NCBI GenBank assembly: GCA_017483765.1
Contig: JAFUVE010000077.1
Coordinates: 1 to 50,196 of the forward strand
Direction of reading: 5' to 3'
DNA from: Bacteroidaceae bacterium
Lineage (GTDB): Bacteria > Bacteroidota > Bacteroidia > Bacteroidales > Bacteroidaceae
Length of the DNA: 50,196 bases
Position 1 is the first letter of the stretch. Each line of letters begins with the position of its first letter. This document shows positions 1 to 50,196 of the stretch, in pieces. Under the pieces are notes generated by a model. That model saw nothing but the letters and a program-made list of their open reading frames with translations, ran no database searches and had not been told where the DNA came from. The translations under genes were made by a program, and so were the position numbers.

Positions 1-9
1 AAAAGCAAC

Positions 10-88
10 CGAAATTCTTGAGCAGCGAGAGCAATATCAAGCTTGCTTGAATATTGCCGAGTCGTGAAAGAATTCTGTGTAACGAAAT
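10..88. repeat. Palindromic repeat element inserted in another repeat, with 6-bp duplication
   Basis: The 67 bp at 16-82 interrupt a repeat that is continuous at the other end of the window. The interruption is flanked by direct copies of CGAAAT (10-15 and 83-88), as a target-site duplication would be. The insert folds on itself: outer stem AATTCTT 13-19 with AAGAATT 68-74, and inner stem 31-42 with 45-57 around a TT loop, with a bulged A at 50. It resembles the palindromic elements at 33629, 36300, 36438, 47545 and 47699. Confidence 0.6.
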
Positions 89-140
89 GAAACTTCTATT
101 TGTAGGAGCATTCCAAAATCAGAATTAATAGAACACCCCT
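83..140 (+). repeat. Left copy of 58-bp inverted end repeat
   Basis: This 58-bp segment is repeated in inverted orientation at 50056-50113 with three mismatches. Both copies have the sequence AGAACACCCCT at the edge facing the interior of the window. Bases 1-15 (AAAAGCAACCGAAAT) match the continuation of the right copy exactly, so the left copy is the same repeat split by the insertion at 16-82. The interval 141-273, up to the first gene, is AT-rich and shows no recognisable gene. Confidence 0.75.
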
Positions 141-273
141 AAAATCTTTTTTGATGTTTTTTACGGGAATTAATTGTTTTTTTTCAGAACATGATTTTTA
201 CAGGAATTTATTGAATCATAAGAATTATTACCTTAGATGCTTTTAATTCTTAGATAATACAAAATTATTTCCT

Positions 274-3200
274 ATGAGACGAATATTATTGATAATCATG
301 CTGCTATTCTCAGCATATCTCAGCCTGCCGGCGCAGAACTTTCTCGACTTCTACCGCAACGGCACTGTAACCCAGAGCATCCCCGTGGCGGACGTTGACC
401 AGCTGCGGGTGAGCAAGCCCACATCATCGGGGCGCAACGTCAACATCTACCGTGACGGCCGCCTATGGCTGACTTACGACATCTCCAATGTTGACAGCAT
501 CAAGGTGTATCGCCCCACAGAGGAGCAACTGGTGTATCTCGGCATCGTCGGGTTCAACCAGGATCTCTACATACAGCCGTTCGGCATCCTTGCCCAAAAC
601 ACGGCAGACACCTTCAGTATTTTTGTGAACAACCTCAATTACCGTGACGGTACCATCCTCTACTATGCGGTGGACAACGCGCTCGACATGCTGTCCAACT
701 TTAAGTTCAACACTTCGCTGAGCAGCGTCAACCTCATCACGTTCACCGACGGACTCGACCAGGGTTCGCTGATGATGAACAGCAACTTCACCACGGAGAA
801 CGCCTACCTCAACGCATTGAGCGGAAGAATTCTGTCCATGAAGGTGGCGGGTCATCCGCTGACCGCCTATTCGCTCGGCATGCGGGGCAACGACGTGAGC
901 GACAAGACGATGTTCGCGACGAACCTTCGCAAGCTGGCAAGCTCAGCCGACAAGGCCACGGAGGTGAGCAGCATCTACGACGTGGAGAGTCAGCTTCAGG
1001 AGATAGCCGACCAGATTATCAGCGTGAACACACGCAAGAGCATCAGCGTGCGGATTCCTGGTCCCGCCACGGGCACCACCGTCCGTTTCGTGTTCGACGG
1101 CAAGAATCCTGAGTCGAGCAGCCTGTATATCGAGGGTGTGTTCAACATGAACGACATGTCGCTCACGAAGATTCGCTACCAGGGCATCAAAGCCTCGTCG
1201 GGATCCGTGGTGAAAGGCACGCGCGACGGCATCTTCGTCACCTTCAAGTTCACCGACCTGCAGCTTGCTGACGGCAGCGGGCTGTTAGACACTTCGTATA
1301 TCAGGCAATACAACAAAGCATCAGGCTCCACCACCTGGCAGGTGAACTCGGAGTTCTCGCCCGACAGCAACGTGCAGACCAGCGTCACCTATTCTGGCTG
1401 CGCCATCATGCTCGTGCTCGACTGCTCACGCTCCCTGGGCTCCGACTTCAGCCGCATGCAGGGCTACGTGGTTGACTTCATCAACAAAATCGCACGCAAC
1501 ACGGCGGACTTCGAGGTGCTGGCTCCCACAGACCTGACAGCAAAGCTGAATTACAGCGGCAGCAAATTAGGGGTCGAGCTGTCATGGCTCGCGTCCAAGC
1601 ATGCGGACAGCTATATCGTTTACCGCTCGAAAAGCGCATCCGGAAGCTATACGAAAATTGCGGAAAACATCACATCGACCAGATGGAATGACCCGTCACC
1701 GCTGTCGGGCATGAACTACTACAAGGTCGTGGCGGTCAGCGCAGGGCTGCAGAGTCCGGAGAGCAACGTTGCGTCTGTGAATTATGCAGTTGAGCAGCCC
1801 GAGAATCTGTCAGCTAAACTGGCTGAGCGCAATGGGAAGCTGGTTGTCGATTTAACTTGGTCTGCATCCCAGAATGCACAGAGTTATCTGGTCTATCGTT
1901 CAAGCAGTGCTTCAGGAACTTATACCAAGGTCGGTAGCTCAACCACAAACACATGGACGGACTACCATGCGTCGTCAGGCATGAATTACTATAAGGTGGA
2001 AGCCTTAGGCTACGGGTTAGGTAGCGGCATGACCTCCTATGTCTCTGTGAACTACAAGTTGTCGCCGCCAGAGAATCTGCGGGCAAGCTTGTCGGAGACA
2101 GAGGGTGTGGTGCTCTCCTGGGAAGCTTCCCTCGGTGCGCAGAGCTACACCATTTACCGTTCCACCAGCTCTTCCGGCACATACAAAGTGGTGGCGGAGG
2201 GTGTCACGTCAACCAGATGGGCAGACCCTTCTCCTTTGTCAGGCACAGCTTACTATAAAGTGGAGGCTGTGGGCAGAGATATGGTCAGCGAGAAGACTTC
2301 CTACGCATCGGTAAGCTTCTCAATAGCCACGCCGGCAGGCTTGTCTGCCGCCTTTGTGGAGAACAAGGGAATCGTTGTGTCCTGGACTGCGTCCAAATAT
2401 GCGCAGTATTACAAGATTTACCGCTCCAGCAGTACTTCTGGCACTTACAGCTTAGTTGCTGACAGCATCTCTTCCACATCTTGGACAGACCCGTCACCGC
2501 TTTCTGGCAAGAATTACTATAAGGTGGCAGCTTCGGGTTACGGTATAACCAGCTATCGTAGTTCAGAAACTTCAGTAAACTTTACGTTAGCAGTGCCAAC
2601 GGATTTAACTGCAAGCATGACAGAGCAGGAAGGAAAGCCAGTTGTGTCTTTGTCCTGGACTGCCTCCCAATATGCGCAGAGCTACACTGTTTACCGTTCG
2701 GAAAACTCTTCAGGAACTTACTCTGTGGTTGCGGAGAATGTCACATCCAACTCATGGACAGACCTGTCTCCTTTATCCGGCATGAATTATTATAAGGTGG
2801 CTGCATCTGGATATGGTATAAACAGTAATCAAAGTTCTTACGCATCTGTAAGCTTTACAATAGCTGCCCCGACAGGTTTATCTGCTGCCTTTGAGGAGAA
2901 CAAAGGAATTGTGGTGTCCTGGACAGCCTCCCAGTACGCGCAGAGCTACACGGTTTACCGTTCAAGCAGTTCTTCTGGTACATACAGATACAGTGTGGTT
3001 GCAGAGAACGTCACATCCACCTCATGGACAGATTCTTCTCCGCTTTCTGGCTATAATTACTATAAGGTGGAAGCTTCTGGTTACGGCTTAACCAGCTCCC
3101 AAAGTTCCCCAACGTCATTGAATCTCACGTTAGCCGCGCCAACTGATTTGTCGGCAAATATGATTGAGCGTAACGGAAAGTTGGTAGTTGATTTGTCCTG

Positions 3201-4620
3201 GACTGCCTCTCAGTACGCGCAGAGCTACACGGTTTACCGTTCAAGCAGTTCTTCTCGCACGTACAGAGTGTTAGCCGAGAACATCACTTCCACCTCTTGG
3301 ACAGATTCTTCTCCGCTTTCTGGCTATAATTACTATAAAGTGGCTGCTTCGGGCTATGGCTTAACCGGCTCCCAAAGTTCCCCAACGTCATTGAATTTCA
3401 CGTTAGCCGCGCCAACTTTTTTGTCGGCAAGCATGACTGAACGTAATGGAAAGTTGGTTGTTGATTTGTCATGGAGAGCCTCCCAGTATGCGCAGAGCTA
3501 CACGGTTTACCGTTCAAGCAGTTCTTCTGGTACATACAGTGTGGTTGCAGAGAACGTCACATCCACCTCATGGACAGATTCTTCTCCGCTTTCTGGCAAT
3601 AATTACTATAAGGTGGAAGCTTCTGGTTACGGCTTAACCAGCTCCCAAAGTTCCCCAACGTCATTGAATTTCACGTTAGCCGCACCAACTGATTTGTCGG
3701 TAAATATGATTGAGCGTAACGGAAAGTTGGTTGTTGATTTGTCCTGGACTGCCTCCCAGTACGCGCAGAGCTACACGGTTTACCGTTTGGAAGACTCTTC
3801 AGGTACTTACTCTGTGGTTGCTGAGAACATCACTTCCACCTCATGGACAGATTCTTCTCCTTTATCGGGTAATAACTTTTACAAAGTCGTTTCAGTAGGT
3901 TACGGACTGGCCAGTGATAGTGCTTTTGCTTCCATTATCACTTCACCGGAAACATTTACGGTCAAAGGTGTACAGTTCACGATGATGCCAGTTGAAGGCG
4001 GCACATTCCAGATGGGTTCTGAAACGGGTGACAGTGATGAGAAGCCCGTTCACGAGGTGAAGCTGAACGGCTTCTCCATCGGTCAGACAGAGGTAACCCA
4101 GGAGCTATGGGAAGCCGTGATGGGCACAAATCCGTCGTACTGGAAGGGCTTGAAGTTGCCAGTAGAGAAAGTCTCTTGGGACAACTGCCAGACGTTCATC
4201 ACCAAGCTGAACTCGTTGACCGGCCAGCAGTTCCGTCTGCCCACGGAGGCGGAGTGGGAGTATGCGGCACGTGGCGGCAATCAGAGCAAAGGCTACACCT
4301 ACAGTGGCAGCAATAATCTTGAGGATGTGGCATGGTACACGTCGAACAGCGGTAGCGAAACCCACAACGTTGGCACTAAGTCTCCGAACGAACTTGGCAT
4401 CTACGACATGAGCGGCAATGTGTGGGAATGGTGTCAGGACTGGGTTGATAGTTACAGTTCATCCTCTCAGACAAATCCGGCAGGCCCTTCATCGGGCTCC
4501 CGCCGCGTGATCCGGGGCGGAAGCTGGCGCAGCAGCGTCGGGGGCTGCCGTGTGGCTTACCGCAGCTACTGCTGGCCAGACAGCCGCTACGACGACCTTG
4601 GCTTGCGTCTTGCCCTTTAG
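274..4620 (+). CDS. Secreted FnIII-repeat protein with FGE/C-type-lectin-fold DGR variable domain
   Basis: The 1448-residue product starts with an SpI-type signal peptide (MRRILLIIMLLFSAYLSLPAQ). Residues about 85-410 look like divergent von Willebrand A material, with a TFTDGLD segment and a DxSxS motif (DCSRS near residue 385) placed late. Nine fibronectin III repeats of about 85-90 residues follow (about 417-1227), several nearly identical at DNA level. The C-terminal 220 residues are a formylglycine-generating-enzyme/SUMF1 domain, which has the C-type lectin fold used by many DGR targets (MGSETGD, RLPTEAEWEYAARGG, GNVWEWCQDW, RGGSW). The last 42 codons form the DGR variable region. The inferred role is a surface or secreted binding protein with diversified ligand specificity. 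Catalytic formylglycine generation is unlikely for this architecture, but this is inference. Confidence 0.9.
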   Translation: MRRILLIIMLLFSAYLSLPAQNFLDFYRNGTVTQSIPVADVDQLRVSKPTSSGRNVNIYRDGRLWLTYDISNVDSIKVYRPTEEQLVYLGIVGFNQDLYIQPFGILAQNTADTFSIFVNNLNYRDGTILYYAVDNALDMLSNFKFNTSLSSVNLITFTDGLDQGSLMMNSNFTTENAYLNALSGRILSMKVAGHPLTAYSLGMRGNDVSDKTMFATNLRKLASSADKATEVSSIYDVESQLQEIADQIISVNTRKSISVRIPGPATGTTVRFVFDGKNPESSSLYIEGVFNMNDMSLTKIRYQGIKASSGSVVKGTRDGIFVTFKFTDLQLADGSGLLDTSYIRQYNKASGSTTWQVNSEFSPDSNVQTSVTYSGCAIMLVLDCSRSLGSDFSRMQGYVVDFINKIARNTADFEVLAPTDLTAKLNYSGSKLGVELSWLASKHADSYIVYRSKSASGSYTKIAENITSTRWNDPSPLSGMNYYKVVAVSAGLQSPESNVASVNYAVEQPENLSAKLAERNGKLVVDLTWSASQNAQSYLVYRSSSASGTYTKVGSSTTNTWTDYHASSGMNYYKVEALGYGLGSGMTSYVSVNYKLSPPENLRASLSETEGVVLSWEASLGAQSYTIYRSTSSSGTYKVVAEGVTSTRWADPSPLSGTAYYKVEAVGRDMVSEKTSYASVSFSIATPAGLSAAFVENKGIVVSWTASKYAQYYKIYRSSSTSGTYSLVADSISSTSWTDPSPLSGKNYYKVAASGYGITSYRSSETSVNFTLAVPTDLTASMTEQEGKPVVSLSWTASQYAQSYTVYRSENSSGTYSVVAENVTSNSWTDLSPLSGMNYYKVAASGYGINSNQSSYASVSFTIAAPTGLSAAFEENKGIVVSWTASQYAQSYTVYRSSSSSGTYRYSVVAENVTSTSWTDSSPLSGYNYYKVEASGYGLTSSQSSPTSLNLTLAAPTDLSANMIERNGKLVVDLSWTASQYAQSYTVYRSSSSSRTYRVLAENITSTSWTDSSPLSGYNYYKVAASGYGLTGSQSSPTSLNFTLAAPTFLSASMTERNGKLVVDLSWRASQYAQSYTVYRSSSSSGTYSVVAENVTSTSWTDSSPLSGNNYYKVEASGYGLTSSQSSPTSLNFTLAAPTDLSVNMIERNGKLVVDLSWTASQYAQSYTVYRLEDSSGTYSVVAENITSTSWTDSSPLSGNNFYKVVSVGYGLASDSAFASIITSPETFTVKGVQFTMMPVEGGTFQMGSETGDSDEKPVHEVKLNGFSIGQTEVTQELWEAVMGTNPSYWKGLKLPVEKVSWDNCQTFITKLNSLTGQQFRLPTEAEWEYAARGGNQSKGYTYSGSNNLEDVAWYTSNSGSETHNVGTKSPNELGIYDMSGNVWEWCQDWVDSYSSSSQTNPAGPSSGSRRVIRGGSWRSSVGGCRVAYRSYCWPDSRYDDLGLRLAL
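4494..4620 (+). other. DGR variable region (VR)
   Basis: These 127 bp align without gaps to 6050-6176. I count 22 differences, and 20 are at positions that are A in the other copy; the two exceptions are a T-to-A and a C-to-G. The 13 AAC (Asn) codons of the template become Arg, Ile, Arg, Ser, Gly, Tyr, Ser, Tyr, Cys, Ser, Tyr, Asp and Asp. The last 25 bp before and including the stop are identical and nearly free of A, as expected of the initiation-of-mutagenic-homing segment. The region encodes the end of the lectin-fold domain, where exposed residues lie. Confidence 0.93.
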
Positions 4621-4675
4621 TTCCCACTTCAAAAAAGTATGGAGCTCAAAAAAAGAAATTAAAGCCGGATTGCAA

Positions 4676-4725
4676 GTCCGTGAGTAGGGAAGCCCAAAAT
4701 TTAAAAGGGCTTCCCGCGAACGGAC
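4676..4725 (+). other. Nested hairpin just downstream of the VR
   Basis: A perfect 9-bp stem GGGAAGCCC (4687-4695) with GGGCTTCCC (4707-4715) encloses an AT-only 11-nt loop. An outer 6-bp stem GTCCGT (4676-4681) with ACGGAC (4720-4725) encloses it. Known DGRs need a hairpin or cruciform shortly after the VR for efficient retrohoming, and no equivalent occurs after the TR. It lacks a trailing T-run, so it is a poor intrinsic terminator. It begins 56 nt after the stop codon, further away than in phage BPP-1. The rest of 4726-4897 is AT-rich with no other recognisable feature. Confidence 0.6.
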
Positions 4726-4897
4726 GAGCAAGACGGCGGAAAGATGTTATAAAGTACAACATCACAATCGTTTGCTTATAATATTATGAATAAATTTTTT
4801 TCGTTTTTTCTATTATGTTGTCATTAATCATTGTGTCTTCTCTCTTAAATGTTTTTAAGTGTTTATTATCAAATGTAATTCAAAAAAAGTGAAAAGT

Positions 4898-5659
4898 ATG
4901 AATAAAAAACAAGAAACAAATCATTATCTTTTAGAAAAAGATTTTACTGAAAAATTGGAAAAGGAATTCTCTGAGCTTTGGAATAATGTGAAGGATGGCA
5001 AGATAGCGAATATAAAGTTGAAAAGTGGGAAGCTTTCTCAAAAAATGACTGTGGGTAAAAGAAAAACTACTATTATCTTCTTGAAACAAAATGGTGACAA
5101 AGGAGATGTTGTAACATTAGACTCATTAATGAAGTTGTGTTATAAAAAACAAATCTTTACCATTGAAAAATTAAAAACTGTTTCTTCTACTGATAGATCG
5201 GTGGTGCAAACGAATACTTCTATTAGATGGGCTGTTTTATATTATATTCTTAGTCAAATAGATGATGCTTCAAACGACATTGAATTCGGTGACGAAGATA
5301 TTTCTAAAGGATATTGGGAAGGTGATGTTAAAACAATAAGGGTAAATATATATGAAAGAACACGTAAATATAAAAATGAATTCCTCAATTCGGGAAAAGC
5401 TTGCATTTGTTCTATTTGTAGTTTTAATTTTGAAAAGGTATATGGAAAAAGAGGAAAAAATTTCATCCATCTTCATCATTTAGTTCCACTGCATGAAATC
5501 AAACAGGGACACGAAGTGAAATCGGATGAACTAATTCCAGTTTGCCCAAATTGTCATGCCATGTTGCATCGTGGTAAAGAATTGCTATCTCCAGACGATT
5601 TGAAAAAAAAGATGAAAGAAGTGAAATCATTGAAAAACAGCCAAAATGATATGTCTTAA
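4898..5659 (+). CDS. HNH endonuclease-domain protein
   Basis: The 253-residue product has an unrecognised N-terminal part rich in Lys and Glu. Its C-terminal HNH nuclease domain shows CSIC, HLHHLVPL, ELIPVCPNCHAMLH, that is two CxxC zinc pairs framing the His-His and Asn-x-x-His core. I chose the ATG at 4898 over an in-frame GTG at 4859 because the upstream residues look non-coding. The gene is clearly more AT-rich than the VR gene before it and PBP1A after it, which suggests horizontal origin. It sits between VR and TR. Whether it takes part in retrohoming, is a hitchhiking homing-type nuclease, or is a defence nuclease cannot be told from sequence. Confidence 0.82.
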   Translation: MNKKQETNHYLLEKDFTEKLEKEFSELWNNVKDGKIANIKLKSGKLSQKMTVGKRKTTIIFLKQNGDKGDVVTLDSLMKLCYKKQIFTIEKLKTVSSTDRSVVQTNTSIRWAVLYYILSQIDDASNDIEFGDEDISKGYWEGDVKTIRVNIYERTRKYKNEFLNSGKACICSICSFNFEKVYGKRGKNFIHLHHLVPLHEIKQGHEVKSDELIPVCPNCHAMLHRGKELLSPDDLKKKMKEVKSLKNSQNDMS

Positions 5660-5724
5660 TTAAAGTAATCAAGGAACAACTTGAAATAAAATAACCGAAT
5701 GGTAAATTATAAAAATAAAAAAGT

Positions 5725-5949
5725 GTGAAAAAGTGCAAATATCTTATTGTGGGTAAGTATCCAGAAGGAAGACCCAAATACACTTGTGAACTTATAACTG
5801 ACAATTCAAAAGTCTTTTTGGATATAAAAGGTGAATATGAAATAAAATACCCGGGGTGTAATATGGCTAAAAACGGAGAATGTTTTTTTGTGCGTCAAAA
5901 TGAGGAATTTGAAAATTGTCCATATTTTGAACCTGAAAAACAAGATTGA
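5725..5949 (+). CDS. Small cysteine-containing hypothetical protein
   Basis: This 74-residue ORF starts at GTG and has four cysteines (KKCKY, TCEL, GCNM, NCPYF) plus ECFF, a spacing compatible with a small metal-binding fold. I do not recognise the family. It shares the AT-rich composition of the HNH gene 65 bp upstream and probably entered with it. It ends 100 bp before the DGR template repeat, a position where DGR cassettes often carry a small accessory gene (avd). It is not basic or helical enough to be called an Avd homologue. The start codon is uncertain. Confidence 0.5.
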   Translation: MKKCKYLIVGKYPEGRPKYTCELITDNSKVFLDIKGEYEIKYPGCNMAKNGECFFVRQNEEFENCPYFEPEKQD

Positions 5950-6049
5950 TTGATTTTAAAAAACGCGACTGTATCTGCGCTTTCATCCGAAAGGCTGATG
6001 TGGAGGCATTTGAAAGAAAATCCACCATAATAAGGGACTGTATCCGTAT

Positions 6050-6176
6050 GGGCTCCAACCGCGTGAACCGGGGCGGAAGCTGGAACAACTACGTCAGGAA
6101 CTGCCGTGTGGCTAACCGCAACAACAACACGCCAGACAACCGCAACAACAACCTTGGCTTGCGTCTTGCCCTTTAG
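6050..6176 (+). other. DGR template repeat (TR)
   Basis: This 127-bp copy of the VR carries AAC at 13 codons where the VR has other codons, which is the adenine-rich signature of a DGR template. It reads in the same frame as the VR and ends with the same stop, but lacks the rest of the target gene. It starts abruptly at GGGCTCC, and identity ends at the TAG apart from chance. The TR lies 1.43 kb downstream of the VR in the same orientation, as in classical cassettes. No reverse transcriptase follows; the next gene is PBP1A. Confidence 0.92.
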
Positions 6177-6420
6177 CTCCATATTCAATATTCAGCCGAA
6201 AAAAACGGAACATCATCCGGAAAAAGGCAACTCAACGAAGTGGGAACAGGATACATATCCCGACCGCCAACTGTTTATTTTATTGGTGGCGAATTGGCAG
6301 GACTTGTCCTGCAAAGCTCCGGAGACTGTAGTAGGCAACTCGTTTTAGCCGAACCTTTCTCCGGAGTTCGTTTTCACTCTTCACTTAATTTCATACTCTT
6401 TTCCCCATAAAATATAATTT
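6177..6420 (+). other. Hairpin-rich segment downstream of the TR
   Basis: No gene is supported here. The stretch contains several inverted repeats: GGATA/TATCC near 6250, GCAGGAC (6297-6303) with GTCCTGC (6306-6312), and CTCCGGAGA (6317-6325) with TCTCCGGAG (6358-6366). It may be the structured 3' part of the TR transcript, which DGR reverse transcriptases need next to the template, or a terminator region. An open frame runs from the TR stop to about 6410 without any start codon, and I treat it as chance. Confidence 0.35.
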
Positions 6421-6432
6421 ATACCCATCTCT

Positions 6433-6466
6433 TTTGCAAATCTTTCACGGAAAATTCGTATTTTTG
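6433..6466 (+). promoter_or_regulatory. Bacteroidetes-type promoter of PBP1A gene
   Basis: TATTTTTG at 6459-6466 fits the -7 consensus TAnnTTTG, and TTTG at 6433-6436 lies 22 nt upstream as a -33 element. Transcription would start near 6473, about 27 nt before the ATG at 6500. Confidence 0.5.
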
Positions 6467-6499
6467 CATAAAATTGCATAATTTCGGATTTTTCTGCGT

Positions 6500-9004
6500 A
6501 TGGCACATCATCATCACCATAGACACTACAGTCACGGAAACTACAAAAAGAAGACATCATTCTGGAGCTGGTACTGGGATCAGTACCGAGGACGATGGTA
6601 TCAGAGGATCATCACGCCCATCGCCACATTCTTCATTCTTTTCTTCCTCTTTATGGCGGCGGTCGACGTCAACTTCCTCTGGCTATTCGGTAAGTCGCCG
6701 TCTCTCAGCGAACTCGAAAACTCTAAATACAGCGAGGCATCCCTCATCTACAGCAGCGACAACGTACTCATCGGAAAATATTTCACCGAGAACAGAACTG
6801 CAGTGCCATACGAGGATATCTCACCTTATGTCGTGCAGGCGCTCATCAGCACCGAGGACGAGCGCTTCTACCATCATAACGGAGTTGACTATCAGGGTAT
6901 TCTTGGTGCCATCAAGGACATCGTAAAGGGTAACCCCCGCGGAGCCAGCACCATCACACAGCAGCTGGCGAAAAACATGTTCAAGATGAGGCTCGAGAAG
7001 AACACCAACGGACTCCTGTGCAAGGTGCCGGTGCTCAAGACCCTCATCATGAAGGCCAAGGAATGGAATATGGCATACAAGATAGAGAATATGTACACCA
7101 AGAAGGAAATCCTCACACTCTATCTCAACACCGTGGATTTCGGCAGCAACGCATACGGAATCAAGACCGCAGCCAAGACCTACTTCAATGCAAAACCGAA
7201 AGAACTCACCATCGAGCAGGCGGCCACCCTCATCGGACTCCTTAAGGCTACGACCATGTACAACCCCATGATCAACCCCGACAACAGCCGGCAGCGGCGC
7301 GACATCGTCATCGACAACATGTACCGGCACAACATGATATCCCTGTCTGAGGCGGAGGAAGCTAAGGCCAAGCCCATAGAACTGCACCTCAACATCGAGA
7401 ACGCATTCGACGGACAGGCGCAGTATTTCAGGGAGGCGGTCAAGGACTATCTCAGGGAATGGCTCGCATACAACGAATACAACCTCTATGAGGACGGGCT
7501 TAAAATCTATACCACCGTCGACACGCGAATGCAACGCTATGCGGAGCAGGCTGTGGCCAAGCAGATGAACTACCTGCAGGGACAGTTCGACAAGCACTGG
7601 AACGGACAGGCTCCTTGGAGAGACAAGAACGGACGTGTCATCAAGAACTTCATCGAAAACGTGGCAAAGCAGTCCACTTACTACAAGGAACTGCAAGCCA
7701 GATATATGGACACGCCGGACTCCATCGACTACTACATGAACCTGCCGCATAAGGTGAAACTCTTCTCCTACACCGGAAGCAACCGCTCAGTGGAGAGAAC
7801 CATGTCGGCGATGGACTCTATCAGATATATGCTCAAATATCTGCATTGCGGATTCGTAGCCATGGAGCCCCAGTCAAGCCATGTCAAGGCATGGGTGGGC
7901 GACGTCGATTTCTCTACTTGGAAATACGACAAGGTCAGGTCACCACGACAGCCGGGATCAACGTTCAAGCTCTTTGTCTACGGAGCGGCTTTCGAACTCC
8001 TCGGACTCGTGCCGATGGACCGCAGGATCGACACCGCGAAACCAATCAAATACAAAGACTCTAACAACCACACAAACACATGGAGGGTCAGAAACTCGGG
8101 AGGACACAGCAGCGAGCAGCAGGTAACACTTAGGACGGCTTTCGCCAAGTCCATCAACACCATAGCGGCTAGGCTCGGACTCGAAGTCGGGACATCAAAC
8201 CTCATCACAATTGCGAAACGCATGGGAATCAAGTCCGTATTGGAGCCTACACCGGCCATCGCCCTCGGATCTTGCGAGGTGTCCCTCATCGACATGGTCG
8301 ACGCATATGCTTGTGTCATGAACGAAGGAATGCGTAGACCGCCGATTCTTGTCACTCGCATCGAGGACCGAGAAGGCAACGTCGTATACGATGCCGACAG
8401 GGATGTGGACCCCGCAGAGAAGGCCATTTCATACCGAACTTCGTATTTCCTACAGCAACTGCTGCTTGCCGGAACACACGACCAGGGGGGAACGTCAAGA
8501 CGTATTTGGCAGTTCGTCGACTCCACGAAGTGCGATGTGGGAGGAAAGACTGGAACCACTTCCAACTACTCCGACGCATGGTTCATCGGATGCACGCCGA
8601 ACCTCGTTGGTGGGGCGTGGATTGGTGGGGAATACCGAAGCATCCACTTCCGCAACGGCTCATTAGGGCAGGGGGCCAGGACATCGCTGCCTGTATTCGG
8701 GTATTTCATGAGCAAGGTGCTTGCGGACTCCGATCTCTCTCAATATCGGGCTCGATTCAAACCGCCACGCAACTTCATCGCGCCATCCTCGTACTCCAAC
8801 TACACTCCGCCAACCCGTGAAGATCTCGGCGACTATTACGACGACCCACAACCCTCTCACACTCCTCAGCCACCTACTCCTCAGTACCGTCCCGACACCA
8901 CCAGACGGCGCCAACCACAGCAGGACATCTCTCAGGGTATCGACGTCGGAAACGCAGAGGAGCAGCAACCTGTCGAAACACAAGTGGAAGAAGATTTCTT
9001 CTAA
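6500..9004 (+). CDS. mrcA: Class A penicillin-binding protein 1A
   Basis: This 834-residue bifunctional peptidoglycan glycosyltransferase and D,D-transpeptidase builds and crosslinks the cell wall in the periplasm. The N-terminus is cytoplasmic and His-rich (MAHHHHHRHYSHGNYKKK), followed by a membrane anchor at about 36-62. The GT51 domain shows the catalytic STEDERFYHHNGVD near residue 118 and GASTITQQLAKN. The transpeptidase domain has the SxxK motif (GSTFK, near 487), SxN (KSINT) and KTGTTSNYSDAW. A Pro/Gln-rich tail of about 80 residues ends the protein. The length is typical for Bacteroidetes PBP1A. The start is fixed by a promoter 34 bp upstream. It appears to be monocistronic. Confidence 0.95.
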   Translation: MAHHHHHRHYSHGNYKKKTSFWSWYWDQYRGRWYQRIITPIATFFILFFLFMAAVDVNFLWLFGKSPSLSELENSKYSEASLIYSSDNVLIGKYFTENRTAVPYEDISPYVVQALISTEDERFYHHNGVDYQGILGAIKDIVKGNPRGASTITQQLAKNMFKMRLEKNTNGLLCKVPVLKTLIMKAKEWNMAYKIENMYTKKEILTLYLNTVDFGSNAYGIKTAAKTYFNAKPKELTIEQAATLIGLLKATTMYNPMINPDNSRQRRDIVIDNMYRHNMISLSEAEEAKAKPIELHLNIENAFDGQAQYFREAVKDYLREWLAYNEYNLYEDGLKIYTTVDTRMQRYAEQAVAKQMNYLQGQFDKHWNGQAPWRDKNGRVIKNFIENVAKQSTYYKELQARYMDTPDSIDYYMNLPHKVKLFSYTGSNRSVERTMSAMDSIRYMLKYLHCGFVAMEPQSSHVKAWVGDVDFSTWKYDKVRSPRQPGSTFKLFVYGAAFELLGLVPMDRRIDTAKPIKYKDSNNHTNTWRVRNSGGHSSEQQVTLRTAFAKSINTIAARLGLEVGTSNLITIAKRMGIKSVLEPTPAIALGSCEVSLIDMVDAYACVMNEGMRRPPILVTRIEDREGNVVYDADRDVDPAEKAISYRTSYFLQQLLLAGTHDQGGTSRRIWQFVDSTKCDVGGKTGTTSNYSDAWFIGCTPNLVGGAWIGGEYRSIHFRNGSLGQGARTSLPVFGYFMSKVLADSDLSQYRARFKPPRNFIAPSSYSNYTPPTREDLGDYYDDPQPSHTPQPPTPQYRPDTTRRRQPQQDISQGIDVGNAEEQQPVETQVEEDFF

Positions 9005-9051
9005 ACCCTCGAAACCTCGAAATCCTCAGTCCGCATGGCCTCTTTAAACTT

Positions 9052-9330
9052 ATCTAAGCCTTGCGCCATCCAGTGTGGCAGAACTTTTGTCTCTTCCCCA
9101 CAAAGGCTCCCGGTGTCGGGTGTTCATCCGCATGGCCTCTCTTTATCTAAGCCTTGCGCCATCCAGTGTGGCAGGACTTTTGTCTCTTCCCCACAAAGGC
9201 TCCCGGTGTCGGGTGTTCATCCGCATGGCCTCTCTTTATCTAAGCCTTGCGCCATCCAGTGTGGCAGGACTTTTGTTTCGTCCCCACAAAGGCTCCCGGT
9301 GTCGGGTGCCCATCCGCATGGCCTCTTTAA
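9052..9330. repeat. Three tandem copies of a 93-bp repeat
   Basis: Units begin at 9052, 9145 and 9238, each with ATCTAAGCCTTGCGCCATCC, then CCCACAAAGGCTCCCGGTGT, and end in CATCCGCATGGCC. Because 93 is a multiple of three, the array is open in one frame, but it has no protein-like features and I do not call a gene. A fourth single copy lies at 24490-24564. The array fills the 357-bp gap between the PBP1A and helicase genes (9005-9361), with only a partial unit (9031-9051) and a leader tract otherwise. Confidence 0.9.
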
Positions 9331-9361
9331 ACTTTAAACATTCAACTTTAAACTAAAAACA
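9311..9361 (+). repeat. Dispersed leader tract directly before a start codon
   Basis: CATCCGCATGGCC is followed by TTTAAACTTTAAAC-type sequence and ends at the helicase ATG. Nearly the same tract precedes ruvA at 40007-40060, and related AACTCTCAACTCTAAACTA tracts precede the genes at 17384 and 24629. The shared position directly before start codons suggests a 5' leader function or a preferred insertion site. Confidence 0.55.
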
Positions 9362-11386
9362 ATGGACCTCGACAACCCGCAGTTGAAGGATGCACTCAAC
9401 GTCATCCAGTTCACCAACAACTCGCTCTTCCTGACAGGAAAGGCGGGAACGGGGAAGTCCACTTTGCTAAAATACATCTGCGAAAACACGAAAAAGGAGC
9501 ATGTGGTGCTTGCGCCAACTGGCATCGCTGCCATCAACGTCGGGGGTGCAACCCTACACAGTTTCTTCAAACTCCCTTTCCACCCACTCACCCCTGACGA
9601 CCCCAATTACTCCACCATCACAAAACTTCGCAGCTTCCTCAAATACAACAAGGAGCACGTCAAACTCATCAAACGACTGGAGCTGGTCATCATCGACGAG
9701 ATTTCCATGGTCAGGGCCGACATCATCGACTTTGTCGACCGTATCCTACGCGTCTATTCGGGGAACATGAGGTTGCCGTTCGGGGGAAAGCAGATGCTCT
9801 TCGTGGGGGATGTCTTCCAGCTGGAGCCGGTCGTCACACGAGACGAACGGGCCATCATCAGCCGCTTCTATGAGTCTCCCTATTTCTTCTCCGCACATGT
9901 CTTCCGGCAGATGCAGCTTGTGTCTGTAGAGCTGACAAAGGTCTACCGCCAGTCCGACAACGCTTTCATCGGCATACTCGACCACATACGCAAGAACCAA
10001 ATCTCAAACGCGGACTTGCAACTGCTCGACATGAGGGTGGACACGCAACTCAATTCCGGACAGGACGTCACCGACAACTTCACCATCACACTGGCTACGC
10101 GACGGGATGTGGTGGACGAAATCAACATGCGTAACCTCAACGCCATACAGTCGGACATTTTCTCATTCAAAGGGGTGATCGAGGGAGACTTCCCGGAGAA
10201 TTCACTGCCTACGGCGCTCAACCTCGAACTCAAGGTGGGAGCACAGGTCATATTCGTCAAGAACGACATGGACAAACGCTGGGTCAACGGAACCATCGGC
10301 GTGATTGAGGGCGTCGACATCGAAGGAAAATGTATCTATGTGGTTACCGACGATGGAGAGCACTACGATGTGTTCCCGGAGCAGTGGGAGAACGTGAAAT
10401 ACAAATACAATGAGCAGGAGAAGAAAATCGAAGAGGACCTTCTGGGCACATTCACTCAGTTCCCCCTCAAGCTGGCATGGGCCATCACAATACACAAGAG
10501 CCAGGGACTCACGTTCAGCAAGGTGAATATCGACCTCACGGGAGGGGCATTCGTCGGCGGACAGACATACGTCGCGCTCAGCAGGTGCCGCTCGCTCGAC
10601 GGAATCAAACTCAAGCAGCCGGTCAGGAGGACCGACATCTTCGTCAACCCCTTTGTCGTCAGTTTCGCCAAGACGTTCAACGACAACATGGCCTTGCATA
10701 ACGCGCTCAGAATCGCTGAGGCGGACATCAGGTACAAGGAGGCGGCAGAGGCCTTCGACAGGGGTGACTTCCAGGCTTGCCTCGACCATTTCTTTGTCGC
10801 CATTCATGCCAGGTACGACATCGAGACACCGCTGGCAAGAAGATATATACGACGAAAACTCAACATCATCAACGAGAAGGAAAGGCAGGCGGAAGCCCTT
10901 CGAGAACAGATTGACACCCTCAAGGACGAGATGAGAAAGAAAGACAAGATGCTGGCCGATCTGGCGAAGGAATATGTGCAGATGGGCGACGAGTGTGTGG
11001 AGCTGGAGAGCGAGCAGGCGGCACTGGCAAACTACGAAAAGGCCATACGGATCTCGCCGTCGTCCACCGACGCCATGGTGGGAAAGGCAAGGGTCCTCCT
11101 TTCACAGCGGCAGCTCAGAAAAGCACTGGCAACGCTCAACAAAGCACTCAAAATCAAACCGCACAAATTCAACATCATCTACTGGCATGCCAAGACCCTG
11201 TTTGCCATGAACAAACTTGAAGAGGCGGCAAGCGACCTCGAGCGCTGTACGTCTCTCAAGCCTGACAACATCCCCGCACACGAACTCTACGGCGATGTGC
11301 TCACCGCGGCGGGCGACGACGGCAATGCGGCCATCCAATATGCCATAGCCGACCAGCTCAAGAAAAAAAAGAAAGAAGCAGAATAA
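9362..11386 (+). CDS. Pif1/RecD2-like helicase with C-terminal TPR domain
   Basis: The 674-residue product begins with a superfamily 1B helicase domain. Walker A is GKAGTGKS near residue 28, followed by APTGIAAINVGGATLHSFF (motif Ia), Walker B VIIDEISMVRAD, QLEPV, and the C-terminal TIHKSQGLTF and YVALSRC motifs. This pattern belongs to Pif1-like ATP-dependent 5'-3' DNA helicases. After about residue 480 comes a helical and coiled-coil stretch (NEKERQAEALREQIDTLKDE). Tetratricopeptide repeats follow at about 545-665 (NYEKAIRISPSSTDAMVGKA, LATLNKALKIKP). The fusion suggests recruitment by a protein partner. The gene ends in a Lys-rich tail, and a TCCCATCA minisatellite follows. Confidence 0.88.
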   Translation: MDLDNPQLKDALNVIQFTNNSLFLTGKAGTGKSTLLKYICENTKKEHVVLAPTGIAAINVGGATLHSFFKLPFHPLTPDDPNYSTITKLRSFLKYNKEHVKLIKRLELVIIDEISMVRADIIDFVDRILRVYSGNMRLPFGGKQMLFVGDVFQLEPVVTRDERAIISRFYESPYFFSAHVFRQMQLVSVELTKVYRQSDNAFIGILDHIRKNQISNADLQLLDMRVDTQLNSGQDVTDNFTITLATRRDVVDEINMRNLNAIQSDIFSFKGVIEGDFPENSLPTALNLELKVGAQVIFVKNDMDKRWVNGTIGVIEGVDIEGKCIYVVTDDGEHYDVFPEQWENVKYKYNEQEKKIEEDLLGTFTQFPLKLAWAITIHKSQGLTFSKVNIDLTGGAFVGGQTYVALSRCRSLDGIKLKQPVRRTDIFVNPFVVSFAKTFNDNMALHNALRIAEADIRYKEAAEAFDRGDFQACLDHFFVAIHARYDIETPLARRYIRRKLNIINEKERQAEALREQIDTLKDEMRKKDKMLADLAKEYVQMGDECVELESEQAALANYEKAIRISPSSTDAMVGKARVLLSQRQLRKALATLNKALKIKPHKFNIIYWHAKTLFAMNKLEEAASDLERCTSLKPDNIPAHELYGDVLTAAGDDGNAAIQYAIADQLKKKKKEAE

Positions 11387-11520
11387 TCCCCATCCCTCCC
11401 ATCAATTCCCATCACCTCCCATCAATTCCCATCCCTCCCATCAATTCCCATCACCTCCCATCAATTCCCATCCCTCCCATCAATTCCCATCAACTCCCAT
11501 CAATTCCCATAACCTCCCAT
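11387..11520. repeat. TCCCATCAATT minisatellite
   Basis: The whole gap between the helicase stop and the esterase start consists of degenerate tandem copies of TCCCATCAATTCCCATC(C/A) with occasional CACC or CCTCC changes. It is pyrimidine-rich on this strand. There are no spacers, so it is not a CRISPR. It may vary in length by slippage and lies directly upstream of the esterase start. Confidence 0.85.
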
Positions 11521-11524
11521 AACA

Positions 11525-12847
11525 ATGATGAAAAAAATCTTTATCTCCTGCGCTTTATCCTTTATTTTTGCACTTCATGTCTCCGCGCAGAAATTCCAAC
11601 AAGAATTTGGTAATCCACGTAAGAATTACGTAGAGTCCGTCGCCATGACCGATCAAGCGGATTCTTGCTATCATGTAGGGCAGCCTGCCACGCTTAAGAT
11701 CATGGCAAAAGAGGGTGGTCGACCGCTCAATGGGGTGATGCTGCGTTACAAGACCGGACCTGAGATGTTCCTGCCCGAACAGTTCGACTCAGTGCCTTTT
11801 GTCGCTGGAACCGCCGTCATCCCGATGGGGACGATGACAGAACCGGGATTCCTCGCTTGCCAATATGAGTTTATGGCTGGAGGTAAGAAGCAGACCGACC
11901 TCGTCAAGCTGGCATTCGACCCTACTCGGATTCGCTCTTTTTCCGATAACCCTAAAGACTTCGACCAATTCTGGAAAAAAGCTTTGGAGGAGGCAAGAAA
12001 ACAACCGCTGGAACCGCAATATTTCGATGTGCCCGACGCCACGGACGATAAGCTCGAAACTAAACTCGTCCGTCTGCATGTGGGAAAGAACAAATGGATT
12101 TACGGCTATCTCACCCGGCCGCTCGACGGAAAGAAACATCCGGTCGTGCTGGTGCCGCCCGGAGCGGGAAGCGGCAAAATCTCGCCTTCGGATTATTTCT
12201 CAAAGAAGGGTTTTGTCTATCTCAAGATCGAAATTCACGACAATGACCAGCGTCTGCCCGACAATGAATACAATCTGATGCGACAGCAAAAATGTGATGG
12301 TTATATGAGGCGCGGTATGGAGTCGAAGGACTCATATTATTATAAGGATGTATATGTGGGATGTGCAAGGGCGGTGGATTTCCTTTGCTCTCTGCCTGAT
12401 TGGGACGGACGTAACGTCATCGTGACCGGAGGGTCACAGGGGGGAGCACTCACCATCGTCACTGCGGCGCTCAACGAGAAGGTCACGCTCTGCGCGCCGT
12501 TCTATCCTGCGCTCTGCGACCTCACTGGATTTCTCCATCACAGGGCGGGGGGATGGCCCAAGTTCTTCACCTCTTTCTATAAGGACGGACGCATCGACAT
12601 TCCCCAGGAACAAGCGGTCAACACGCTGCAATATTTCGATGTCGTCAATTTTGCGCGTAGACTCAACGTTCCGGTATTCTGTTCATGGGGATACAGCGAC
12701 GACACCTGCTCTCCTACATCTGTCTGGGCGGCTTGGAACGAAATCTCAGCTCCTAAGGTCTGCGACATCACGCCCACAAGCGCCCACTGGCGCTTTGCAG
12801 AAAGCCAGGACAAATGCCTCCAATGGATGATGGACCACCTTAAGTAA
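11525..12847 (+). CDS. Secreted CE7-like acetyl xylan esterase (AXE1 family)
   Basis: The 440-residue secreted alpha/beta hydrolase has a signal peptide MMKKIFISCALSFIFALHVSAQ. A beta-rich N-terminal domain of about 110 residues precedes the CE7/AXE1 catalytic domain. The nucleophile Ser lies in GGSQGG (about residue 302), with a candidate acid in GYSDDTCSP (about 392) and His in SAHWRF (about 421). CE7 enzymes remove acetyl groups from xylan, mannan or sugar oligomers. Its place next to a SusCD locus supports a role in deacetylating imported or surface-bound glycan. ATG 11525 or 11528 could be the start. It is convergent with the HD-domain gene. Confidence 0.85.
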   Translation: MMKKIFISCALSFIFALHVSAQKFQQEFGNPRKNYVESVAMTDQADSCYHVGQPATLKIMAKEGGRPLNGVMLRYKTGPEMFLPEQFDSVPFVAGTAVIPMGTMTEPGFLACQYEFMAGGKKQTDLVKLAFDPTRIRSFSDNPKDFDQFWKKALEEARKQPLEPQYFDVPDATDDKLETKLVRLHVGKNKWIYGYLTRPLDGKKHPVVLVPPGAGSGKISPSDYFSKKGFVYLKIEIHDNDQRLPDNEYNLMRQQKCDGYMRRGMESKDSYYYKDVYVGCARAVDFLCSLPDWDGRNVIVTGGSQGGALTIVTAALNEKVTLCAPFYPALCDLTGFLHHRAGGWPKFFTSFYKDGRIDIPQEQAVNTLQYFDVVNFARRLNVPVFCSWGYSDDTCSPTSVWAAWNEISAPKVCDITPTSAHWRFAESQDKCLQWMMDHLK

Positions 12848-13190
12848 CTGCAAATTTTTTTCCACAAAAGCCACCGAAACACTCTCGGTTTTAACTCCCG
12901 CCTCTCTGCGTTACGCTCCCCAATCGCAAGTGCCATAGGAGCCGACGTCTCCAGGCGTCGGAAGCAGTAAGTTCTCAGGTTCGTAATTATCCTTCGGCTA
13001 TTTATAAAAAGAAATTTTCTTATTATTTTCTGCTGATTTTCTTCCCTAAGTAATAGTAAATAAATAACGTGCCTCACCTTCCAGTCGCCTGTAGGGCCAA
13101 AGTTTATATCTGTCCAAAAATTATGCCAGTCCCAGAGTTGTCTCCTATGCCGCAACATTGTTGCGGCCCCATGCCCGAGCATCAAAACCC
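12848..13190. other. Convergent intergenic region with two hairpins
   Basis: This gap separates the plus-strand esterase and a minus-strand gene. It contains CCGACG (12942-12947) with CGTCGG (12956-12961), and a perfect hairpin CCGCAACA-T-TGTTGCGG (13150-13166). Either could take part in termination, though neither has a clean T-run. I see no gene or RNA gene here. Confidence 0.45.
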
Positions 13191-13796
13191 TCAAAACATC
13201 CCCTTCAGCTCCTCTACCATCGCCTCTGGCACGCCCGTCTTCGCTCCTTTCGTGATGCTCTCCAGAAAATGCCCCAGCTCTTTCTCATATACACTTACCA
13301 TCGGACTGATGGGATAGAACAAGGTGCTGAACTTCATGTTAGCCAATCGGTCGCACATCTTCAAAAACGGGGCATGGGCTGTCTCTCTGATACCGGCATA
13401 GTAGGCCTCGCCGGCACGCTCTGCACGTGTGCGCCCTTTGTCGTTCGTCAGCGCATAAACCATCTCAGCTGCATCCACCACATGAATGTCACAGCCACAC
13501 TCCTTGTTCAACCGCTCAAATTCTGCCTTCACGTCGTTGTAGGTCATTCGCGCGTCCTCCATGCTGTCGTGGAAATAGACGGCGGCATAGAGTGTGTCGA
13601 ACTCGCTTGCATCTGTCAGCTCCTGATGGCCGTACTTGGTAAGGTAAGAGGCGGCCAGACGGAGATGAAAAGAGTAGGGGAGGTCCTTCTCATAATGCTG
13701 GTTCACTGAGGCATGAACTGCGCCCGCAGCATTCTCTATGGCGAGAACCTGCGGGCGGCGCAACTCATATAGGGATAAAAATTCTTGCAGTGTCAT
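13191..13796 (-). CDS. HD-domain phosphohydrolase related to SpoT/MESH1
   Basis: The product of about 201 residues carries the HD hydrolase pattern of the RelA/SpoT family: an early His (FHLRLAAS), YFHDSMEDARMTYNDVKAEF (the HD..ED element), ALTND, and CDRLANMKFS. Such metal-dependent domains hydrolyse (p)ppGpp in SpoT and MESH1. Here there is no synthetase, TGS or ACT domain, so a small alarmone or nucleotide hydrolase is a reasonable inference, not a certainty. The ATG at 13796 is preferred. A GTG at 13826 in the same frame overlaps the stop of the upstream gene. It sits 30 bp downstream of the GH128-like gene on the same strand and may be co-transcribed, although the functions look unrelated. 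Confidence 0.75.
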   Translation of the reverse strand: MTLQEFLSLYELRRPQVLAIENAAGAVHASVNQHYEKDLPYSFHLRLAASYLTKYGHQELTDASEFDTLYAAVYFHDSMEDARMTYNDVKAEFERLNKECGCDIHVVDAAEMVYALTNDKGRTRAERAGEAYYAGIRETAHAPFLKMCDRLANMKFSTLFYPISPMVSVYEKELGHFLESITKGAKTGVPEAMVEELKGMF

Positions 13797-13825
13797 AAAG
13801 CTTTTTACTGATGTGCAGATTGGCA

Positions 13826-16800
13826 CTATTTGCTTTTGGTCAACATCTCGATGGCTTCCTCTCCACCTACTATCCCGGAATTTCCACCACCGCTTTGGGG
13901 GGTGTCCTCGCCTGCATCCTCACCGTTGTCATCACCTGGGGTTTCACCACCGTCTTCGGAATCACTGTCACCGTTGGCGATGATGTTGATGATGGCCACG
14001 ATGTCGCTGATATCCACTTTCTCGTCGCTGTTCACGTCGGAATTGCGGTAGCTCGCCGTGCCGGCTATCTGGTTGATCACGGCCACAATGTCGCTGATGT
14101 CTACATTGCCGTCTTCGTTCACGTCACCCTTCTTCGCAACCACCTCTTCCTTCAAATTCATCTCGTGTTTGTCGTCGCCGATAAGGATTTTGCCACTGAT
14201 GCAAACCCAGGCAAGATCATCACGGTACGCCTCAAGGGTGGTGCCTACGGCCACGGTCTTCCCGTCTACGCTCAACGCATGGTCGAACACGCGGTTCACG
14301 GCTGTACCCGTCGTCCAGGTCGTGCCAGCGTCGTCTTTCTCGGTTCGGTCCGTACGACGAAGCATACACAGCGAAGGATAGTTGTTGGTCTGAAGCTGGG
14401 TCAGAACGGTGGGCTTGCTGAGATAGAGCTGCTCACTCGTCACGCCGCCTTCGGAGTCTGTGCTTGAAAGCTTGAAATAGTTGGTCTGCTGCGACGAACC
14501 GTATATCTGAGCGTCGGTGCCCTGGCCGGCTGCGATATAAAGGTCGTTCTCCTTGTCTATGGCACCGATGCCGGGGGTGATGGCGAAATATTGCATGTTC
14601 TTCACGGTGGGCTTCACGCCGGTGGATACCTCTGTGTAGACAATGTACTTGAAGCCGGTGTTCGTCACGTCGAACACACGCACACCAAAACCGGTGGTCT
14701 TGTAGATCGGCTGGCGGATTTCAGTCAGCACGACTGGAGTCACGCCTTCTGGGAACGGCACGTTGAATTTCACCTCGCCTACTTTGCTGCTCGTGCCTCC
14801 GTCGTTCGTCTCGGTCTTCACTTCGCCTACTTCGCACTGAAGGTCATTGCCGTCGTGGCCTTCGAAGGTATAGTTGCCTTCGTGAAGGGCCATAAACGGA
14901 ACTTCCTCGATTTTACTGATGCTGTTTGTGTTATCCTGCCATTGCAGGGGATAATATACGAAGTTTTTGATGGTCAGGGATTTGATAAAGTTGCTGGCGT
15001 AGAAACGGCTGTTCTTGTTGGTCAGCGTACCGATGAACAATTTGGGGGAGTCGCCACTGAACGGCTCGCTGAAAAGGACGGTTTCCTCGTCTGTGCTGGT
15101 AATCGACAGGCGGCCGTGCTGGAAGCTGTCGGTGCCTTGGGCGGGTGCCACGTTCACGGAAACTTCGTTCGTATAGTAAGAGGTGTTGTTCTGATACCAC
15201 ACACCGCGGATGCGGTAGACGTAAATGCCGGGCTCAGACACCGTGTCGGTATAGGCATAGGTGGCGCCGCTGGAGCTGTTCTTGTCTTTGGGACTGACCG
15301 TCCCGATGGACTTCCATACCACAGATCCCGGTACCTTGCATTGAACCTGAATCGAACTCATCAGGTCACCGTTCGGGTCATCCCAATTCAGCGTCACGGT
15401 GCCTTTCGTAGAAACATACTTGTCAGTCAGCACGCCCATCTCTTTGTAGGGAGGATTTTTGGGTATGTACTCATTGTCTGAGGTATAGCCCAGACCTGTG
15501 TCCATAGCTGCATAAACTTTGCCTAATTTGGTCAGAGAACCGCCTTCCACGATATGGCCTTTGCTCTCGCTGTTCCAATAGAAATAACGCTCTACACGGG
15601 GGTTCCTGTTCAGAGAGGCCAGGATGTCCGTCGTGTTGCTGATGATTTCCTGCTCTGTCCTGCCGTTGGAAAAGCACCCATTGCTGTTCCAGGAGGCACC
15701 CCAGATCCACTCGGATATCCAGATCGGACGACCTTTACCGTAGTTGCTGCTGTACCAGTTCAGGTTTCCTGAGTCGAAACCGCCGCTCCAGTAGCAGTGA
15801 AGGTCCAGGATGTCGCAGCGCCACCCACGGGCATCTATGGAGTCGATAAACTCTTTCAGGTGACTCATCGAGCCGTCATGCGACGACTCGGAGCACAAAC
15901 GCATGCCCGTACGCATCAGGTTCTCCCAGTTCTTAAGGACCGTGGCAACGTCCTGAGGATGGTCGTCAGCGGAGTTGCCGGGCTCGTTGTTGGTCTTCAT
16001 GTGGCAGGAATAGGTCTGGCTGCCGCAGGAGGAGGCACTTGGCCAGTCTTCGTAGATATGGTGGGGGATGCACTCCGTGTCGGGATAGCGGTTCTCGCCG
16101 TTGCCGAAAGAGTAGCAACCGGTCACATTCAGCGGGTCACATGAGCTGTAACGGGTGTCGTTTGCCAGACCGGCCTTGCCGTAGTTCTGCCATTTGAACA
16201 GACGGTAGGAAGAAATCTTCAAGTCCAATACGGCGGGAAGGCTGGCGATCTCAAGGTCGGCCTGGTCGGCGATGAAGCAACGGCTGTAACCCCAACCGCC
16301 AAGACCTATGGCAAACGTCACCATATAACCGCGTTTCAACTTGAAGGAGCGGATCTGGTTGTTCAGCGTCGATGCGTTCAGGCTCTTCATAAAGCCGCCA
16401 CTGCTCCCTTCGCTGTAATTCGTGCATTCATCGCCTTGGAAATTGGGCTCGGTATAGCAGCTCAACGGACGGAAGTTCTTGTCGTAAGGGAAGATAATCG
16501 CGCCGTTGTTGTACATCTTCACCTGGCAGTTCACGTCGTTTTGGGCTTTCTCGCCTGCTATGTAGATGTGACCCATCCATTTGCTGATCACGCGGCTCGG
16601 CTTCACGTTGCTGATGCGAACAACGGCATGATCCTTGTTCACGATGTTCACGCTGCCGGCGGTCGTGAATGGGGTGCTGTTTGTGATTACGTAGTCCACG
16701 TCTTCGGTCAGCTCTACTGAGCCGGTCACCTGGTCTACGGTTGTTTCACTGTTGGCGGCTGCCAACGGAAGAAACAATGCCGTGCTGATCCACAGCATGA

Positions 16801-16831
16801 AAGAAAGAATGGTTCTTGTAAATGTTTTCAT
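13826..16831 (-). CDS. Secreted GH128-like glycoside hydrolase with FnIII and dockerin domains
   Basis: This 1001-residue protein has a signal peptide MKTFTRTILSFMLWISTALF(LPLAAA). Residues about 30-230 are beta-rich, with a stretch (YTEPNFQGDEC) that recalls a beta/gamma-crystallin motif. The catalytic part resembles the glycosyl-hydrolase catalytic core of GH128: MKTNNEPGNSADD supplies the likely acid/base Glu, LDLHCYW follows, and RPIWISEWIWG the nucleophile Glu. GH128 enzymes are endo-beta-1,3-glucanases. An FnIII domain begins near 475, then a long beta-rich region. Near the C-terminus is a type I dockerin pair (GDVNEDGNVDISDIVAVINQ and SDVNSDEKVDISDIVAIINI), followed by an acidic Gly-rich tail. 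It diverges from the SusC gene. The substrate is inferred from a distant fold match only. Confidence 0.75.
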   Translation of the reverse strand: MKTFTRTILSFMLWISTALFLPLAAANSETTVDQVTGSVELTEDVDYVITNSTPFTTAGSVNIVNKDHAVVRISNVKPSRVISKWMGHIYIAGEKAQNDVNCQVKMYNNGAIIFPYDKNFRPLSCYTEPNFQGDECTNYSEGSSGGFMKSLNASTLNNQIRSFKLKRGYMVTFAIGLGGWGYSRCFIADQADLEIASLPAVLDLKISSYRLFKWQNYGKAGLANDTRYSSCDPLNVTGCYSFGNGENRYPDTECIPHHIYEDWPSASSCGSQTYSCHMKTNNEPGNSADDHPQDVATVLKNWENLMRTGMRLCSESSHDGSMSHLKEFIDSIDARGWRCDILDLHCYWSGGFDSGNLNWYSSNYGKGRPIWISEWIWGASWNSNGCFSNGRTEQEIISNTTDILASLNRNPRVERYFYWNSESKGHIVEGGSLTKLGKVYAAMDTGLGYTSDNEYIPKNPPYKEMGVLTDKYVSTKGTVTLNWDDPNGDLMSSIQVQCKVPGSVVWKSIGTVSPKDKNSSSGATYAYTDTVSEPGIYVYRIRGVWYQNNTSYYTNEVSVNVAPAQGTDSFQHGRLSITSTDEETVLFSEPFSGDSPKLFIGTLTNKNSRFYASNFIKSLTIKNFVYYPLQWQDNTNSISKIEEVPFMALHEGNYTFEGHDGNDLQCEVGEVKTETNDGGTSSKVGEVKFNVPFPEGVTPVVLTEIRQPIYKTTGFGVRVFDVTNTGFKYIVYTEVSTGVKPTVKNMQYFAITPGIGAIDKENDLYIAAGQGTDAQIYGSSQQTNYFKLSSTDSEGGVTSEQLYLSKPTVLTQLQTNNYPSLCMLRRTDRTEKDDAGTTWTTGTAVNRVFDHALSVDGKTVAVGTTLEAYRDDLAWVCISGKILIGDDKHEMNLKEEVVAKKGDVNEDGNVDISDIVAVINQIAGTASYRNSDVNSDEKVDISDIVAIINIIANGDSDSEDGGETPGDDNGEDAGEDTPQSGGGNSGIVGGEEAIEMLTKSK

Positions 16832-16880
16832 ATAGTTGTTAAGTTTTTATTTGTTCCTTCGTTTGGTTTTGTCGTTTTTT

Positions 16881-16972
16881 TTTAGTTTTAAGTAAGTATG
16901 TTTAGTTTTAGTTAAGTATGTTTAGTCTTAAGTAAGTATGTTTAGTTTTAAGTCAGTTTAGTTTAAAGTATG
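16881..16972. repeat. 20-bp tandem repeats in the divergent GH128/SusC region
   Basis: TTTAGTTTTAAGTAAGTATG is present three times with small changes (16881, 16901, 16921), followed by two degraded units to 16972. It lies 50 bp upstream of the GH128-like start codon, so in its 5' leader or promoter. The rest of 16973-17200 is AT-rich and contains an AACTCTCAACTCTAAATACT leader-like tract near 17080. Confidence 0.85.
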
Positions 16973-17205
16973 TTTCGCTAAGTTTGTTGAGTTTATTTAG
17001 TTTGTTGCCGATATATAAGCCCATTCTGCCCATTCACCTCATTCACCCCATCTTAATAACTAACTTCACTCTAAACCCTAAACTCTCAACTCTAAATACT
17101 AAAAACAAAGGTAACGATAATTTTCCAAAATGTGAAAAATTATCAATTCTTTTTTCCTAAAACCGCATATTTTTCACATAATCTATGAAAATTGCACATT
17201 TTTTA

Positions 17206-17235
17206 TTTGATTTTAATAAATTTTTAATATCTTTG
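17206..17235 (+). promoter_or_regulatory. Bacteroidetes-type promoter of susC-like operon
   Basis: TATCTTTG at 17228-17235 matches the -7 consensus TAnnTTTG, and TTTG at 17206-17209 lies 18 nt before it. Transcription would start near 17242, giving a 5' leader of about 140 nt before the ATG at 17384. Confidence 0.55.
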
Positions 17236-17264
17236 TACGAAATTTTACAATGACTAACTAAGCA

Positions 17265-17352
17265 GAATTCAATACGTAATTTTTTTTGTTAAGCTCTGTC
17301 CTACTCTAACGATTTTGGGAGGGAAGGAGGAACAACGAATTCAATACGTAAT
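17265..17352 (+). promoter_or_regulatory. 16-bp direct repeat in susC leader
   Basis: GAATTCAATACGTAAT occurs exactly at 17265-17280 and 17337-17352, start to start 72 bp apart, downstream of the predicted promoter and upstream of the susC-like ATG. It could be an operator, a leader-RNA element or a duplication scar. No regulator gene (SusR, HTCS or ECF-sigma) is in the locus. Confidence 0.5.
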
Positions 17353-17383
17353 CAATTTAATTACTAACTATAAATTTTACTTT

Positions 17384-20300
17384 ATGATTTTCAAAACTAA
17401 CTGTATTCGAACAGCCCTTTTGCTCGCTTTCCTCTGTCTGGTCAGCGGCTTGAAGGCGCAGACCATCAAGGTCAATGTGAAAGATGCAACGGGTGAGGGA
17501 ATCATCGGGGCTACCGTACAGGAGAAGGGTACTTCGAATGGAAAAATGACGGACCTCGATGGTAACGCTACCATCAATCTCGGTAACGCTAAGAACCCCA
17601 TCGTCATCTCTTACCTCGGGATGAAAACACAGGAAATCCTTGCTGCTGGACGACAGTCCATCGACGTCGTGCTTGAGGAGGATTCCAAAATGCTTGAGGA
17701 CGTGGTTGTCATCGGTTATGGTACCGTTCGCAAGAAGGACCTCACTGGTGCGGTCGCATCTATCGGAGCTGAGAAGCTGGCGGACATTCCGGTGGCTAAC
17801 GTAGCGGAGGCTCTCACGGGTAAGCTCGCAGGTGTGAACATCACGACAACGGAGGGGTCACCTGACGCTGACGTCAAAATCCGTGTCCGTGGAGGTGGAT
17901 CGCTCTCTCAGGACAACTCACCGCTCTACATCGTCGACGGATTCCCTGTGGAGAGCATCAGTGACATCGCTTCATCGGAAATCGAAACCATCGACGTGCT
18001 CAAGGACGCATCATCAACGGCTATCTATGGTGCCAGAGGTGCTAACGGCGTCATCATCATCACCACAAAGAGTGGAAAGGAAGGGAACGTGCAGGTCAAC
18101 TTCAACGCATCTATCGGATGGAAGAAGGTCACCAAAGAGGTGAAGGTGCTCGACCCTTATAACTACGCATACTATCAGTATGAACTCGGTAACGACGCAT
18201 ACGGTAACTACGACGACCTCGACATCTGGAAGTCCGTCAAGGGTAACAACTGGCAGGACCAGCTCTTCGGAAGGACCGGTGTGCAGAAGCAATACAACAC
18301 AAACGTCAGCGGTGGTAATAAGGACATCAAGTTCAATGTCGGATATGCGCACAACGAGGAAAGCAGCATCATGAAGGGTTCGGGCTACAACAAGGACAAC
18401 ATCAACGCCAAGTTGAATGCAGAACTCAACAAGTGGCTGTCATTCGAGTTTAAGGCTAACCTCGCTTTCACTACCATCAACGGTCTGAGCGGCGGTGCCG
18501 ACACCAACGAGTCGAACGCTGCCAGTGGCCTTGTGGCTAACACCATCAGATATAGGCCTGTGGAACCGCTTGCTGCCGACGATGAGGATGCTGAGAATGC
18601 AACGGGTACTCAGCGTACGCCATTCCAGCGTATCAACGCTACATACAAGAAGCAGGAGCGCCTGCGTCAGGACTACAACGCGGCGTTGAACTGGAAGCCT
18701 TGGAAGAACATCACATTCAGAACCGAGTTTGGTTACGGATGGCGTAAGGAGAACGCAGACAACGCTTGGTCGGCCGACGCCGTGCAGAACTCTCGATACG
18801 GATTCAACGGTCAGCCGCAGACGCACTTTGAGACAAAGGACATCAAGCGCTGGCGTAATGCCAACACCGTCACTTACGACAACAAGAAGCTTTTCGACGG
18901 AAGAGACCGTATCAACGTGCTCTTCGGTCAGGAGTGGAGCAGCCAGAAAGAGACCGACCGCGCGAGCACGTCTGTCGCTTTCCCGGCTACAATGACCATC
19001 AGCGAGGTGCTCGCAAATGCTGCTGCTGGTACCGCACTGCCTAACGAGACGGACATCAAGGCGAAGGACAATATGTTCTCGTTCTTCGGACGTGTCAACT
19101 ACACGCTCATGGACAAATACCTCGCTACGGTTACGCTCCGTGCCGACGGTTCCTCTAAGTTCGGAAAGAACAACAGATGGGGATACTTCCCGGCTGCGGC
19201 ACTCGCATGGAGACTTTCTGATGAGGACTACCTCAAGGACGTGTCATGGCTCGACAACCTCAAGCTGCGTCTCAGCTGGGGTACCGCAGGTAACAACCGT
19301 ATTCCTTCTGGACTTATGGCTACGACTTACTCTATGGCGGACAATGCAGGTAAACACCCAGGATTCGATGAGGTCAACACTACGATGCTTGAGCACGGGG
19401 CTTATCTGCCCAACCCGGACCTCAAGTGGGAAACAACCATCACGCGTAACTTCGGTATCGACTTCGGATTCTTCCACAGCCGTATCAACGGTAGCCTCGA
19501 ATTCTATTGGAACACAACGAAAGACCTCCTCATGAGGGTTGAGATTCCATCTCAGTCTGGATATTCTTACCAGTACAGGAACTTCGGTCAGACTTCCAAC
19601 AAGGGTATTGAGCTCAATGTCAACACTTACATCATCGACAAGAAGAACTTCACACTCAACGCCAACTTCAACATCTCATGGAACTCAAACAAAATCGACA
19701 AGCTCAACATGGATAATCCTTGGCAGAGCAGTAACTTCGCTGGGAGCACGATCGCTACTTACGAAGACTACAAGGTCGTGGAAGGCGGAAGACTCGGAGA
19801 AATCTGGGGATACAAGACCGACGGATTCTTCACTGCTTACGATCCGGAGACTAACCCGAACGGTGAACTCGTGCTCAATGGAAACACATGGGTCGTACGT
19901 GAAGGTGTAGTCAACAACAGCGGAAACATGTCGGCAGTCAAGCCGGGTGCTATCAAGTATGTGGTCGACGAGAACGGAGACCCCATCAAGCAGAAGCTCG
20001 GTAATGCCATCGCTCCAGTTACCGGTGGTTTCGGTATCGACGGTACTGTCGGAAACTTCGACTTCAATATGTTCTTCTCGTACTCTATCGGAAACAAGGT
20101 GGTCAACGGAACCAAACTGGCTAACTCTTTCTACACCGGGTCGGCTAAGAACTACAACCTCGTCAACGACTTCGAACTCGGAAAACGTTACACGGGAGTG
20201 GACCCGCAGACTGGATACAACCTCTCGAACCCGACCAACACCATGATCAACTACTACGGTGGAGCGGAAGCGCTCATCGCCAGACTCAACGCACTCAACA

Positions 20301-20617
20301 CCAACGCTACCATCTGGAACCCGGCTACTATGAACCGTATGTACATCAACGACTATGCGGTCGAGAACGCATCTTTCCTCAGAATGCAGACCCTCACTGT
20401 TGGTTACACGCTCCCGAAAAACTGGGTGAAGAAGGCATGGCTCTCTAGCGTCAGGCTCTATTTCACGGCTTACAACCTCTTCTGCATCAGCGGATACGAC
20501 GGATATGACCCTGAGGTCGACGTCAGCAGCAAACGAAACCCTATGTGCCCGGGAATCGACTACGCTGCATATCCGAAGAGCCGCACGTTTGTGGGAGGTA
20601 TTAATGTTACATTCTAA
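17384..20617 (+). CDS. SusC-like TonB-dependent outer-membrane transporter
   Basis: The 1077-residue protein has a signal peptide MIFKTNCIRTALLLAFLCLV (to SGLKAQ). I place the start at ATG 17384, since upstream codons to 17315 precede no plausible signal. A carboxypeptidase-regulatory-like domain (VKDATGEGIIGATVQEKGTS) is followed by the TonB-box region (DVVVIGYGTVRKKDLTGAV). The plug shows PLYIVDGFP, IDVLKDASSTAIYGARGANG and VIIITTKSG. A 22-stranded barrel of the SusC family ends in FVGGINVTF with the terminal Phe. It imports glycan oligosaccharides with the SusD lipoprotein encoded 21 bp downstream, powered by TonB-ExbBD. It lacks an N-terminal FecR-interacting domain, so it is probably not controlled by an anti-sigma pathway. 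Confidence 0.96.
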   Translation: MIFKTNCIRTALLLAFLCLVSGLKAQTIKVNVKDATGEGIIGATVQEKGTSNGKMTDLDGNATINLGNAKNPIVISYLGMKTQEILAAGRQSIDVVLEEDSKMLEDVVVIGYGTVRKKDLTGAVASIGAEKLADIPVANVAEALTGKLAGVNITTTEGSPDADVKIRVRGGGSLSQDNSPLYIVDGFPVESISDIASSEIETIDVLKDASSTAIYGARGANGVIIITTKSGKEGNVQVNFNASIGWKKVTKEVKVLDPYNYAYYQYELGNDAYGNYDDLDIWKSVKGNNWQDQLFGRTGVQKQYNTNVSGGNKDIKFNVGYAHNEESSIMKGSGYNKDNINAKLNAELNKWLSFEFKANLAFTTINGLSGGADTNESNAASGLVANTIRYRPVEPLAADDEDAENATGTQRTPFQRINATYKKQERLRQDYNAALNWKPWKNITFRTEFGYGWRKENADNAWSADAVQNSRYGFNGQPQTHFETKDIKRWRNANTVTYDNKKLFDGRDRINVLFGQEWSSQKETDRASTSVAFPATMTISEVLANAAAGTALPNETDIKAKDNMFSFFGRVNYTLMDKYLATVTLRADGSSKFGKNNRWGYFPAAALAWRLSDEDYLKDVSWLDNLKLRLSWGTAGNNRIPSGLMATTYSMADNAGKHPGFDEVNTTMLEHGAYLPNPDLKWETTITRNFGIDFGFFHSRINGSLEFYWNTTKDLLMRVEIPSQSGYSYQYRNFGQTSNKGIELNVNTYIIDKKNFTLNANFNISWNSNKIDKLNMDNPWQSSNFAGSTIATYEDYKVVEGGRLGEIWGYKTDGFFTAYDPETNPNGELVLNGNTWVVREGVVNNSGNMSAVKPGAIKYVVDENGDPIKQKLGNAIAPVTGGFGIDGTVGNFDFNMFFSYSIGNKVVNGTKLANSFYTGSAKNYNLVNDFELGKRYTGVDPQTGYNLSNPTNTMINYYGGAEALIARLNALNTNATIWNPATMNRMYINDYAVENASFLRMQTLTVGYTLPKNWVKKAWLSSVRLYFTAYNLFCISGYDGYDPEVDVSSKRNPMCPGIDYAAYPKSRTFVGGINVTF

Positions 20618-20638
20618 TATTTAAATCGAAATAGCAAT

Positions 20639-22609
20639 ATGAAAAAGATATTTTTGACTGCGGCCGTGGCGGTGAGCGCGCTGGCGTTCACGGGATGCTC
20701 TGACTTCCTCGACCAAAAATCGGCATCGGAGCTCGACACCGATAACACATATGAATCGGAGTACTATACCAGCGCTTTTGTGAACAAGATTTATGGAGGA
20801 CTTACGCAGGACCGTACATACTCACAGGACATGGCGTTCATCTATAACATGAACAGCGATGTGGAGCTCGTCGACGGACTGGGATCCAATGCCACCCTTA
20901 TTTCTGAACGTGGATTCTGCAACTACAACACGACACCGACATGGGCCCGACTGGCGGACCTCTGGACTGCTATGTATGGGGTCATCGAAAACTGTAACCT
21001 CGCTATCGACGGTATAAAGAACAGCTCTATTGCTGACAGACAGTCTATGAGGTTCGCTCTCGGTGAGGCGATCACCATCAGGGCGATGGTTTACTTCGAT
21101 CTCGTACGTCTATTCGGTGATATTCCTATGAAAATGGAACCGACGAAGGATGACCTCAGCAACGTGTATCTGCCGAAGGTTGACAGAGACCAGATTCTTG
21201 ACCAACTACTCGCTGACCTCGACGAGGCTATCGAACTGCTGCCATGGGCAGGACAAAACTACTACACTACCGAACGGGCGACGAAGGGATATGCTCATGC
21301 GCTCGCAGGACAAATCGCACTTACCAAAGCGGGATATGTCATCCGCGAAAAAGCAAAGGACGGATATGAGACGGCGGAATACTCCGACGCTACTTACCCT
21401 ACCCAGAGACCATCGGCTGCGGAGAGAGACAACCTCTACAAGACTGCCCTCAAGCATTTCGCAACGGTAATCAACAGCGGAGTGCATAAGCTCAACCCAT
21501 CTTTCGAGAATGAGTGGGAAAAAATCAACCAACTTTCACTCGACGCGACTTACAGAGAAAACATCTTCGAAATTCCAATGCTACAAAACGTCAGCGGAGA
21601 GCTCGGATACACCGTCGGAGTTCGTATGAACGGCGTCACTTCGGATTTCGGATATGGAAACTCATCGGGTAAGATGAAACTCACTTCGGATTTCTTCTAT
21701 TCTTATGACCCCAACGACCTACGTCGCGACATCACTTGCTCTACAATACAGATCAAGGAGGACGTGAACGCGGAGGGAAAACCGGCTACAATATCTGAAA
21801 GCCTCGGAAACGCGCCGTTCGGACTTTATGTCGGAAAATGGGACCCCCGCAAGGAGAACGACTCTTGGCTGCAGCAGAACAAGGCGGCGTCCGCTAAACA
21901 CATGACAGGTATCAATGTTGTGAAAATCAGATATCCGCAAGTGCTGCTATGGTATGCCGAAATCATGAACGAACTCGCTGGACCGGATGGAAACGTGGCG
22001 GGAGACGCAGGGATGACGGCGCGTCAGGCACTCGCACAGGTCCACCTGCGTGGATTCGACGAGAAACACCAGACTTACGCGCAGGACTACATCGACCAGC
22101 TGCCGGCTGACAAGGAGGGATTCTTCATTGCTATCGACAACGAGAACAAATGGGAACTGGCAGGAGAAGGTGCTCGTAAGTGGGACCTCATCAGATGGAA
22201 CCTGCTCACTCAGAGAATTCTTGAGATGAAGGAAAACTACCTTCGTGATGTTACAATCGTTCAGGAAGGACAAGAGGACGACGGCACACGTTATCAAAAG
22301 ACCATCTACTTCAACTATAAGGATGAGTCGAAGACCTACATCGATGAGTCTTCATTCACTTGGTACGGATTCCCGGACGGAAAATCGGAGGCTGATTACA
22401 CCGGAAGCAAAGCTTCATTCGGTAGCACCAAGCTTACCGATGCAAACATCGAGACCAACCTGCCGTCTATCTCCAGCGGACTCGTGGGTACGGCGCTTAA
22501 CCCGGGACAGACTCCGGATGTGCCGGTCAAGAACCGATACCTCATGCCTATCGCGGCTACTACGATCTCTGCATCTAACGGAACGCTGTATAACTCTTAC
22601 GGATGGTAA
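20639..22609 (+). CDS. SusD-like glycan-binding lipoprotein
   Basis: The 656-residue RagB/SusD-family lipoprotein has a lipobox ending in Cys20 (ALAFTGC), then the typical SDFLDQKSASELDTDNTYES start. TPR-like helices (RFALGEAITIRAMVYFDLVR, LFGDIP) and the C-terminal ELAGEGARKWDLIRWN motif are family hallmarks. It forms the lid over the SusC barrel and captures oligosaccharides at the outer-membrane surface. It lies 21 bp after the SusC stop, and 30 bp before the next lipoprotein gene, so the three form one operon. The length is slightly above the family average. Confidence 0.96.
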   Translation: MKKIFLTAAVAVSALAFTGCSDFLDQKSASELDTDNTYESEYYTSAFVNKIYGGLTQDRTYSQDMAFIYNMNSDVELVDGLGSNATLISERGFCNYNTTPTWARLADLWTAMYGVIENCNLAIDGIKNSSIADRQSMRFALGEAITIRAMVYFDLVRLFGDIPMKMEPTKDDLSNVYLPKVDRDQILDQLLADLDEAIELLPWAGQNYYTTERATKGYAHALAGQIALTKAGYVIREKAKDGYETAEYSDATYPTQRPSAAERDNLYKTALKHFATVINSGVHKLNPSFENEWEKINQLSLDATYRENIFEIPMLQNVSGELGYTVGVRMNGVTSDFGYGNSSGKMKLTSDFFYSYDPNDLRRDITCSTIQIKEDVNAEGKPATISESLGNAPFGLYVGKWDPRKENDSWLQQNKAASAKHMTGINVVKIRYPQVLLWYAEIMNELAGPDGNVAGDAGMTARQALAQVHLRGFDEKHQTYAQDYIDQLPADKEGFFIAIDNENKWELAGEGARKWDLIRWNLLTQRILEMKENYLRDVTIVQEGQEDDGTRYQKTIYFNYKDESKTYIDESSFTWYGFPDGKSEADYTGSKASFGSTKLTDANIETNLPSISSGLVGTALNPGQTPDVPVKNRYLMPIAATTISASNGTLYNSYGW

Positions 22610-22639
22610 TATTTAATAATGTAATTAGTATAAGAAATT

Positions 22640-24316
22640 ATGAAGAAATATATGTATAAATTCGGTCTTCCGGTATGCCTGGCGGCTGCTCTCATTGCCA
22701 ACAGCGCATGTACGGACGACAACGACTGGAAAGTCGATAAGTCTCACGACAGACTTTTCGGTATAGCTGGCGATAAAATCACCGTCGAACCGGAGGATAT
22801 CTCGGCTACGGTCACATTCAACGGGGTGCCCAACGCGCAATATTACATCATTGAGGTCAGCACCGACTCTCTGTACGACGACGTCGAACTCGGCGGAACT
22901 CCTCACTCTGTCATCTACGGTCAGGACAAGTCTATTACAAAGTCACCGGCTGTCCTTCAGAACTTGGCAGGTGACACCAAGTACTTCCTCCGTATAAAAG
23001 CGCAGAACAGCGAGAAGGCGGACGGACATTGGGCCTACTATCAGAAGAGCAGTGCGGTCGCACCATTCAAGACTAAGGCGGAGCAAATTTTCAACCAACT
23101 CGAGAATAGCGACAGGGGTGAGGACTTCATCCACGTCACTTGGAACAGCGAGAAGGAGGCTACCGACATTCTTGTCACTGATGCAGACGGAAACGAGGTC
23201 CAGACCATCACGCTCTCGCAGCAGGACAAGCAGGCGGGTGAATATACAATCAGCGGACTCAACCCGTCTACCACATACATCGTCATGATCAACAACGGCG
23301 AAGCTGTCCGTGGAACGCTCAACGCTACGACTACGGCGGCGATGCCGGCGGCGGACTTCAAGTACTTCCTGCCGGAGGACACCGAAATCATCACAAAGGC
23401 ATTGCTCGACGAGATTGCTGAGCAGGCCAAGGCAGCTGCGGGAAGCGAGACGAACTACAGTGTCACCATCGGTATTCCAGCTGGAAAGACATACGACTTC
23501 CACGGAGTGTCGGAGGACGGATCGGCTACGAACGTCAAAGTGCCGGATGGTATGTCGGTCACTTTCTTCGGACTGGCGGGAGGTGACGCGCCTACGATCA
23601 ACTTCGTCAAGAACATCGACCTCGAGGGTTCACACGCATTCGTCGCATTCGAGAACGTCAAGGTCGTGGACAGTGGCGCTCAGTATTTCCTCAACCAGGG
23701 TAACGCATGTACTGTGGGCGAGTTCAGGGTGAAGGACTGCGAGATGTCCGGATTCAAGAACGCATTCTTCCGTGTGCAGAACAGCAACGTCAAGGTCATC
23801 GAGAAGCTCATCATCGACAACTCCATCTTCCATGACATGTGCTCAGGTTACTCGTTCATACATGTGGATGCTGGATCTGGTGCTGGTGTGGTCAAGAACA
23901 TCGACATCGACAATACTACGCTCTATAACGTGGCTACAGGCGGTAAGATGTTCATCTACAGTAAGGCTACCGAAATGGAGAGCATCTCTGTGCGCAACAC
24001 TACGTTCTACAACTGTATCGGTAACAACAACTACTGGGTTGACTTCAACGGAGCCGGAACTACCGGTACCTTCGAGTTTGTCAAGTGTCTCTTCGCCAAG
24101 ACTCCGGACGACGTAACAAAGAACATCCGATCCAACAACGATCCTAACATCGAAGAGTGCTACCACACAACTGACTTCTTCAAGACGCTCAAGGGATCAA
24201 ACGAACTGGGCATCTCGTCTGATGATCTCTTCGTAGACCCTGCGAATGCTGACTTCCACTTCAAGGGAGGACGTATCCTCTACTGCGGAGACCCGAGATG
24301 GTATACTGAAGAATAA
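22640..24316 (+). CDS. SusE-position surface lipoprotein, FnIII plus parallel beta-helix-like (DUF5123-like)
   Basis: The 558-residue lipoprotein has a lipobox ending in Cys24 (LIANSAC) followed by TDDND, an acidic stretch like the lipoprotein export signal for the Bacteroidetes cell surface. Two FnIII-like beta domains occupy about 40-230. The C-terminal half (about 260-550) has repeated short beta segments (KNIDIDNTTLYNVATGGKMF, SISVRNTTFYNCIGNNNYW), as in right-handed parallel beta-helices of the DUF4957/DUF5123 type. Encoded third in the susCD operon, it is probably a surface glycan-binding protein. No catalytic acids of a polysaccharide lyase were recognised. Confidence 0.82.
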   Translation: MKKYMYKFGLPVCLAAALIANSACTDDNDWKVDKSHDRLFGIAGDKITVEPEDISATVTFNGVPNAQYYIIEVSTDSLYDDVELGGTPHSVIYGQDKSITKSPAVLQNLAGDTKYFLRIKAQNSEKADGHWAYYQKSSAVAPFKTKAEQIFNQLENSDRGEDFIHVTWNSEKEATDILVTDADGNEVQTITLSQQDKQAGEYTISGLNPSTTYIVMINNGEAVRGTLNATTTAAMPAADFKYFLPEDTEIITKALLDEIAEQAKAAAGSETNYSVTIGIPAGKTYDFHGVSEDGSATNVKVPDGMSVTFFGLAGGDAPTINFVKNIDLEGSHAFVAFENVKVVDSGAQYFLNQGNACTVGEFRVKDCEMSGFKNAFFRVQNSNVKVIEKLIIDNSIFHDMCSGYSFIHVDAGSGAGVVKNIDIDNTTLYNVATGGKMFIYSKATEMESISVRNTTFYNCIGNNNYWVDFNGAGTTGTFEFVKCLFAKTPDDVTKNIRSNNDPNIEECYHTTDFFKTLKGSNELGISSDDLFVDPANADFHFKGGRILYCGDPRWYTEE

Positions 24317-24323
24317 TTCTGAT

Positions 24324-24378
24324 AATCTCGAGATCACGTTTAAGCTTCAATTTGAAGAAGCCACGTGATCTCGAGATT
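24324..24378 (+). terminator. Long hairpin ending the susCD operon
   Basis: Arms 24324-24339 (AATCTCGAGATCACGT) and 24363-24378 pair perfectly over 16 bp. The loop carries a second small palindrome (CTTCAA-T-TTGAAG). It starts 7 bp after the stop and ends in a T-rich stretch, consistent with an operon terminator. Confidence 0.6.
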
Positions 24379-24379
24379 T

Positions 24380-24480
24380 CAATTATTTCGATTTTTCGAT
24401 TCATCGATTGCTCGATTCCTCGAAAGCTCGATTCCTCGAAAATTCGATTCATCGATTCCTCTAAAGCTCGAAATTTAATT
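24380..24480. repeat. TCGATTCCTCG-type microsatellite
   Basis: Degenerate units of about 9-10 bp such as TTCGATTCATCGATT and CTCGATTCCTCGAAAG fill this stretch. Related tracts occur at 45358-45410 and 47400-47526, in each case close to a (G/C)TCCG(G/C)ATGG motif or another repeat. Confidence 0.75.
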
Positions 24481-24489
24481 ACCTTCTCT

Positions 24490-24564
24490 CAGCCTTGCGC
24501 CATCCAGTGTGGCAGAACTTTTGTTTCGTCCCCACAAAGGCTCCCGGTGTCGGGTGTCCATCCT
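24490..24564. repeat. Single copy of the 93-bp repeat
   Basis: This segment matches the first 75 bp of the units at 9052-9330 (AGCCTTGCGCCATCCAGTGT, CCCACAAAGGCTCCCGGTGT). It ends where the sequence changes to TCTTGGAAATAATG. It is followed by an AAACTCTCAACTCTAAACTA leader before the gene at 24629. The orientation relative to the downstream gene is the same as at 9052. Confidence 0.85.
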
Positions 24565-24628
24565 CTTGGAAATAATGTCCGCAAGGCCTCTTCAAACCCT
24601 AAACTCTCAACTCTAAACTAATAAAATT

Positions 24629-25819
24629 ATGGAAAAAATTCTACTTTCTTTGACGCTGGCAGTTCTGGCTGTCAGCATGAACGCCGAAACGCTGGCGGAC
24701 TTCAGTCAGCAAATCGGTACATTCACTAACTACGGAACGACTACCACCGCTTCAGTCAAAATCCACAACAACAAGGACTCCAAGCCTGGAATCAAGCTGG
24801 CCAACAGCTATTTCGCAGAAGGAAAGCTTACCGCTAACTATGCTTCTGTCGCTTGCGACGGAGGATTCAAAGCGGGCGACGTCGTGACAGTGGCTGGAGC
24901 TTTCAACAACGACGACGACACCAAGAACTCTAAGGTGGACTTCTTTAAGAAGAATGGCGAGGAAGTCAGTGTGATTTTCACCACACAGCAGTTCATCAAC
25001 GGACGTACGTCGGCAGACGAACCGGTCGAGGAGACGTTCACCCTCACTGAGGACATGGACACCCTCTATTTCGGACGTAACGGAAACACCGGAACAATCA
25101 TCACTACGCTCAAGGTGGTGCGTGGAGAAGAGTCACCGGAAACCCCGGTGGAAAAACCGAAATCGGATGCTCTCGCTGAATACAATGGAATTATATTCAA
25201 TGGGGGTGTGTTAGCTGGAACTTTCACAGCCGGAGGATCATGCCTGATGGACGAGCCTGTCAAGATTCATGAGAATAAAGACGAAGTCAAAGGTATGAAG
25301 TTCGCAAGCAGCTACAAGAAAGATGGAGCGCTCACTGAAAACTATGTATCCGTCACTTGTGAAGGGGGATTCCTTCAGGGCGATATTGTCAAGATTGCAG
25401 GATGCTATAACAATGCTGACGAGAAAGAAACTCGAATCGTGGTTTTCGCGCTCGATGACGACAAGAACATCATGGTCCTGCACGAGACGGAACTCATGAT
25501 CAACGGACGTACAAGCGCAGACGAACCGGCTGTGGAGCAGTTCGAACTCGACGGAGACTATGAGACTCTCTATCTCGGACGGCAGGGTGCAACCGGCACA
25601 TTCGTTACCACGTTCATCGTCAACCGTCCAGGTGAGGAAATCGAAACCAAGACTGGCGATGTCAACGAAGACACAAAAGTTGATATCTCCGATATCGTTG
25701 CCATCATCAACCAGATTGCTGGAACCGCTACATACACAAATGCCGATGTCAATAACGATAAGAAAGTCGACATCTCCGACATCGTTGCGGTCATCAACAT
25801 CATCGCAGCTGGTGAGTAA
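24629..25819 (+). CDS. Secreted protein with internal duplication and C-terminal dockerin
   Basis: The 396-residue protein has a signal peptide MEKILLSLTLAVLAVSMNA. Two homologous domains of about 150 residues follow (about 19-170 and 181-337), each with a SYF/SYKKDG..L..NY.SV.C(D/E)GGF core, an INGRTSADEP segment and a (T/E)TLY(F/L)GR ending. A type I dockerin pair closes it (GDVNEDTKVDISDIVAIINQ and ADVNNDKKVDISDIVAVINI), almost the same as in the GH128-like protein at 13826. I do not recognise the duplicated domain. Placement after the susCD operon suggests carbohydrate binding, which is inference. A hairpin terminator follows. Confidence 0.82.
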   Translation: MEKILLSLTLAVLAVSMNAETLADFSQQIGTFTNYGTTTTASVKIHNNKDSKPGIKLANSYFAEGKLTANYASVACDGGFKAGDVVTVAGAFNNDDDTKNSKVDFFKKNGEEVSVIFTTQQFINGRTSADEPVEETFTLTEDMDTLYFGRNGNTGTIITTLKVVRGEESPETPVEKPKSDALAEYNGIIFNGGVLAGTFTAGGSCLMDEPVKIHENKDEVKGMKFASSYKKDGALTENYVSVTCEGGFLQGDIVKIAGCYNNADEKETRIVVFALDDDKNIMVLHETELMINGRTSADEPAVEQFELDGDYETLYLGRQGATGTFVTTFIVNRPGEEIETKTGDVNEDTKVDISDIVAIINQIAGTATYTNADVNNDKKVDISDIVAVINIIAAGE

Positions 25820-25842
25820 TCGACATGAATCATCTATCCTAT

Positions 25843-25873
25843 CAAGTGGTGCGGCCTGAAGCCGCACCACTTG
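25843..25873 (+). terminator. Intrinsic terminator of the dockerin-protein gene
   Basis: CAAGTGGTGCGGC (25843-25855) pairs perfectly with GCCGCACCACTTG (25861-25873) around a 5-nt loop and is followed by TTTTAC. It starts 23 bp after the stop. Confidence 0.8.
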
Positions 25874-25880
25874 TTTTACA

Positions 25881-25960
25881 GTATGTCCGTATATATTATC
25901 CCCTGTAGGGACTTACTTTATGTATGTCCGTATATATTCTTTATGTATGTCCGTTCCTGT
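25881..25960. repeat. GTATGTCCGTATATATT direct repeats
   Basis: GTATGTCCGTATATATT occurs at 25881 and 25922, and a partial copy (TTATGTATGTCCGT) follows at 25941. The remainder of 25961-26067 is AT-rich, with a short repeat TTCACTATTCACTTT near 26010-26036. No gene is visible between 25820 and 26165. Confidence 0.65.
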
Positions 25961-26067
25961 CTGACATATCTGTGTTGATGGTCTTCCATGTACGGAGTAA
26001 ATACACTTTTCACTATTCACTTTTCACTATTCACTTTAAAAACCTCTCTTTTTTCTGATTTTTTTTG

Positions 26068-26075
26068 TAATTTTG
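26068..26075 (+). promoter_or_regulatory. -7 promoter element upstream of licD-like gene
   Basis: TAATTTTG matches the Bacteroidetes -7 consensus TAnnTTTG. It lies about 90 bp before the ATG at 26166. Confidence 0.4.
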
Positions 26076-26165
26076 CAGACAATTAAAAGCAATTAAGTCA
26101 TTCTTGGCAGGTGTGGGTTCGCATTTGTGCCTCCCGCGCATGTCAATTCGTAAATCATTTGAGTT

Positions 26166-26975
26166 ATGCAAGAAATTTCTGCTGACGACTTGAAGAAGCT
26201 TCAGCTGGGAGCCCTTCATTATTTCCACGAATTCTGTGTGGAACACAATCTGAAATATTCCATATATGCGGGGACGCTCATCGGAACCATCAGGCATAAG
26301 GGATTCATACCTTGGGACGACGACATCGACGTGATGATGCGACGCGATGAATACGACAGACTCATCAAAATCTATCCCCAGGAAAACAAGAACAAACGGT
26401 TTAAACTCGTTTCGCCGGAAATCGACGACTCCCTCCCGTTCACTTTCTCAAAACTGTCGGATGAGACTACTGTCCTCATCGAAGACTGCCTCATACCTCA
26501 CCATATCGGGGTCAACATCGACATCTTCCCCATCGAGGACCTGCCGGACGACCCGGCTGAGCGCGACAAGATTTTCAAGAAGAAAGTAAGAATACGCAAG
26601 ATGCTCGACTGCAAGATCGTGGGGTGGAGTAAATCCAGGGCGCTTTGGAAAAACATCGTGCTCGCTACGACACGATTTTTCCTCAAGCCTGTTTCTTACA
26701 AAAAACTCATCGCCGAAACCATTGCACTGGCTAAGAAATACCAAGGATGCCCGGGAGAACTGTGTGGTGACGTCGTCATGGGATACAACTGGAGGGAGGT
26801 TCAAAAACGAAGCAATTTCGACGAATATCTCCTCATGCCCTTCGAGGATGGGATGTTCTATGTCTGCAAAGGCTACGACGGTTATCTACGATCCACTTTT
26901 GGTGACTACATGCAGCTGCCGCCACCAGAACAACGGGTCACTCACCATTCCTATAAGGCTTACTGGAAAGAATAA
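26166..26975 (+). CDS. LicD-family phosphotransferase
   Basis: The 269-residue cytoplasmic protein begins with the LicD hallmark: LHYFHEFCVEHNLKYSIYAG, then TLIGTIRHKGFIPWDDDIDV with the acidic metal-binding DDDID. LicD proteins, which belong to the nucleotidyltransferase fold, transfer phosphocholine or related phospho-groups to surface glycans. The length matches the family. It shares no operon with the PUL: it has its own -7 element and is convergent with the GH26 gene across a strong bidirectional terminator. Role in decorating the cell's own capsule or lipopolysaccharide is more likely than in glycan breakdown. Confidence 0.88.
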   Translation: MQEISADDLKKLQLGALHYFHEFCVEHNLKYSIYAGTLIGTIRHKGFIPWDDDIDVMMRRDEYDRLIKIYPQENKNKRFKLVSPEIDDSLPFTFSKLSDETTVLIEDCLIPHHIGVNIDIFPIEDLPDDPAERDKIFKKKVRIRKMLDCKIVGWSKSRALWKNIVLATTRFFLKPVSYKKLIAETIALAKKYQGCPGELCGDVVMGYNWREVQKRSNFDEYLLMPFEDGMFYVCKGYDGYLRSTFGDYMQLPPPEQRVTHHSYKAYWKE

Positions 26976-27004
26976 TTTATTCGCACCATCTGGCAGAATA
27001 ACAC

Positions 27005-27045
27005 AAAAAGGTCCGCAATCAAAAAAATTGATTGCGGACCTTTTT
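27005..27045. terminator. Bidirectional terminator between licD-like and GH26 genes
   Basis: An 18-bp perfect stem, 27005-27022 with 27028-27045, surrounds an AAAAA loop, has a GGTCCGCAATC core and is flanked by A-run and T-run on opposite sides. It can serve both convergent genes. Confidence 0.92.
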
Positions 27046-27062
27046 CTGAAGTCTATGTTTTC

Positions 27063-28118
27063 TTATTTTGTAATGTCTTTGAGGAATAATGTGTTTGGTG
27101 CGTTGTAAAGCTCGATGAACGATGCGGCGTCAGGCTGCCCGGGAGCTGGACCGAAGAACTCTTTCTTGTAGTTGCGCCAGAAGAGGGCATAGGAAAGCGG
27201 GTATTTGTCGAGTTGTGGTTTCAGCACTCGGCTCCACCAAGTTGGGTCTGTCAGATTCTGTAGACCGCACTCCGTCACGGCGAACAGTTTGTTGTGACGT
27301 TTCGCAAATCCGGAATAGAAGGATAGGTCGGCATTGAATTGCTCCACAAAATCCTGCTCCGTACCCCATTGATAGGCATCCAGTCCGATGAGAGCCACAC
27401 GCTCATCACCCGGATATCGCTCAAGGAATTTTTCCTCCGTCATCTTTCCGTCAAGGTTGGGAGAATAGCTCCATACCAGATTCTCAAAGCCCTCGAAGTC
27501 CAAGTAGTCCTGAAGCATGCACCACAATGACTTGAACTCATCTGCCGTACACTGCTTTGCGCCCCACCAGAACCAGCCGCCATTGTTCTCGTGCCAAGGA
27601 CGGAAGATTATCGGAACCGGACGGCCGTTTTTCGTACGAAGTGTGTAGATAAAGTCACGAACCCGTTTCATCCATAAAAGGAATTTCTTGTGCTGACTAC
27701 CGCCTGGTAGAATGCTGCGCACCACAGTCGTGTCGTCTTTGTCCCAGGCAGTACCGCCAGTCAGAGGATTGCGGGGATGCCACGACAACGTCACGATGCC
27801 GCCTCGCTCATGATGGGCGATCAACTCCTCTCGGATGCGGACAAACGGAACGGAGTCCAGGTTCTTCTCGTCACCCATCTCTATGCCGCCAAGGTCGAAA
27901 CCCATCACGGCTGGGTAGTCACCACAGGTCTCTTTCACATCGCTGCGGCCATACTCCCATTCCCAAGTCAGACCGTAGAACGGGTCGTCCTGATGGCCTA
28001 TCATGTAGCCGCGCTTCTCCAAGCTGATCAGTCGGTCTATCAGCATCTGGCTCACCTGGGCACTCAGACTTCCACTGAGCAGAAGGGTACCACAGGCTAA
28101 TAATAGTTTTCTTCTCAT
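27063..28118 (-). CDS. Secreted GH26 beta-mannanase-like hydrolase
   Basis: The 351-residue protein has a signal peptide MRRKLLLACGTLLLSGSLSA. GH26 motifs are clear: GHQDDPFYG, the metal or substrate loop GIVTLSWHPRNP, the acid/base Glu177 in RPWHENNG, and the nucleophile Glu283 in AVTECG. GH26 members are mainly endo-beta-1,4-mannanases, with some mannobiohydrolases and beta-1,3-xylanases. The length is that of a single-domain enzyme. It is transcribed divergently from the GH95 gene, with a TAnnTTTG element on its own strand. It belongs to the glycan-degradation set around the SusCD operon, acting in periplasm or at the surface. Confidence 0.93.
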   Translation of the reverse strand: MRRKLLLACGTLLLSGSLSAQVSQMLIDRLISLEKRGYMIGHQDDPFYGLTWEWEYGRSDVKETCGDYPAVMGFDLGGIEMGDEKNLDSVPFVRIREELIAHHERGGIVTLSWHPRNPLTGGTAWDKDDTTVVRSILPGGSQHKKFLLWMKRVRDFIYTLRTKNGRPVPIIFRPWHENNGGWFWWGAKQCTADEFKSLWCMLQDYLDFEGFENLVWSYSPNLDGKMTEEKFLERYPGDERVALIGLDAYQWGTEQDFVEQFNADLSFYSGFAKRHNKLFAVTECGLQNLTDPTWWSRVLKPQLDKYPLSYALFWRNYKKEFFGPAPGQPDAASFIELYNAPNTLFLKDITK

Positions 28119-28158
28119 GCGTTTAGGGTCTATTAAGTATATGAATATTCTCTTTTTG

Positions 28159-28166
28159 CAAAGTTA
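28159..28166 (-). promoter_or_regulatory. -7 promoter element of GH26 gene
   Basis: On the minus strand this reads TAACTTTG, matching TAnnTTTG, 41 bp upstream of the GH26 start. On the plus strand TAAATTTG at 28282-28289 is a similar candidate for the divergent GH95 gene. Confidence 0.45.
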
Positions 28167-28312
28167 ATTATTTTTTCTTGATTAAAATGATACTCTATTG
28201 CTAAAAGTTGGTACTGCGGATTCTTTTTGCATAAACATAAAATACTCATCTCATTTTATTGTCTATTTGACAAATTTTCCATAAATTTGCATCGGAAAAA
28301 AACGAAAACGTT

Positions 28313-30787
28313 ATGAAATTTCTTTTTGCACTACTGACTTTTACGCTCTCGCTCAATGCACAGGCGCAAAAGACTCTCAAATTATGGTATGAACAGCCGG
28401 CCGACAAGTGGGAGGAGGCTCTGCCGGTTGGCAACGGACATATCGGGGCTATGGTATTCGGAAGGGTGGACGACGAACTCATTCAAATCAACGACGGAAC
28501 GCTCTGGTCGGGAATTCCACAGCCGGAGTCTGTCAATCCCGACGCATTTCAATATCTCAAACCTATTCGTGAGGCCATCGACAGGAAAGACTATGCTACG
28601 GCCAACGAACTATGCAAGAAAATGCAGGGATTCTACTCCGAGAGCTATATGCCACTTGGAGACATTCGAATACACCAGACTTTCAAGCGGCAGAACCAGT
28701 ACAGCGGAATTGGCAGCTATAACAGGGAGCTCTCACTCAACGACGCGCTGACAACAACCTCATACAGCATCGAAGGGGTCAATTATTCGCACCAGGTGCT
28801 CGTCTCTGCACCGGATGACGTCATGGCCATACGCTACGAGGCTTCCAAGCCGGGGATGCTAAACCTGCACCTCAGCATCAGCTCACAACTCAAACCGCAA
28901 ATCGACGCAAATGGAATGGTGCTTACAATGAAAGGACATGTACCAGGAAAGGTCGATCCGAGCTACTATAAAAGAAAAGAGGGGGAAAGTGTCAGATTCG
29001 GCGAATCGGAATTGACTTACGGAATGAGATACCTCACCAACGTGACGGCCAGAAACGAAGGGGGAACCATCATTGTGGACAACGACGGAATCAGGGTCAA
29101 AGATGCGGATAACGTCACTTTCTACATCACTACGGCTACCAGCTACAACGGACCATATAAGCACCCATATGTAGAGGGAAAGGACGAGAAGGCAATGGCG
29201 GACAACGCGCTCGATAAGGCTTTGGCCAAGTCGTATGACCAAATCAAGGATGCTCATATAAGGGATTTTAAAAGCTTTTTCGACAGGGTACAGCTCAATT
29301 TGGACAACGAAACACAATCACTGGTGGCCAGCAAAATGCCTACTGACCTCAGACTCAGGGTCTACAGCTACGGTACACCTGACCCGGAACTGGAGGAAAT
29401 CTTTTTCCAATACGGACGATACCTGCTCATTTCCTGCTCTCGGCCAGGTGGTATGCCGGCCAACCTACAGGGAATATGGAATCCGCATCTCAGAGCACCT
29501 TGGTCTTCTAACTACACTATCAACATCAACACCGAGATGAACTACTGGCTCGCGGAACCGGCCAACCTGTCGGAACTGCACATGCCGCTGCTCAACTGGA
29601 TACAACAACTTGAGCGTAACGGCACGAACACCGCGCGTGAGTTCTATCATGCCAGAGGATGGGTAGCACATCATAACTCCGACATCTGGGCGCTCACCAC
29701 GGCGGTCGGTGACAAGGGAAACGGAGATCCTATGTGGGCAAATTGGTACATGGGTGGGGCATGGCTTTGCCAGCACCTTTGGGAGCATTATGCGTTTACG
29801 GGCGACAAGGAATACCTGGCAAGGGTATATCCGACCATGAGAAACGCGGCGCTATTCTGCATGGACTGGCTCATCGAGAACAAGGACCCGGACGGAAACA
29901 CCTATCTCGTCACATCGCCTTCCACTTCTCCGGAGAATACTTTCAGATACCAGGGAAAGACCTATGCCGTCAACAAGGGAACTGCCATGGACATCGCCAT
30001 CATACGAGACCTCTTCACCAACGTCATCAAGGCATCGGAGATTCTCGACACCGACAAGAAGCTGCGTAAGCAAATCGCTGAGAAGAAGGCAAGGCTCCAG
30101 CCGTATAAAATCGGTAAGCTGAACCGACTGCAGGAATGGTATGAGGACTACGAAGACGTGGATCCTCACCACAGGCACATTTCGCATCTATTCGGCCTGC
30201 ATCCGGGAAAAGACATCTCGCCTATCACGACACCGGACCTCGCCAAGGCGGCAGACAAGACGTTCCAAATCCGTGGAGACGAGGGCACGGGATGGAGCAA
30301 GGCTTGGAAAATCAATTTTGCTGCTCGCCTCCTCGATGGATCGCATGCCTACAAGATGCTGCGCGAGACGATGAGCTATGTCGACCCCAAGCAACCAACG
30401 CATGGAGGAACATTCCCTAATCTCTTCGACGCACATCCTCCGTTCCAAATCGACGGAAATTTCGGAGCTACGGCAGGAATCATCGAGATGCTACTCCAAA
30501 GTCACCTCGGAGAAATCCACCTACTGCCCGCACTGCCGAAAGAGTGGGGGAAGGGAAGCGTGAAAGGACTCAAGGCCAGAGGTAATTTCTGCGTCGACAT
30601 CTCATGGGACAACGGAAAGCTCTGCAACGCCACGATCACCTCGGGCATCGGAGGCGACTGCACGCTCAGGGCTGATGTGCCTTTCCTGGTGGAGGGTGTG
30701 GACACACAATGCCGGAACGACGGAAAATATTATCTGATGTCTTTCAAAACAGAAAAAGGAAAAATATATAACATAAAGTCAAAATGA
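28313..30787 (+). CDS. Secreted GH95 alpha-L-fucosidase-like hydrolase
   Basis: The 824-residue protein has a signal peptide [18 protein letters not shown]. The GH95 N-terminal signature is [20 protein letters not shown] followed by IGAMVFG and [10 protein letters not shown]. The (alpha/alpha)6-barrel core has [20 protein letters not shown], with the two Asn that activate water in GH95, and [23 protein letters not shown] and [20 protein letters not shown] follow. The family removes alpha-1,2-L-fucose or L-galactose from xyloglucan, pectin or mucin glycans. The length is typical. Divergent from GH26, it widens the likely substrate to a fucosylated or galactosylated polymer. Confidence 0.94.
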
Positions 30788-30860
30788 CACTTTTTTAGTG
30801 AATTTTCGTGCAAAATGTAATAAAAAAGTCAAAAAACTTTCTTTTGTAAATTTTTTTTCA

Positions 30861-30868
30861 TATCTTTG
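30861..30868 (+). promoter_or_regulatory. -7 promoter element of nagB
   Basis: TATCTTTG matches TAnnTTTG and lies 49 bp before the ATG. TTTG at 30843-30846 is close upstream, but its spacing of 14 nt is shorter than usual. Confidence 0.45.
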
Positions 30869-30916
30869 CACCATTGTGACGAATTTATTTATTTCTAATA
30901 AAATTTGTAATAAATT

Positions 30917-31732
30917 ATGCGAGTAGTTATTAAAGACGATTTTGACGGAGTCTCCAGATGGGCCGCCGATTATGTCGCACAGAGAATCAACGACGCCAAA
31001 CCTACAGAGGAGAATCCGTTCGTATTGGGATGCCCTACGGGCAGTTCGCCGCTTGGACTCTACAAGAATCTCATCGAGATGAACAAGAGCGGGAAAGTAA
31101 GTTTTAAGCATGTCATTACTTTCAATATGGACGAGTATGTGGGACTTCCGGAGGACCACCCTGAGAGCTATCACAGCTTTATGTGGAACAACTTCTTCAG
31201 CCATATCGATATCAACCCTAAGAATGTGCATATTCTCAATGGTAACGCAGAAAACCTCATCGAGGAGTGCGACGCATACGAGAAGGCTATCGAGGAGGCT
31301 GGTGGTATCGACCTCTTCATGGGAGGTATCGGACCCGACGGACATATCGCGTTCAACGAGCCGTTCTCTTCTCTTGGTTCCAAGACACGTGTGAAGACCC
31401 TTGCCACGGACACGATCCATGCCAACAGCAGATTCTTCGACAACGACTTCGACAAGGTGCCAAAGCAGGCCCTCACGGTCGGGGTTGACACCGTACTTGC
31501 TGCACGCGAGGTGCTCATCCTCTGCAACGGACACAACAAGGCACGTGCGCTCAAGCACGCAATTGAGCAGCCTATCAGCCATGTCTGGACCATCAGTGCC
31601 ATTCAGCTCCACAAGCACGCCATCATCGTTTGCGACGAGGCTGCATGCGCCGAACTCAAGGTCGGCACCTACAAGTACTTCCTCGAGAAAGAAAAAGGAC
31701 AGCCTCTCATCAACTGGAGCGTACAGAAATAA
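30917..31732 (+). CDS. nagB: Glucosamine-6-phosphate deaminase
   Basis: The 271-residue enzyme converts glucosamine-6-phosphate to fructose-6-phosphate and ammonia in amino-sugar catabolism. Motifs are GCPTGSSPLGLYKNLIEM (phosphate binding), TFNMDEYVGLPEDHPESYHS (catalytic Asp) and GGIGPDGHIAFNEP (His and Glu). The length matches other hexameric NagB proteins. It has its own promoter and a strong terminator, so it is monocistronic. Its place after the PUL may link amino-sugar use, but no N-acetylglucosamine deacetylase (nagA) is nearby. Confidence 0.96.
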   Translation: MRVVIKDDFDGVSRWAADYVAQRINDAKPTEENPFVLGCPTGSSPLGLYKNLIEMNKSGKVSFKHVITFNMDEYVGLPEDHPESYHSFMWNNFFSHIDINPKNVHILNGNAENLIEECDAYEKAIEEAGGIDLFMGGIGPDGHIAFNEPFSSLGSKTRVKTLATDTIHANSRFFDNDFDKVPKQALTVGVDTVLAAREVLILCNGHNKARALKHAIEQPISHVWTISAIQLHKHAIIVCDEAACAELKVGTYKYFLEKEKGQPLINWSVQK

Positions 31733-31750
31733 ATTTCTTTCAATAAAATG

Positions 31751-31786
31751 AAATGCCGGGCAGAACTACTCCTCTGTCCGGCATTT
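31751..31786 (+). terminator. Intrinsic terminator of nagB
   Basis: AAATGCCGG (31751-31759) pairs with CCGGCATTT (31778-31786), extended by partial pairing inside, and is followed by TGCTG. It starts 19 bp after the stop. Confidence 0.8.
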
Positions 31787-31790
31787 TGCT

Positions 31791-31820
31791 GTAGAGACGC
31801 CCCGTGGGGCGTCTTGTAAC
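31791..31820. repeat. GACGCCCCGTGGGGCGTC palindromic repeat, copy 1
   Basis: GTAGAGACGCCCCGTGGGGC followed by GTCTTGTAAC contains an 18-bp perfect palindrome. The same 30 bp recurs at 32862-32891 on the other side of the K+ channel gene. Downstream to 32031 there are degenerate 18-bp repeats of (A)CCTGTCTGC(G/A)TCCCCTT at 31825-31880 and a hairpin CAACCGTC (31974-31981) with GACGGTTG (31999-32006). Confidence 0.8.
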
Positions 31821-32031
31821 TTTACCTGTCTGCGTCCCCTTACCTGTCTGCATCCCCTTGTCTATCTACGTCTCCTTGACTCTTATAAAACATCTTGTCC
31901 CTTATCTCATGACCTTAACCGTCTGCATAGACTGATACCGTCAGCACTGGGGGCGTGGACGTCTCGTCCGCGCCAACCGTCGAGGGCTCGATGCCCGAGA
32001 CGGTTGAAAAAAACTTTCAACTAAAAACAAC

Positions 32032-32847
32032 TCACAGTTTCTCCGCACAATGGGGGCAGTACTTAAATCCTTCCTCCACCTTCTTTCCGCAGCGCGGGCA
32101 ACGTCCGTTTTTCACGCGTTTGCGTGTCTCGTTGATGTAGTTGGCAGATACGATTCCGGTCGGGACTGCGATGATTGTATAACCCAGCACCATCACCAGC
32201 GCCGACAGCAGTCGGCCTGTAGTCGTCACGGGGGTGATGTCGCCGTAGCCCACCGTCGTCATCGTCACAATAGCCCAATAGATGCTCGATGGCAGGTCGG
32301 TGAACCCGCTGCCGGGCTCGCCGTTCTCTATCACATACTCTATCGTGCCGATGATGGTCACGAGTATCAGCACAAAAAGCAGATAAACCAGTATCTTGCT
32401 CAGGCTCCTTTTCAGCGACTGCATCAGCAAGATGCCTTCGTTCACGTAGGTGAACATCCGGAAGATCCTGAACACGCGTGTCAGACGGAAGGCGCGGATC
32501 ATCACCAGATAATGGGCGCCGGGCAATATCAGCGACAAATACAAGGGGAGGGTAGACAACAGGTCCACCACGCCGAAGAAGCTGAAGATATAATCTTTGG
32601 GACGGGGATGGCAGTAGATACGTACGGCATATTCCAAGGTGAATATAAGCGTAATCACATACTCCATCACCGTCAGAACCGTCTTCACCATCGGACTCGG
32701 ACGGGGAGTGCTCTCCCATATCGCCACGATCACACTGATGAAAATCACCACCAGCAGGGCGATGTCATATCCTTTCCCTGCGGGGGTGTCTGTTCCGAAG
32801 ATCACCTCATATAGGTTCTTCTTGCTATACCATTTGCGTCGTTTCAC
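32032..32847 (-). CDS. Voltage-gated-type potassium channel with C-terminal zinc ribbon
   Basis: The 271-residue inner-membrane protein has the six-helix ion-transport fold. The first helix is at about 28-48, and an S4-like helix with regularly spaced Arg follows (MIRAFRLTRVFRIFRMF). The K+ selectivity filter is TMTTVGYGDITPVT. After the last helix the C-terminal tail carries two CxxC pairs (CPRCGKKVEEGFKYCPHC), a zinc ribbon. This is unusual for the family, where cytoplasmic RCK or cyclic-nucleotide domains are more common. The tail may be a metal-responsive or protein-binding module, which is inference. It is flanked on both sides by copies of a palindromic repeat. Confidence 0.92.
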   Translation of the reverse strand: MKRRKWYSKKNLYEVIFGTDTPAGKGYDIALLVVIFISVIVAIWESTPRPSPMVKTVLTVMEYVITLIFTLEYAVRIYCHPRPKDYIFSFFGVVDLLSTLPLYLSLILPGAHYLVMIRAFRLTRVFRIFRMFTYVNEGILLMQSLKRSLSKILVYLLFVLILVTIIGTIEYVIENGEPGSGFTDLPSSIYWAIVTMTTVGYGDITPVTTTGRLLSALVMVLGYTIIAVPTGIVSANYINETRKRVKNGRCPRCGKKVEEGFKYCPHCAEKL

Positions 32848-32861
32848 TTGTTGTTATGCTT

Positions 32862-32940
32862 GTAGAGACGCCCCGTGGGGCGTCTTGTAACTTTCCCTTC
32901 CTACCTTATACTTGTAAAAATTCCCCGTGGGGCGTCTTGT
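32862..32940. repeat. Palindromic repeat copies 2 and 3
   Basis: The sequence GTAGAGACGCCCCGTGGGGC repeats at 32862, followed at 32917-32940 by a partial copy (TTCCCCGTGGGGCGTCTTGT). They lie upstream of the K+ channel start and downstream of the DJ-1 gene. Confidence 0.8.
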
Positions 32941-32970
32941 AGCCTTCCCCTACGCGGCAAAACCTCAATC

Positions 32971-33528
32971 TTAAAAAATCTCAGGATACAGCATCCCCTT
33001 GCATATCTCGTCGGCCACGTCCTGACCGCAGAAATAGGCCACGATTTCGTAACTCAGCTGAAGCACGGCGGCAGGGCCTTTGCCTAAGAAGAACTGCCCG
33101 TCGTGTACAACCAGCTCGCCTGTAGTCTTTGCACCGGTCAGATAGTCCTCAAATCCAGGATAGCATGTGGCGTTCTTTCCCTCAAGCAGACCCAGGTTGC
33201 CATACACCAGTGGAGCGGCACAGATAGCGGCCAGGGGCTTGCCAGACTCGTAGTGCTGCATGATCAGGCCGCGAAGACCGGTGTGGTTGTCCAGGTTCGT
33301 GGCGCCGGGCATTCCGCCGGGAAGATACAGCAGGCAGGCGTCCGAGAAGTCTATGTCGTCGAAAAGGGCGTCGGCAACGATGCCCACGTTGTGAGCGCTG
33401 CTCACCACTTTGTCGCCTGTTACTGACACCATGCACACCGGCAAGTTTGCGCGACGGCATACATCTACAAATCCAAGGGCCTCCACATCTTCAAAGCCCG
33501 TAGCTAAAAACACATAAATTTTATCCAT
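32971..33528 (-). CDS. DJ-1/PfpI family protein
   Basis: The 185-residue cytosolic protein starts at ATG 33528 (MDKIYVFLATGFEDVEALG). The 34 residues encoded upstream are not family-like. DJ-1/ThiJ features are Glu in GFEDVEA, the nucleophilic Cys in LAAICAAPLVYGN, and the LLYLPGGMPG loop. The family includes chaperones, glyoxalase-like deglycases and proteases-like proteins. The exact activity cannot be set from sequence. It is downstream of tonB on the same strand, separated by a repeat element, so co-transcription is uncertain. Confidence 0.9.
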   Translation of the reverse strand: MDKIYVFLATGFEDVEALGFVDVCRRANLPVCMVSVTGDKVVSSAHNVGIVADALFDDIDFSDACLLYLPGGMPGATNLDNHTGLRGLIMQHYESGKPLAAICAAPLVYGNLGLLEGKNATCYPGFEDYLTGAKTTGELVVHDGQFFLGKGPAAVLQLSYEIVAYFCGQDVADEICKGMLYPEIF

Positions 33529-33628
33529 TTTTTTATATTTTATTATCGTAATAACTTTTCCTATTCTTTCCTGTAGGCCGCAGTTTTCTGCGGCACATCT
33601 GGCCGGCGAAGCACGGCCCATAAACCTC

Positions 33629-33702
33629 AATTTTCGTGCAAGCGAGAGAAAAATGAAGCTTGCTTCAATTTTGCCGAGCGCAGCCGAAAATCATGTCAAT
33701 AA
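33629..33702. repeat. Palindromic repeat element (AATTTTCGTGCAAGCGAGAG family)
   Basis: The element has ATTTTCG...CGAAAAT outer arms, then an inner hairpin GAAGC-TT-GCTTC with a bulged A on the 3' side, and ends in TCATGTCAATAAA. It lies 21 bp after the tonB stop, read on the minus strand. Nearly identical copies are at 36300 and 47699. Confidence 0.85.
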
Positions 33703-33723
33703 AATTCAAACCTCAAACTAACA

Positions 33724-35076
33724 TCATCTTTGCTTAAACCGATACGTAATCGTTCCTCTCTCTGCGTTGTTGTTGCTCGAGCTGAACTTAGCCCGTTTGG
33801 CAGCCGCCAATGCTGCGTTTTTCAGTGCCTGCGACGTGTTGCCGCTGGCCACCGACGCGCTCGTCACGTTTCCCTGGGCGTTCACAACGATGCTCACCAC
33901 CACCGTGCCCTCACTCGTCTGGTCGGTGTAGGCGGGCTTCGGTAAGCTAATGACTCTGCGAGAGCCGACTTGGGCTGAGTTGCTCACTCCGCCGTTGCCG
34001 TTCGTATGGCCGTTCACGCCGTTTCCGTTGGAATTTCCCTGGCTGCCCTGGCCAGACGTGTTGCCGCTGCTGTTTTGGTTCTTGCCCTTGCCAAATCCGC
34101 CCATTCGGCTGTTGGCTCTGGCCTGGGCCTCGGCTTTGGCTTTTGCAGCTGCCTCGGCTTTGGCTTTGGCCTCAGCTTCTGCACGGGCTTTGGCTTCTGC
34201 TTCGGCTTTACGCTTGGACTCGGCTTCTGCTCTGGCTTTCGCCTCGGCTTCTGCTCGCTTCCTGGCAGCGGCCTCATCGGCGGCTCGCTTTGCCTTCGCC
34301 TCTTCTGCAGCACGTGCTTTCGCCTCTTCGGCGGCTTTCTTCTTCGCTGCTGCGGCGGCGTCGGCTTTCTTCTTCGCTTCTAATGCGGCGGCTTCCTTGG
34401 CTTTCTTCTCGGCGGCGGCTTTTGCGGCGGCTTCTGCGCGTTTCTTCGCGGCTGCCTCTTCTGCACGCTTCTTGGCCTCGCTATTGTCATTCGCAGCCAG
34501 GCTCTTCTCGGTTTTCTGAGTCAGCTGGGCTTTCTTGTTGCTTTCGTTTGTGCGGTTCTCTTTGGCTTTCGGCAGCGAGGGGGATGTACGGGTGGGCTCG
34601 GCTTTTTTCGGAGTCTTGTTCGTAGCTTTCTGCTCGGCCGGTCTCGACACCTTCTTCTCAGGGGCTACCTCGGCTTTTTGAGCGGGGGCGGATGGAGAAG
34701 CGGGAGCTACTGGCTCGGACTTGGGGGGTGTCGAGGCATGGGAGCCGCCTGCGTTTGCCTGGCTGCCTGCGGCTGAGGGGGTGCCAAGTCCTTCGTCCGG
34801 ACCATCTACCTCCGGACTGATTATCTTTTGTACGGGTGGCGTCTTCGGTACTTCTGGCTCAACAGGGGGCTCTTCCTCTTTCTCTTCTTCAAGCTCCTCC
34901 TCCTCTTCCAACTGCGTGTCGAGAATCACAGGAATGCCGTCGTCACGCAACGTCGGGCTCACGGCATTCATCGTCAGAAACGACAAAAGCAGCAACAACA
35001 ATGCGTGTACGCCCAGCGAAATGCCGGCCGACAAAAACTTACGTCCTTTATGGCTCTCTTCTTCGTGTTGTATCAT
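33724..35076 (-). CDS. tonB: TonB family protein
   Basis: The 450-residue energy transducer has a cytoplasmic start, one membrane helix at about 19-40 (SLGVHALLLLLLSFLTM), and an acidic Pro-rich segment (EEEEELEEEKEEEPPVEPEV). A very long Ala/Lys/Glu helix at about 190-320 follows, rich in AKAKAEAEAKARAEAE-type repeats, then a Gly/Asn linker. The C-terminal TonB-fold region (VGSRRVISLPKPAYTDQTSE to ITYRFKQR) ends it. It delivers proton-motive energy from ExbB-ExbD to SusC-type receptors. The alanine-rich helix resembles TolA more than enteric TonB. It is third in the exbB-exbD-tonB cluster, after pdxJ. Confidence 0.88.
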   Translation of the reverse strand: MIQHEEESHKGRKFLSAGISLGVHALLLLLLSFLTMNAVSPTLRDDGIPVILDTQLEEEEELEEEKEEEPPVEPEVPKTPPVQKIISPEVDGPDEGLGTPSAAGSQANAGGSHASTPPKSEPVAPASPSAPAQKAEVAPEKKVSRPAEQKATNKTPKKAEPTRTSPSLPKAKENRTNESNKKAQLTQKTEKSLAANDNSEAKKRAEEAAAKKRAEAAAKAAAEKKAKEAAALEAKKKADAAAAAKKKAAEEAKARAAEEAKAKRAADEAAARKRAEAEAKARAEAESKRKAEAEAKARAEAEAKAKAEAAAKAKAEAQARANSRMGGFGKGKNQNSSGNTSGQGSQGNSNGNGVNGHTNGNGGVSNSAQVGSRRVISLPKPAYTDQTSEGTVVVSIVVNAQGNVTSASVASGNTSQALKNAALAAAKRAKFSSSNNNAERGTITYRFKQR

Positions 35077-35185
35077 CCTCCTGGTTTCTTTTGACTGTGT
35101 TACAATAAAATATGTGTCAAATCAGCATAGATGTTCGTGTAATATGCTGACAGCAAAAGTAACTACATTCTTCATTCTTCACTCT

Positions 35186-35617
35186 TCATTTTTCACTCTT
35201 CGCTTCCTTCGGAGGTCGTGTAGCCAGCACCATCTTGAACTTGTAGTCGTTGGCCACGTTCAGCACGTCTACAATATGTTTGTAGGCGACTTTCTCGTCG
35301 GCATAAAGCGACACAAACAGGTCGATGCTGTCGTTTTCTTTTGCGCTGCTCAGGAAGCTGCCAAGGCTGTCGAGTGTCAGCTCCACCTCCTCTTTGCCGT
35401 CCACCGAAGCATAGATATGCTCCAGACTGTCTATCGTCACATAAGCCGCTCCCTGCATCGTCGTCTGCTTCTTGCTTTGGGGAAGGTTCACCTTCAACGC
35501 GTTGGGCGACACCAAAGTGCTGGTGATCATGAAGAATATCAGCAGCAGGAAGATGATGTCGGTCATCGACGACATGTTGAACAACGGGGTCACTTTCGTT
35601 CGTCTGTGTAGTGCCAT
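35186..35617 (-). CDS. exbD: ExbD/TolR family proton-channel subunit
   Basis: The 143-residue inner-membrane protein starts MALHRRTKVTPLFNMSSMTD, with the conserved Asp near the start of its single membrane helix (DIIFLLLIFFMITSTL). A periplasmic domain follows. ATG 35617 is chosen: it lies 5 bp after the ExbB stop. An alternative GTG at 35626 would overlap the ExbB stop. With ExbB it powers TonB. Confidence 0.93.
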   Translation of the reverse strand: MALHRRTKVTPLFNMSSMTDIIFLLLIFFMITSTLVSPNALKVNLPQSKKQTTMQGAAYVTIDSLEHIYASVDGKEEVELTLDSLGSFLSSAKENDSIDLFVSLYADEKVAYKHIVDVLNVANDYKFKMVLATRPPKEAKSEK

Positions 35618-35622
35618 AATTC

Positions 35623-36243
35623 TCACTCTTCGTTCATGATGTCCATAAATGCCAGCGACTTGCGCTCCAGCTCGTTGACCACGCCGTCTACTTTTGCAAC
35701 GAGGTAGTTGTAGGCGAACAATGCCACGATACCCACTATCAGACCGCCTACGGTCGTGATCATGGCTTGGTAGATTCCGCCTGACAACATCGAGATGTCG
35801 AGGTTGCCACCGGCTTCCGACATCTGCCAGAATGCCTGAACCATACCGATCACGGTGCCAAGGAAGCCTATCATCGGGGCACCGCCGGAAATCGTGGCCA
35901 ACACGTGAAGACGCTTTTCCAGTGCGGCTACCTCCAGGTTGCCGGTGTTTTCTATCGCAGTCTGGATCTCTGGCGCTGGCTGGCCCATGCGGCTGATGCC
36001 ACGCTCGATGATGCGGGAGCCGGGGGTGTTTGTCACACGGCAGAAGTTGATGGCGGCTTTCGTCTCACCGCTCTTGATGTAGTCGCGGATGCGCTCCATG
36101 AATAGCGGGTCGTTCTTCTCGGCGGAACGAATGGCGATGAACCGCTCGATAAAAATGTATATCGCTATCAGCGACAACACGCCTAACACAATCATTATCC
36201 AGCCGCCTTTCTCCAGCAGCTCAAGAATACTTAATTCATTCAT
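35623..36243 (-). CDS. exbB: ExbB/TolQ/MotA family proton-channel protein
   Basis: The 206-residue inner-membrane protein starts MNELSILELLEKGGWIMIVLGVLSL. Membrane helices follow at about 14-31, 110-135 and 155-180. The second contains the conserved GAPMIGFLGTVIGMVQAFW and the third ITTVGGLIVGIVALFAYNYL, as in ExbB and TolQ. It forms the pentameric proton channel around ExbD. It is first of the exbB-exbD-tonB run; two palindromic repeats separate it from pdxJ. Confidence 0.95.
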   Translation of the reverse strand: MNELSILELLEKGGWIMIVLGVLSLIAIYIFIERFIAIRSAEKNDPLFMERIRDYIKSGETKAAINFCRVTNTPGSRIIERGISRMGQPAPEIQTAIENTGNLEVAALEKRLHVLATISGGAPMIGFLGTVIGMVQAFWQMSEAGGNLDISMLSGGIYQAMITTVGGLIVGIVALFAYNYLVAKVDGVVNELERKSLAFMDIMNEE

Positions 36244-36299
36244 TTGTTTCTCTTGTATTTTGCTTTGTTTTTATTTTGTTTCTTTGTTATCCTGTCAAT

Positions 36300-36373
36300 A
36301 ATTTTCGTGCAAGCGAGAGCAGAATGAAGCTTGCTTCAATTTTGCCGAGCGCAGCCGAAAATCAAGTCAATAA
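36300..36373. repeat. Palindromic repeat element, second copy
   Basis: This copy is almost identical to the one at 33629 (AATTTTCGTGCAAGCGAGAG, GAAGCTTGCTTC, CGAAAATCAAGTCAATAAA). It lies between pdxJ and exbB, beyond the copy at 36438. Confidence 0.85.
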
Positions 36374-36437
36374 ACCTCAAATTATAAAATCCTCGAACGA
36401 AACCGTCCGGATGGCTAAATTTCAAACCTCAAATTTC

Positions 36438-36511
36438 AATTTTCGTGCAAGCGAATACAAAGCCAAGCTTGCTTGAGCTATGTTGAGCGCAGCTGAAAAT
36501 CATGTCAATAA
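36438..36511. repeat. Palindromic repeat element, diverged copy next to pdxJ stop
   Basis: The arms have changed together: CAAGC-TT-GCTTG replaces GAAGC-TT-GCTTC and flanking pairs become GC-rich (AAGCC/GAGCT), still with the bulged A after the 3' arm. It starts 3 bp after the pdxJ stop codon on the minus strand. A short AACGAAACCGTCCGGATGGC module (near 36398) separates it from the copy at 36300. Confidence 0.8.
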
Positions 36512-36514
36512 ACC

Positions 36515-37231
36515 TCAAATTTTCAAACATTCCTTATATTTCCGAATCGTCTCCTTCAGACCGAGATATAGTGCGTCGCATATCAGCGCATGGCCGATGC
36601 TCACTTCGTCGGTCCAGGGAATCTGCTCATGGTAGTAGGCCAGGTTCTCTAAGCTCAGGTCATGCCCGGCGTTCAAGCCTAAGCCGCTCTTCTTTGCCAC
36701 GCAGGCGGCTTCCACGAACGGGGCTATGGCCGTTGAGGGGTCTTTGGAGTAGCCCGATGCATAGGGCTCTGTGTATAGCTCTATGCGGTCTGTGCCGGTC
36801 TTGGCGGCATATTCCACCATCTCGGGGTCTGCGTCGATAAAGAGGCTCGTGCGGATGCCGTGTTCATTGAAGTCACTCACCAAGTCACTCAGCAGGCTGA
36901 AATATTCTTTTGTGTTCCACCCGTGGTTCGACGTCAGCTGGTCGGGACTGTCGGGAACAAGCGTCACCTGAGTTGGACGAACCAGCTTCACCAGGTCAAC
37001 GAAGCTTTTCTGGGGATAGCCTTCTATGTTGAATTCGGTCGTTAGGATCGGTTTCAGCGAAATCACGTCGTTGTAACGGATGTGCCGCTCGTCGGGACGG
37101 GGATGGACCGTGATGCCGTCGGCACCAAAGGACTCGCAGTCACGCGCCACTTGTAGGATATCGGGGTTGTTGCCACCGCGGGCGTTGCGGATTGTGGCGA
37201 CTTTGTTGATATTTACACTTAATTTTGTCAT
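36515..37231 (-). CDS. pdxJ: Pyridoxine 5'-phosphate synthase
   Basis: The 238-residue TIM-barrel enzyme makes pyridoxine 5'-phosphate from 1-deoxyxylulose 5-phosphate and 3-amino-2-oxopropyl phosphate. It starts [20 protein letters not shown] and shows the conserved [15 protein letters not shown] (active-site His and Glu) and [16 protein letters not shown]. The length is typical. It is divergent from nadK across 154 bp containing promoter elements for both. It heads the run toward exbB, though two repeat elements lie between. Confidence 0.96.
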
Positions 37232-37246
37232 TTATAACTTATATGG

Positions 37247-37278
37247 TTTGGTTTTCTGAATTCTTTGTAGTATTTTTG
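37247..37278 (+). promoter_or_regulatory. Promoter of nadK
   Basis: TTTG (37247-37250) and TATTTTTG (37271-37278) have 20 nt between them, matching the Bacteroidetes -33/-7 consensus. The leader to the chosen ATG is about 100 nt. Confidence 0.6.
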
Positions 37279-37302
37279 CAAATAATTATGCGGTATTTCA
37301 TG

Positions 37303-37310
37303 CAAAAATA
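37303..37310 (-). promoter_or_regulatory. -7 promoter element of pdxJ
   Basis: On the minus strand this reads TATTTTTG, matching TAnnTTTG, 72 bp upstream of the pdxJ start codon and opposite the nadK promoter. Confidence 0.4.
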
Positions 37311-37385
37311 GTGAATTTTTTCCTATCTAACATAAAAACGCCGATATTTTGTGGAAAAATAACATTTGATTGTCAATTTGTTAAT

Positions 37386-38279
37386 ATGATTGAACAAAAT
37401 AACAACTTAAAATTCGCCCTTTTCGGGAATCTTTATCAGGAGAAGAAGGCGGTAGCGGTACAGAAATTTCTTGCCGTGGCGGAAAGGCACAAGGTGGAGC
37501 TCGCCATTCAGGCGGAGTTCCACGATTTCCTGGTCAACAACCTCCAAATCACCGTGCCTCAATGCGAAATCATCGAAGACGACAATTTCCAGGCGGACTT
37601 CGTCGTTTGCATGGGAGGGGACGGAACCTTCCTCAACGTGGCAAGCCAGGTGAAGGACAAGGAAATCCCTATCATCGGTTTCAATACCGGACGGCTCGGA
37701 TTCCTCGCCTCTTTCTCCCCGGAGAATATCGAGGACACCATCACCGACATATGCAGCGGAAACTACACCGTCAATAACCATGCTGTCCTGCAAGCGTCTA
37801 TGAAGGGGGCGGAACTCGGACTCGTGCCTTTCGCGCTCAACGAGGTGGCGTTGCTCAAGCACGACATCTCATCGATGATAAGCATCCACACCACCATCAA
37901 CGGGGAGTACCTGACCACATATATGGCCGACGGCCTCATCATCGGAACGCCGACGGGCTCTACGGCATACTCGCTCAGCGTGGGAGGACCGATCGTCGTA
38001 CCGGAAGGCAACATCATCACGCTGACACCCGTGGCACCACATTCGCTCAACATGAGGCCGATCGTGCTGACTGACTCATCGGAGGTGGAACTCACCGTGC
38101 AGAGCAGGTCGGGCAGCTTCCTCGTCGCAATCGACGGAAGAAGCCAGAGCTATCCCGACAACATCGTCATTTCCGTCAAGAAGGCGGACTATGTCGTCAA
38201 GGTGGTCACTAAGCAGGGACAGAGCTTCTTTTCCACGCTCCGCAGAAAAATGATGTGGGGGGCCGACAGCAGAGGGTAA
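37386..38279 (+). CDS. nadK: NAD kinase
   Basis: The 297-residue enzyme phosphorylates NAD to NADP. I use ATG 37386 (MIEQNNNLKFALFGNLYQEK); the frame is open from 37311 but that part is not family-like. The GGDGT motif of the diacylglycerol/NAD kinase fold is in VCMGGDGTFLNVA near residue 78. TPTGSTAYSLSVGGPIVVPE and the C-terminal DGRSQSY follow. The length fits. The ABC transporter starts 3 bp after the stop, so the two genes are probably co-transcribed. Confidence 0.95.
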   Translation: MIEQNNNLKFALFGNLYQEKKAVAVQKFLAVAERHKVELAIQAEFHDFLVNNLQITVPQCEIIEDDNFQADFVVCMGGDGTFLNVASQVKDKEIPIIGFNTGRLGFLASFSPENIEDTITDICSGNYTVNNHAVLQASMKGAELGLVPFALNEVALLKHDISSMISIHTTINGEYLTTYMADGLIIGTPTGSTAYSLSVGGPIVVPEGNIITLTPVAPHSLNMRPIVLTDSSEVELTVQSRSGSFLVAIDGRSQSYPDNIVISVKKADYVVKVVTKQGQSFFSTLRRKMMWGADSRG

Positions 38280-38282
38280 GGA

Positions 38283-39944
38283 ATGAGATTCAACAAGACA
38301 AAATATTCCACGCGGACGCTTGTGGCATGGCTATGGAAGCACCACAAGGGATGCCGCTTGCAGGCCATCATCAATGTCGTCATCGGATTGCTCCAGGTGG
38401 CGCTCGGACTCTATGGCGTCGACCTGCTCAGAAGACTGACCGACGCGGCTACGGCGGGGACGGGTAACCTCACCATGCTGGCCGTTTTGTTCGGACTGGT
38501 GCTGCTCTTCGAGATGATTCTCAACATCATCAAGACGTGGGTCAGGGCTGTCCTCGGAGTCAGGACGCAGAACATCATGCAGCAGGCGTTCTTCTCCAGA
38601 CTCCTGCACGGAGAATGGAGGGGGGTGGGGAAGATGCATAGCGGCGACATCCTCAACCGGCTCTTTGGCGACGTGTCCGACATCGTGTCGCTCATGACCG
38701 AGGTCGTCCCTTCTGTCGTCATCATCACCGTGCAGTTCATCGCCTCATTCGTCTATCTCTACAGGATGGACTCTGCGCTGGCGCTCATTCTTGTCGTGGC
38801 GGCGCCTGTCCTCATGCTCCTCAGCAGATATTATTTCAGGAAGATGAGGAGGATCGTCCGTAAAATCAAGGACAGCAACAGCGCACTGCAGGCCATCATT
38901 CAGGAGAGTGTGCAGAACAAGATGGTGGTCAAGGTGATGGAGCAGAGCGACAACCAGGTGGGTAAGCTCGAGCGACGGCAGGCGGTGCTGAGGTGGCAAA
39001 TCAAGAAAAGGGCGCGATTCGCCATCATATCCAAGACCATGGTCAACGTCGGATTCGCCGGCGGATACCTCGCGGCACTTATCTATGGGCTTTTCCAGCT
39101 CTACAACCGCGAGCCGGGGGTCACCGTCGGGGTCATCATGGCATTCACCCAGCTGATTGGACGGATTCAGAAGCCGATGCTCGACATCGCTCGACTGCTG
39201 CCTACTTTCGTCAACAGCCTCACGTCGGCTGAGCGTCTCATCGAACTCGAGGTGCTGCCGGTCGAGGACGACGCACGTCAGCATCATCTCAAGGGAACGG
39301 TGGGCGTCAGGCTCGATAACGTGTCGTATAAATACACCGACAACGGACGAGAAGTATTGCGGAATTTCTCATACGACTTCAAGCCGGGCACCTTCACGGC
39401 CATTCTCGGAGAGACCGGGGCGGGAAAGACCACCGTCATACGAATTCTCCTCGCGCTCATCAAGGCGAACAAGGGGAAGGCCACGATTTATTCTGACAGC
39501 GAGCAATGCGAGGTGGATGTATCCACCAGGTGCAACTTCTCTTATGTCCCGCAGGGCAACTCTCTCTTCAGCGGGACCATTCGCGAAAACCTTCGATTCG
39601 GAAACCCTGACGCCACCACGGAGCAGATGAGGCATGCATTGCACATCGCCATGGCTGACTTCGTGTTCGAACTTCCCGACGGACTCAACACCGTCTGCGG
39701 TGAGGGGGGAGGCGGACTTTCGGAGGGACAGGCGCAGCGTATTGCCATCGCCCGCGCCATCGTCCGGCCCTCGAAGGTGCTGCTGCTCGACGAGGCTACG
39801 TCGGCTCTCGACATCGACACCGAACGCGAGCTCCTTATGCGCATCAAGCAGCACTACCACGACGCAACCGTCATCTTCGTTACCCACCGGCTTGCCGTCG
39901 TCGAGTTCACCACCGACAACCTACGTATGGAGAGAAACATTTGA
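38283..39944 (+). CDS. ABC transporter, fused permease and ATPase
   Basis: The 553-residue half-transporter has an N-terminal six-helix exporter-type permease domain (about 25-310; QVALGLYGVDLLRRL, VIIGLLQVALG). The nucleotide-binding domain shows Walker A GETGAGKTT near residue 380, Q-loop SYVPQGNSLFSGTIRENL, signature LSEGQAQRIAIARA, Walker B VLLLDEATSALD and the His switch FVTHR. It would act as a dimer to export an unknown lipid, peptide or drug. It follows nadK by 3 bp. The C-terminus is short after the His switch. Confidence 0.9.
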   Translation: MRFNKTKYSTRTLVAWLWKHHKGCRLQAIINVVIGLLQVALGLYGVDLLRRLTDAATAGTGNLTMLAVLFGLVLLFEMILNIIKTWVRAVLGVRTQNIMQQAFFSRLLHGEWRGVGKMHSGDILNRLFGDVSDIVSLMTEVVPSVVIITVQFIASFVYLYRMDSALALILVVAAPVLMLLSRYYFRKMRRIVRKIKDSNSALQAIIQESVQNKMVVKVMEQSDNQVGKLERRQAVLRWQIKKRARFAIISKTMVNVGFAGGYLAALIYGLFQLYNREPGVTVGVIMAFTQLIGRIQKPMLDIARLLPTFVNSLTSAERLIELEVLPVEDDARQHHLKGTVGVRLDNVSYKYTDNGREVLRNFSYDFKPGTFTAILGETGAGKTTVIRILLALIKANKGKATIYSDSEQCEVDVSTRCNFSYVPQGNSLFSGTIRENLRFGNPDATTEQMRHALHIAMADFVFELPDGLNTVCGEGGGGLSEGQAQRIAIARAIVRPSKVLLLDEATSALDIDTERELLMRIKQHYHDATVIFVTHRLAVVEFTTDNLRMERNI

Positions 39945-40006
39945 CCCGGAACCGAAAAACTCCTCCCTTTGCCCGTTGTGTGGCAAGCGATACCATCGCG
40001 CCCCCT

Positions 40007-40060
40007 CATCCGCATGGCTCTTTAAACTTTAAACATTAAACTTTAAACTTTTAAAAAACA
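40007..40060 (+). repeat. Dispersed leader tract before ruvA
   Basis: CATCCGCATGGC is followed by TCTTTAAACTTTAAACATTA and runs up to the ruvA start codon. It is a near copy of the tract directly before the helicase gene at 9362. Confidence 0.6.
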
Positions 40061-40666
40061 ATGATAGAATACGTTTCTGGAAAACTTGATGCCCTCACTC
40101 CTGCCACGGCTACCGTGGAATGTCATGGGGTGGGATTTCTGCTGAATATTTCCCTCAACACCTTCAGCGCAATTCAGGGAAAGGCGGAAGTACGCCTGTA
40201 TGTCTATGAATCTATCCGCGAGGACGCATGGGTTCTCTTCGGCTTCGCCACCATGCAGGAGCGGCAGCTTTTCCTGCAGCTCATCAGCGTCAGCGGAGTG
40301 GGTGGAAACACGGCGCGGACAATCCTGTCGGCTTTCACCCCCGCGGAACTTTGCAATGTCATCCTCAACGGCGACGAGAAAATGCTCAAGACGGTGAAGG
40401 GACTGGGATCCAAGACGTCTCAGCGCATCATCGTCGAACTCAAGGACAAGGTGGCGTCGCTCGGCATCACTCCCGAGGCGGTTCAACCGGGCGACGAACC
40501 GGCGACGGCATCGTTCAACAAGCAGGTCTACGACGATGCCACCGAGGCGCTCAAGGCCCTCGGATATTCGCCCGCCCCTGTGGCAAAGGCGGTCAAGGCC
40601 ATCCTCAAGGACGAGCCCGATGCCACAGTCGAGAAGGTCATCAAGCGGGCTTTCAAAATGCTGTGA
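40061..40666 (+). CDS. ruvA: Holliday junction branch-migration protein RuvA
   Basis: The 201-residue protein starts MIEYVSGKLDALTPATATVE, the OB-fold domain that opens RuvA proteins. Two helix-hairpin-helix motifs lie at about 72-130 (LISVSGVGGNTARTIL and VKGLGSKTSQRIIVELKDK). The C-terminal domain III (DATEALKALGYSPAPVAKAV) binds RuvB. RuvA loads the RuvB motor on Holliday junctions. ruvB is not nearby. A leader tract shared with the helicase gene precedes it, and a small hairpin CCGCATT-ATC-AATGCGG (40727-40743) lies between it and serB. Confidence 0.96.
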   Translation: MIEYVSGKLDALTPATATVECHGVGFLLNISLNTFSAIQGKAEVRLYVYESIREDAWVLFGFATMQERQLFLQLISVSGVGGNTARTILSAFTPAELCNVILNGDEKMLKTVKGLGSKTSQRIIVELKDKVASLGITPEAVQPGDEPATASFNKQVYDDATEALKALGYSPAPVAKAVKAILKDEPDATVEKVIKRAFKML

Positions 40667-40768
40667 TAATCTGTGCCAACACAGAATGTACAGAAACAGG
40701 CCTCAGTAAAGAAGTTGTCTTCTATGCCGCATTATCAATGCGGCCAATCATAAAAAACTACTTGACTT

Positions 40769-42016
40769 ATGAATAATCCTCCCGTAAAAAAAGAACAAAT
40801 TCTCGTCAGAATCACAGGACAGGACCGTCCGGGACTTACTGCTTCTGTGATGCAGATTCTTGCTAAATACAATGCCCATATCCTCGACATCGGACAGGCC
40901 GACATCCACAGCACGCTCTCGCTCGGTATCCTCATCCGTATGGACGAGGCGCACTCGGGACAGGTCATGAAGGAGCTGCTCTTCAAGGCCACCGAACTGG
41001 GGGTCAACATCGGATTCTCTCCCATTTCCGAGGATGAGTACGAGGACTGGGTCAACCGACAGGGAAAAAACCGATACATCCTCACGCTACTCGGACGCCA
41101 TCTCTCTGCTGCGCAGATTGAGGCGGCCACCAAGGTCATTGCTGAGCAGGGACTCAACATCGACGCCATAAGGCGTCTCACAGGTAGGCAGTCCATGCGA
41201 AATCCGGAGCGAAACCACACGCGCAAATGCATCGAGTTCTCTCTGCGTGGCAACCCTAAAGACCGCGTCCAGATGCAGGCGGAGCTCATGCGGCTCTCGG
41301 CCGACATGGGTATGGACTTCTCGCTACAGCTCGACGACATGTACCGACGTATGCGACGACTCATCTGCTTCGATATGGATTCCACCCTCATTCAGACTGA
41401 GGTCATCGACGAGCTGGCCATGAGGGCTGGGGTGGGCGACAAGGTTAAGGCCATCACGGAGAGTGCCATGCGAGGGGAGATCGACTTCAAGGAGAGCTTC
41501 ACGGAACGGGTGGCGCTACTCAAGGGACTGGACGTCAGTGTTATGAAGGAAATCGCTGAAAACCTTCCCATCACTGAGGGGGTCGACCGACTGATGTACG
41601 TGCTTAAGCGATATGGCTACAAAATCGCCATCCTCTCTGGTGGATTCACCTATTTCGGAAAATATCTGCAGGACCGCTACGGCATCGACTATGTATATGC
41701 CAACGAGCTGGAAATCGACGAGAACGGTAAGCTCACGGGCCACTATCTCGGTGAGATTGTCGATGGAAAACGGAAGGCGGAGCTCCTCAGGCTCATTGCG
41801 CAGGTGGAGAAGGTGGACATCCGACAGACCATCGCCGTGGGCGACGGAGCAAACGACTTGCCCATGCTCTCCCAGTCGGGACTCGGAATTGCATTTCACG
41901 CCAAGCCAAGGGTCGTGGCGAACGCACAGCAGTCAATCAACACCATCGGTATCGACGGAGTGCTCTATTTCCTCGGATTCAAGGACTCCTATCTCGACGA
42001 GAAGGGCAACGCATAG
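40769..42016 (+). CDS. serB: Phosphoserine phosphatase with N-terminal ACT domains
   Basis: The 415-residue enzyme has two ACT-like regulatory domains (about 8-85, with VRITGQDRPGLTASVMQILA, and about 95-180). A HAD-type phosphatase domain starts with the nucleophile Asp in CFDMDSTLIQTEVIDELA near residue 200. ILSGGFTYFGKYL and VGDGANDLPMLSQSGLGIAF complete the HAD motifs. It dephosphorylates phosphoserine in serine biosynthesis, probably with serine feedback through the ACT domains. The stop overlaps the next start (GTG at 42016) by one base, so the two genes are coupled. Confidence 0.95.
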   Translation: MNNPPVKKEQILVRITGQDRPGLTASVMQILAKYNAHILDIGQADIHSTLSLGILIRMDEAHSGQVMKELLFKATELGVNIGFSPISEDEYEDWVNRQGKNRYILTLLGRHLSAAQIEAATKVIAEQGLNIDAIRRLTGRQSMRNPERNHTRKCIEFSLRGNPKDRVQMQAELMRLSADMGMDFSLQLDDMYRRMRRLICFDMDSTLIQTEVIDELAMRAGVGDKVKAITESAMRGEIDFKESFTERVALLKGLDVSVMKEIAENLPITEGVDRLMYVLKRYGYKIAILSGGFTYFGKYLQDRYGIDYVYANELEIDENGKLTGHYLGEIVDGKRKAELLRLIAQVEKVDIRQTIAVGDGANDLPMLSQSGLGIAFHAKPRVVANAQQSINTIGIDGVLYFLGFKDSYLDEKGNA

Positions 42017-43359
42017 TGGCTGTGGAGAAAGTTTCTCATATCAGGCCGCTCATCGCACTTGGCATTCCCATCGTCATCGGGCAACTCGGCACCATCGCAC
42101 AGGCCTTTGCAGACACCATCATGGTGGGACAGTTCGGAACTCCGGAGCTCTCTGCTTCGGGGTTCGTCAATAATGTGTTCAATCTCATCGTGTTCTTCCT
42201 GCTGGGATTCTCTTACAGCACCACGCCGATCGTCGGGGCTTTCTTCGGAAGAAAGCAGAAGGACGACTGCAGCCGAACGCTCAAGGAGAGTCTCTTGGCT
42301 AACCTCCTGCTATGCGCCGCGGTCATGCTTTTCATGCTCTTGCTTTTTTTCAATCTCCGCATCCTCAATCAGCCGGAGGAACTCATGCCGCTCATCAGGC
42401 CTTATTACATTATTATATTATTGTCGCTGCCCTTTCTCTCGGCTTTCAACTCCATCAAGCAGTTCTGCGACGGGGTGGGCGATACCAAGAGCCCGATGTA
42501 CATCATGCTGGTGGGAAACGTGGCCAACATCATTGGGAACTATCTGCTCATCTACGGATTCTCTATCCCTTTCACTTCCTTTGCCGTTCAGCCTATGGGG
42601 CTCAACGGGGCGGGAATAGCCACGCTCCTATCGCGGGTGCTTATGGTGGTCTTAATTTGGATTGTGGTACGGAAAAACCGGCATTATGCGGAGTTTAGGG
42701 ACGGATTCAGGAAGAAAATCACGAAAAGGGGATTCTGGCATCTCACGAAAGTGGGGATGCCCATCGGGCTGCAGCTGGCGCTCGAGGCGGCGTCGTTCAA
42801 CATCACGGCCATCATGATGGGATGGCTCGGGGCAACGGCGCTCGCGGCACATCAGGTGATGTGCACCATCGGGACGCTCTGCTTCATGTTCTATTACGGT
42901 GTGGGGGCGGCAGCGGCTATTCGCATCAGCCATTTCAAGGGGAGAGGCGAAAACGGAGAGGTGCGCAGGATCGCATTCACCGCTTATGCCATGAACCTGG
43001 TGGCGGCTGTTGTCCTCACGGCAGCCATCGTCATCGGATTCCGGCCGCTTTGCTTCTGCTTCACCACCAGCGCGGACGTCGTGGCCATGACTGCGACTTT
43101 ACTCTTGCCATTCATCATCTACCAGCTCGGCGACAGCACACAGATTCTGTTCTCTAATGCCCTGCGCGCCATTCAGGATGTCAAGCCGCTCATGATATAC
43201 GCGGCCATTGCCTATCTCCTCGTCTCCATTCCGGCCAGCTATTTCTTTGCTTTCACCCTCGGTCTCGGACCGCAAGGCATATGGTTCGGATTCCCATTCG
43301 GACTCACCACTGCAGGAGTCCTCTTCCTCCAGCGATTCTGCAAGAAGACCCGACAATAG
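42016..43359 (+). CDS. MATE family efflux transporter
   Basis: The 447-residue inner-membrane protein has about 12 predicted helices and the MATE pattern: LIALGIPIVIGQLGTIAQAF, ADTIMVGQFG in the first repeat, and GMPIGLQLALEAASFNITAI with LGATALAAHQV in the second. Such proteins export cationic drugs or metabolites by Na+ or H+ antiport. The GTG start overlaps the serB stop by one base, indicating translational coupling. It is convergent with the AbiEii-like gene, with only 3 bp between the stops. Confidence 0.92.
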   Translation: MAVEKVSHIRPLIALGIPIVIGQLGTIAQAFADTIMVGQFGTPELSASGFVNNVFNLIVFFLLGFSYSTTPIVGAFFGRKQKDDCSRTLKESLLANLLLCAAVMLFMLLLFFNLRILNQPEELMPLIRPYYIIILLSLPFLSAFNSIKQFCDGVGDTKSPMYIMLVGNVANIIGNYLLIYGFSIPFTSFAVQPMGLNGAGIATLLSRVLMVVLIWIVVRKNRHYAEFRDGFRKKITKRGFWHLTKVGMPIGLQLALEAASFNITAIMMGWLGATALAAHQVMCTIGTLCFMFYYGVGAAAAIRISHFKGRGENGEVRRIAFTAYAMNLVAAVVLTAAIVIGFRPLCFCFTTSADVVAMTATLLLPFIIYQLGDSTQILFSNALRAIQDVKPLMIYAAIAYLLVSIPASYFFAFTLGLGPQGIWFGFPFGLTTAGVLFLQRFCKKTRQ

Positions 43360-43362
43360 AAA

Positions 43363-43974
43363 CTATTTTATTTTCCTTACTTCGTTTGCCACATATTCTT
43401 TGATTTCTTCCCAATCTGCATCCTTGAACATTTTAGGCATACCCTGTAGATTGGCATCCTTGAAGTATGAAAGGCTCATGAGGGCTTGAAACTCATTGTG
43501 GTCTGGATATTTCGTTTTGTAAAAACTAAGAATTTGATCAAGTGTATAGTGCTGTAGGAGAAAATACAAATCTATAAAATCCTTTTTTGACCCTCGACCT
43601 ACTATGGCATTCACTTTCATGGCTGCTATGTCTGGAGGTGAGGCTAATCGTATATTATCCTCTATTATTGCTTTGTCAATCCATGGATAGCAATAATTGA
43701 CTATGTCTACCTTTACCTCGTTGATAAAGTATATTTTAATGTTTTTGGATTCTTTGAGGATTTGAACGTTTCCAAAATTGGAGAGACATTGCCGAATAGC
43801 TGGAGCATCGTCTTCAATTGTGCCGAAAAAATCAAGGTCTATTGATTGACGATGACCATATTGAAGTGCAAGAGACGTGCCCCCTACGAGTCGGGTTTCT
43901 GAAAAGATGGACTCTGAAGCAATTTTTTTCAGGAGTTCCAGAGTGTCGGGGCGGATTGTCTGTAATGATAGCAT
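43363..43974 (-). CDS. AbiEii-type nucleotidyltransferase toxin
   Basis: The 203-residue protein carries the AbiEii core: VGGTSLALQYGHRQSIDLDF is the GGTxLAL..R.S.DLDFF motif of the DNA polymerase beta-like nucleotidyltransferase fold. A second part follows (SPPDIAAMKVNAIVGRGSKK, DFIDLYFLL), as in MenT/AbiEii toxins. Family members transfer nucleotides to tRNA and cause growth arrest in phage defence. The gene is AT-richer than neighbours, overlaps its upstream partner by 46 bp and probably forms a toxin-antitoxin pair with it. Confidence 0.85.
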   Translation of the reverse strand: MLSLQTIRPDTLELLKKIASESIFSETRLVGGTSLALQYGHRQSIDLDFFGTIEDDAPAIRQCLSNFGNVQILKESKNIKIYFINEVKVDIVNYCYPWIDKAIIEDNIRLASPPDIAAMKVNAIVGRGSKKDFIDLYFLLQHYTLDQILSFYKTKYPDHNEFQALMSLSYFKDANLQGMPKMFKDADWEEIKEYVANEVRKIK

Positions 43975-44234
43975 CTGTATTCTTCTTCATTTGTATGTGA
44001 CAGTGTGCATATATATGAAAGACAAATCGGATCCAAAGAACGTAGCTCTTTACATACTTCAACGATTTTGTCCAATCCATAATAGTCTAATATGGTCCTC
44101 CAGTCGTTCAAATTCCCATATTCGAGGACTCGTGGGATAATCTGTATGGCATGTTTGTCCATGTCAAATTGACTTCTGTCTATATCCCAAAATAATACCG
44201 ACGATAATTGGCTTATACATTTACTTTTATTCAT
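43929..44234 (-). CDS. DUF6922-like protein, probable partner of AbiEii toxin
   Basis: The product is about 101 residues from ATG 44234 (MNKSKCISQLSSVLFWDIDR). The open frame runs upstream to 44330, but that part (Lys-rich) is probably leader. FWDIDRSQFDMDKHAIQIIP and RVLEYGNLNDWRTILDYYGL match my memory of the DUF6922 family, which lies next to AbiEii-type genes in Bacteroidetes. It is cytoplasmic and helical. It overlaps the toxin start, so it likely acts as the antitoxin or chaperone. This role is inferred from context. The AbiEi antitoxin fold was not recognised. Confidence 0.72.
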   Translation of the reverse strand: MNKSKCISQLSSVLFWDIDRSQFDMDKHAIQIIPRVLEYGNLNDWRTILDYYGLDKIVEVCKELRSLDPICLSYICTLSHTNEEEYRCYHYRQSAPTLWNS

Positions 44235-44346
44235 ATGTGATCGTTTTTGCGAAGATACCAAATTTTTTCGAAAACTCAAAAGATTTGTCTTTTTATTGGC
44301 CTGTTTTTTCAAATATATAAGCACGCTCAACTCGGGAAAGAACTTC

Positions 44347-45315
44347 CTATTGGAACGGGTTGATAGAGCTGTATTTCTCTTTTATCTCCTGTTCCAGGTT
44401 GGCTTCCTTGTGTTCGGCCACTTCTTCTTCGGCTTGCAGTTTTGAGGCGAGGGCTGCGTCTTCTGTGGCGCCGTCTGCATCGCCGAGCGCCCCCTTCAGT
44501 TCCTTTCGTGCCAGGATAATCTGTGCGTACTCGCCGTTCTGCTCTATCGCGTCGTTGATGGTCGTCTCGGCGTCCTCATATTGCTCCTGGCGAACCTGAA
44601 GACGGGCGATCCTCACGTAGGCGGAGCGCATGAACGGATTTTCGGCCACCACTTCCCGATAACTTTCCATGGCAGCGGAGTCGTCTCCTGTCGACTCCAG
44701 CAGCTCTCCGCGAAGCAGCAGCACCTCGTCGCTCGTCTGACCTTCGCTCTGCAGATGTTCCAGGTCGGCAAGGGCTTCTTCGTACTTCTGCTCCTGCTGA
44801 TACACGCGGGCACGGAGTTGATAGCTGTCGTAAGATTCGGGATGCAGTGCTATGGCGGCGGAGGCTTCCTGCTCGGCTTCCTCCAGTTTGCCGGTGGCCA
44901 GATGCTTCTCTGCCAGCAGATAGTGGCCTGCAGAGCGGCTCTCGTCAAGGCTTATACCGCGAACGCAGGCCGACTCCATCTCGTCGTACTGTTCCAGCTG
45001 AAAGAGCAGCTGGGCCAGGCTCAGAGGGTGGTTGGCATTCTCGGGATAGAGCTCGCACAACTCCTTTGCCACCTCTGCCGCACTCTCCAGGTCGTTGTCC
45101 CGGATATAGGCATTCACCAGCATCGTGTGCGCCTCCTCGTCCTCTTGGATGTCGAGGGCGTGAGTCAGGTAAGTGATGGCATGGCCTGTCTTACCCATCC
45201 TGAGGGCCTGCAGACCGTTATATTTCAGTGTGTCGAAACTGTTTGCGTCGCGCTTCTGCTCGCGCTCTTCCTCGCTCGGCTCTTTCCCGCCGAATAATTT
45301 CTTGAAAAATCCCAT
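44347..45315 (-). CDS. Tetratricopeptide-repeat protein
   Basis: The 322-residue protein starts MGFFKKLFGGKEPSEEEREQ and has no clear signal peptide. About seven or eight TPR units follow (GLQALRMGKTGHAITYLTHA, EKHLATGKLEEAEQEASAAI, ARVYQQEQKYEEALADLEHL), and the end is acidic and helical. It would be a soluble protein-interaction scaffold. No specific partner is evident. Composite repeats separate it from recQ on the same strand, so joint transcription is possible but not shown. Confidence 0.85.
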   Translation of the reverse strand: MGFFKKLFGGKEPSEEEREQKRDANSFDTLKYNGLQALRMGKTGHAITYLTHALDIQEDEEAHTMLVNAYIRDNDLESAAEVAKELCELYPENANHPLSLAQLLFQLEQYDEMESACVRGISLDESRSAGHYLLAEKHLATGKLEEAEQEASAAIALHPESYDSYQLRARVYQQEQKYEEALADLEHLQSEGQTSDEVLLLRGELLESTGDDSAAMESYREVVAENPFMRSAYVRIARLQVRQEQYEDAETTINDAIEQNGEYAQIILARKELKGALGDADGATEDAALASKLQAEEEVAEHKEANLEQEIKEKYSSINPFQ

Positions 45316-45357
45316 TTTTATGTTTGTTTTGCGTTATTCTGTTTAATATGTCCCCTC

Positions 45358-45468
45358 CGAATCCTCGAAATCTCGAATCTTGGTCGCCTTGAAATCTCGA
45401 ATCCTCGAACGAAACCGTCCGGATGGCTAAACCTCACACCTCAAACCGCAAACCTCAAATTTCAAACC
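45358..45468. repeat. Composite intergenic module: TCGAAATCTCGAATCCTCG tract, CCGTCCGGATGG core and AAACCTCAAA tract
   Basis: The gap between the TPR and recQ genes contains degenerate CTCGAAATCTCGAATC units, then AACGAAACCGTCCGGATGGC, then AAACCTCAAATTTCAAACCT tracts. The same GAACGAAACCGTCCGGATGG core sits near 36395, followed by the same kind of tract and then a palindromic element. Confidence 0.75.
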
Positions 45469-47376
45469 TCAAACCACCCTGATCATCCCCGTGTCCAGTT
45501 CCAGCTCTTCTTCGCTGACCATCTCGTCTATCAGGGCGTCCAGTTGCTCGCGGTTCACGTTCAGCGTGTTCAGTTCCTTCAGGCTGTGCCATTCGCCGTC
45601 GCCCAGCAGACTGACCAACTGTTGGCGGAGGCTGGGAGGAGCGGTCTTCTGCTGTTTCTTTTTCTTGCGGCACACGTCGCATAAGCCGCAGTCCTTCGCG
45701 TCTTTCTGACCGAAATATTCCAGCAGCATACGGCTGCGGCAATGACGTGTGGACGAGGCGAAGCGGATCACTTCCTCTATCCGGGTCGTGTAGTCTGTCT
45801 TGCGGTCGGCATAAACCATGTCCGACAAGTAGAGGTCTTTCCCTTCCACGCGGCCTTGGCGGAAGGTGATGGTGGGCTCGTTGCTGCGGGGGATGTAGTC
45901 GATGATGCGTTGCTGAGCCATGGATTTCAGCTCTTCGTAGATGGGCTCCACGCCGATGCCCGTCAGATGGGACATCTGAAGCTCGTCGATGTAGACGTAG
46001 TCGGCAAAAAGACCGCTGTAGGTCCTCAGCAGGCAGTTGATGATGGTCTCGCGGCGCTGGCTGCCTTCGTGCAGACGGTAAAGATCTTCCTTGCTCAGGG
46101 CAAAGCGGAAGCGCGACTTGAATTCCGGGTCGGTGCAGTATTCGATGTAGCCGGCGTTGTCCAGCAGGTGGAGCGAACTCTCTGTCTGCACCGGAAACTG
46201 GTGAAACGTGCGGCAGAACTTCTCCAGACTGAATTTGTAGGTCCGGTTCTTGCTTTCGCCGATGCCGACTTCCAGGAAATAGCACAGGTTGTCGTAGGTG
46301 TCGCGGATGTAGTCGGATGGGGGGTAGGTCTCGTCGATCCTGCGACGCAGCTTCCCCTGGTCCTGGTTGTTGTATAGTAGCACGGCATACGACCGCTTAC
46401 CATCCCTTCCGGCTCGGCCGGCCTCCTGGAAGTAGGCCTCTATCGAGTCGGGCACGTTGTAGTGGATCACCAGCCGTACGTCGGGCTTGTCGATGCCCAT
46501 GCCGAAGGCGTTCGTGGCCACCATCACGCGGCACCGCCCTTTCGTCCAGTTGCGCTGGCGTAGGTCGCGCTCGGCTTCTGTCAGGCCTGCGTGGTAGTTC
46601 TCGGAGAAGATGCCGAATTCCTCCAGGCGGTGGGCAAGCTCGCTCGTCAGTCTGCGAGAGCGGGTGTACACAATCGCGCTTCCTTCCTGGTAGCTCTGAA
46701 GGATATGGATCAGCTCGTCGTCCTTGTTCTCGGTCTCACGAACCACGTACACCAGGTTCTTGCGCTCGAAACTCATCGAGTACACGTTCTTCTCCGAGAA
46801 GTTCAGGCGCTCCTGGATGTCGTCCACCACCTTTGGAGTCGCCGTAGCCGTCAAGGCCAAAACGGGAACGGGGTAGTGGATGAGCTTACGCAAATTGGCT
46901 ATCTCCAGGTAGGCGGGGCGGAAGTCATATCCCCATTGCGAGATGCAGTGGGCTTCGTCCACGCAGATCATGCAGATGTTGCGCATATAGCGCAGCTTGG
47001 CCTGGAACAGCTCGGTGCCCAGTCGCTCGGGCGACACGTACAGGAACTTGAAGTCGCCGAAGATGCAGTTCTCAAGCACGCGCTCTATCTCGCTCCGGAT
47101 CATCCCGGAGTAGACGGCCTCGGCTTTGATGCCGCGAAGGCGAAGCTGCGACACCTGGTCTTTCATCAGCGCTATCAAGGGAGTGACCACGATGCACATC
47201 CCGCCCATCGCCAGCGTAGGAACCTGAAAGCACACGCTCTTGCCGCCGCCCGTGGGCATCAGTCCCAGCGTGTCCTTCCCGCTCCCTATCGAGCTGATGA
47301 TTTCCTCCTGAATACCGCGGAACGAGTCGTAGCCCCAGTATTGCTTCAGTATCTTCTTATAGTCTGCTATATCCAA
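45469..47376 (-). CDS. recQ: ATP-dependent DNA helicase RecQ
   Basis: The 635-residue superfamily 2 helicase starts MDIADYKKILKQYWGYDSFR. It has Walker A LMPTGGGKSVCFQVP near residue 40, DEAH box CVDEAHCISQWGYDFRP and the helicase C domain (VATNAFGMGIDKPDVRLVIH, EAGRAGRDGKRSYAVLL). A zinc-binding segment (CRSRMLLEYFGQ..CGLCDVC) precedes a winged-helix C-terminus. No HRDC domain was recognised at the end. It unwinds 3'-5' in recombination and repair, and recJ is the next gene upstream on the same strand. Confidence 0.95.
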   Translation of the reverse strand: MDIADYKKILKQYWGYDSFRGIQEEIISSIGSGKDTLGLMPTGGGKSVCFQVPTLAMGGMCIVVTPLIALMKDQVSQLRLRGIKAEAVYSGMIRSEIERVLENCIFGDFKFLYVSPERLGTELFQAKLRYMRNICMICVDEAHCISQWGYDFRPAYLEIANLRKLIHYPVPVLALTATATPKVVDDIQERLNFSEKNVYSMSFERKNLVYVVRETENKDDELIHILQSYQEGSAIVYTRSRRLTSELAHRLEEFGIFSENYHAGLTEAERDLRQRNWTKGRCRVMVATNAFGMGIDKPDVRLVIHYNVPDSIEAYFQEAGRAGRDGKRSYAVLLYNNQDQGKLRRRIDETYPPSDYIRDTYDNLCYFLEVGIGESKNRTYKFSLEKFCRTFHQFPVQTESSLHLLDNAGYIEYCTDPEFKSRFRFALSKEDLYRLHEGSQRRETIINCLLRTYSGLFADYVYIDELQMSHLTGIGVEPIYEELKSMAQQRIIDYIPRSNEPTITFRQGRVEGKDLYLSDMVYADRKTDYTTRIEEVIRFASSTRHCRSRMLLEYFGQKDAKDCGLCDVCRKKKKQQKTAPPSLRQQLVSLLGDGEWHSLKELNTLNVNREQLDALIDEMVSEEELELDTGMIRVV

Positions 47377-47775
47377 TTGCTTTCATCTTTTTTATGTCGT
47401 TCTCGCCTGCCAATCCCTCGCTTCCTCGTTTCTTCGCTTCCTCGCTTCCTCGATTGTTCGATTTTCGTTTTCTCGTTTCCTCGATTTTTCGAAATGTCGA
47501 TTCCTTGTTTCCTCGCTTCCTCGAAAAAATCATCCGGATGGCGAAGATTTTGGAGCAGCGAGCGAAATGCCAAGCTCGCTTGAGCATTTCTGAAATCTCC
47601 GTTTGAGCCGAATTCAATGCCAAGCTCGCTTGAGCATTGATGAGGCGTAGGAGATTCGCCGTAGGCAATCGTGACAGAATCCTGTGAAGCGAAACCTCAA
47701 TTTTCGTGCAAGCGAGAGCAGAATGAAGCTTGCTTCAATTTTGCCGAGCGCAGCCGAAAATCATGTCAATAAATT
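47377..47775. repeat. Repeat-filled recJ-recQ intergenic region
   Basis: No gene is seen here. TTCCTCG(C/A)TTCCTCG-type microsatellite at 47400-47526 is followed by CATCCGGATGGC (47531-47542). Two hairpins at 47565-47589 (AAATGCCAAGC-TC-GCTTGAGCATTT) and 47615-47639 (CAATGCCAAGC-TC-GCTTGAGCATTG) are the GC-changed versions of the palindromic family, each with the bulged A. The first has an outer stem AGATTT (47545-47550) with AAATCT (47593-47598). The last element is at 47699-47772. Confidence 0.75.
47699..47772. repeat. Palindromic repeat element next to recJ stop
   Basis: Nearly identical to the copies at 33629 and 36300, and starting 3 bp after the recJ stop on the minus strand. Confidence 0.85.
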
Positions 47776-49497
47776 TCAAACTTTCTCAGCCTTTATATCC
47801 ACGATTTGCAGTTGGATGTCTCCTTTCTTGTGCGTGTTGTCCTCCAGCGTATAGGCGATGTCGAACGACCGTTTCGTCTTGATATACCGTGCCTGCGAGC
47901 TCTGACCGAACGCGATGCCGTTCATCACGTGGTTCGAGTTCGTGTCCACCAGCTCCAGCTTGATATGCTCCTGGTCTTTCCCCACCACCTTGCTCGTACC
48001 GTAGTCATACACTTCTCGTGTCATGAACGTGGGCTTCTGGTTGTCTGGACCGAACGGGCGCATCTTCTTCAGGTCGTTGAAGAACTTGTGGTTGATCTCC
48101 TGGAAGCGGAGCTCCGCGTCGATGTCCAGGTTGGCCTGCGTCTGGTGGTCGGCTATGTGGGTGCTCACGTATTCCTCGAACATCTCGCTGAATTTCTCCA
48201 CGTTTTCCACCTTCAACGACAGGCCGGCGGCATAGGGGTGGCCGCCGAAGTTCTCCAGAAGGCTTGAGCAGTGCTGGATGGCTTTGTAAACGTCGAAGTT
48301 GCTTACGCTCCGGGCTGAGCCCGTGGCGATGTCACCCGTGCGGCACAGCACTACGGCAGGCCGGTAGTAAAGCTCGGTCAGGCGTGAGGCCACGATGCCG
48401 ATCACGCCTTTGTGCCAGTCTTCCTCGTAAATCACCATCGAACTCTTTCCCGCCATCTCTGGCATCAGGTCCACCAGTATGTTGGCCTCTTCTGTCATGC
48501 GCTTGTCCAGTTCCTTGCGCTCCTCGTTGTATTCGTTGATGCGGGCGGCCTGTTCGCGGGCCTTCACGATGTCGCGCTCCACGAGCAGACGAACCGACTC
48601 CTTGCCGTTCTGGATGCGGCCCGAGGCGTTGATGCGCGGACCTATCTTGAAGATGATGTCGCTCATCGTGATCTCACGGCTCGTCATGCCGCAGATGTCT
48701 TTGATGGCCTGAAGACCCACGCATGGGTTGTTGCTCAGCTGACGAAGGCCGTGGTAGGCCAGCACGCGGTTCTCACCCATGATCGGGACGATGTCGCTGG
48801 CGATGCTCACAGCCACGAGGTCCAGCAGCGGAATCAGCGTGTTGAACGGGATGCCGTTGCTGATGGAGAAAGCCTGCATGAACTTGAAGCCCACGCCGCA
48901 GCCCGACAACTCGTTGTAGGGGTAGGTGTTGCCTTCTCGCTTAGCGTTCAGGATGGCAACAGCGGGGGGCAGCTCCTTGTCTGGCACGTGGTGGTCGCAG
49001 ATGATGAAGTCGATGCCAAGGCTCTTCGCGTAGGCTATCTCCTCCACTGCCTTGATGCCGCAGTCCAGGATGATGATCAGCGACACGCCGGTCTCTTTTG
49101 CGTACTCTATTCCCTGGCGCGACACGCCGTAGCCTTCGTCGTTGCGGTCGGGGATGTAGTAGTCCATGTTGGAATAGTACTGCTGGAGGTAGCGGTACAC
49201 CAGTGCGACGGCCGTACAGCCGTCCACGTCATAGTCACCGTATATCAGGATGCGCTCCTTCCGGCCCATCGCTTCGTTCAGCCGTTCCACGGCCTTGTCC
49301 ATGTCCTGCATCAGAAACGGGTCGTGAAGCGCGTGAAGCTGCGGACGGAAGAACGACTTGGCATCTGCCGCCGTCGTGACGCCGCGCCTAAGCAGAAGCA
49401 GGCATATCACTGGGCTCACGCCTATGTCCAGCGACAGCTTAGCCGCTGCCGCCTGCTCTTCGGGTGTGGGTGGGGTGTAATTCCATCTGTAATTCAT
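47776..49497 (-). CDS. recJ: Single-stranded-DNA-specific exonuclease RecJ
   Basis: The 573-residue 5'-3' exonuclease starts MNYRWNYTPPTPEEQAAAAK. DHH-family catalytic motifs are ILIYGDYDVDGCTAVALVYR, IILDCGIKA and FIICDHHVPDKELP. ENFGGHPYAAGLSL marks the DHHA1 domain and the C-terminal OB-fold follows. It acts in recombination and mismatch repair with RecQ-family helicases, which fits recQ being the next gene. The length matches the Bacteroidetes family. Confidence 0.96.
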   Translation of the reverse strand: MNYRWNYTPPTPEEQAAAAKLSLDIGVSPVICLLLLRRGVTTAADAKSFFRPQLHALHDPFLMQDMDKAVERLNEAMGRKERILIYGDYDVDGCTAVALVYRYLQQYYSNMDYYIPDRNDEGYGVSRQGIEYAKETGVSLIIILDCGIKAVEEIAYAKSLGIDFIICDHHVPDKELPPAVAILNAKREGNTYPYNELSGCGVGFKFMQAFSISNGIPFNTLIPLLDLVAVSIASDIVPIMGENRVLAYHGLRQLSNNPCVGLQAIKDICGMTSREITMSDIIFKIGPRINASGRIQNGKESVRLLVERDIVKAREQAARINEYNEERKELDKRMTEEANILVDLMPEMAGKSSMVIYEEDWHKGVIGIVASRLTELYYRPAVVLCRTGDIATGSARSVSNFDVYKAIQHCSSLLENFGGHPYAAGLSLKVENVEKFSEMFEEYVSTHIADHQTQANLDIDAELRFQEINHKFFNDLKKMRPFGPDNQKPTFMTREVYDYGTSKVVGKDQEHIKLELVDTNSNHVMNGIAFGQSSQARYIKTKRSFDIAYTLEDNTHKKGDIQLQIVDIKAEKV

Positions 49498-49783
49498 TTT
49501 GTATTTTGTTTTTTTTTTTTATTTGCTGGTCTCAAATATGCGGTCACTCTATTCCTGTCCTGCCTTACCGCCAGCCAGGGATTCTTCATTCTTCATTAAA
49601 AATCGTCCGCATGGCCAATTCTTCATTCTTCATTTAAATGAATACCGCATATTATGTTCCAAAATTACAAAAAAAAATCCAATTATTACGCATTTTCCAT
49701 GTTAATAATGTGAAAAAATCAAAAAAAACTTCTGTTCTTCTTTTTTCTCTCATCCTTTTATTGACTTTTCTCATTTTCTTTTG

Positions 49784-49791
49784 TATTTTTG
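49784..49791 (+). promoter_or_regulatory. -7 promoter element of the antitoxin gene
   Basis: TATTTTTG matches TAnnTTTG and lies only 15 bp before the ATG at 49806, so the leader is very short. The gap 49498-49783 otherwise holds AT-rich sequence and a TCGTCCGCATGGCC motif (near 49602) flanked by ATTCTTCATTCTTCAT repeats, and no gene. Confidence 0.5.
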
Positions 49792-49805
49792 CAAAAAAAT
49801 GAAAT

Positions 49806-50051
49806 ATGGAAAATAGAGTTAGAACAACAATTTCACTTCCGGCCTATCTTCTTGGTAGCCTCAAGGAGGAAGCTAAGCTCAAGAAGAAAAGTGTGAGCCA
49901 AATTATTGAGGAAATGCTGGAATTTGCTGCCACACTCGTCCCGAATAAAGAAACTATGGCCGCAATTGAGGAGGCACGCCATGGTGATAACCTCGAGGAG
50001 CTCTCCTCATACGACATTGAACATTTTGAGGATTTTGTTGCGGGGCTATGA
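49806..50051 (+). CDS. Ribbon-helix-helix antitoxin-like protein
   Basis: The 81-residue protein starts MENRVRTTISLPAYLLGSLK. RTTISLP is the DNA-binding strand and the helices KEEAKLKKKSVSQIIEEML form the ribbon-helix-helix fold. The C-terminal tail IEEARHGDNLEELSSYDIEH is like the toxin-neutralising tail of type II antitoxins. A toxin would normally follow. The start of a next frame overlaps this stop (ATG at 50048), but it ends after nine codons inside the end repeat. The antitoxin is therefore orphan here, unless a toxin was lost to repeat insertion. Confidence 0.8.
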   Translation: MENRVRTTISLPAYLLGSLKEEAKLKKKSVSQIIEEMLEFAATLVPNKETMAAIEEARHGDNLEELSSYDIEHFEDFVAGL

Positions 50052-50055
50052 CTAT

Positions 50056-50196
50056 AGGGGTGTTCTATAAATTCTGATTTTGGAATGCTCCTACAAATGG
50101 ATGTTTCATTTCGGTTGCTTTTGGTTTTCTGTGGTGCCTTTTTGTCATCATTCTCGGTTACATAGCTCGCTATGCGCCCTCAAATGCTAACAAAAA
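50056..50196 (-). repeat. Right copy of the inverted end repeat and its flank
   Basis: Bases 50056-50113 are the reverse complement of 83-140 with three mismatches, and 50109-50123 match 1-15. The interior edge (AGGGGTGTTCT) lies 4 bp after the antitoxin stop. The rest (50124-50196) is a further segment of the repeat or its flank. No open reading frame is seen in it. Confidence 0.7.

Follow-up and report, generated by a model that had tools for sequence, protein, structure and literature searches.

In the window (the whole 50,196-nucleotide stretch of Bacteroidaceae DNA that we analyzed), a target gene for a variable protein of 1,448 amino acids lies on the plus strand at positions 274 to 4620. 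Its translation has a hydrophobic N-terminal stretch, judged by eye, from which the protein is predicted to be secreted, a series of nine repeats of ~91 amino acids, and a C-terminal FGE-sulfatase domain (C-type-lectin fold). Residues 1236 to 1447 match PF03781 (FGE-sulfatase) at an E value of 5.1e-46, and the best solved relative of this domain is the variable protein of the Treponema denticola diversity-generating retroelement (DGR) (2y3c; E = 8e-48). The initial annotation had described nine FnIII repeats. Their number agrees with our count by eye in the translation, and most of them were recovered by the repeat finder, but their identity as FnIII is tentative: Pfam fn3 matched one of two single repeats tested, at an E value of 0.037, below the cutoff.

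The 3' end of the target gene, stop codon included, forms a variable repeat (VR; 4494 to 4620, plus strand), detected with the repeat finder (family D8) and by alignment. Its partner, the template repeat (TR; 6050 to 6176, plus strand), was recovered in the same repeat family and recognized by alignment with the VR and by comparison with the pairs of relatives. The two copies align over 127 bp without gaps and with 22 differences, 20 of which fall on the 34 template adenines (12 to G, 6 to T, and 2 to C; hypergeometric P = 2.4e-12); the other two are T41A and C81G. When the TR is read in frame with the target gene, it shows 13 AAC codons, all of which are altered in the VR, and the 3'-terminal 26 bp of the copies are identical. 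The positions, difference counts, and codon changes proposed in the initial annotation were thus reproduced, as was its identical 3' end, counted there as 25 bp. The VR sits at the 3' end of a gene with the C-type-lectin variable-protein fold (PF03781 and 2y3c), as in DGRs. The only other TR-matching sequence in the genome is a paralogue, C86; we did not count it as a second target of the TR because only 17 of its 31 differences are at A, a pattern that is not A specific.

The VR is followed, after 43 bp, by a multitiered inverted repeat or hairpin (4664 to 4737) whose inner stem pairs 4687 to 4695 with 4707 to 4715 around an 11-nt AT loop, AAAATTTAAAA. The fold has a z score of -6.36, and none of 200 shuffled sequences was equally stable. 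No hairpin was found 3' of the TR in 6177 to 6300 (z = 0.18); the region from 6280 to 6410 folds with a z score of -2.95. A DNA search of a phage collection with positions 4400 to 6500 gave no match, and the single Rfam match in 4400 to 6600 scored under the gathering threshold and was judged to be due to chance.

We surveyed 399 genomes for reverse transcriptase (RT) genes matching profile A1 at an E value below 1e-120 and found such an RT in eight, all relatives from the same family. In all eight relatives, an HRDC-like open reading frame (ORF) is followed by the RT and then directly by the TR; the VR and the hairpin lie ahead of the HRDC-type gene in the seven relatives whose contigs reach that far. 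PF00570 (HRDC) was found in all five relatives scanned, with the HRDC gene overlapping the RT in relatives, and the hairpin was present at the same place in 7/7 relatives tested (z scores of -2.80 to -10.89). The spacing between VR and TR is 1,556 nt in the window and 1,690 to 1,761 nt in relatives G169, G199, and G315, other relatives being similar. In the seven relative pairs with an adjacent RT, 96 of 101 differences are at template A; these counts exclude a second, more distant FGE paralogue in G315 and relative G247, whose contig ends before the VR.

Comparison with these pairs also bears on the two non-A differences in the window. TR base 41 is a T in the window and an A in the VR and in the TRs of 7/7 relatives, and so the TR appears to have been altered since the last transfer. 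A lost template A does not account for C81G, as relatives carry C (6/7) or G (1/7) at this position. A surplus of non-A differences as a mark of decay is likewise unsupported: two differences fall within the range of zero to two per relative pair with an intact RT, and so nothing points strongly to prolonged decay. The share of changed adenines in the VR (20/34) is the highest among the eight pairs compared, which is compatible both with an element that was once very active and with one that is still active.

What remains of an RT gene beside the TR is a stretch of ~30 codons (5958 to 6049, plus strand) that is collinear with the TR. When a profile built from the C termini of the eight RTs was run against 1,579 window fragments, the frame ending in the TR ranked first with an E value of 0.009, which we regard as modest for the tail alone (next fragment, 3.7). 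A 16-residue core of the tail, chosen with the window sequence in view, ranked first of 100,298 positions (score of 20.0 versus 12.5 for the next); seven of the eight true RTs score 19.4 to 24.7 on this core, and one scores 7.1. The tail lies 59 nt from the TR, compared with 47 to 80 nt in relatives. In tblastn searches with six full RTs, two aligned the tail (one at E = 0.47 for the tail alone, the other at E = 1.5e-8, mostly via the TR) and four did not. Outside the tail, VR, and TR, these six queries found no window match better than an E value of 0.44, so that a DGR-clade RT is absent beside the repeats. The locus hence combines a diversified VR bearing the DGR footprint with a broken local RT, as in a DGR remnant.

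The place of the accessory gene is also taken: neither Avd nor HRDC is present at the window locus, and two ORFs lie between the VR hairpin and the TR in the same orientation as the target gene. The larger (4898 to 5659, plus strand) encodes 253 amino acids from the ATG at 4898, or 266 from a GTG at 4859. It carries an HNH motif (PF01844; E = 1.2e-5), resembles Escherichia coli McrA (6ghc; E = 4.4e-5), and matches the PADLOC mREase_IV family (E = 1.2e-6), which together mark it as a putative McrA-like HNH restriction nuclease; its N-terminal ~120 residues had no match among the Pfam, NCBIfam, and PADLOC families searched. The smaller ORF (5725 to 5949, plus strand; GTG start; 74 amino acids) matched nothing in these three collections, and no homologue was found in the DGR loci or HNH loci of the family except for a 15-residue match (E = 0.077). 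The GC content of the segment from 4621 to 5949 is 30.8% versus 52.3% in the target gene, with an abrupt shift at both edges. Searches for border repeats marking an insertion gave only uninformative A-rich matches of 8 to 10 bp. Homologues of the HNH protein occur in 15 other genomes of the family, in contexts that include a DpnII restriction-modification cluster (methylase and nuclease genes) and an EVE fusion. These 15 loci contain nothing resembling the TR apart from a 12-bp match attributable to chance, and no RT or TR was found in the eight loci examined with longer flanks where contigs allowed. Plasmid searches with the HNH sequence returned 190 records, all below 60% identity and none covering 80% of the query, which is uninformative as to origin.

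RTs were also sought elsewhere. The source assembly consists of 105 contigs and is 69.9% complete, and within it neither RVT_1 nor profile A1 at an E value of 10 revealed a DGR-clade RT. Profile A1 matched only a stop-split group II intron RT, and the other RVT_1 match is an AbiP2/DRT protein. No A1-type RT was found in 12 genus mates at an E value of 1e-20. RVT_1 was present in two of them, neither of type A1: the RT of G002 is retron type, whereas that of G008 is a divergent phage-type DGR RT, found by the same RVT_1 search (E = 3.5e-9) and thus serving as a positive control. It adjoins a TR/VR pair in which 19/19 differences are at coding-strand A. A further genus mate, G003, has three TR-matching sequences but no RVT_1 match, no A1-type RT, and no TR recognizable by eye in ORF maps.

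We consider it likely that the locus derives from a chromosomal HRDC/RT-type DGR with a TvpA-like target (FGE-sulfatase fold) that has lost its enzyme genes. The footprint shows past mutagenic retrohoming, in which, by analogy with the Bordetella phage BPP-1, reverse transcription of TR RNA would have introduced errors opposite A before the resulting cDNA replaced the VR adjoining the hairpin. Comparison with the relatives shows that an AT-rich segment with the McrA-like HNH nuclease and the small ORF later took the place of the HRDC and RT genes except for the last ~30 RT codons. Most plausibly, the HNH gene is of restriction type, was imported, and plays no part in retrohoming. Since the HNH module occupies the site of the RT and HRDC-type genes, which are gone, present activity from the locus alone is unlikely; the replacement probably disabled the element in cis, and with the locus no longer diversifying itself, the VR is probably frozen. 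The element proposed in the initial annotation at 4494 to 6176 thus bears a true DGR footprint, on a target with the C-type-lectin fold, but is an incomplete DGR, retaining only the tail of its RT.

An RT (and HRDC protein) encoded elsewhere in the genome might still diversify the locus in trans, as the TR, VR, and hairpin all appear intact, and continuing VR variation, if true, would point to such action. A remote RT could be absent from our data because the assembly is incomplete, one RT serving distal targets has been reported (the available part of PMC3521204), and in 6 of 80 surveyed loci, several of them cut by contig ends, the TR and VR differ at hardly any positions other than A and the available sequence has no RT. 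We nevertheless regard trans action as unlikely given the lack of an A1-type RT in the assembly and the 12 genus mates, the change of TR base 41 after the last transfer, and the nonspecific pattern of the sole other TR-matching sequence. Very unlikely, in our view, is a minimal RT-less cassette of target, hairpin, and TR that is maintained by selection and depends on a remote RT, with the HNH protein in a target-cleavage or accessory role. We give slightly less credence still to the HNH and 74-amino-acid ORFs being functional components of a novel kind of DGR in which, for example, HNH nicks the target and a trans-acting RT copies the TR. Their position exactly between the VR hairpin and the TR, in the same orientation, would fit, and according to the available part of Guo et al. 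(2011), the endonuclease that might cut the target is yet to be identified. However, the HNH protein had no match at an E value of 1 in 104 other loci (24 from the family and 80 that are TR-like, with one contig counted twice and not all being DGRs), none of its 15 homologues in the family adjoins a DGR within the sequence examined, and the broken tail indicates that an earlier RT was removed from this very place.

The abrupt GC change at both edges could instead reflect misassembly or a strain mixture in this incomplete 105-contig genome, with the HNH segment coming from elsewhere and the strain having an intact RT here. This would need two independent misjoins in one locus of a 50-kb contig that nevertheless produced a natural VR-to-TR spacing, and the assembly has no leftover contig bearing a matching RT; an artifact is about as improbable as a working HNH module. 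Practically negligible is a plain partial duplication of the 3' end of the target gene with no retroelement past. Although the TR lies in an open frame with a weak FGE-sulfatase match (E = 2.9e-6), a duplication is opposed by the A-specific differences, by the eight relatives with an orthologous TR and adjacent RT, and by the hairpin and RT tail still in place.

If enzyme loss is the right reading, strong adenine bias in a VR/TR pair is no proof of a working element, and the enzyme genes need checking. Since the locus is RT null and yet retains the TR, VR, and target hairpin, it naturally allows a clean test of the rates of VR freezing and TR decay after enzyme loss.

The available parts of PMC8144416 and PMC6642488 hold no description of an HNH segment in place of the enzyme genes. 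Such an in-place swap for a foreign segment is unusual, whereas RT-less DGR remnants are already known. In the nuclease itself, the window shares the HNH domain with McrA-like, modification-dependent restriction nucleases, a predicted membership in keeping with homologues that lie by DpnII genes or are fused to EVE. The locus resembles HRDC-type chromosomal DGRs with FGE-sulfatase/TvpA-like targets (the T. denticola DGR and relatives such as G169, G199, G278, G281, and G315) in target fold, A-specific TR/VR differences, AAC-rich TR, and post-VR hairpin, and differs from them in having the HNH segment instead of RT and HRDC. HRDC accessory genes overlap the RT in T. denticola too, but the accessory gene lies between TR and RT there, according to the part of PMC4891356 available, while the order in the present family is VR-HRDC-RT-TR. 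The BPP-1 DGR shares A-mutagenic transfer from TR to VR and a hairpin after the VR but has avd and brt rather than an HRDC gene; as far as the accessible text of PMC3240598 goes, phage DGR hairpins have 7- to 10-bp stems and 4-nt GRNA loops and lie 4 to 34 bp from the VR, unlike the more distant, multitiered, AT-looped hairpin of the window. Among remnants, some T. denticola isolates without the core DGR (neither RT nor TR) keep a diversified target (PMC4891356, in part), and in Pseudogulbenkiania NH8B, distal targets lie next to a heavily mutated RT, with another RT in the genome (PMC3521204, in part). As in these cases, a diversified target persists in the window with its local RT lost or broken; compared with what is described of them, the window keeps its TR, VR, hairpin, and RT tail and has its enzyme genes exchanged for a foreign segment.

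The two 127-bp copies described in the initial annotation are genuine and lie exactly where it placed them: repeat finding and alignment located the variable repeat (VR) at 4494 to 4620 and the template repeat (TR) at 6050 to 6176. They differ at 22 positions, 20 of them among the 34 template adenines (P = 2.4e-12). As annotated, all 13 AAC codons of the TR are altered in the VR, and the identical 3' end is 26 bp long (the annotation had 25 bp). The target gene (274 to 4620), which begins 273 bp from the contig start, encodes 1,448 aa, in which nine repeats of about 91 aa were counted by eye; an FGE-sulfatase domain lies at the C terminus. The top match of this domain among solved structures was the variable protein of T. 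denticola (2y3c; E = 8e-48). Elsewhere in the window, three tandem 93-bp repeats (9050 to 9328; 94 to 99% alike to the first) lie just downstream of an open reading frame (ORF) at 6500 to 9004.

We searched 399 family genomes with the TR and obtained matches in 20, the window's own genome among them. Twenty regions from 17 of the 19 other matching genomes were examined, plus G189; G388 was left out. A reverse transcriptase (RT) profile (A1), aligned from six RTs of these regions, matched 90 of the same 399 genomes at an E value of 1e-20 or better, eight of them below 1e-120 (G247, G169, G278, G199, G281, G315, G228, and G189). At 1e-20, none of the 12 genus mates matched. The RT regions of G378 and G019, which by eye look phage-borne and have another type of target, were left out. 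One further contig (L110) was identical to that of G281. In all eight relatives, the TR start adjoins or overlaps the RT 3' end and an HRDC-like ORF precedes the RT (Pfam HRDC was confirmed in all five scanned). The RTs are 327 to 342 aa long, except for 371 aa in G278, where the frame continues through the TR (L049, contig G278:C90, oriented 4530 to 5645) and the TR would thereby encode the C-terminal tail of the RT. The six RTs checked carry YMDD and GNLTSQ motifs, the latter typical of diversity-generating retroelement (DGR) RTs. In the seven relatives with a VR, 96 of the 101 VR/TR differences fall on template adenines.

The window retains the relatives' order of VR, hairpin, and TR. Between its repeats are two ORFs, one encoding an HNH nuclease and the other 74 aa long, and no RT. 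The GC content of segment 4621 to 5949 is 30.8%, versus 52.3% in the target gene and 58.3% in the TR. The DGR signature claimed in the annotation stands as an A-biased footprint but not as a complete element: judging by comparison with the relatives, the window element is broken in cis, its HRDC gene and RT having been replaced. The HNH protein matches PF01844, the McrA structure 6ghc, and, over its last third, a PADLOC type IV enzyme model. Homologues occur in 15 other genomes of the 399; among their contexts are a DpnII restriction-modification cluster and a fusion to EVE. No TR was found in these 15 loci beyond one 12-bp chance match, and neither RT nor TR was found in the eight refetched with longer flanks (4 to 13 kb). 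Nor did the window protein match any of 104 other loci (24 family and 80 TR-like loci, one contig being included twice). On the simplest reading, the HNH gene would be an imported restriction-type gene.

Immediately 5' of the TR, the frame at 5946 to 6049 resembles an RT C terminus. Two of the six RTs aligned at this tail by tblastn and four did not: for G247, residues 304 to 332 of the 337-aa RT aligned to 5958 to 6044 (E = 0.47); for G278, the RT-TR frame aligned to 5943 to 6173 (E = 1.5e-8, mostly TR). With a profile of eight RT tails, the frame ranked first of 1,579 window fragments (E = 0.009; next, 3.7). A 16-residue tail core placed it first of 100,298 positions, with a score of 20.0 that is somewhat favoured by the core having been chosen with the window sequence in view; the next score, 12.5, came from the opposite strand at the same place. 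The core lies 59 nt from the TR, compared with 47 to 80 nt in the eight relatives. We take the fragment to be an RT remnant.

Two non-A differences separate the window repeats, versus none to two in the relatives with an RT, so RT loss was probably recent or diversification lasted until recently. An RT acting in trans might still be diversifying the window VR. However, an RVT_1 search of the window's own assembly (3.13 Mb in 105 contigs, of which the window is one entire contig; estimated 69.9% complete) revealed no DGR-type RT. Its two matches were an AbiP2/DRT-type defence RT (L007 5576 to 7210, contig C90) and a group II intron RT/maturase in two ORFs, with a TGA within the profile match (L001, contig C87). 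The same search matched two of the 12 genus mates: G002, with a retron-type RT, and G008, whose RT (1.5e-22 against A1 when scored alone) lies on a phage-like contig. Beside the G008 RT is a TR/VR pair in which every difference falls on a coding-strand A (19 of 19 within the best 90-bp stretch). The genus therefore contains a phage-type DGR (L199, contig G008:C18, about 5774 to 9118), with a 411-aa RT and, where the accessory gene would be expected, a 138-aa ORF; its recovery indicates that RVT_1 is able to detect such RTs. Also against action in trans, TR base 41 is A in all seven relatives and in the window VR but T in the window TR, which would most simply have mutated after the last transfer. 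Given this change and the lack of a detected RT, a frozen VR seems more likely than continued diversification in trans. A dockerin and FGE-sulfatase paralogue of the target is also encoded in the assembly (L006 9248 to 10081, contig C86); it was not evident as a further target of the window TR.

The inverted repeat 3' of the window VR (4664 to 4737; z = -6.36) has a counterpart at the same place in all seven relatives tested (z = -2.80 to -10.89). The inner loops of the window (4696 to 4706), G199 (L040), and G278 (L049) are close variants of one A/T-rich word (AAAATTTAAAA, AAAATTCTAAAA, and AAAACTTAAAA), although their stems differ. A study of BPP-1 describes post-VR hairpins as important for target recognition and reports GRNA loops in phage DGRs (PMC3240598), in contrast to the A/T-rich loops here.

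To gauge how unusual such a locus is, we scanned one genome per species for the TR translation, which gave at least 585 pattern stretches, at least 415 of them confirmed, and kept the best 80. An RT match (E = 1e-5) was present in the fetched sequence of 64. Among the other 16, six (L135, L136, L156, L158, L161, and L171), several of them cut by contig ends, have a partner whose differences are almost confined to A, and most of the rest resemble ordinary paralogues. One of the six, L158 from Accumulibacter, combines several VRs with an ORF that by eye looks like an HRDC-type accessory. TR/VR pairs without an adjacent RT therefore exist, as a minority (6 of the best 80 TR-like loci). In searches of open-licence papers, we noticed no account of HNH replacement within a DGR; loss of the RT while targets persist has already been reported (PMC4891356 and PMC3521204). 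The window locus is a DGR remnant of a known kind, but its anatomy is unusual.
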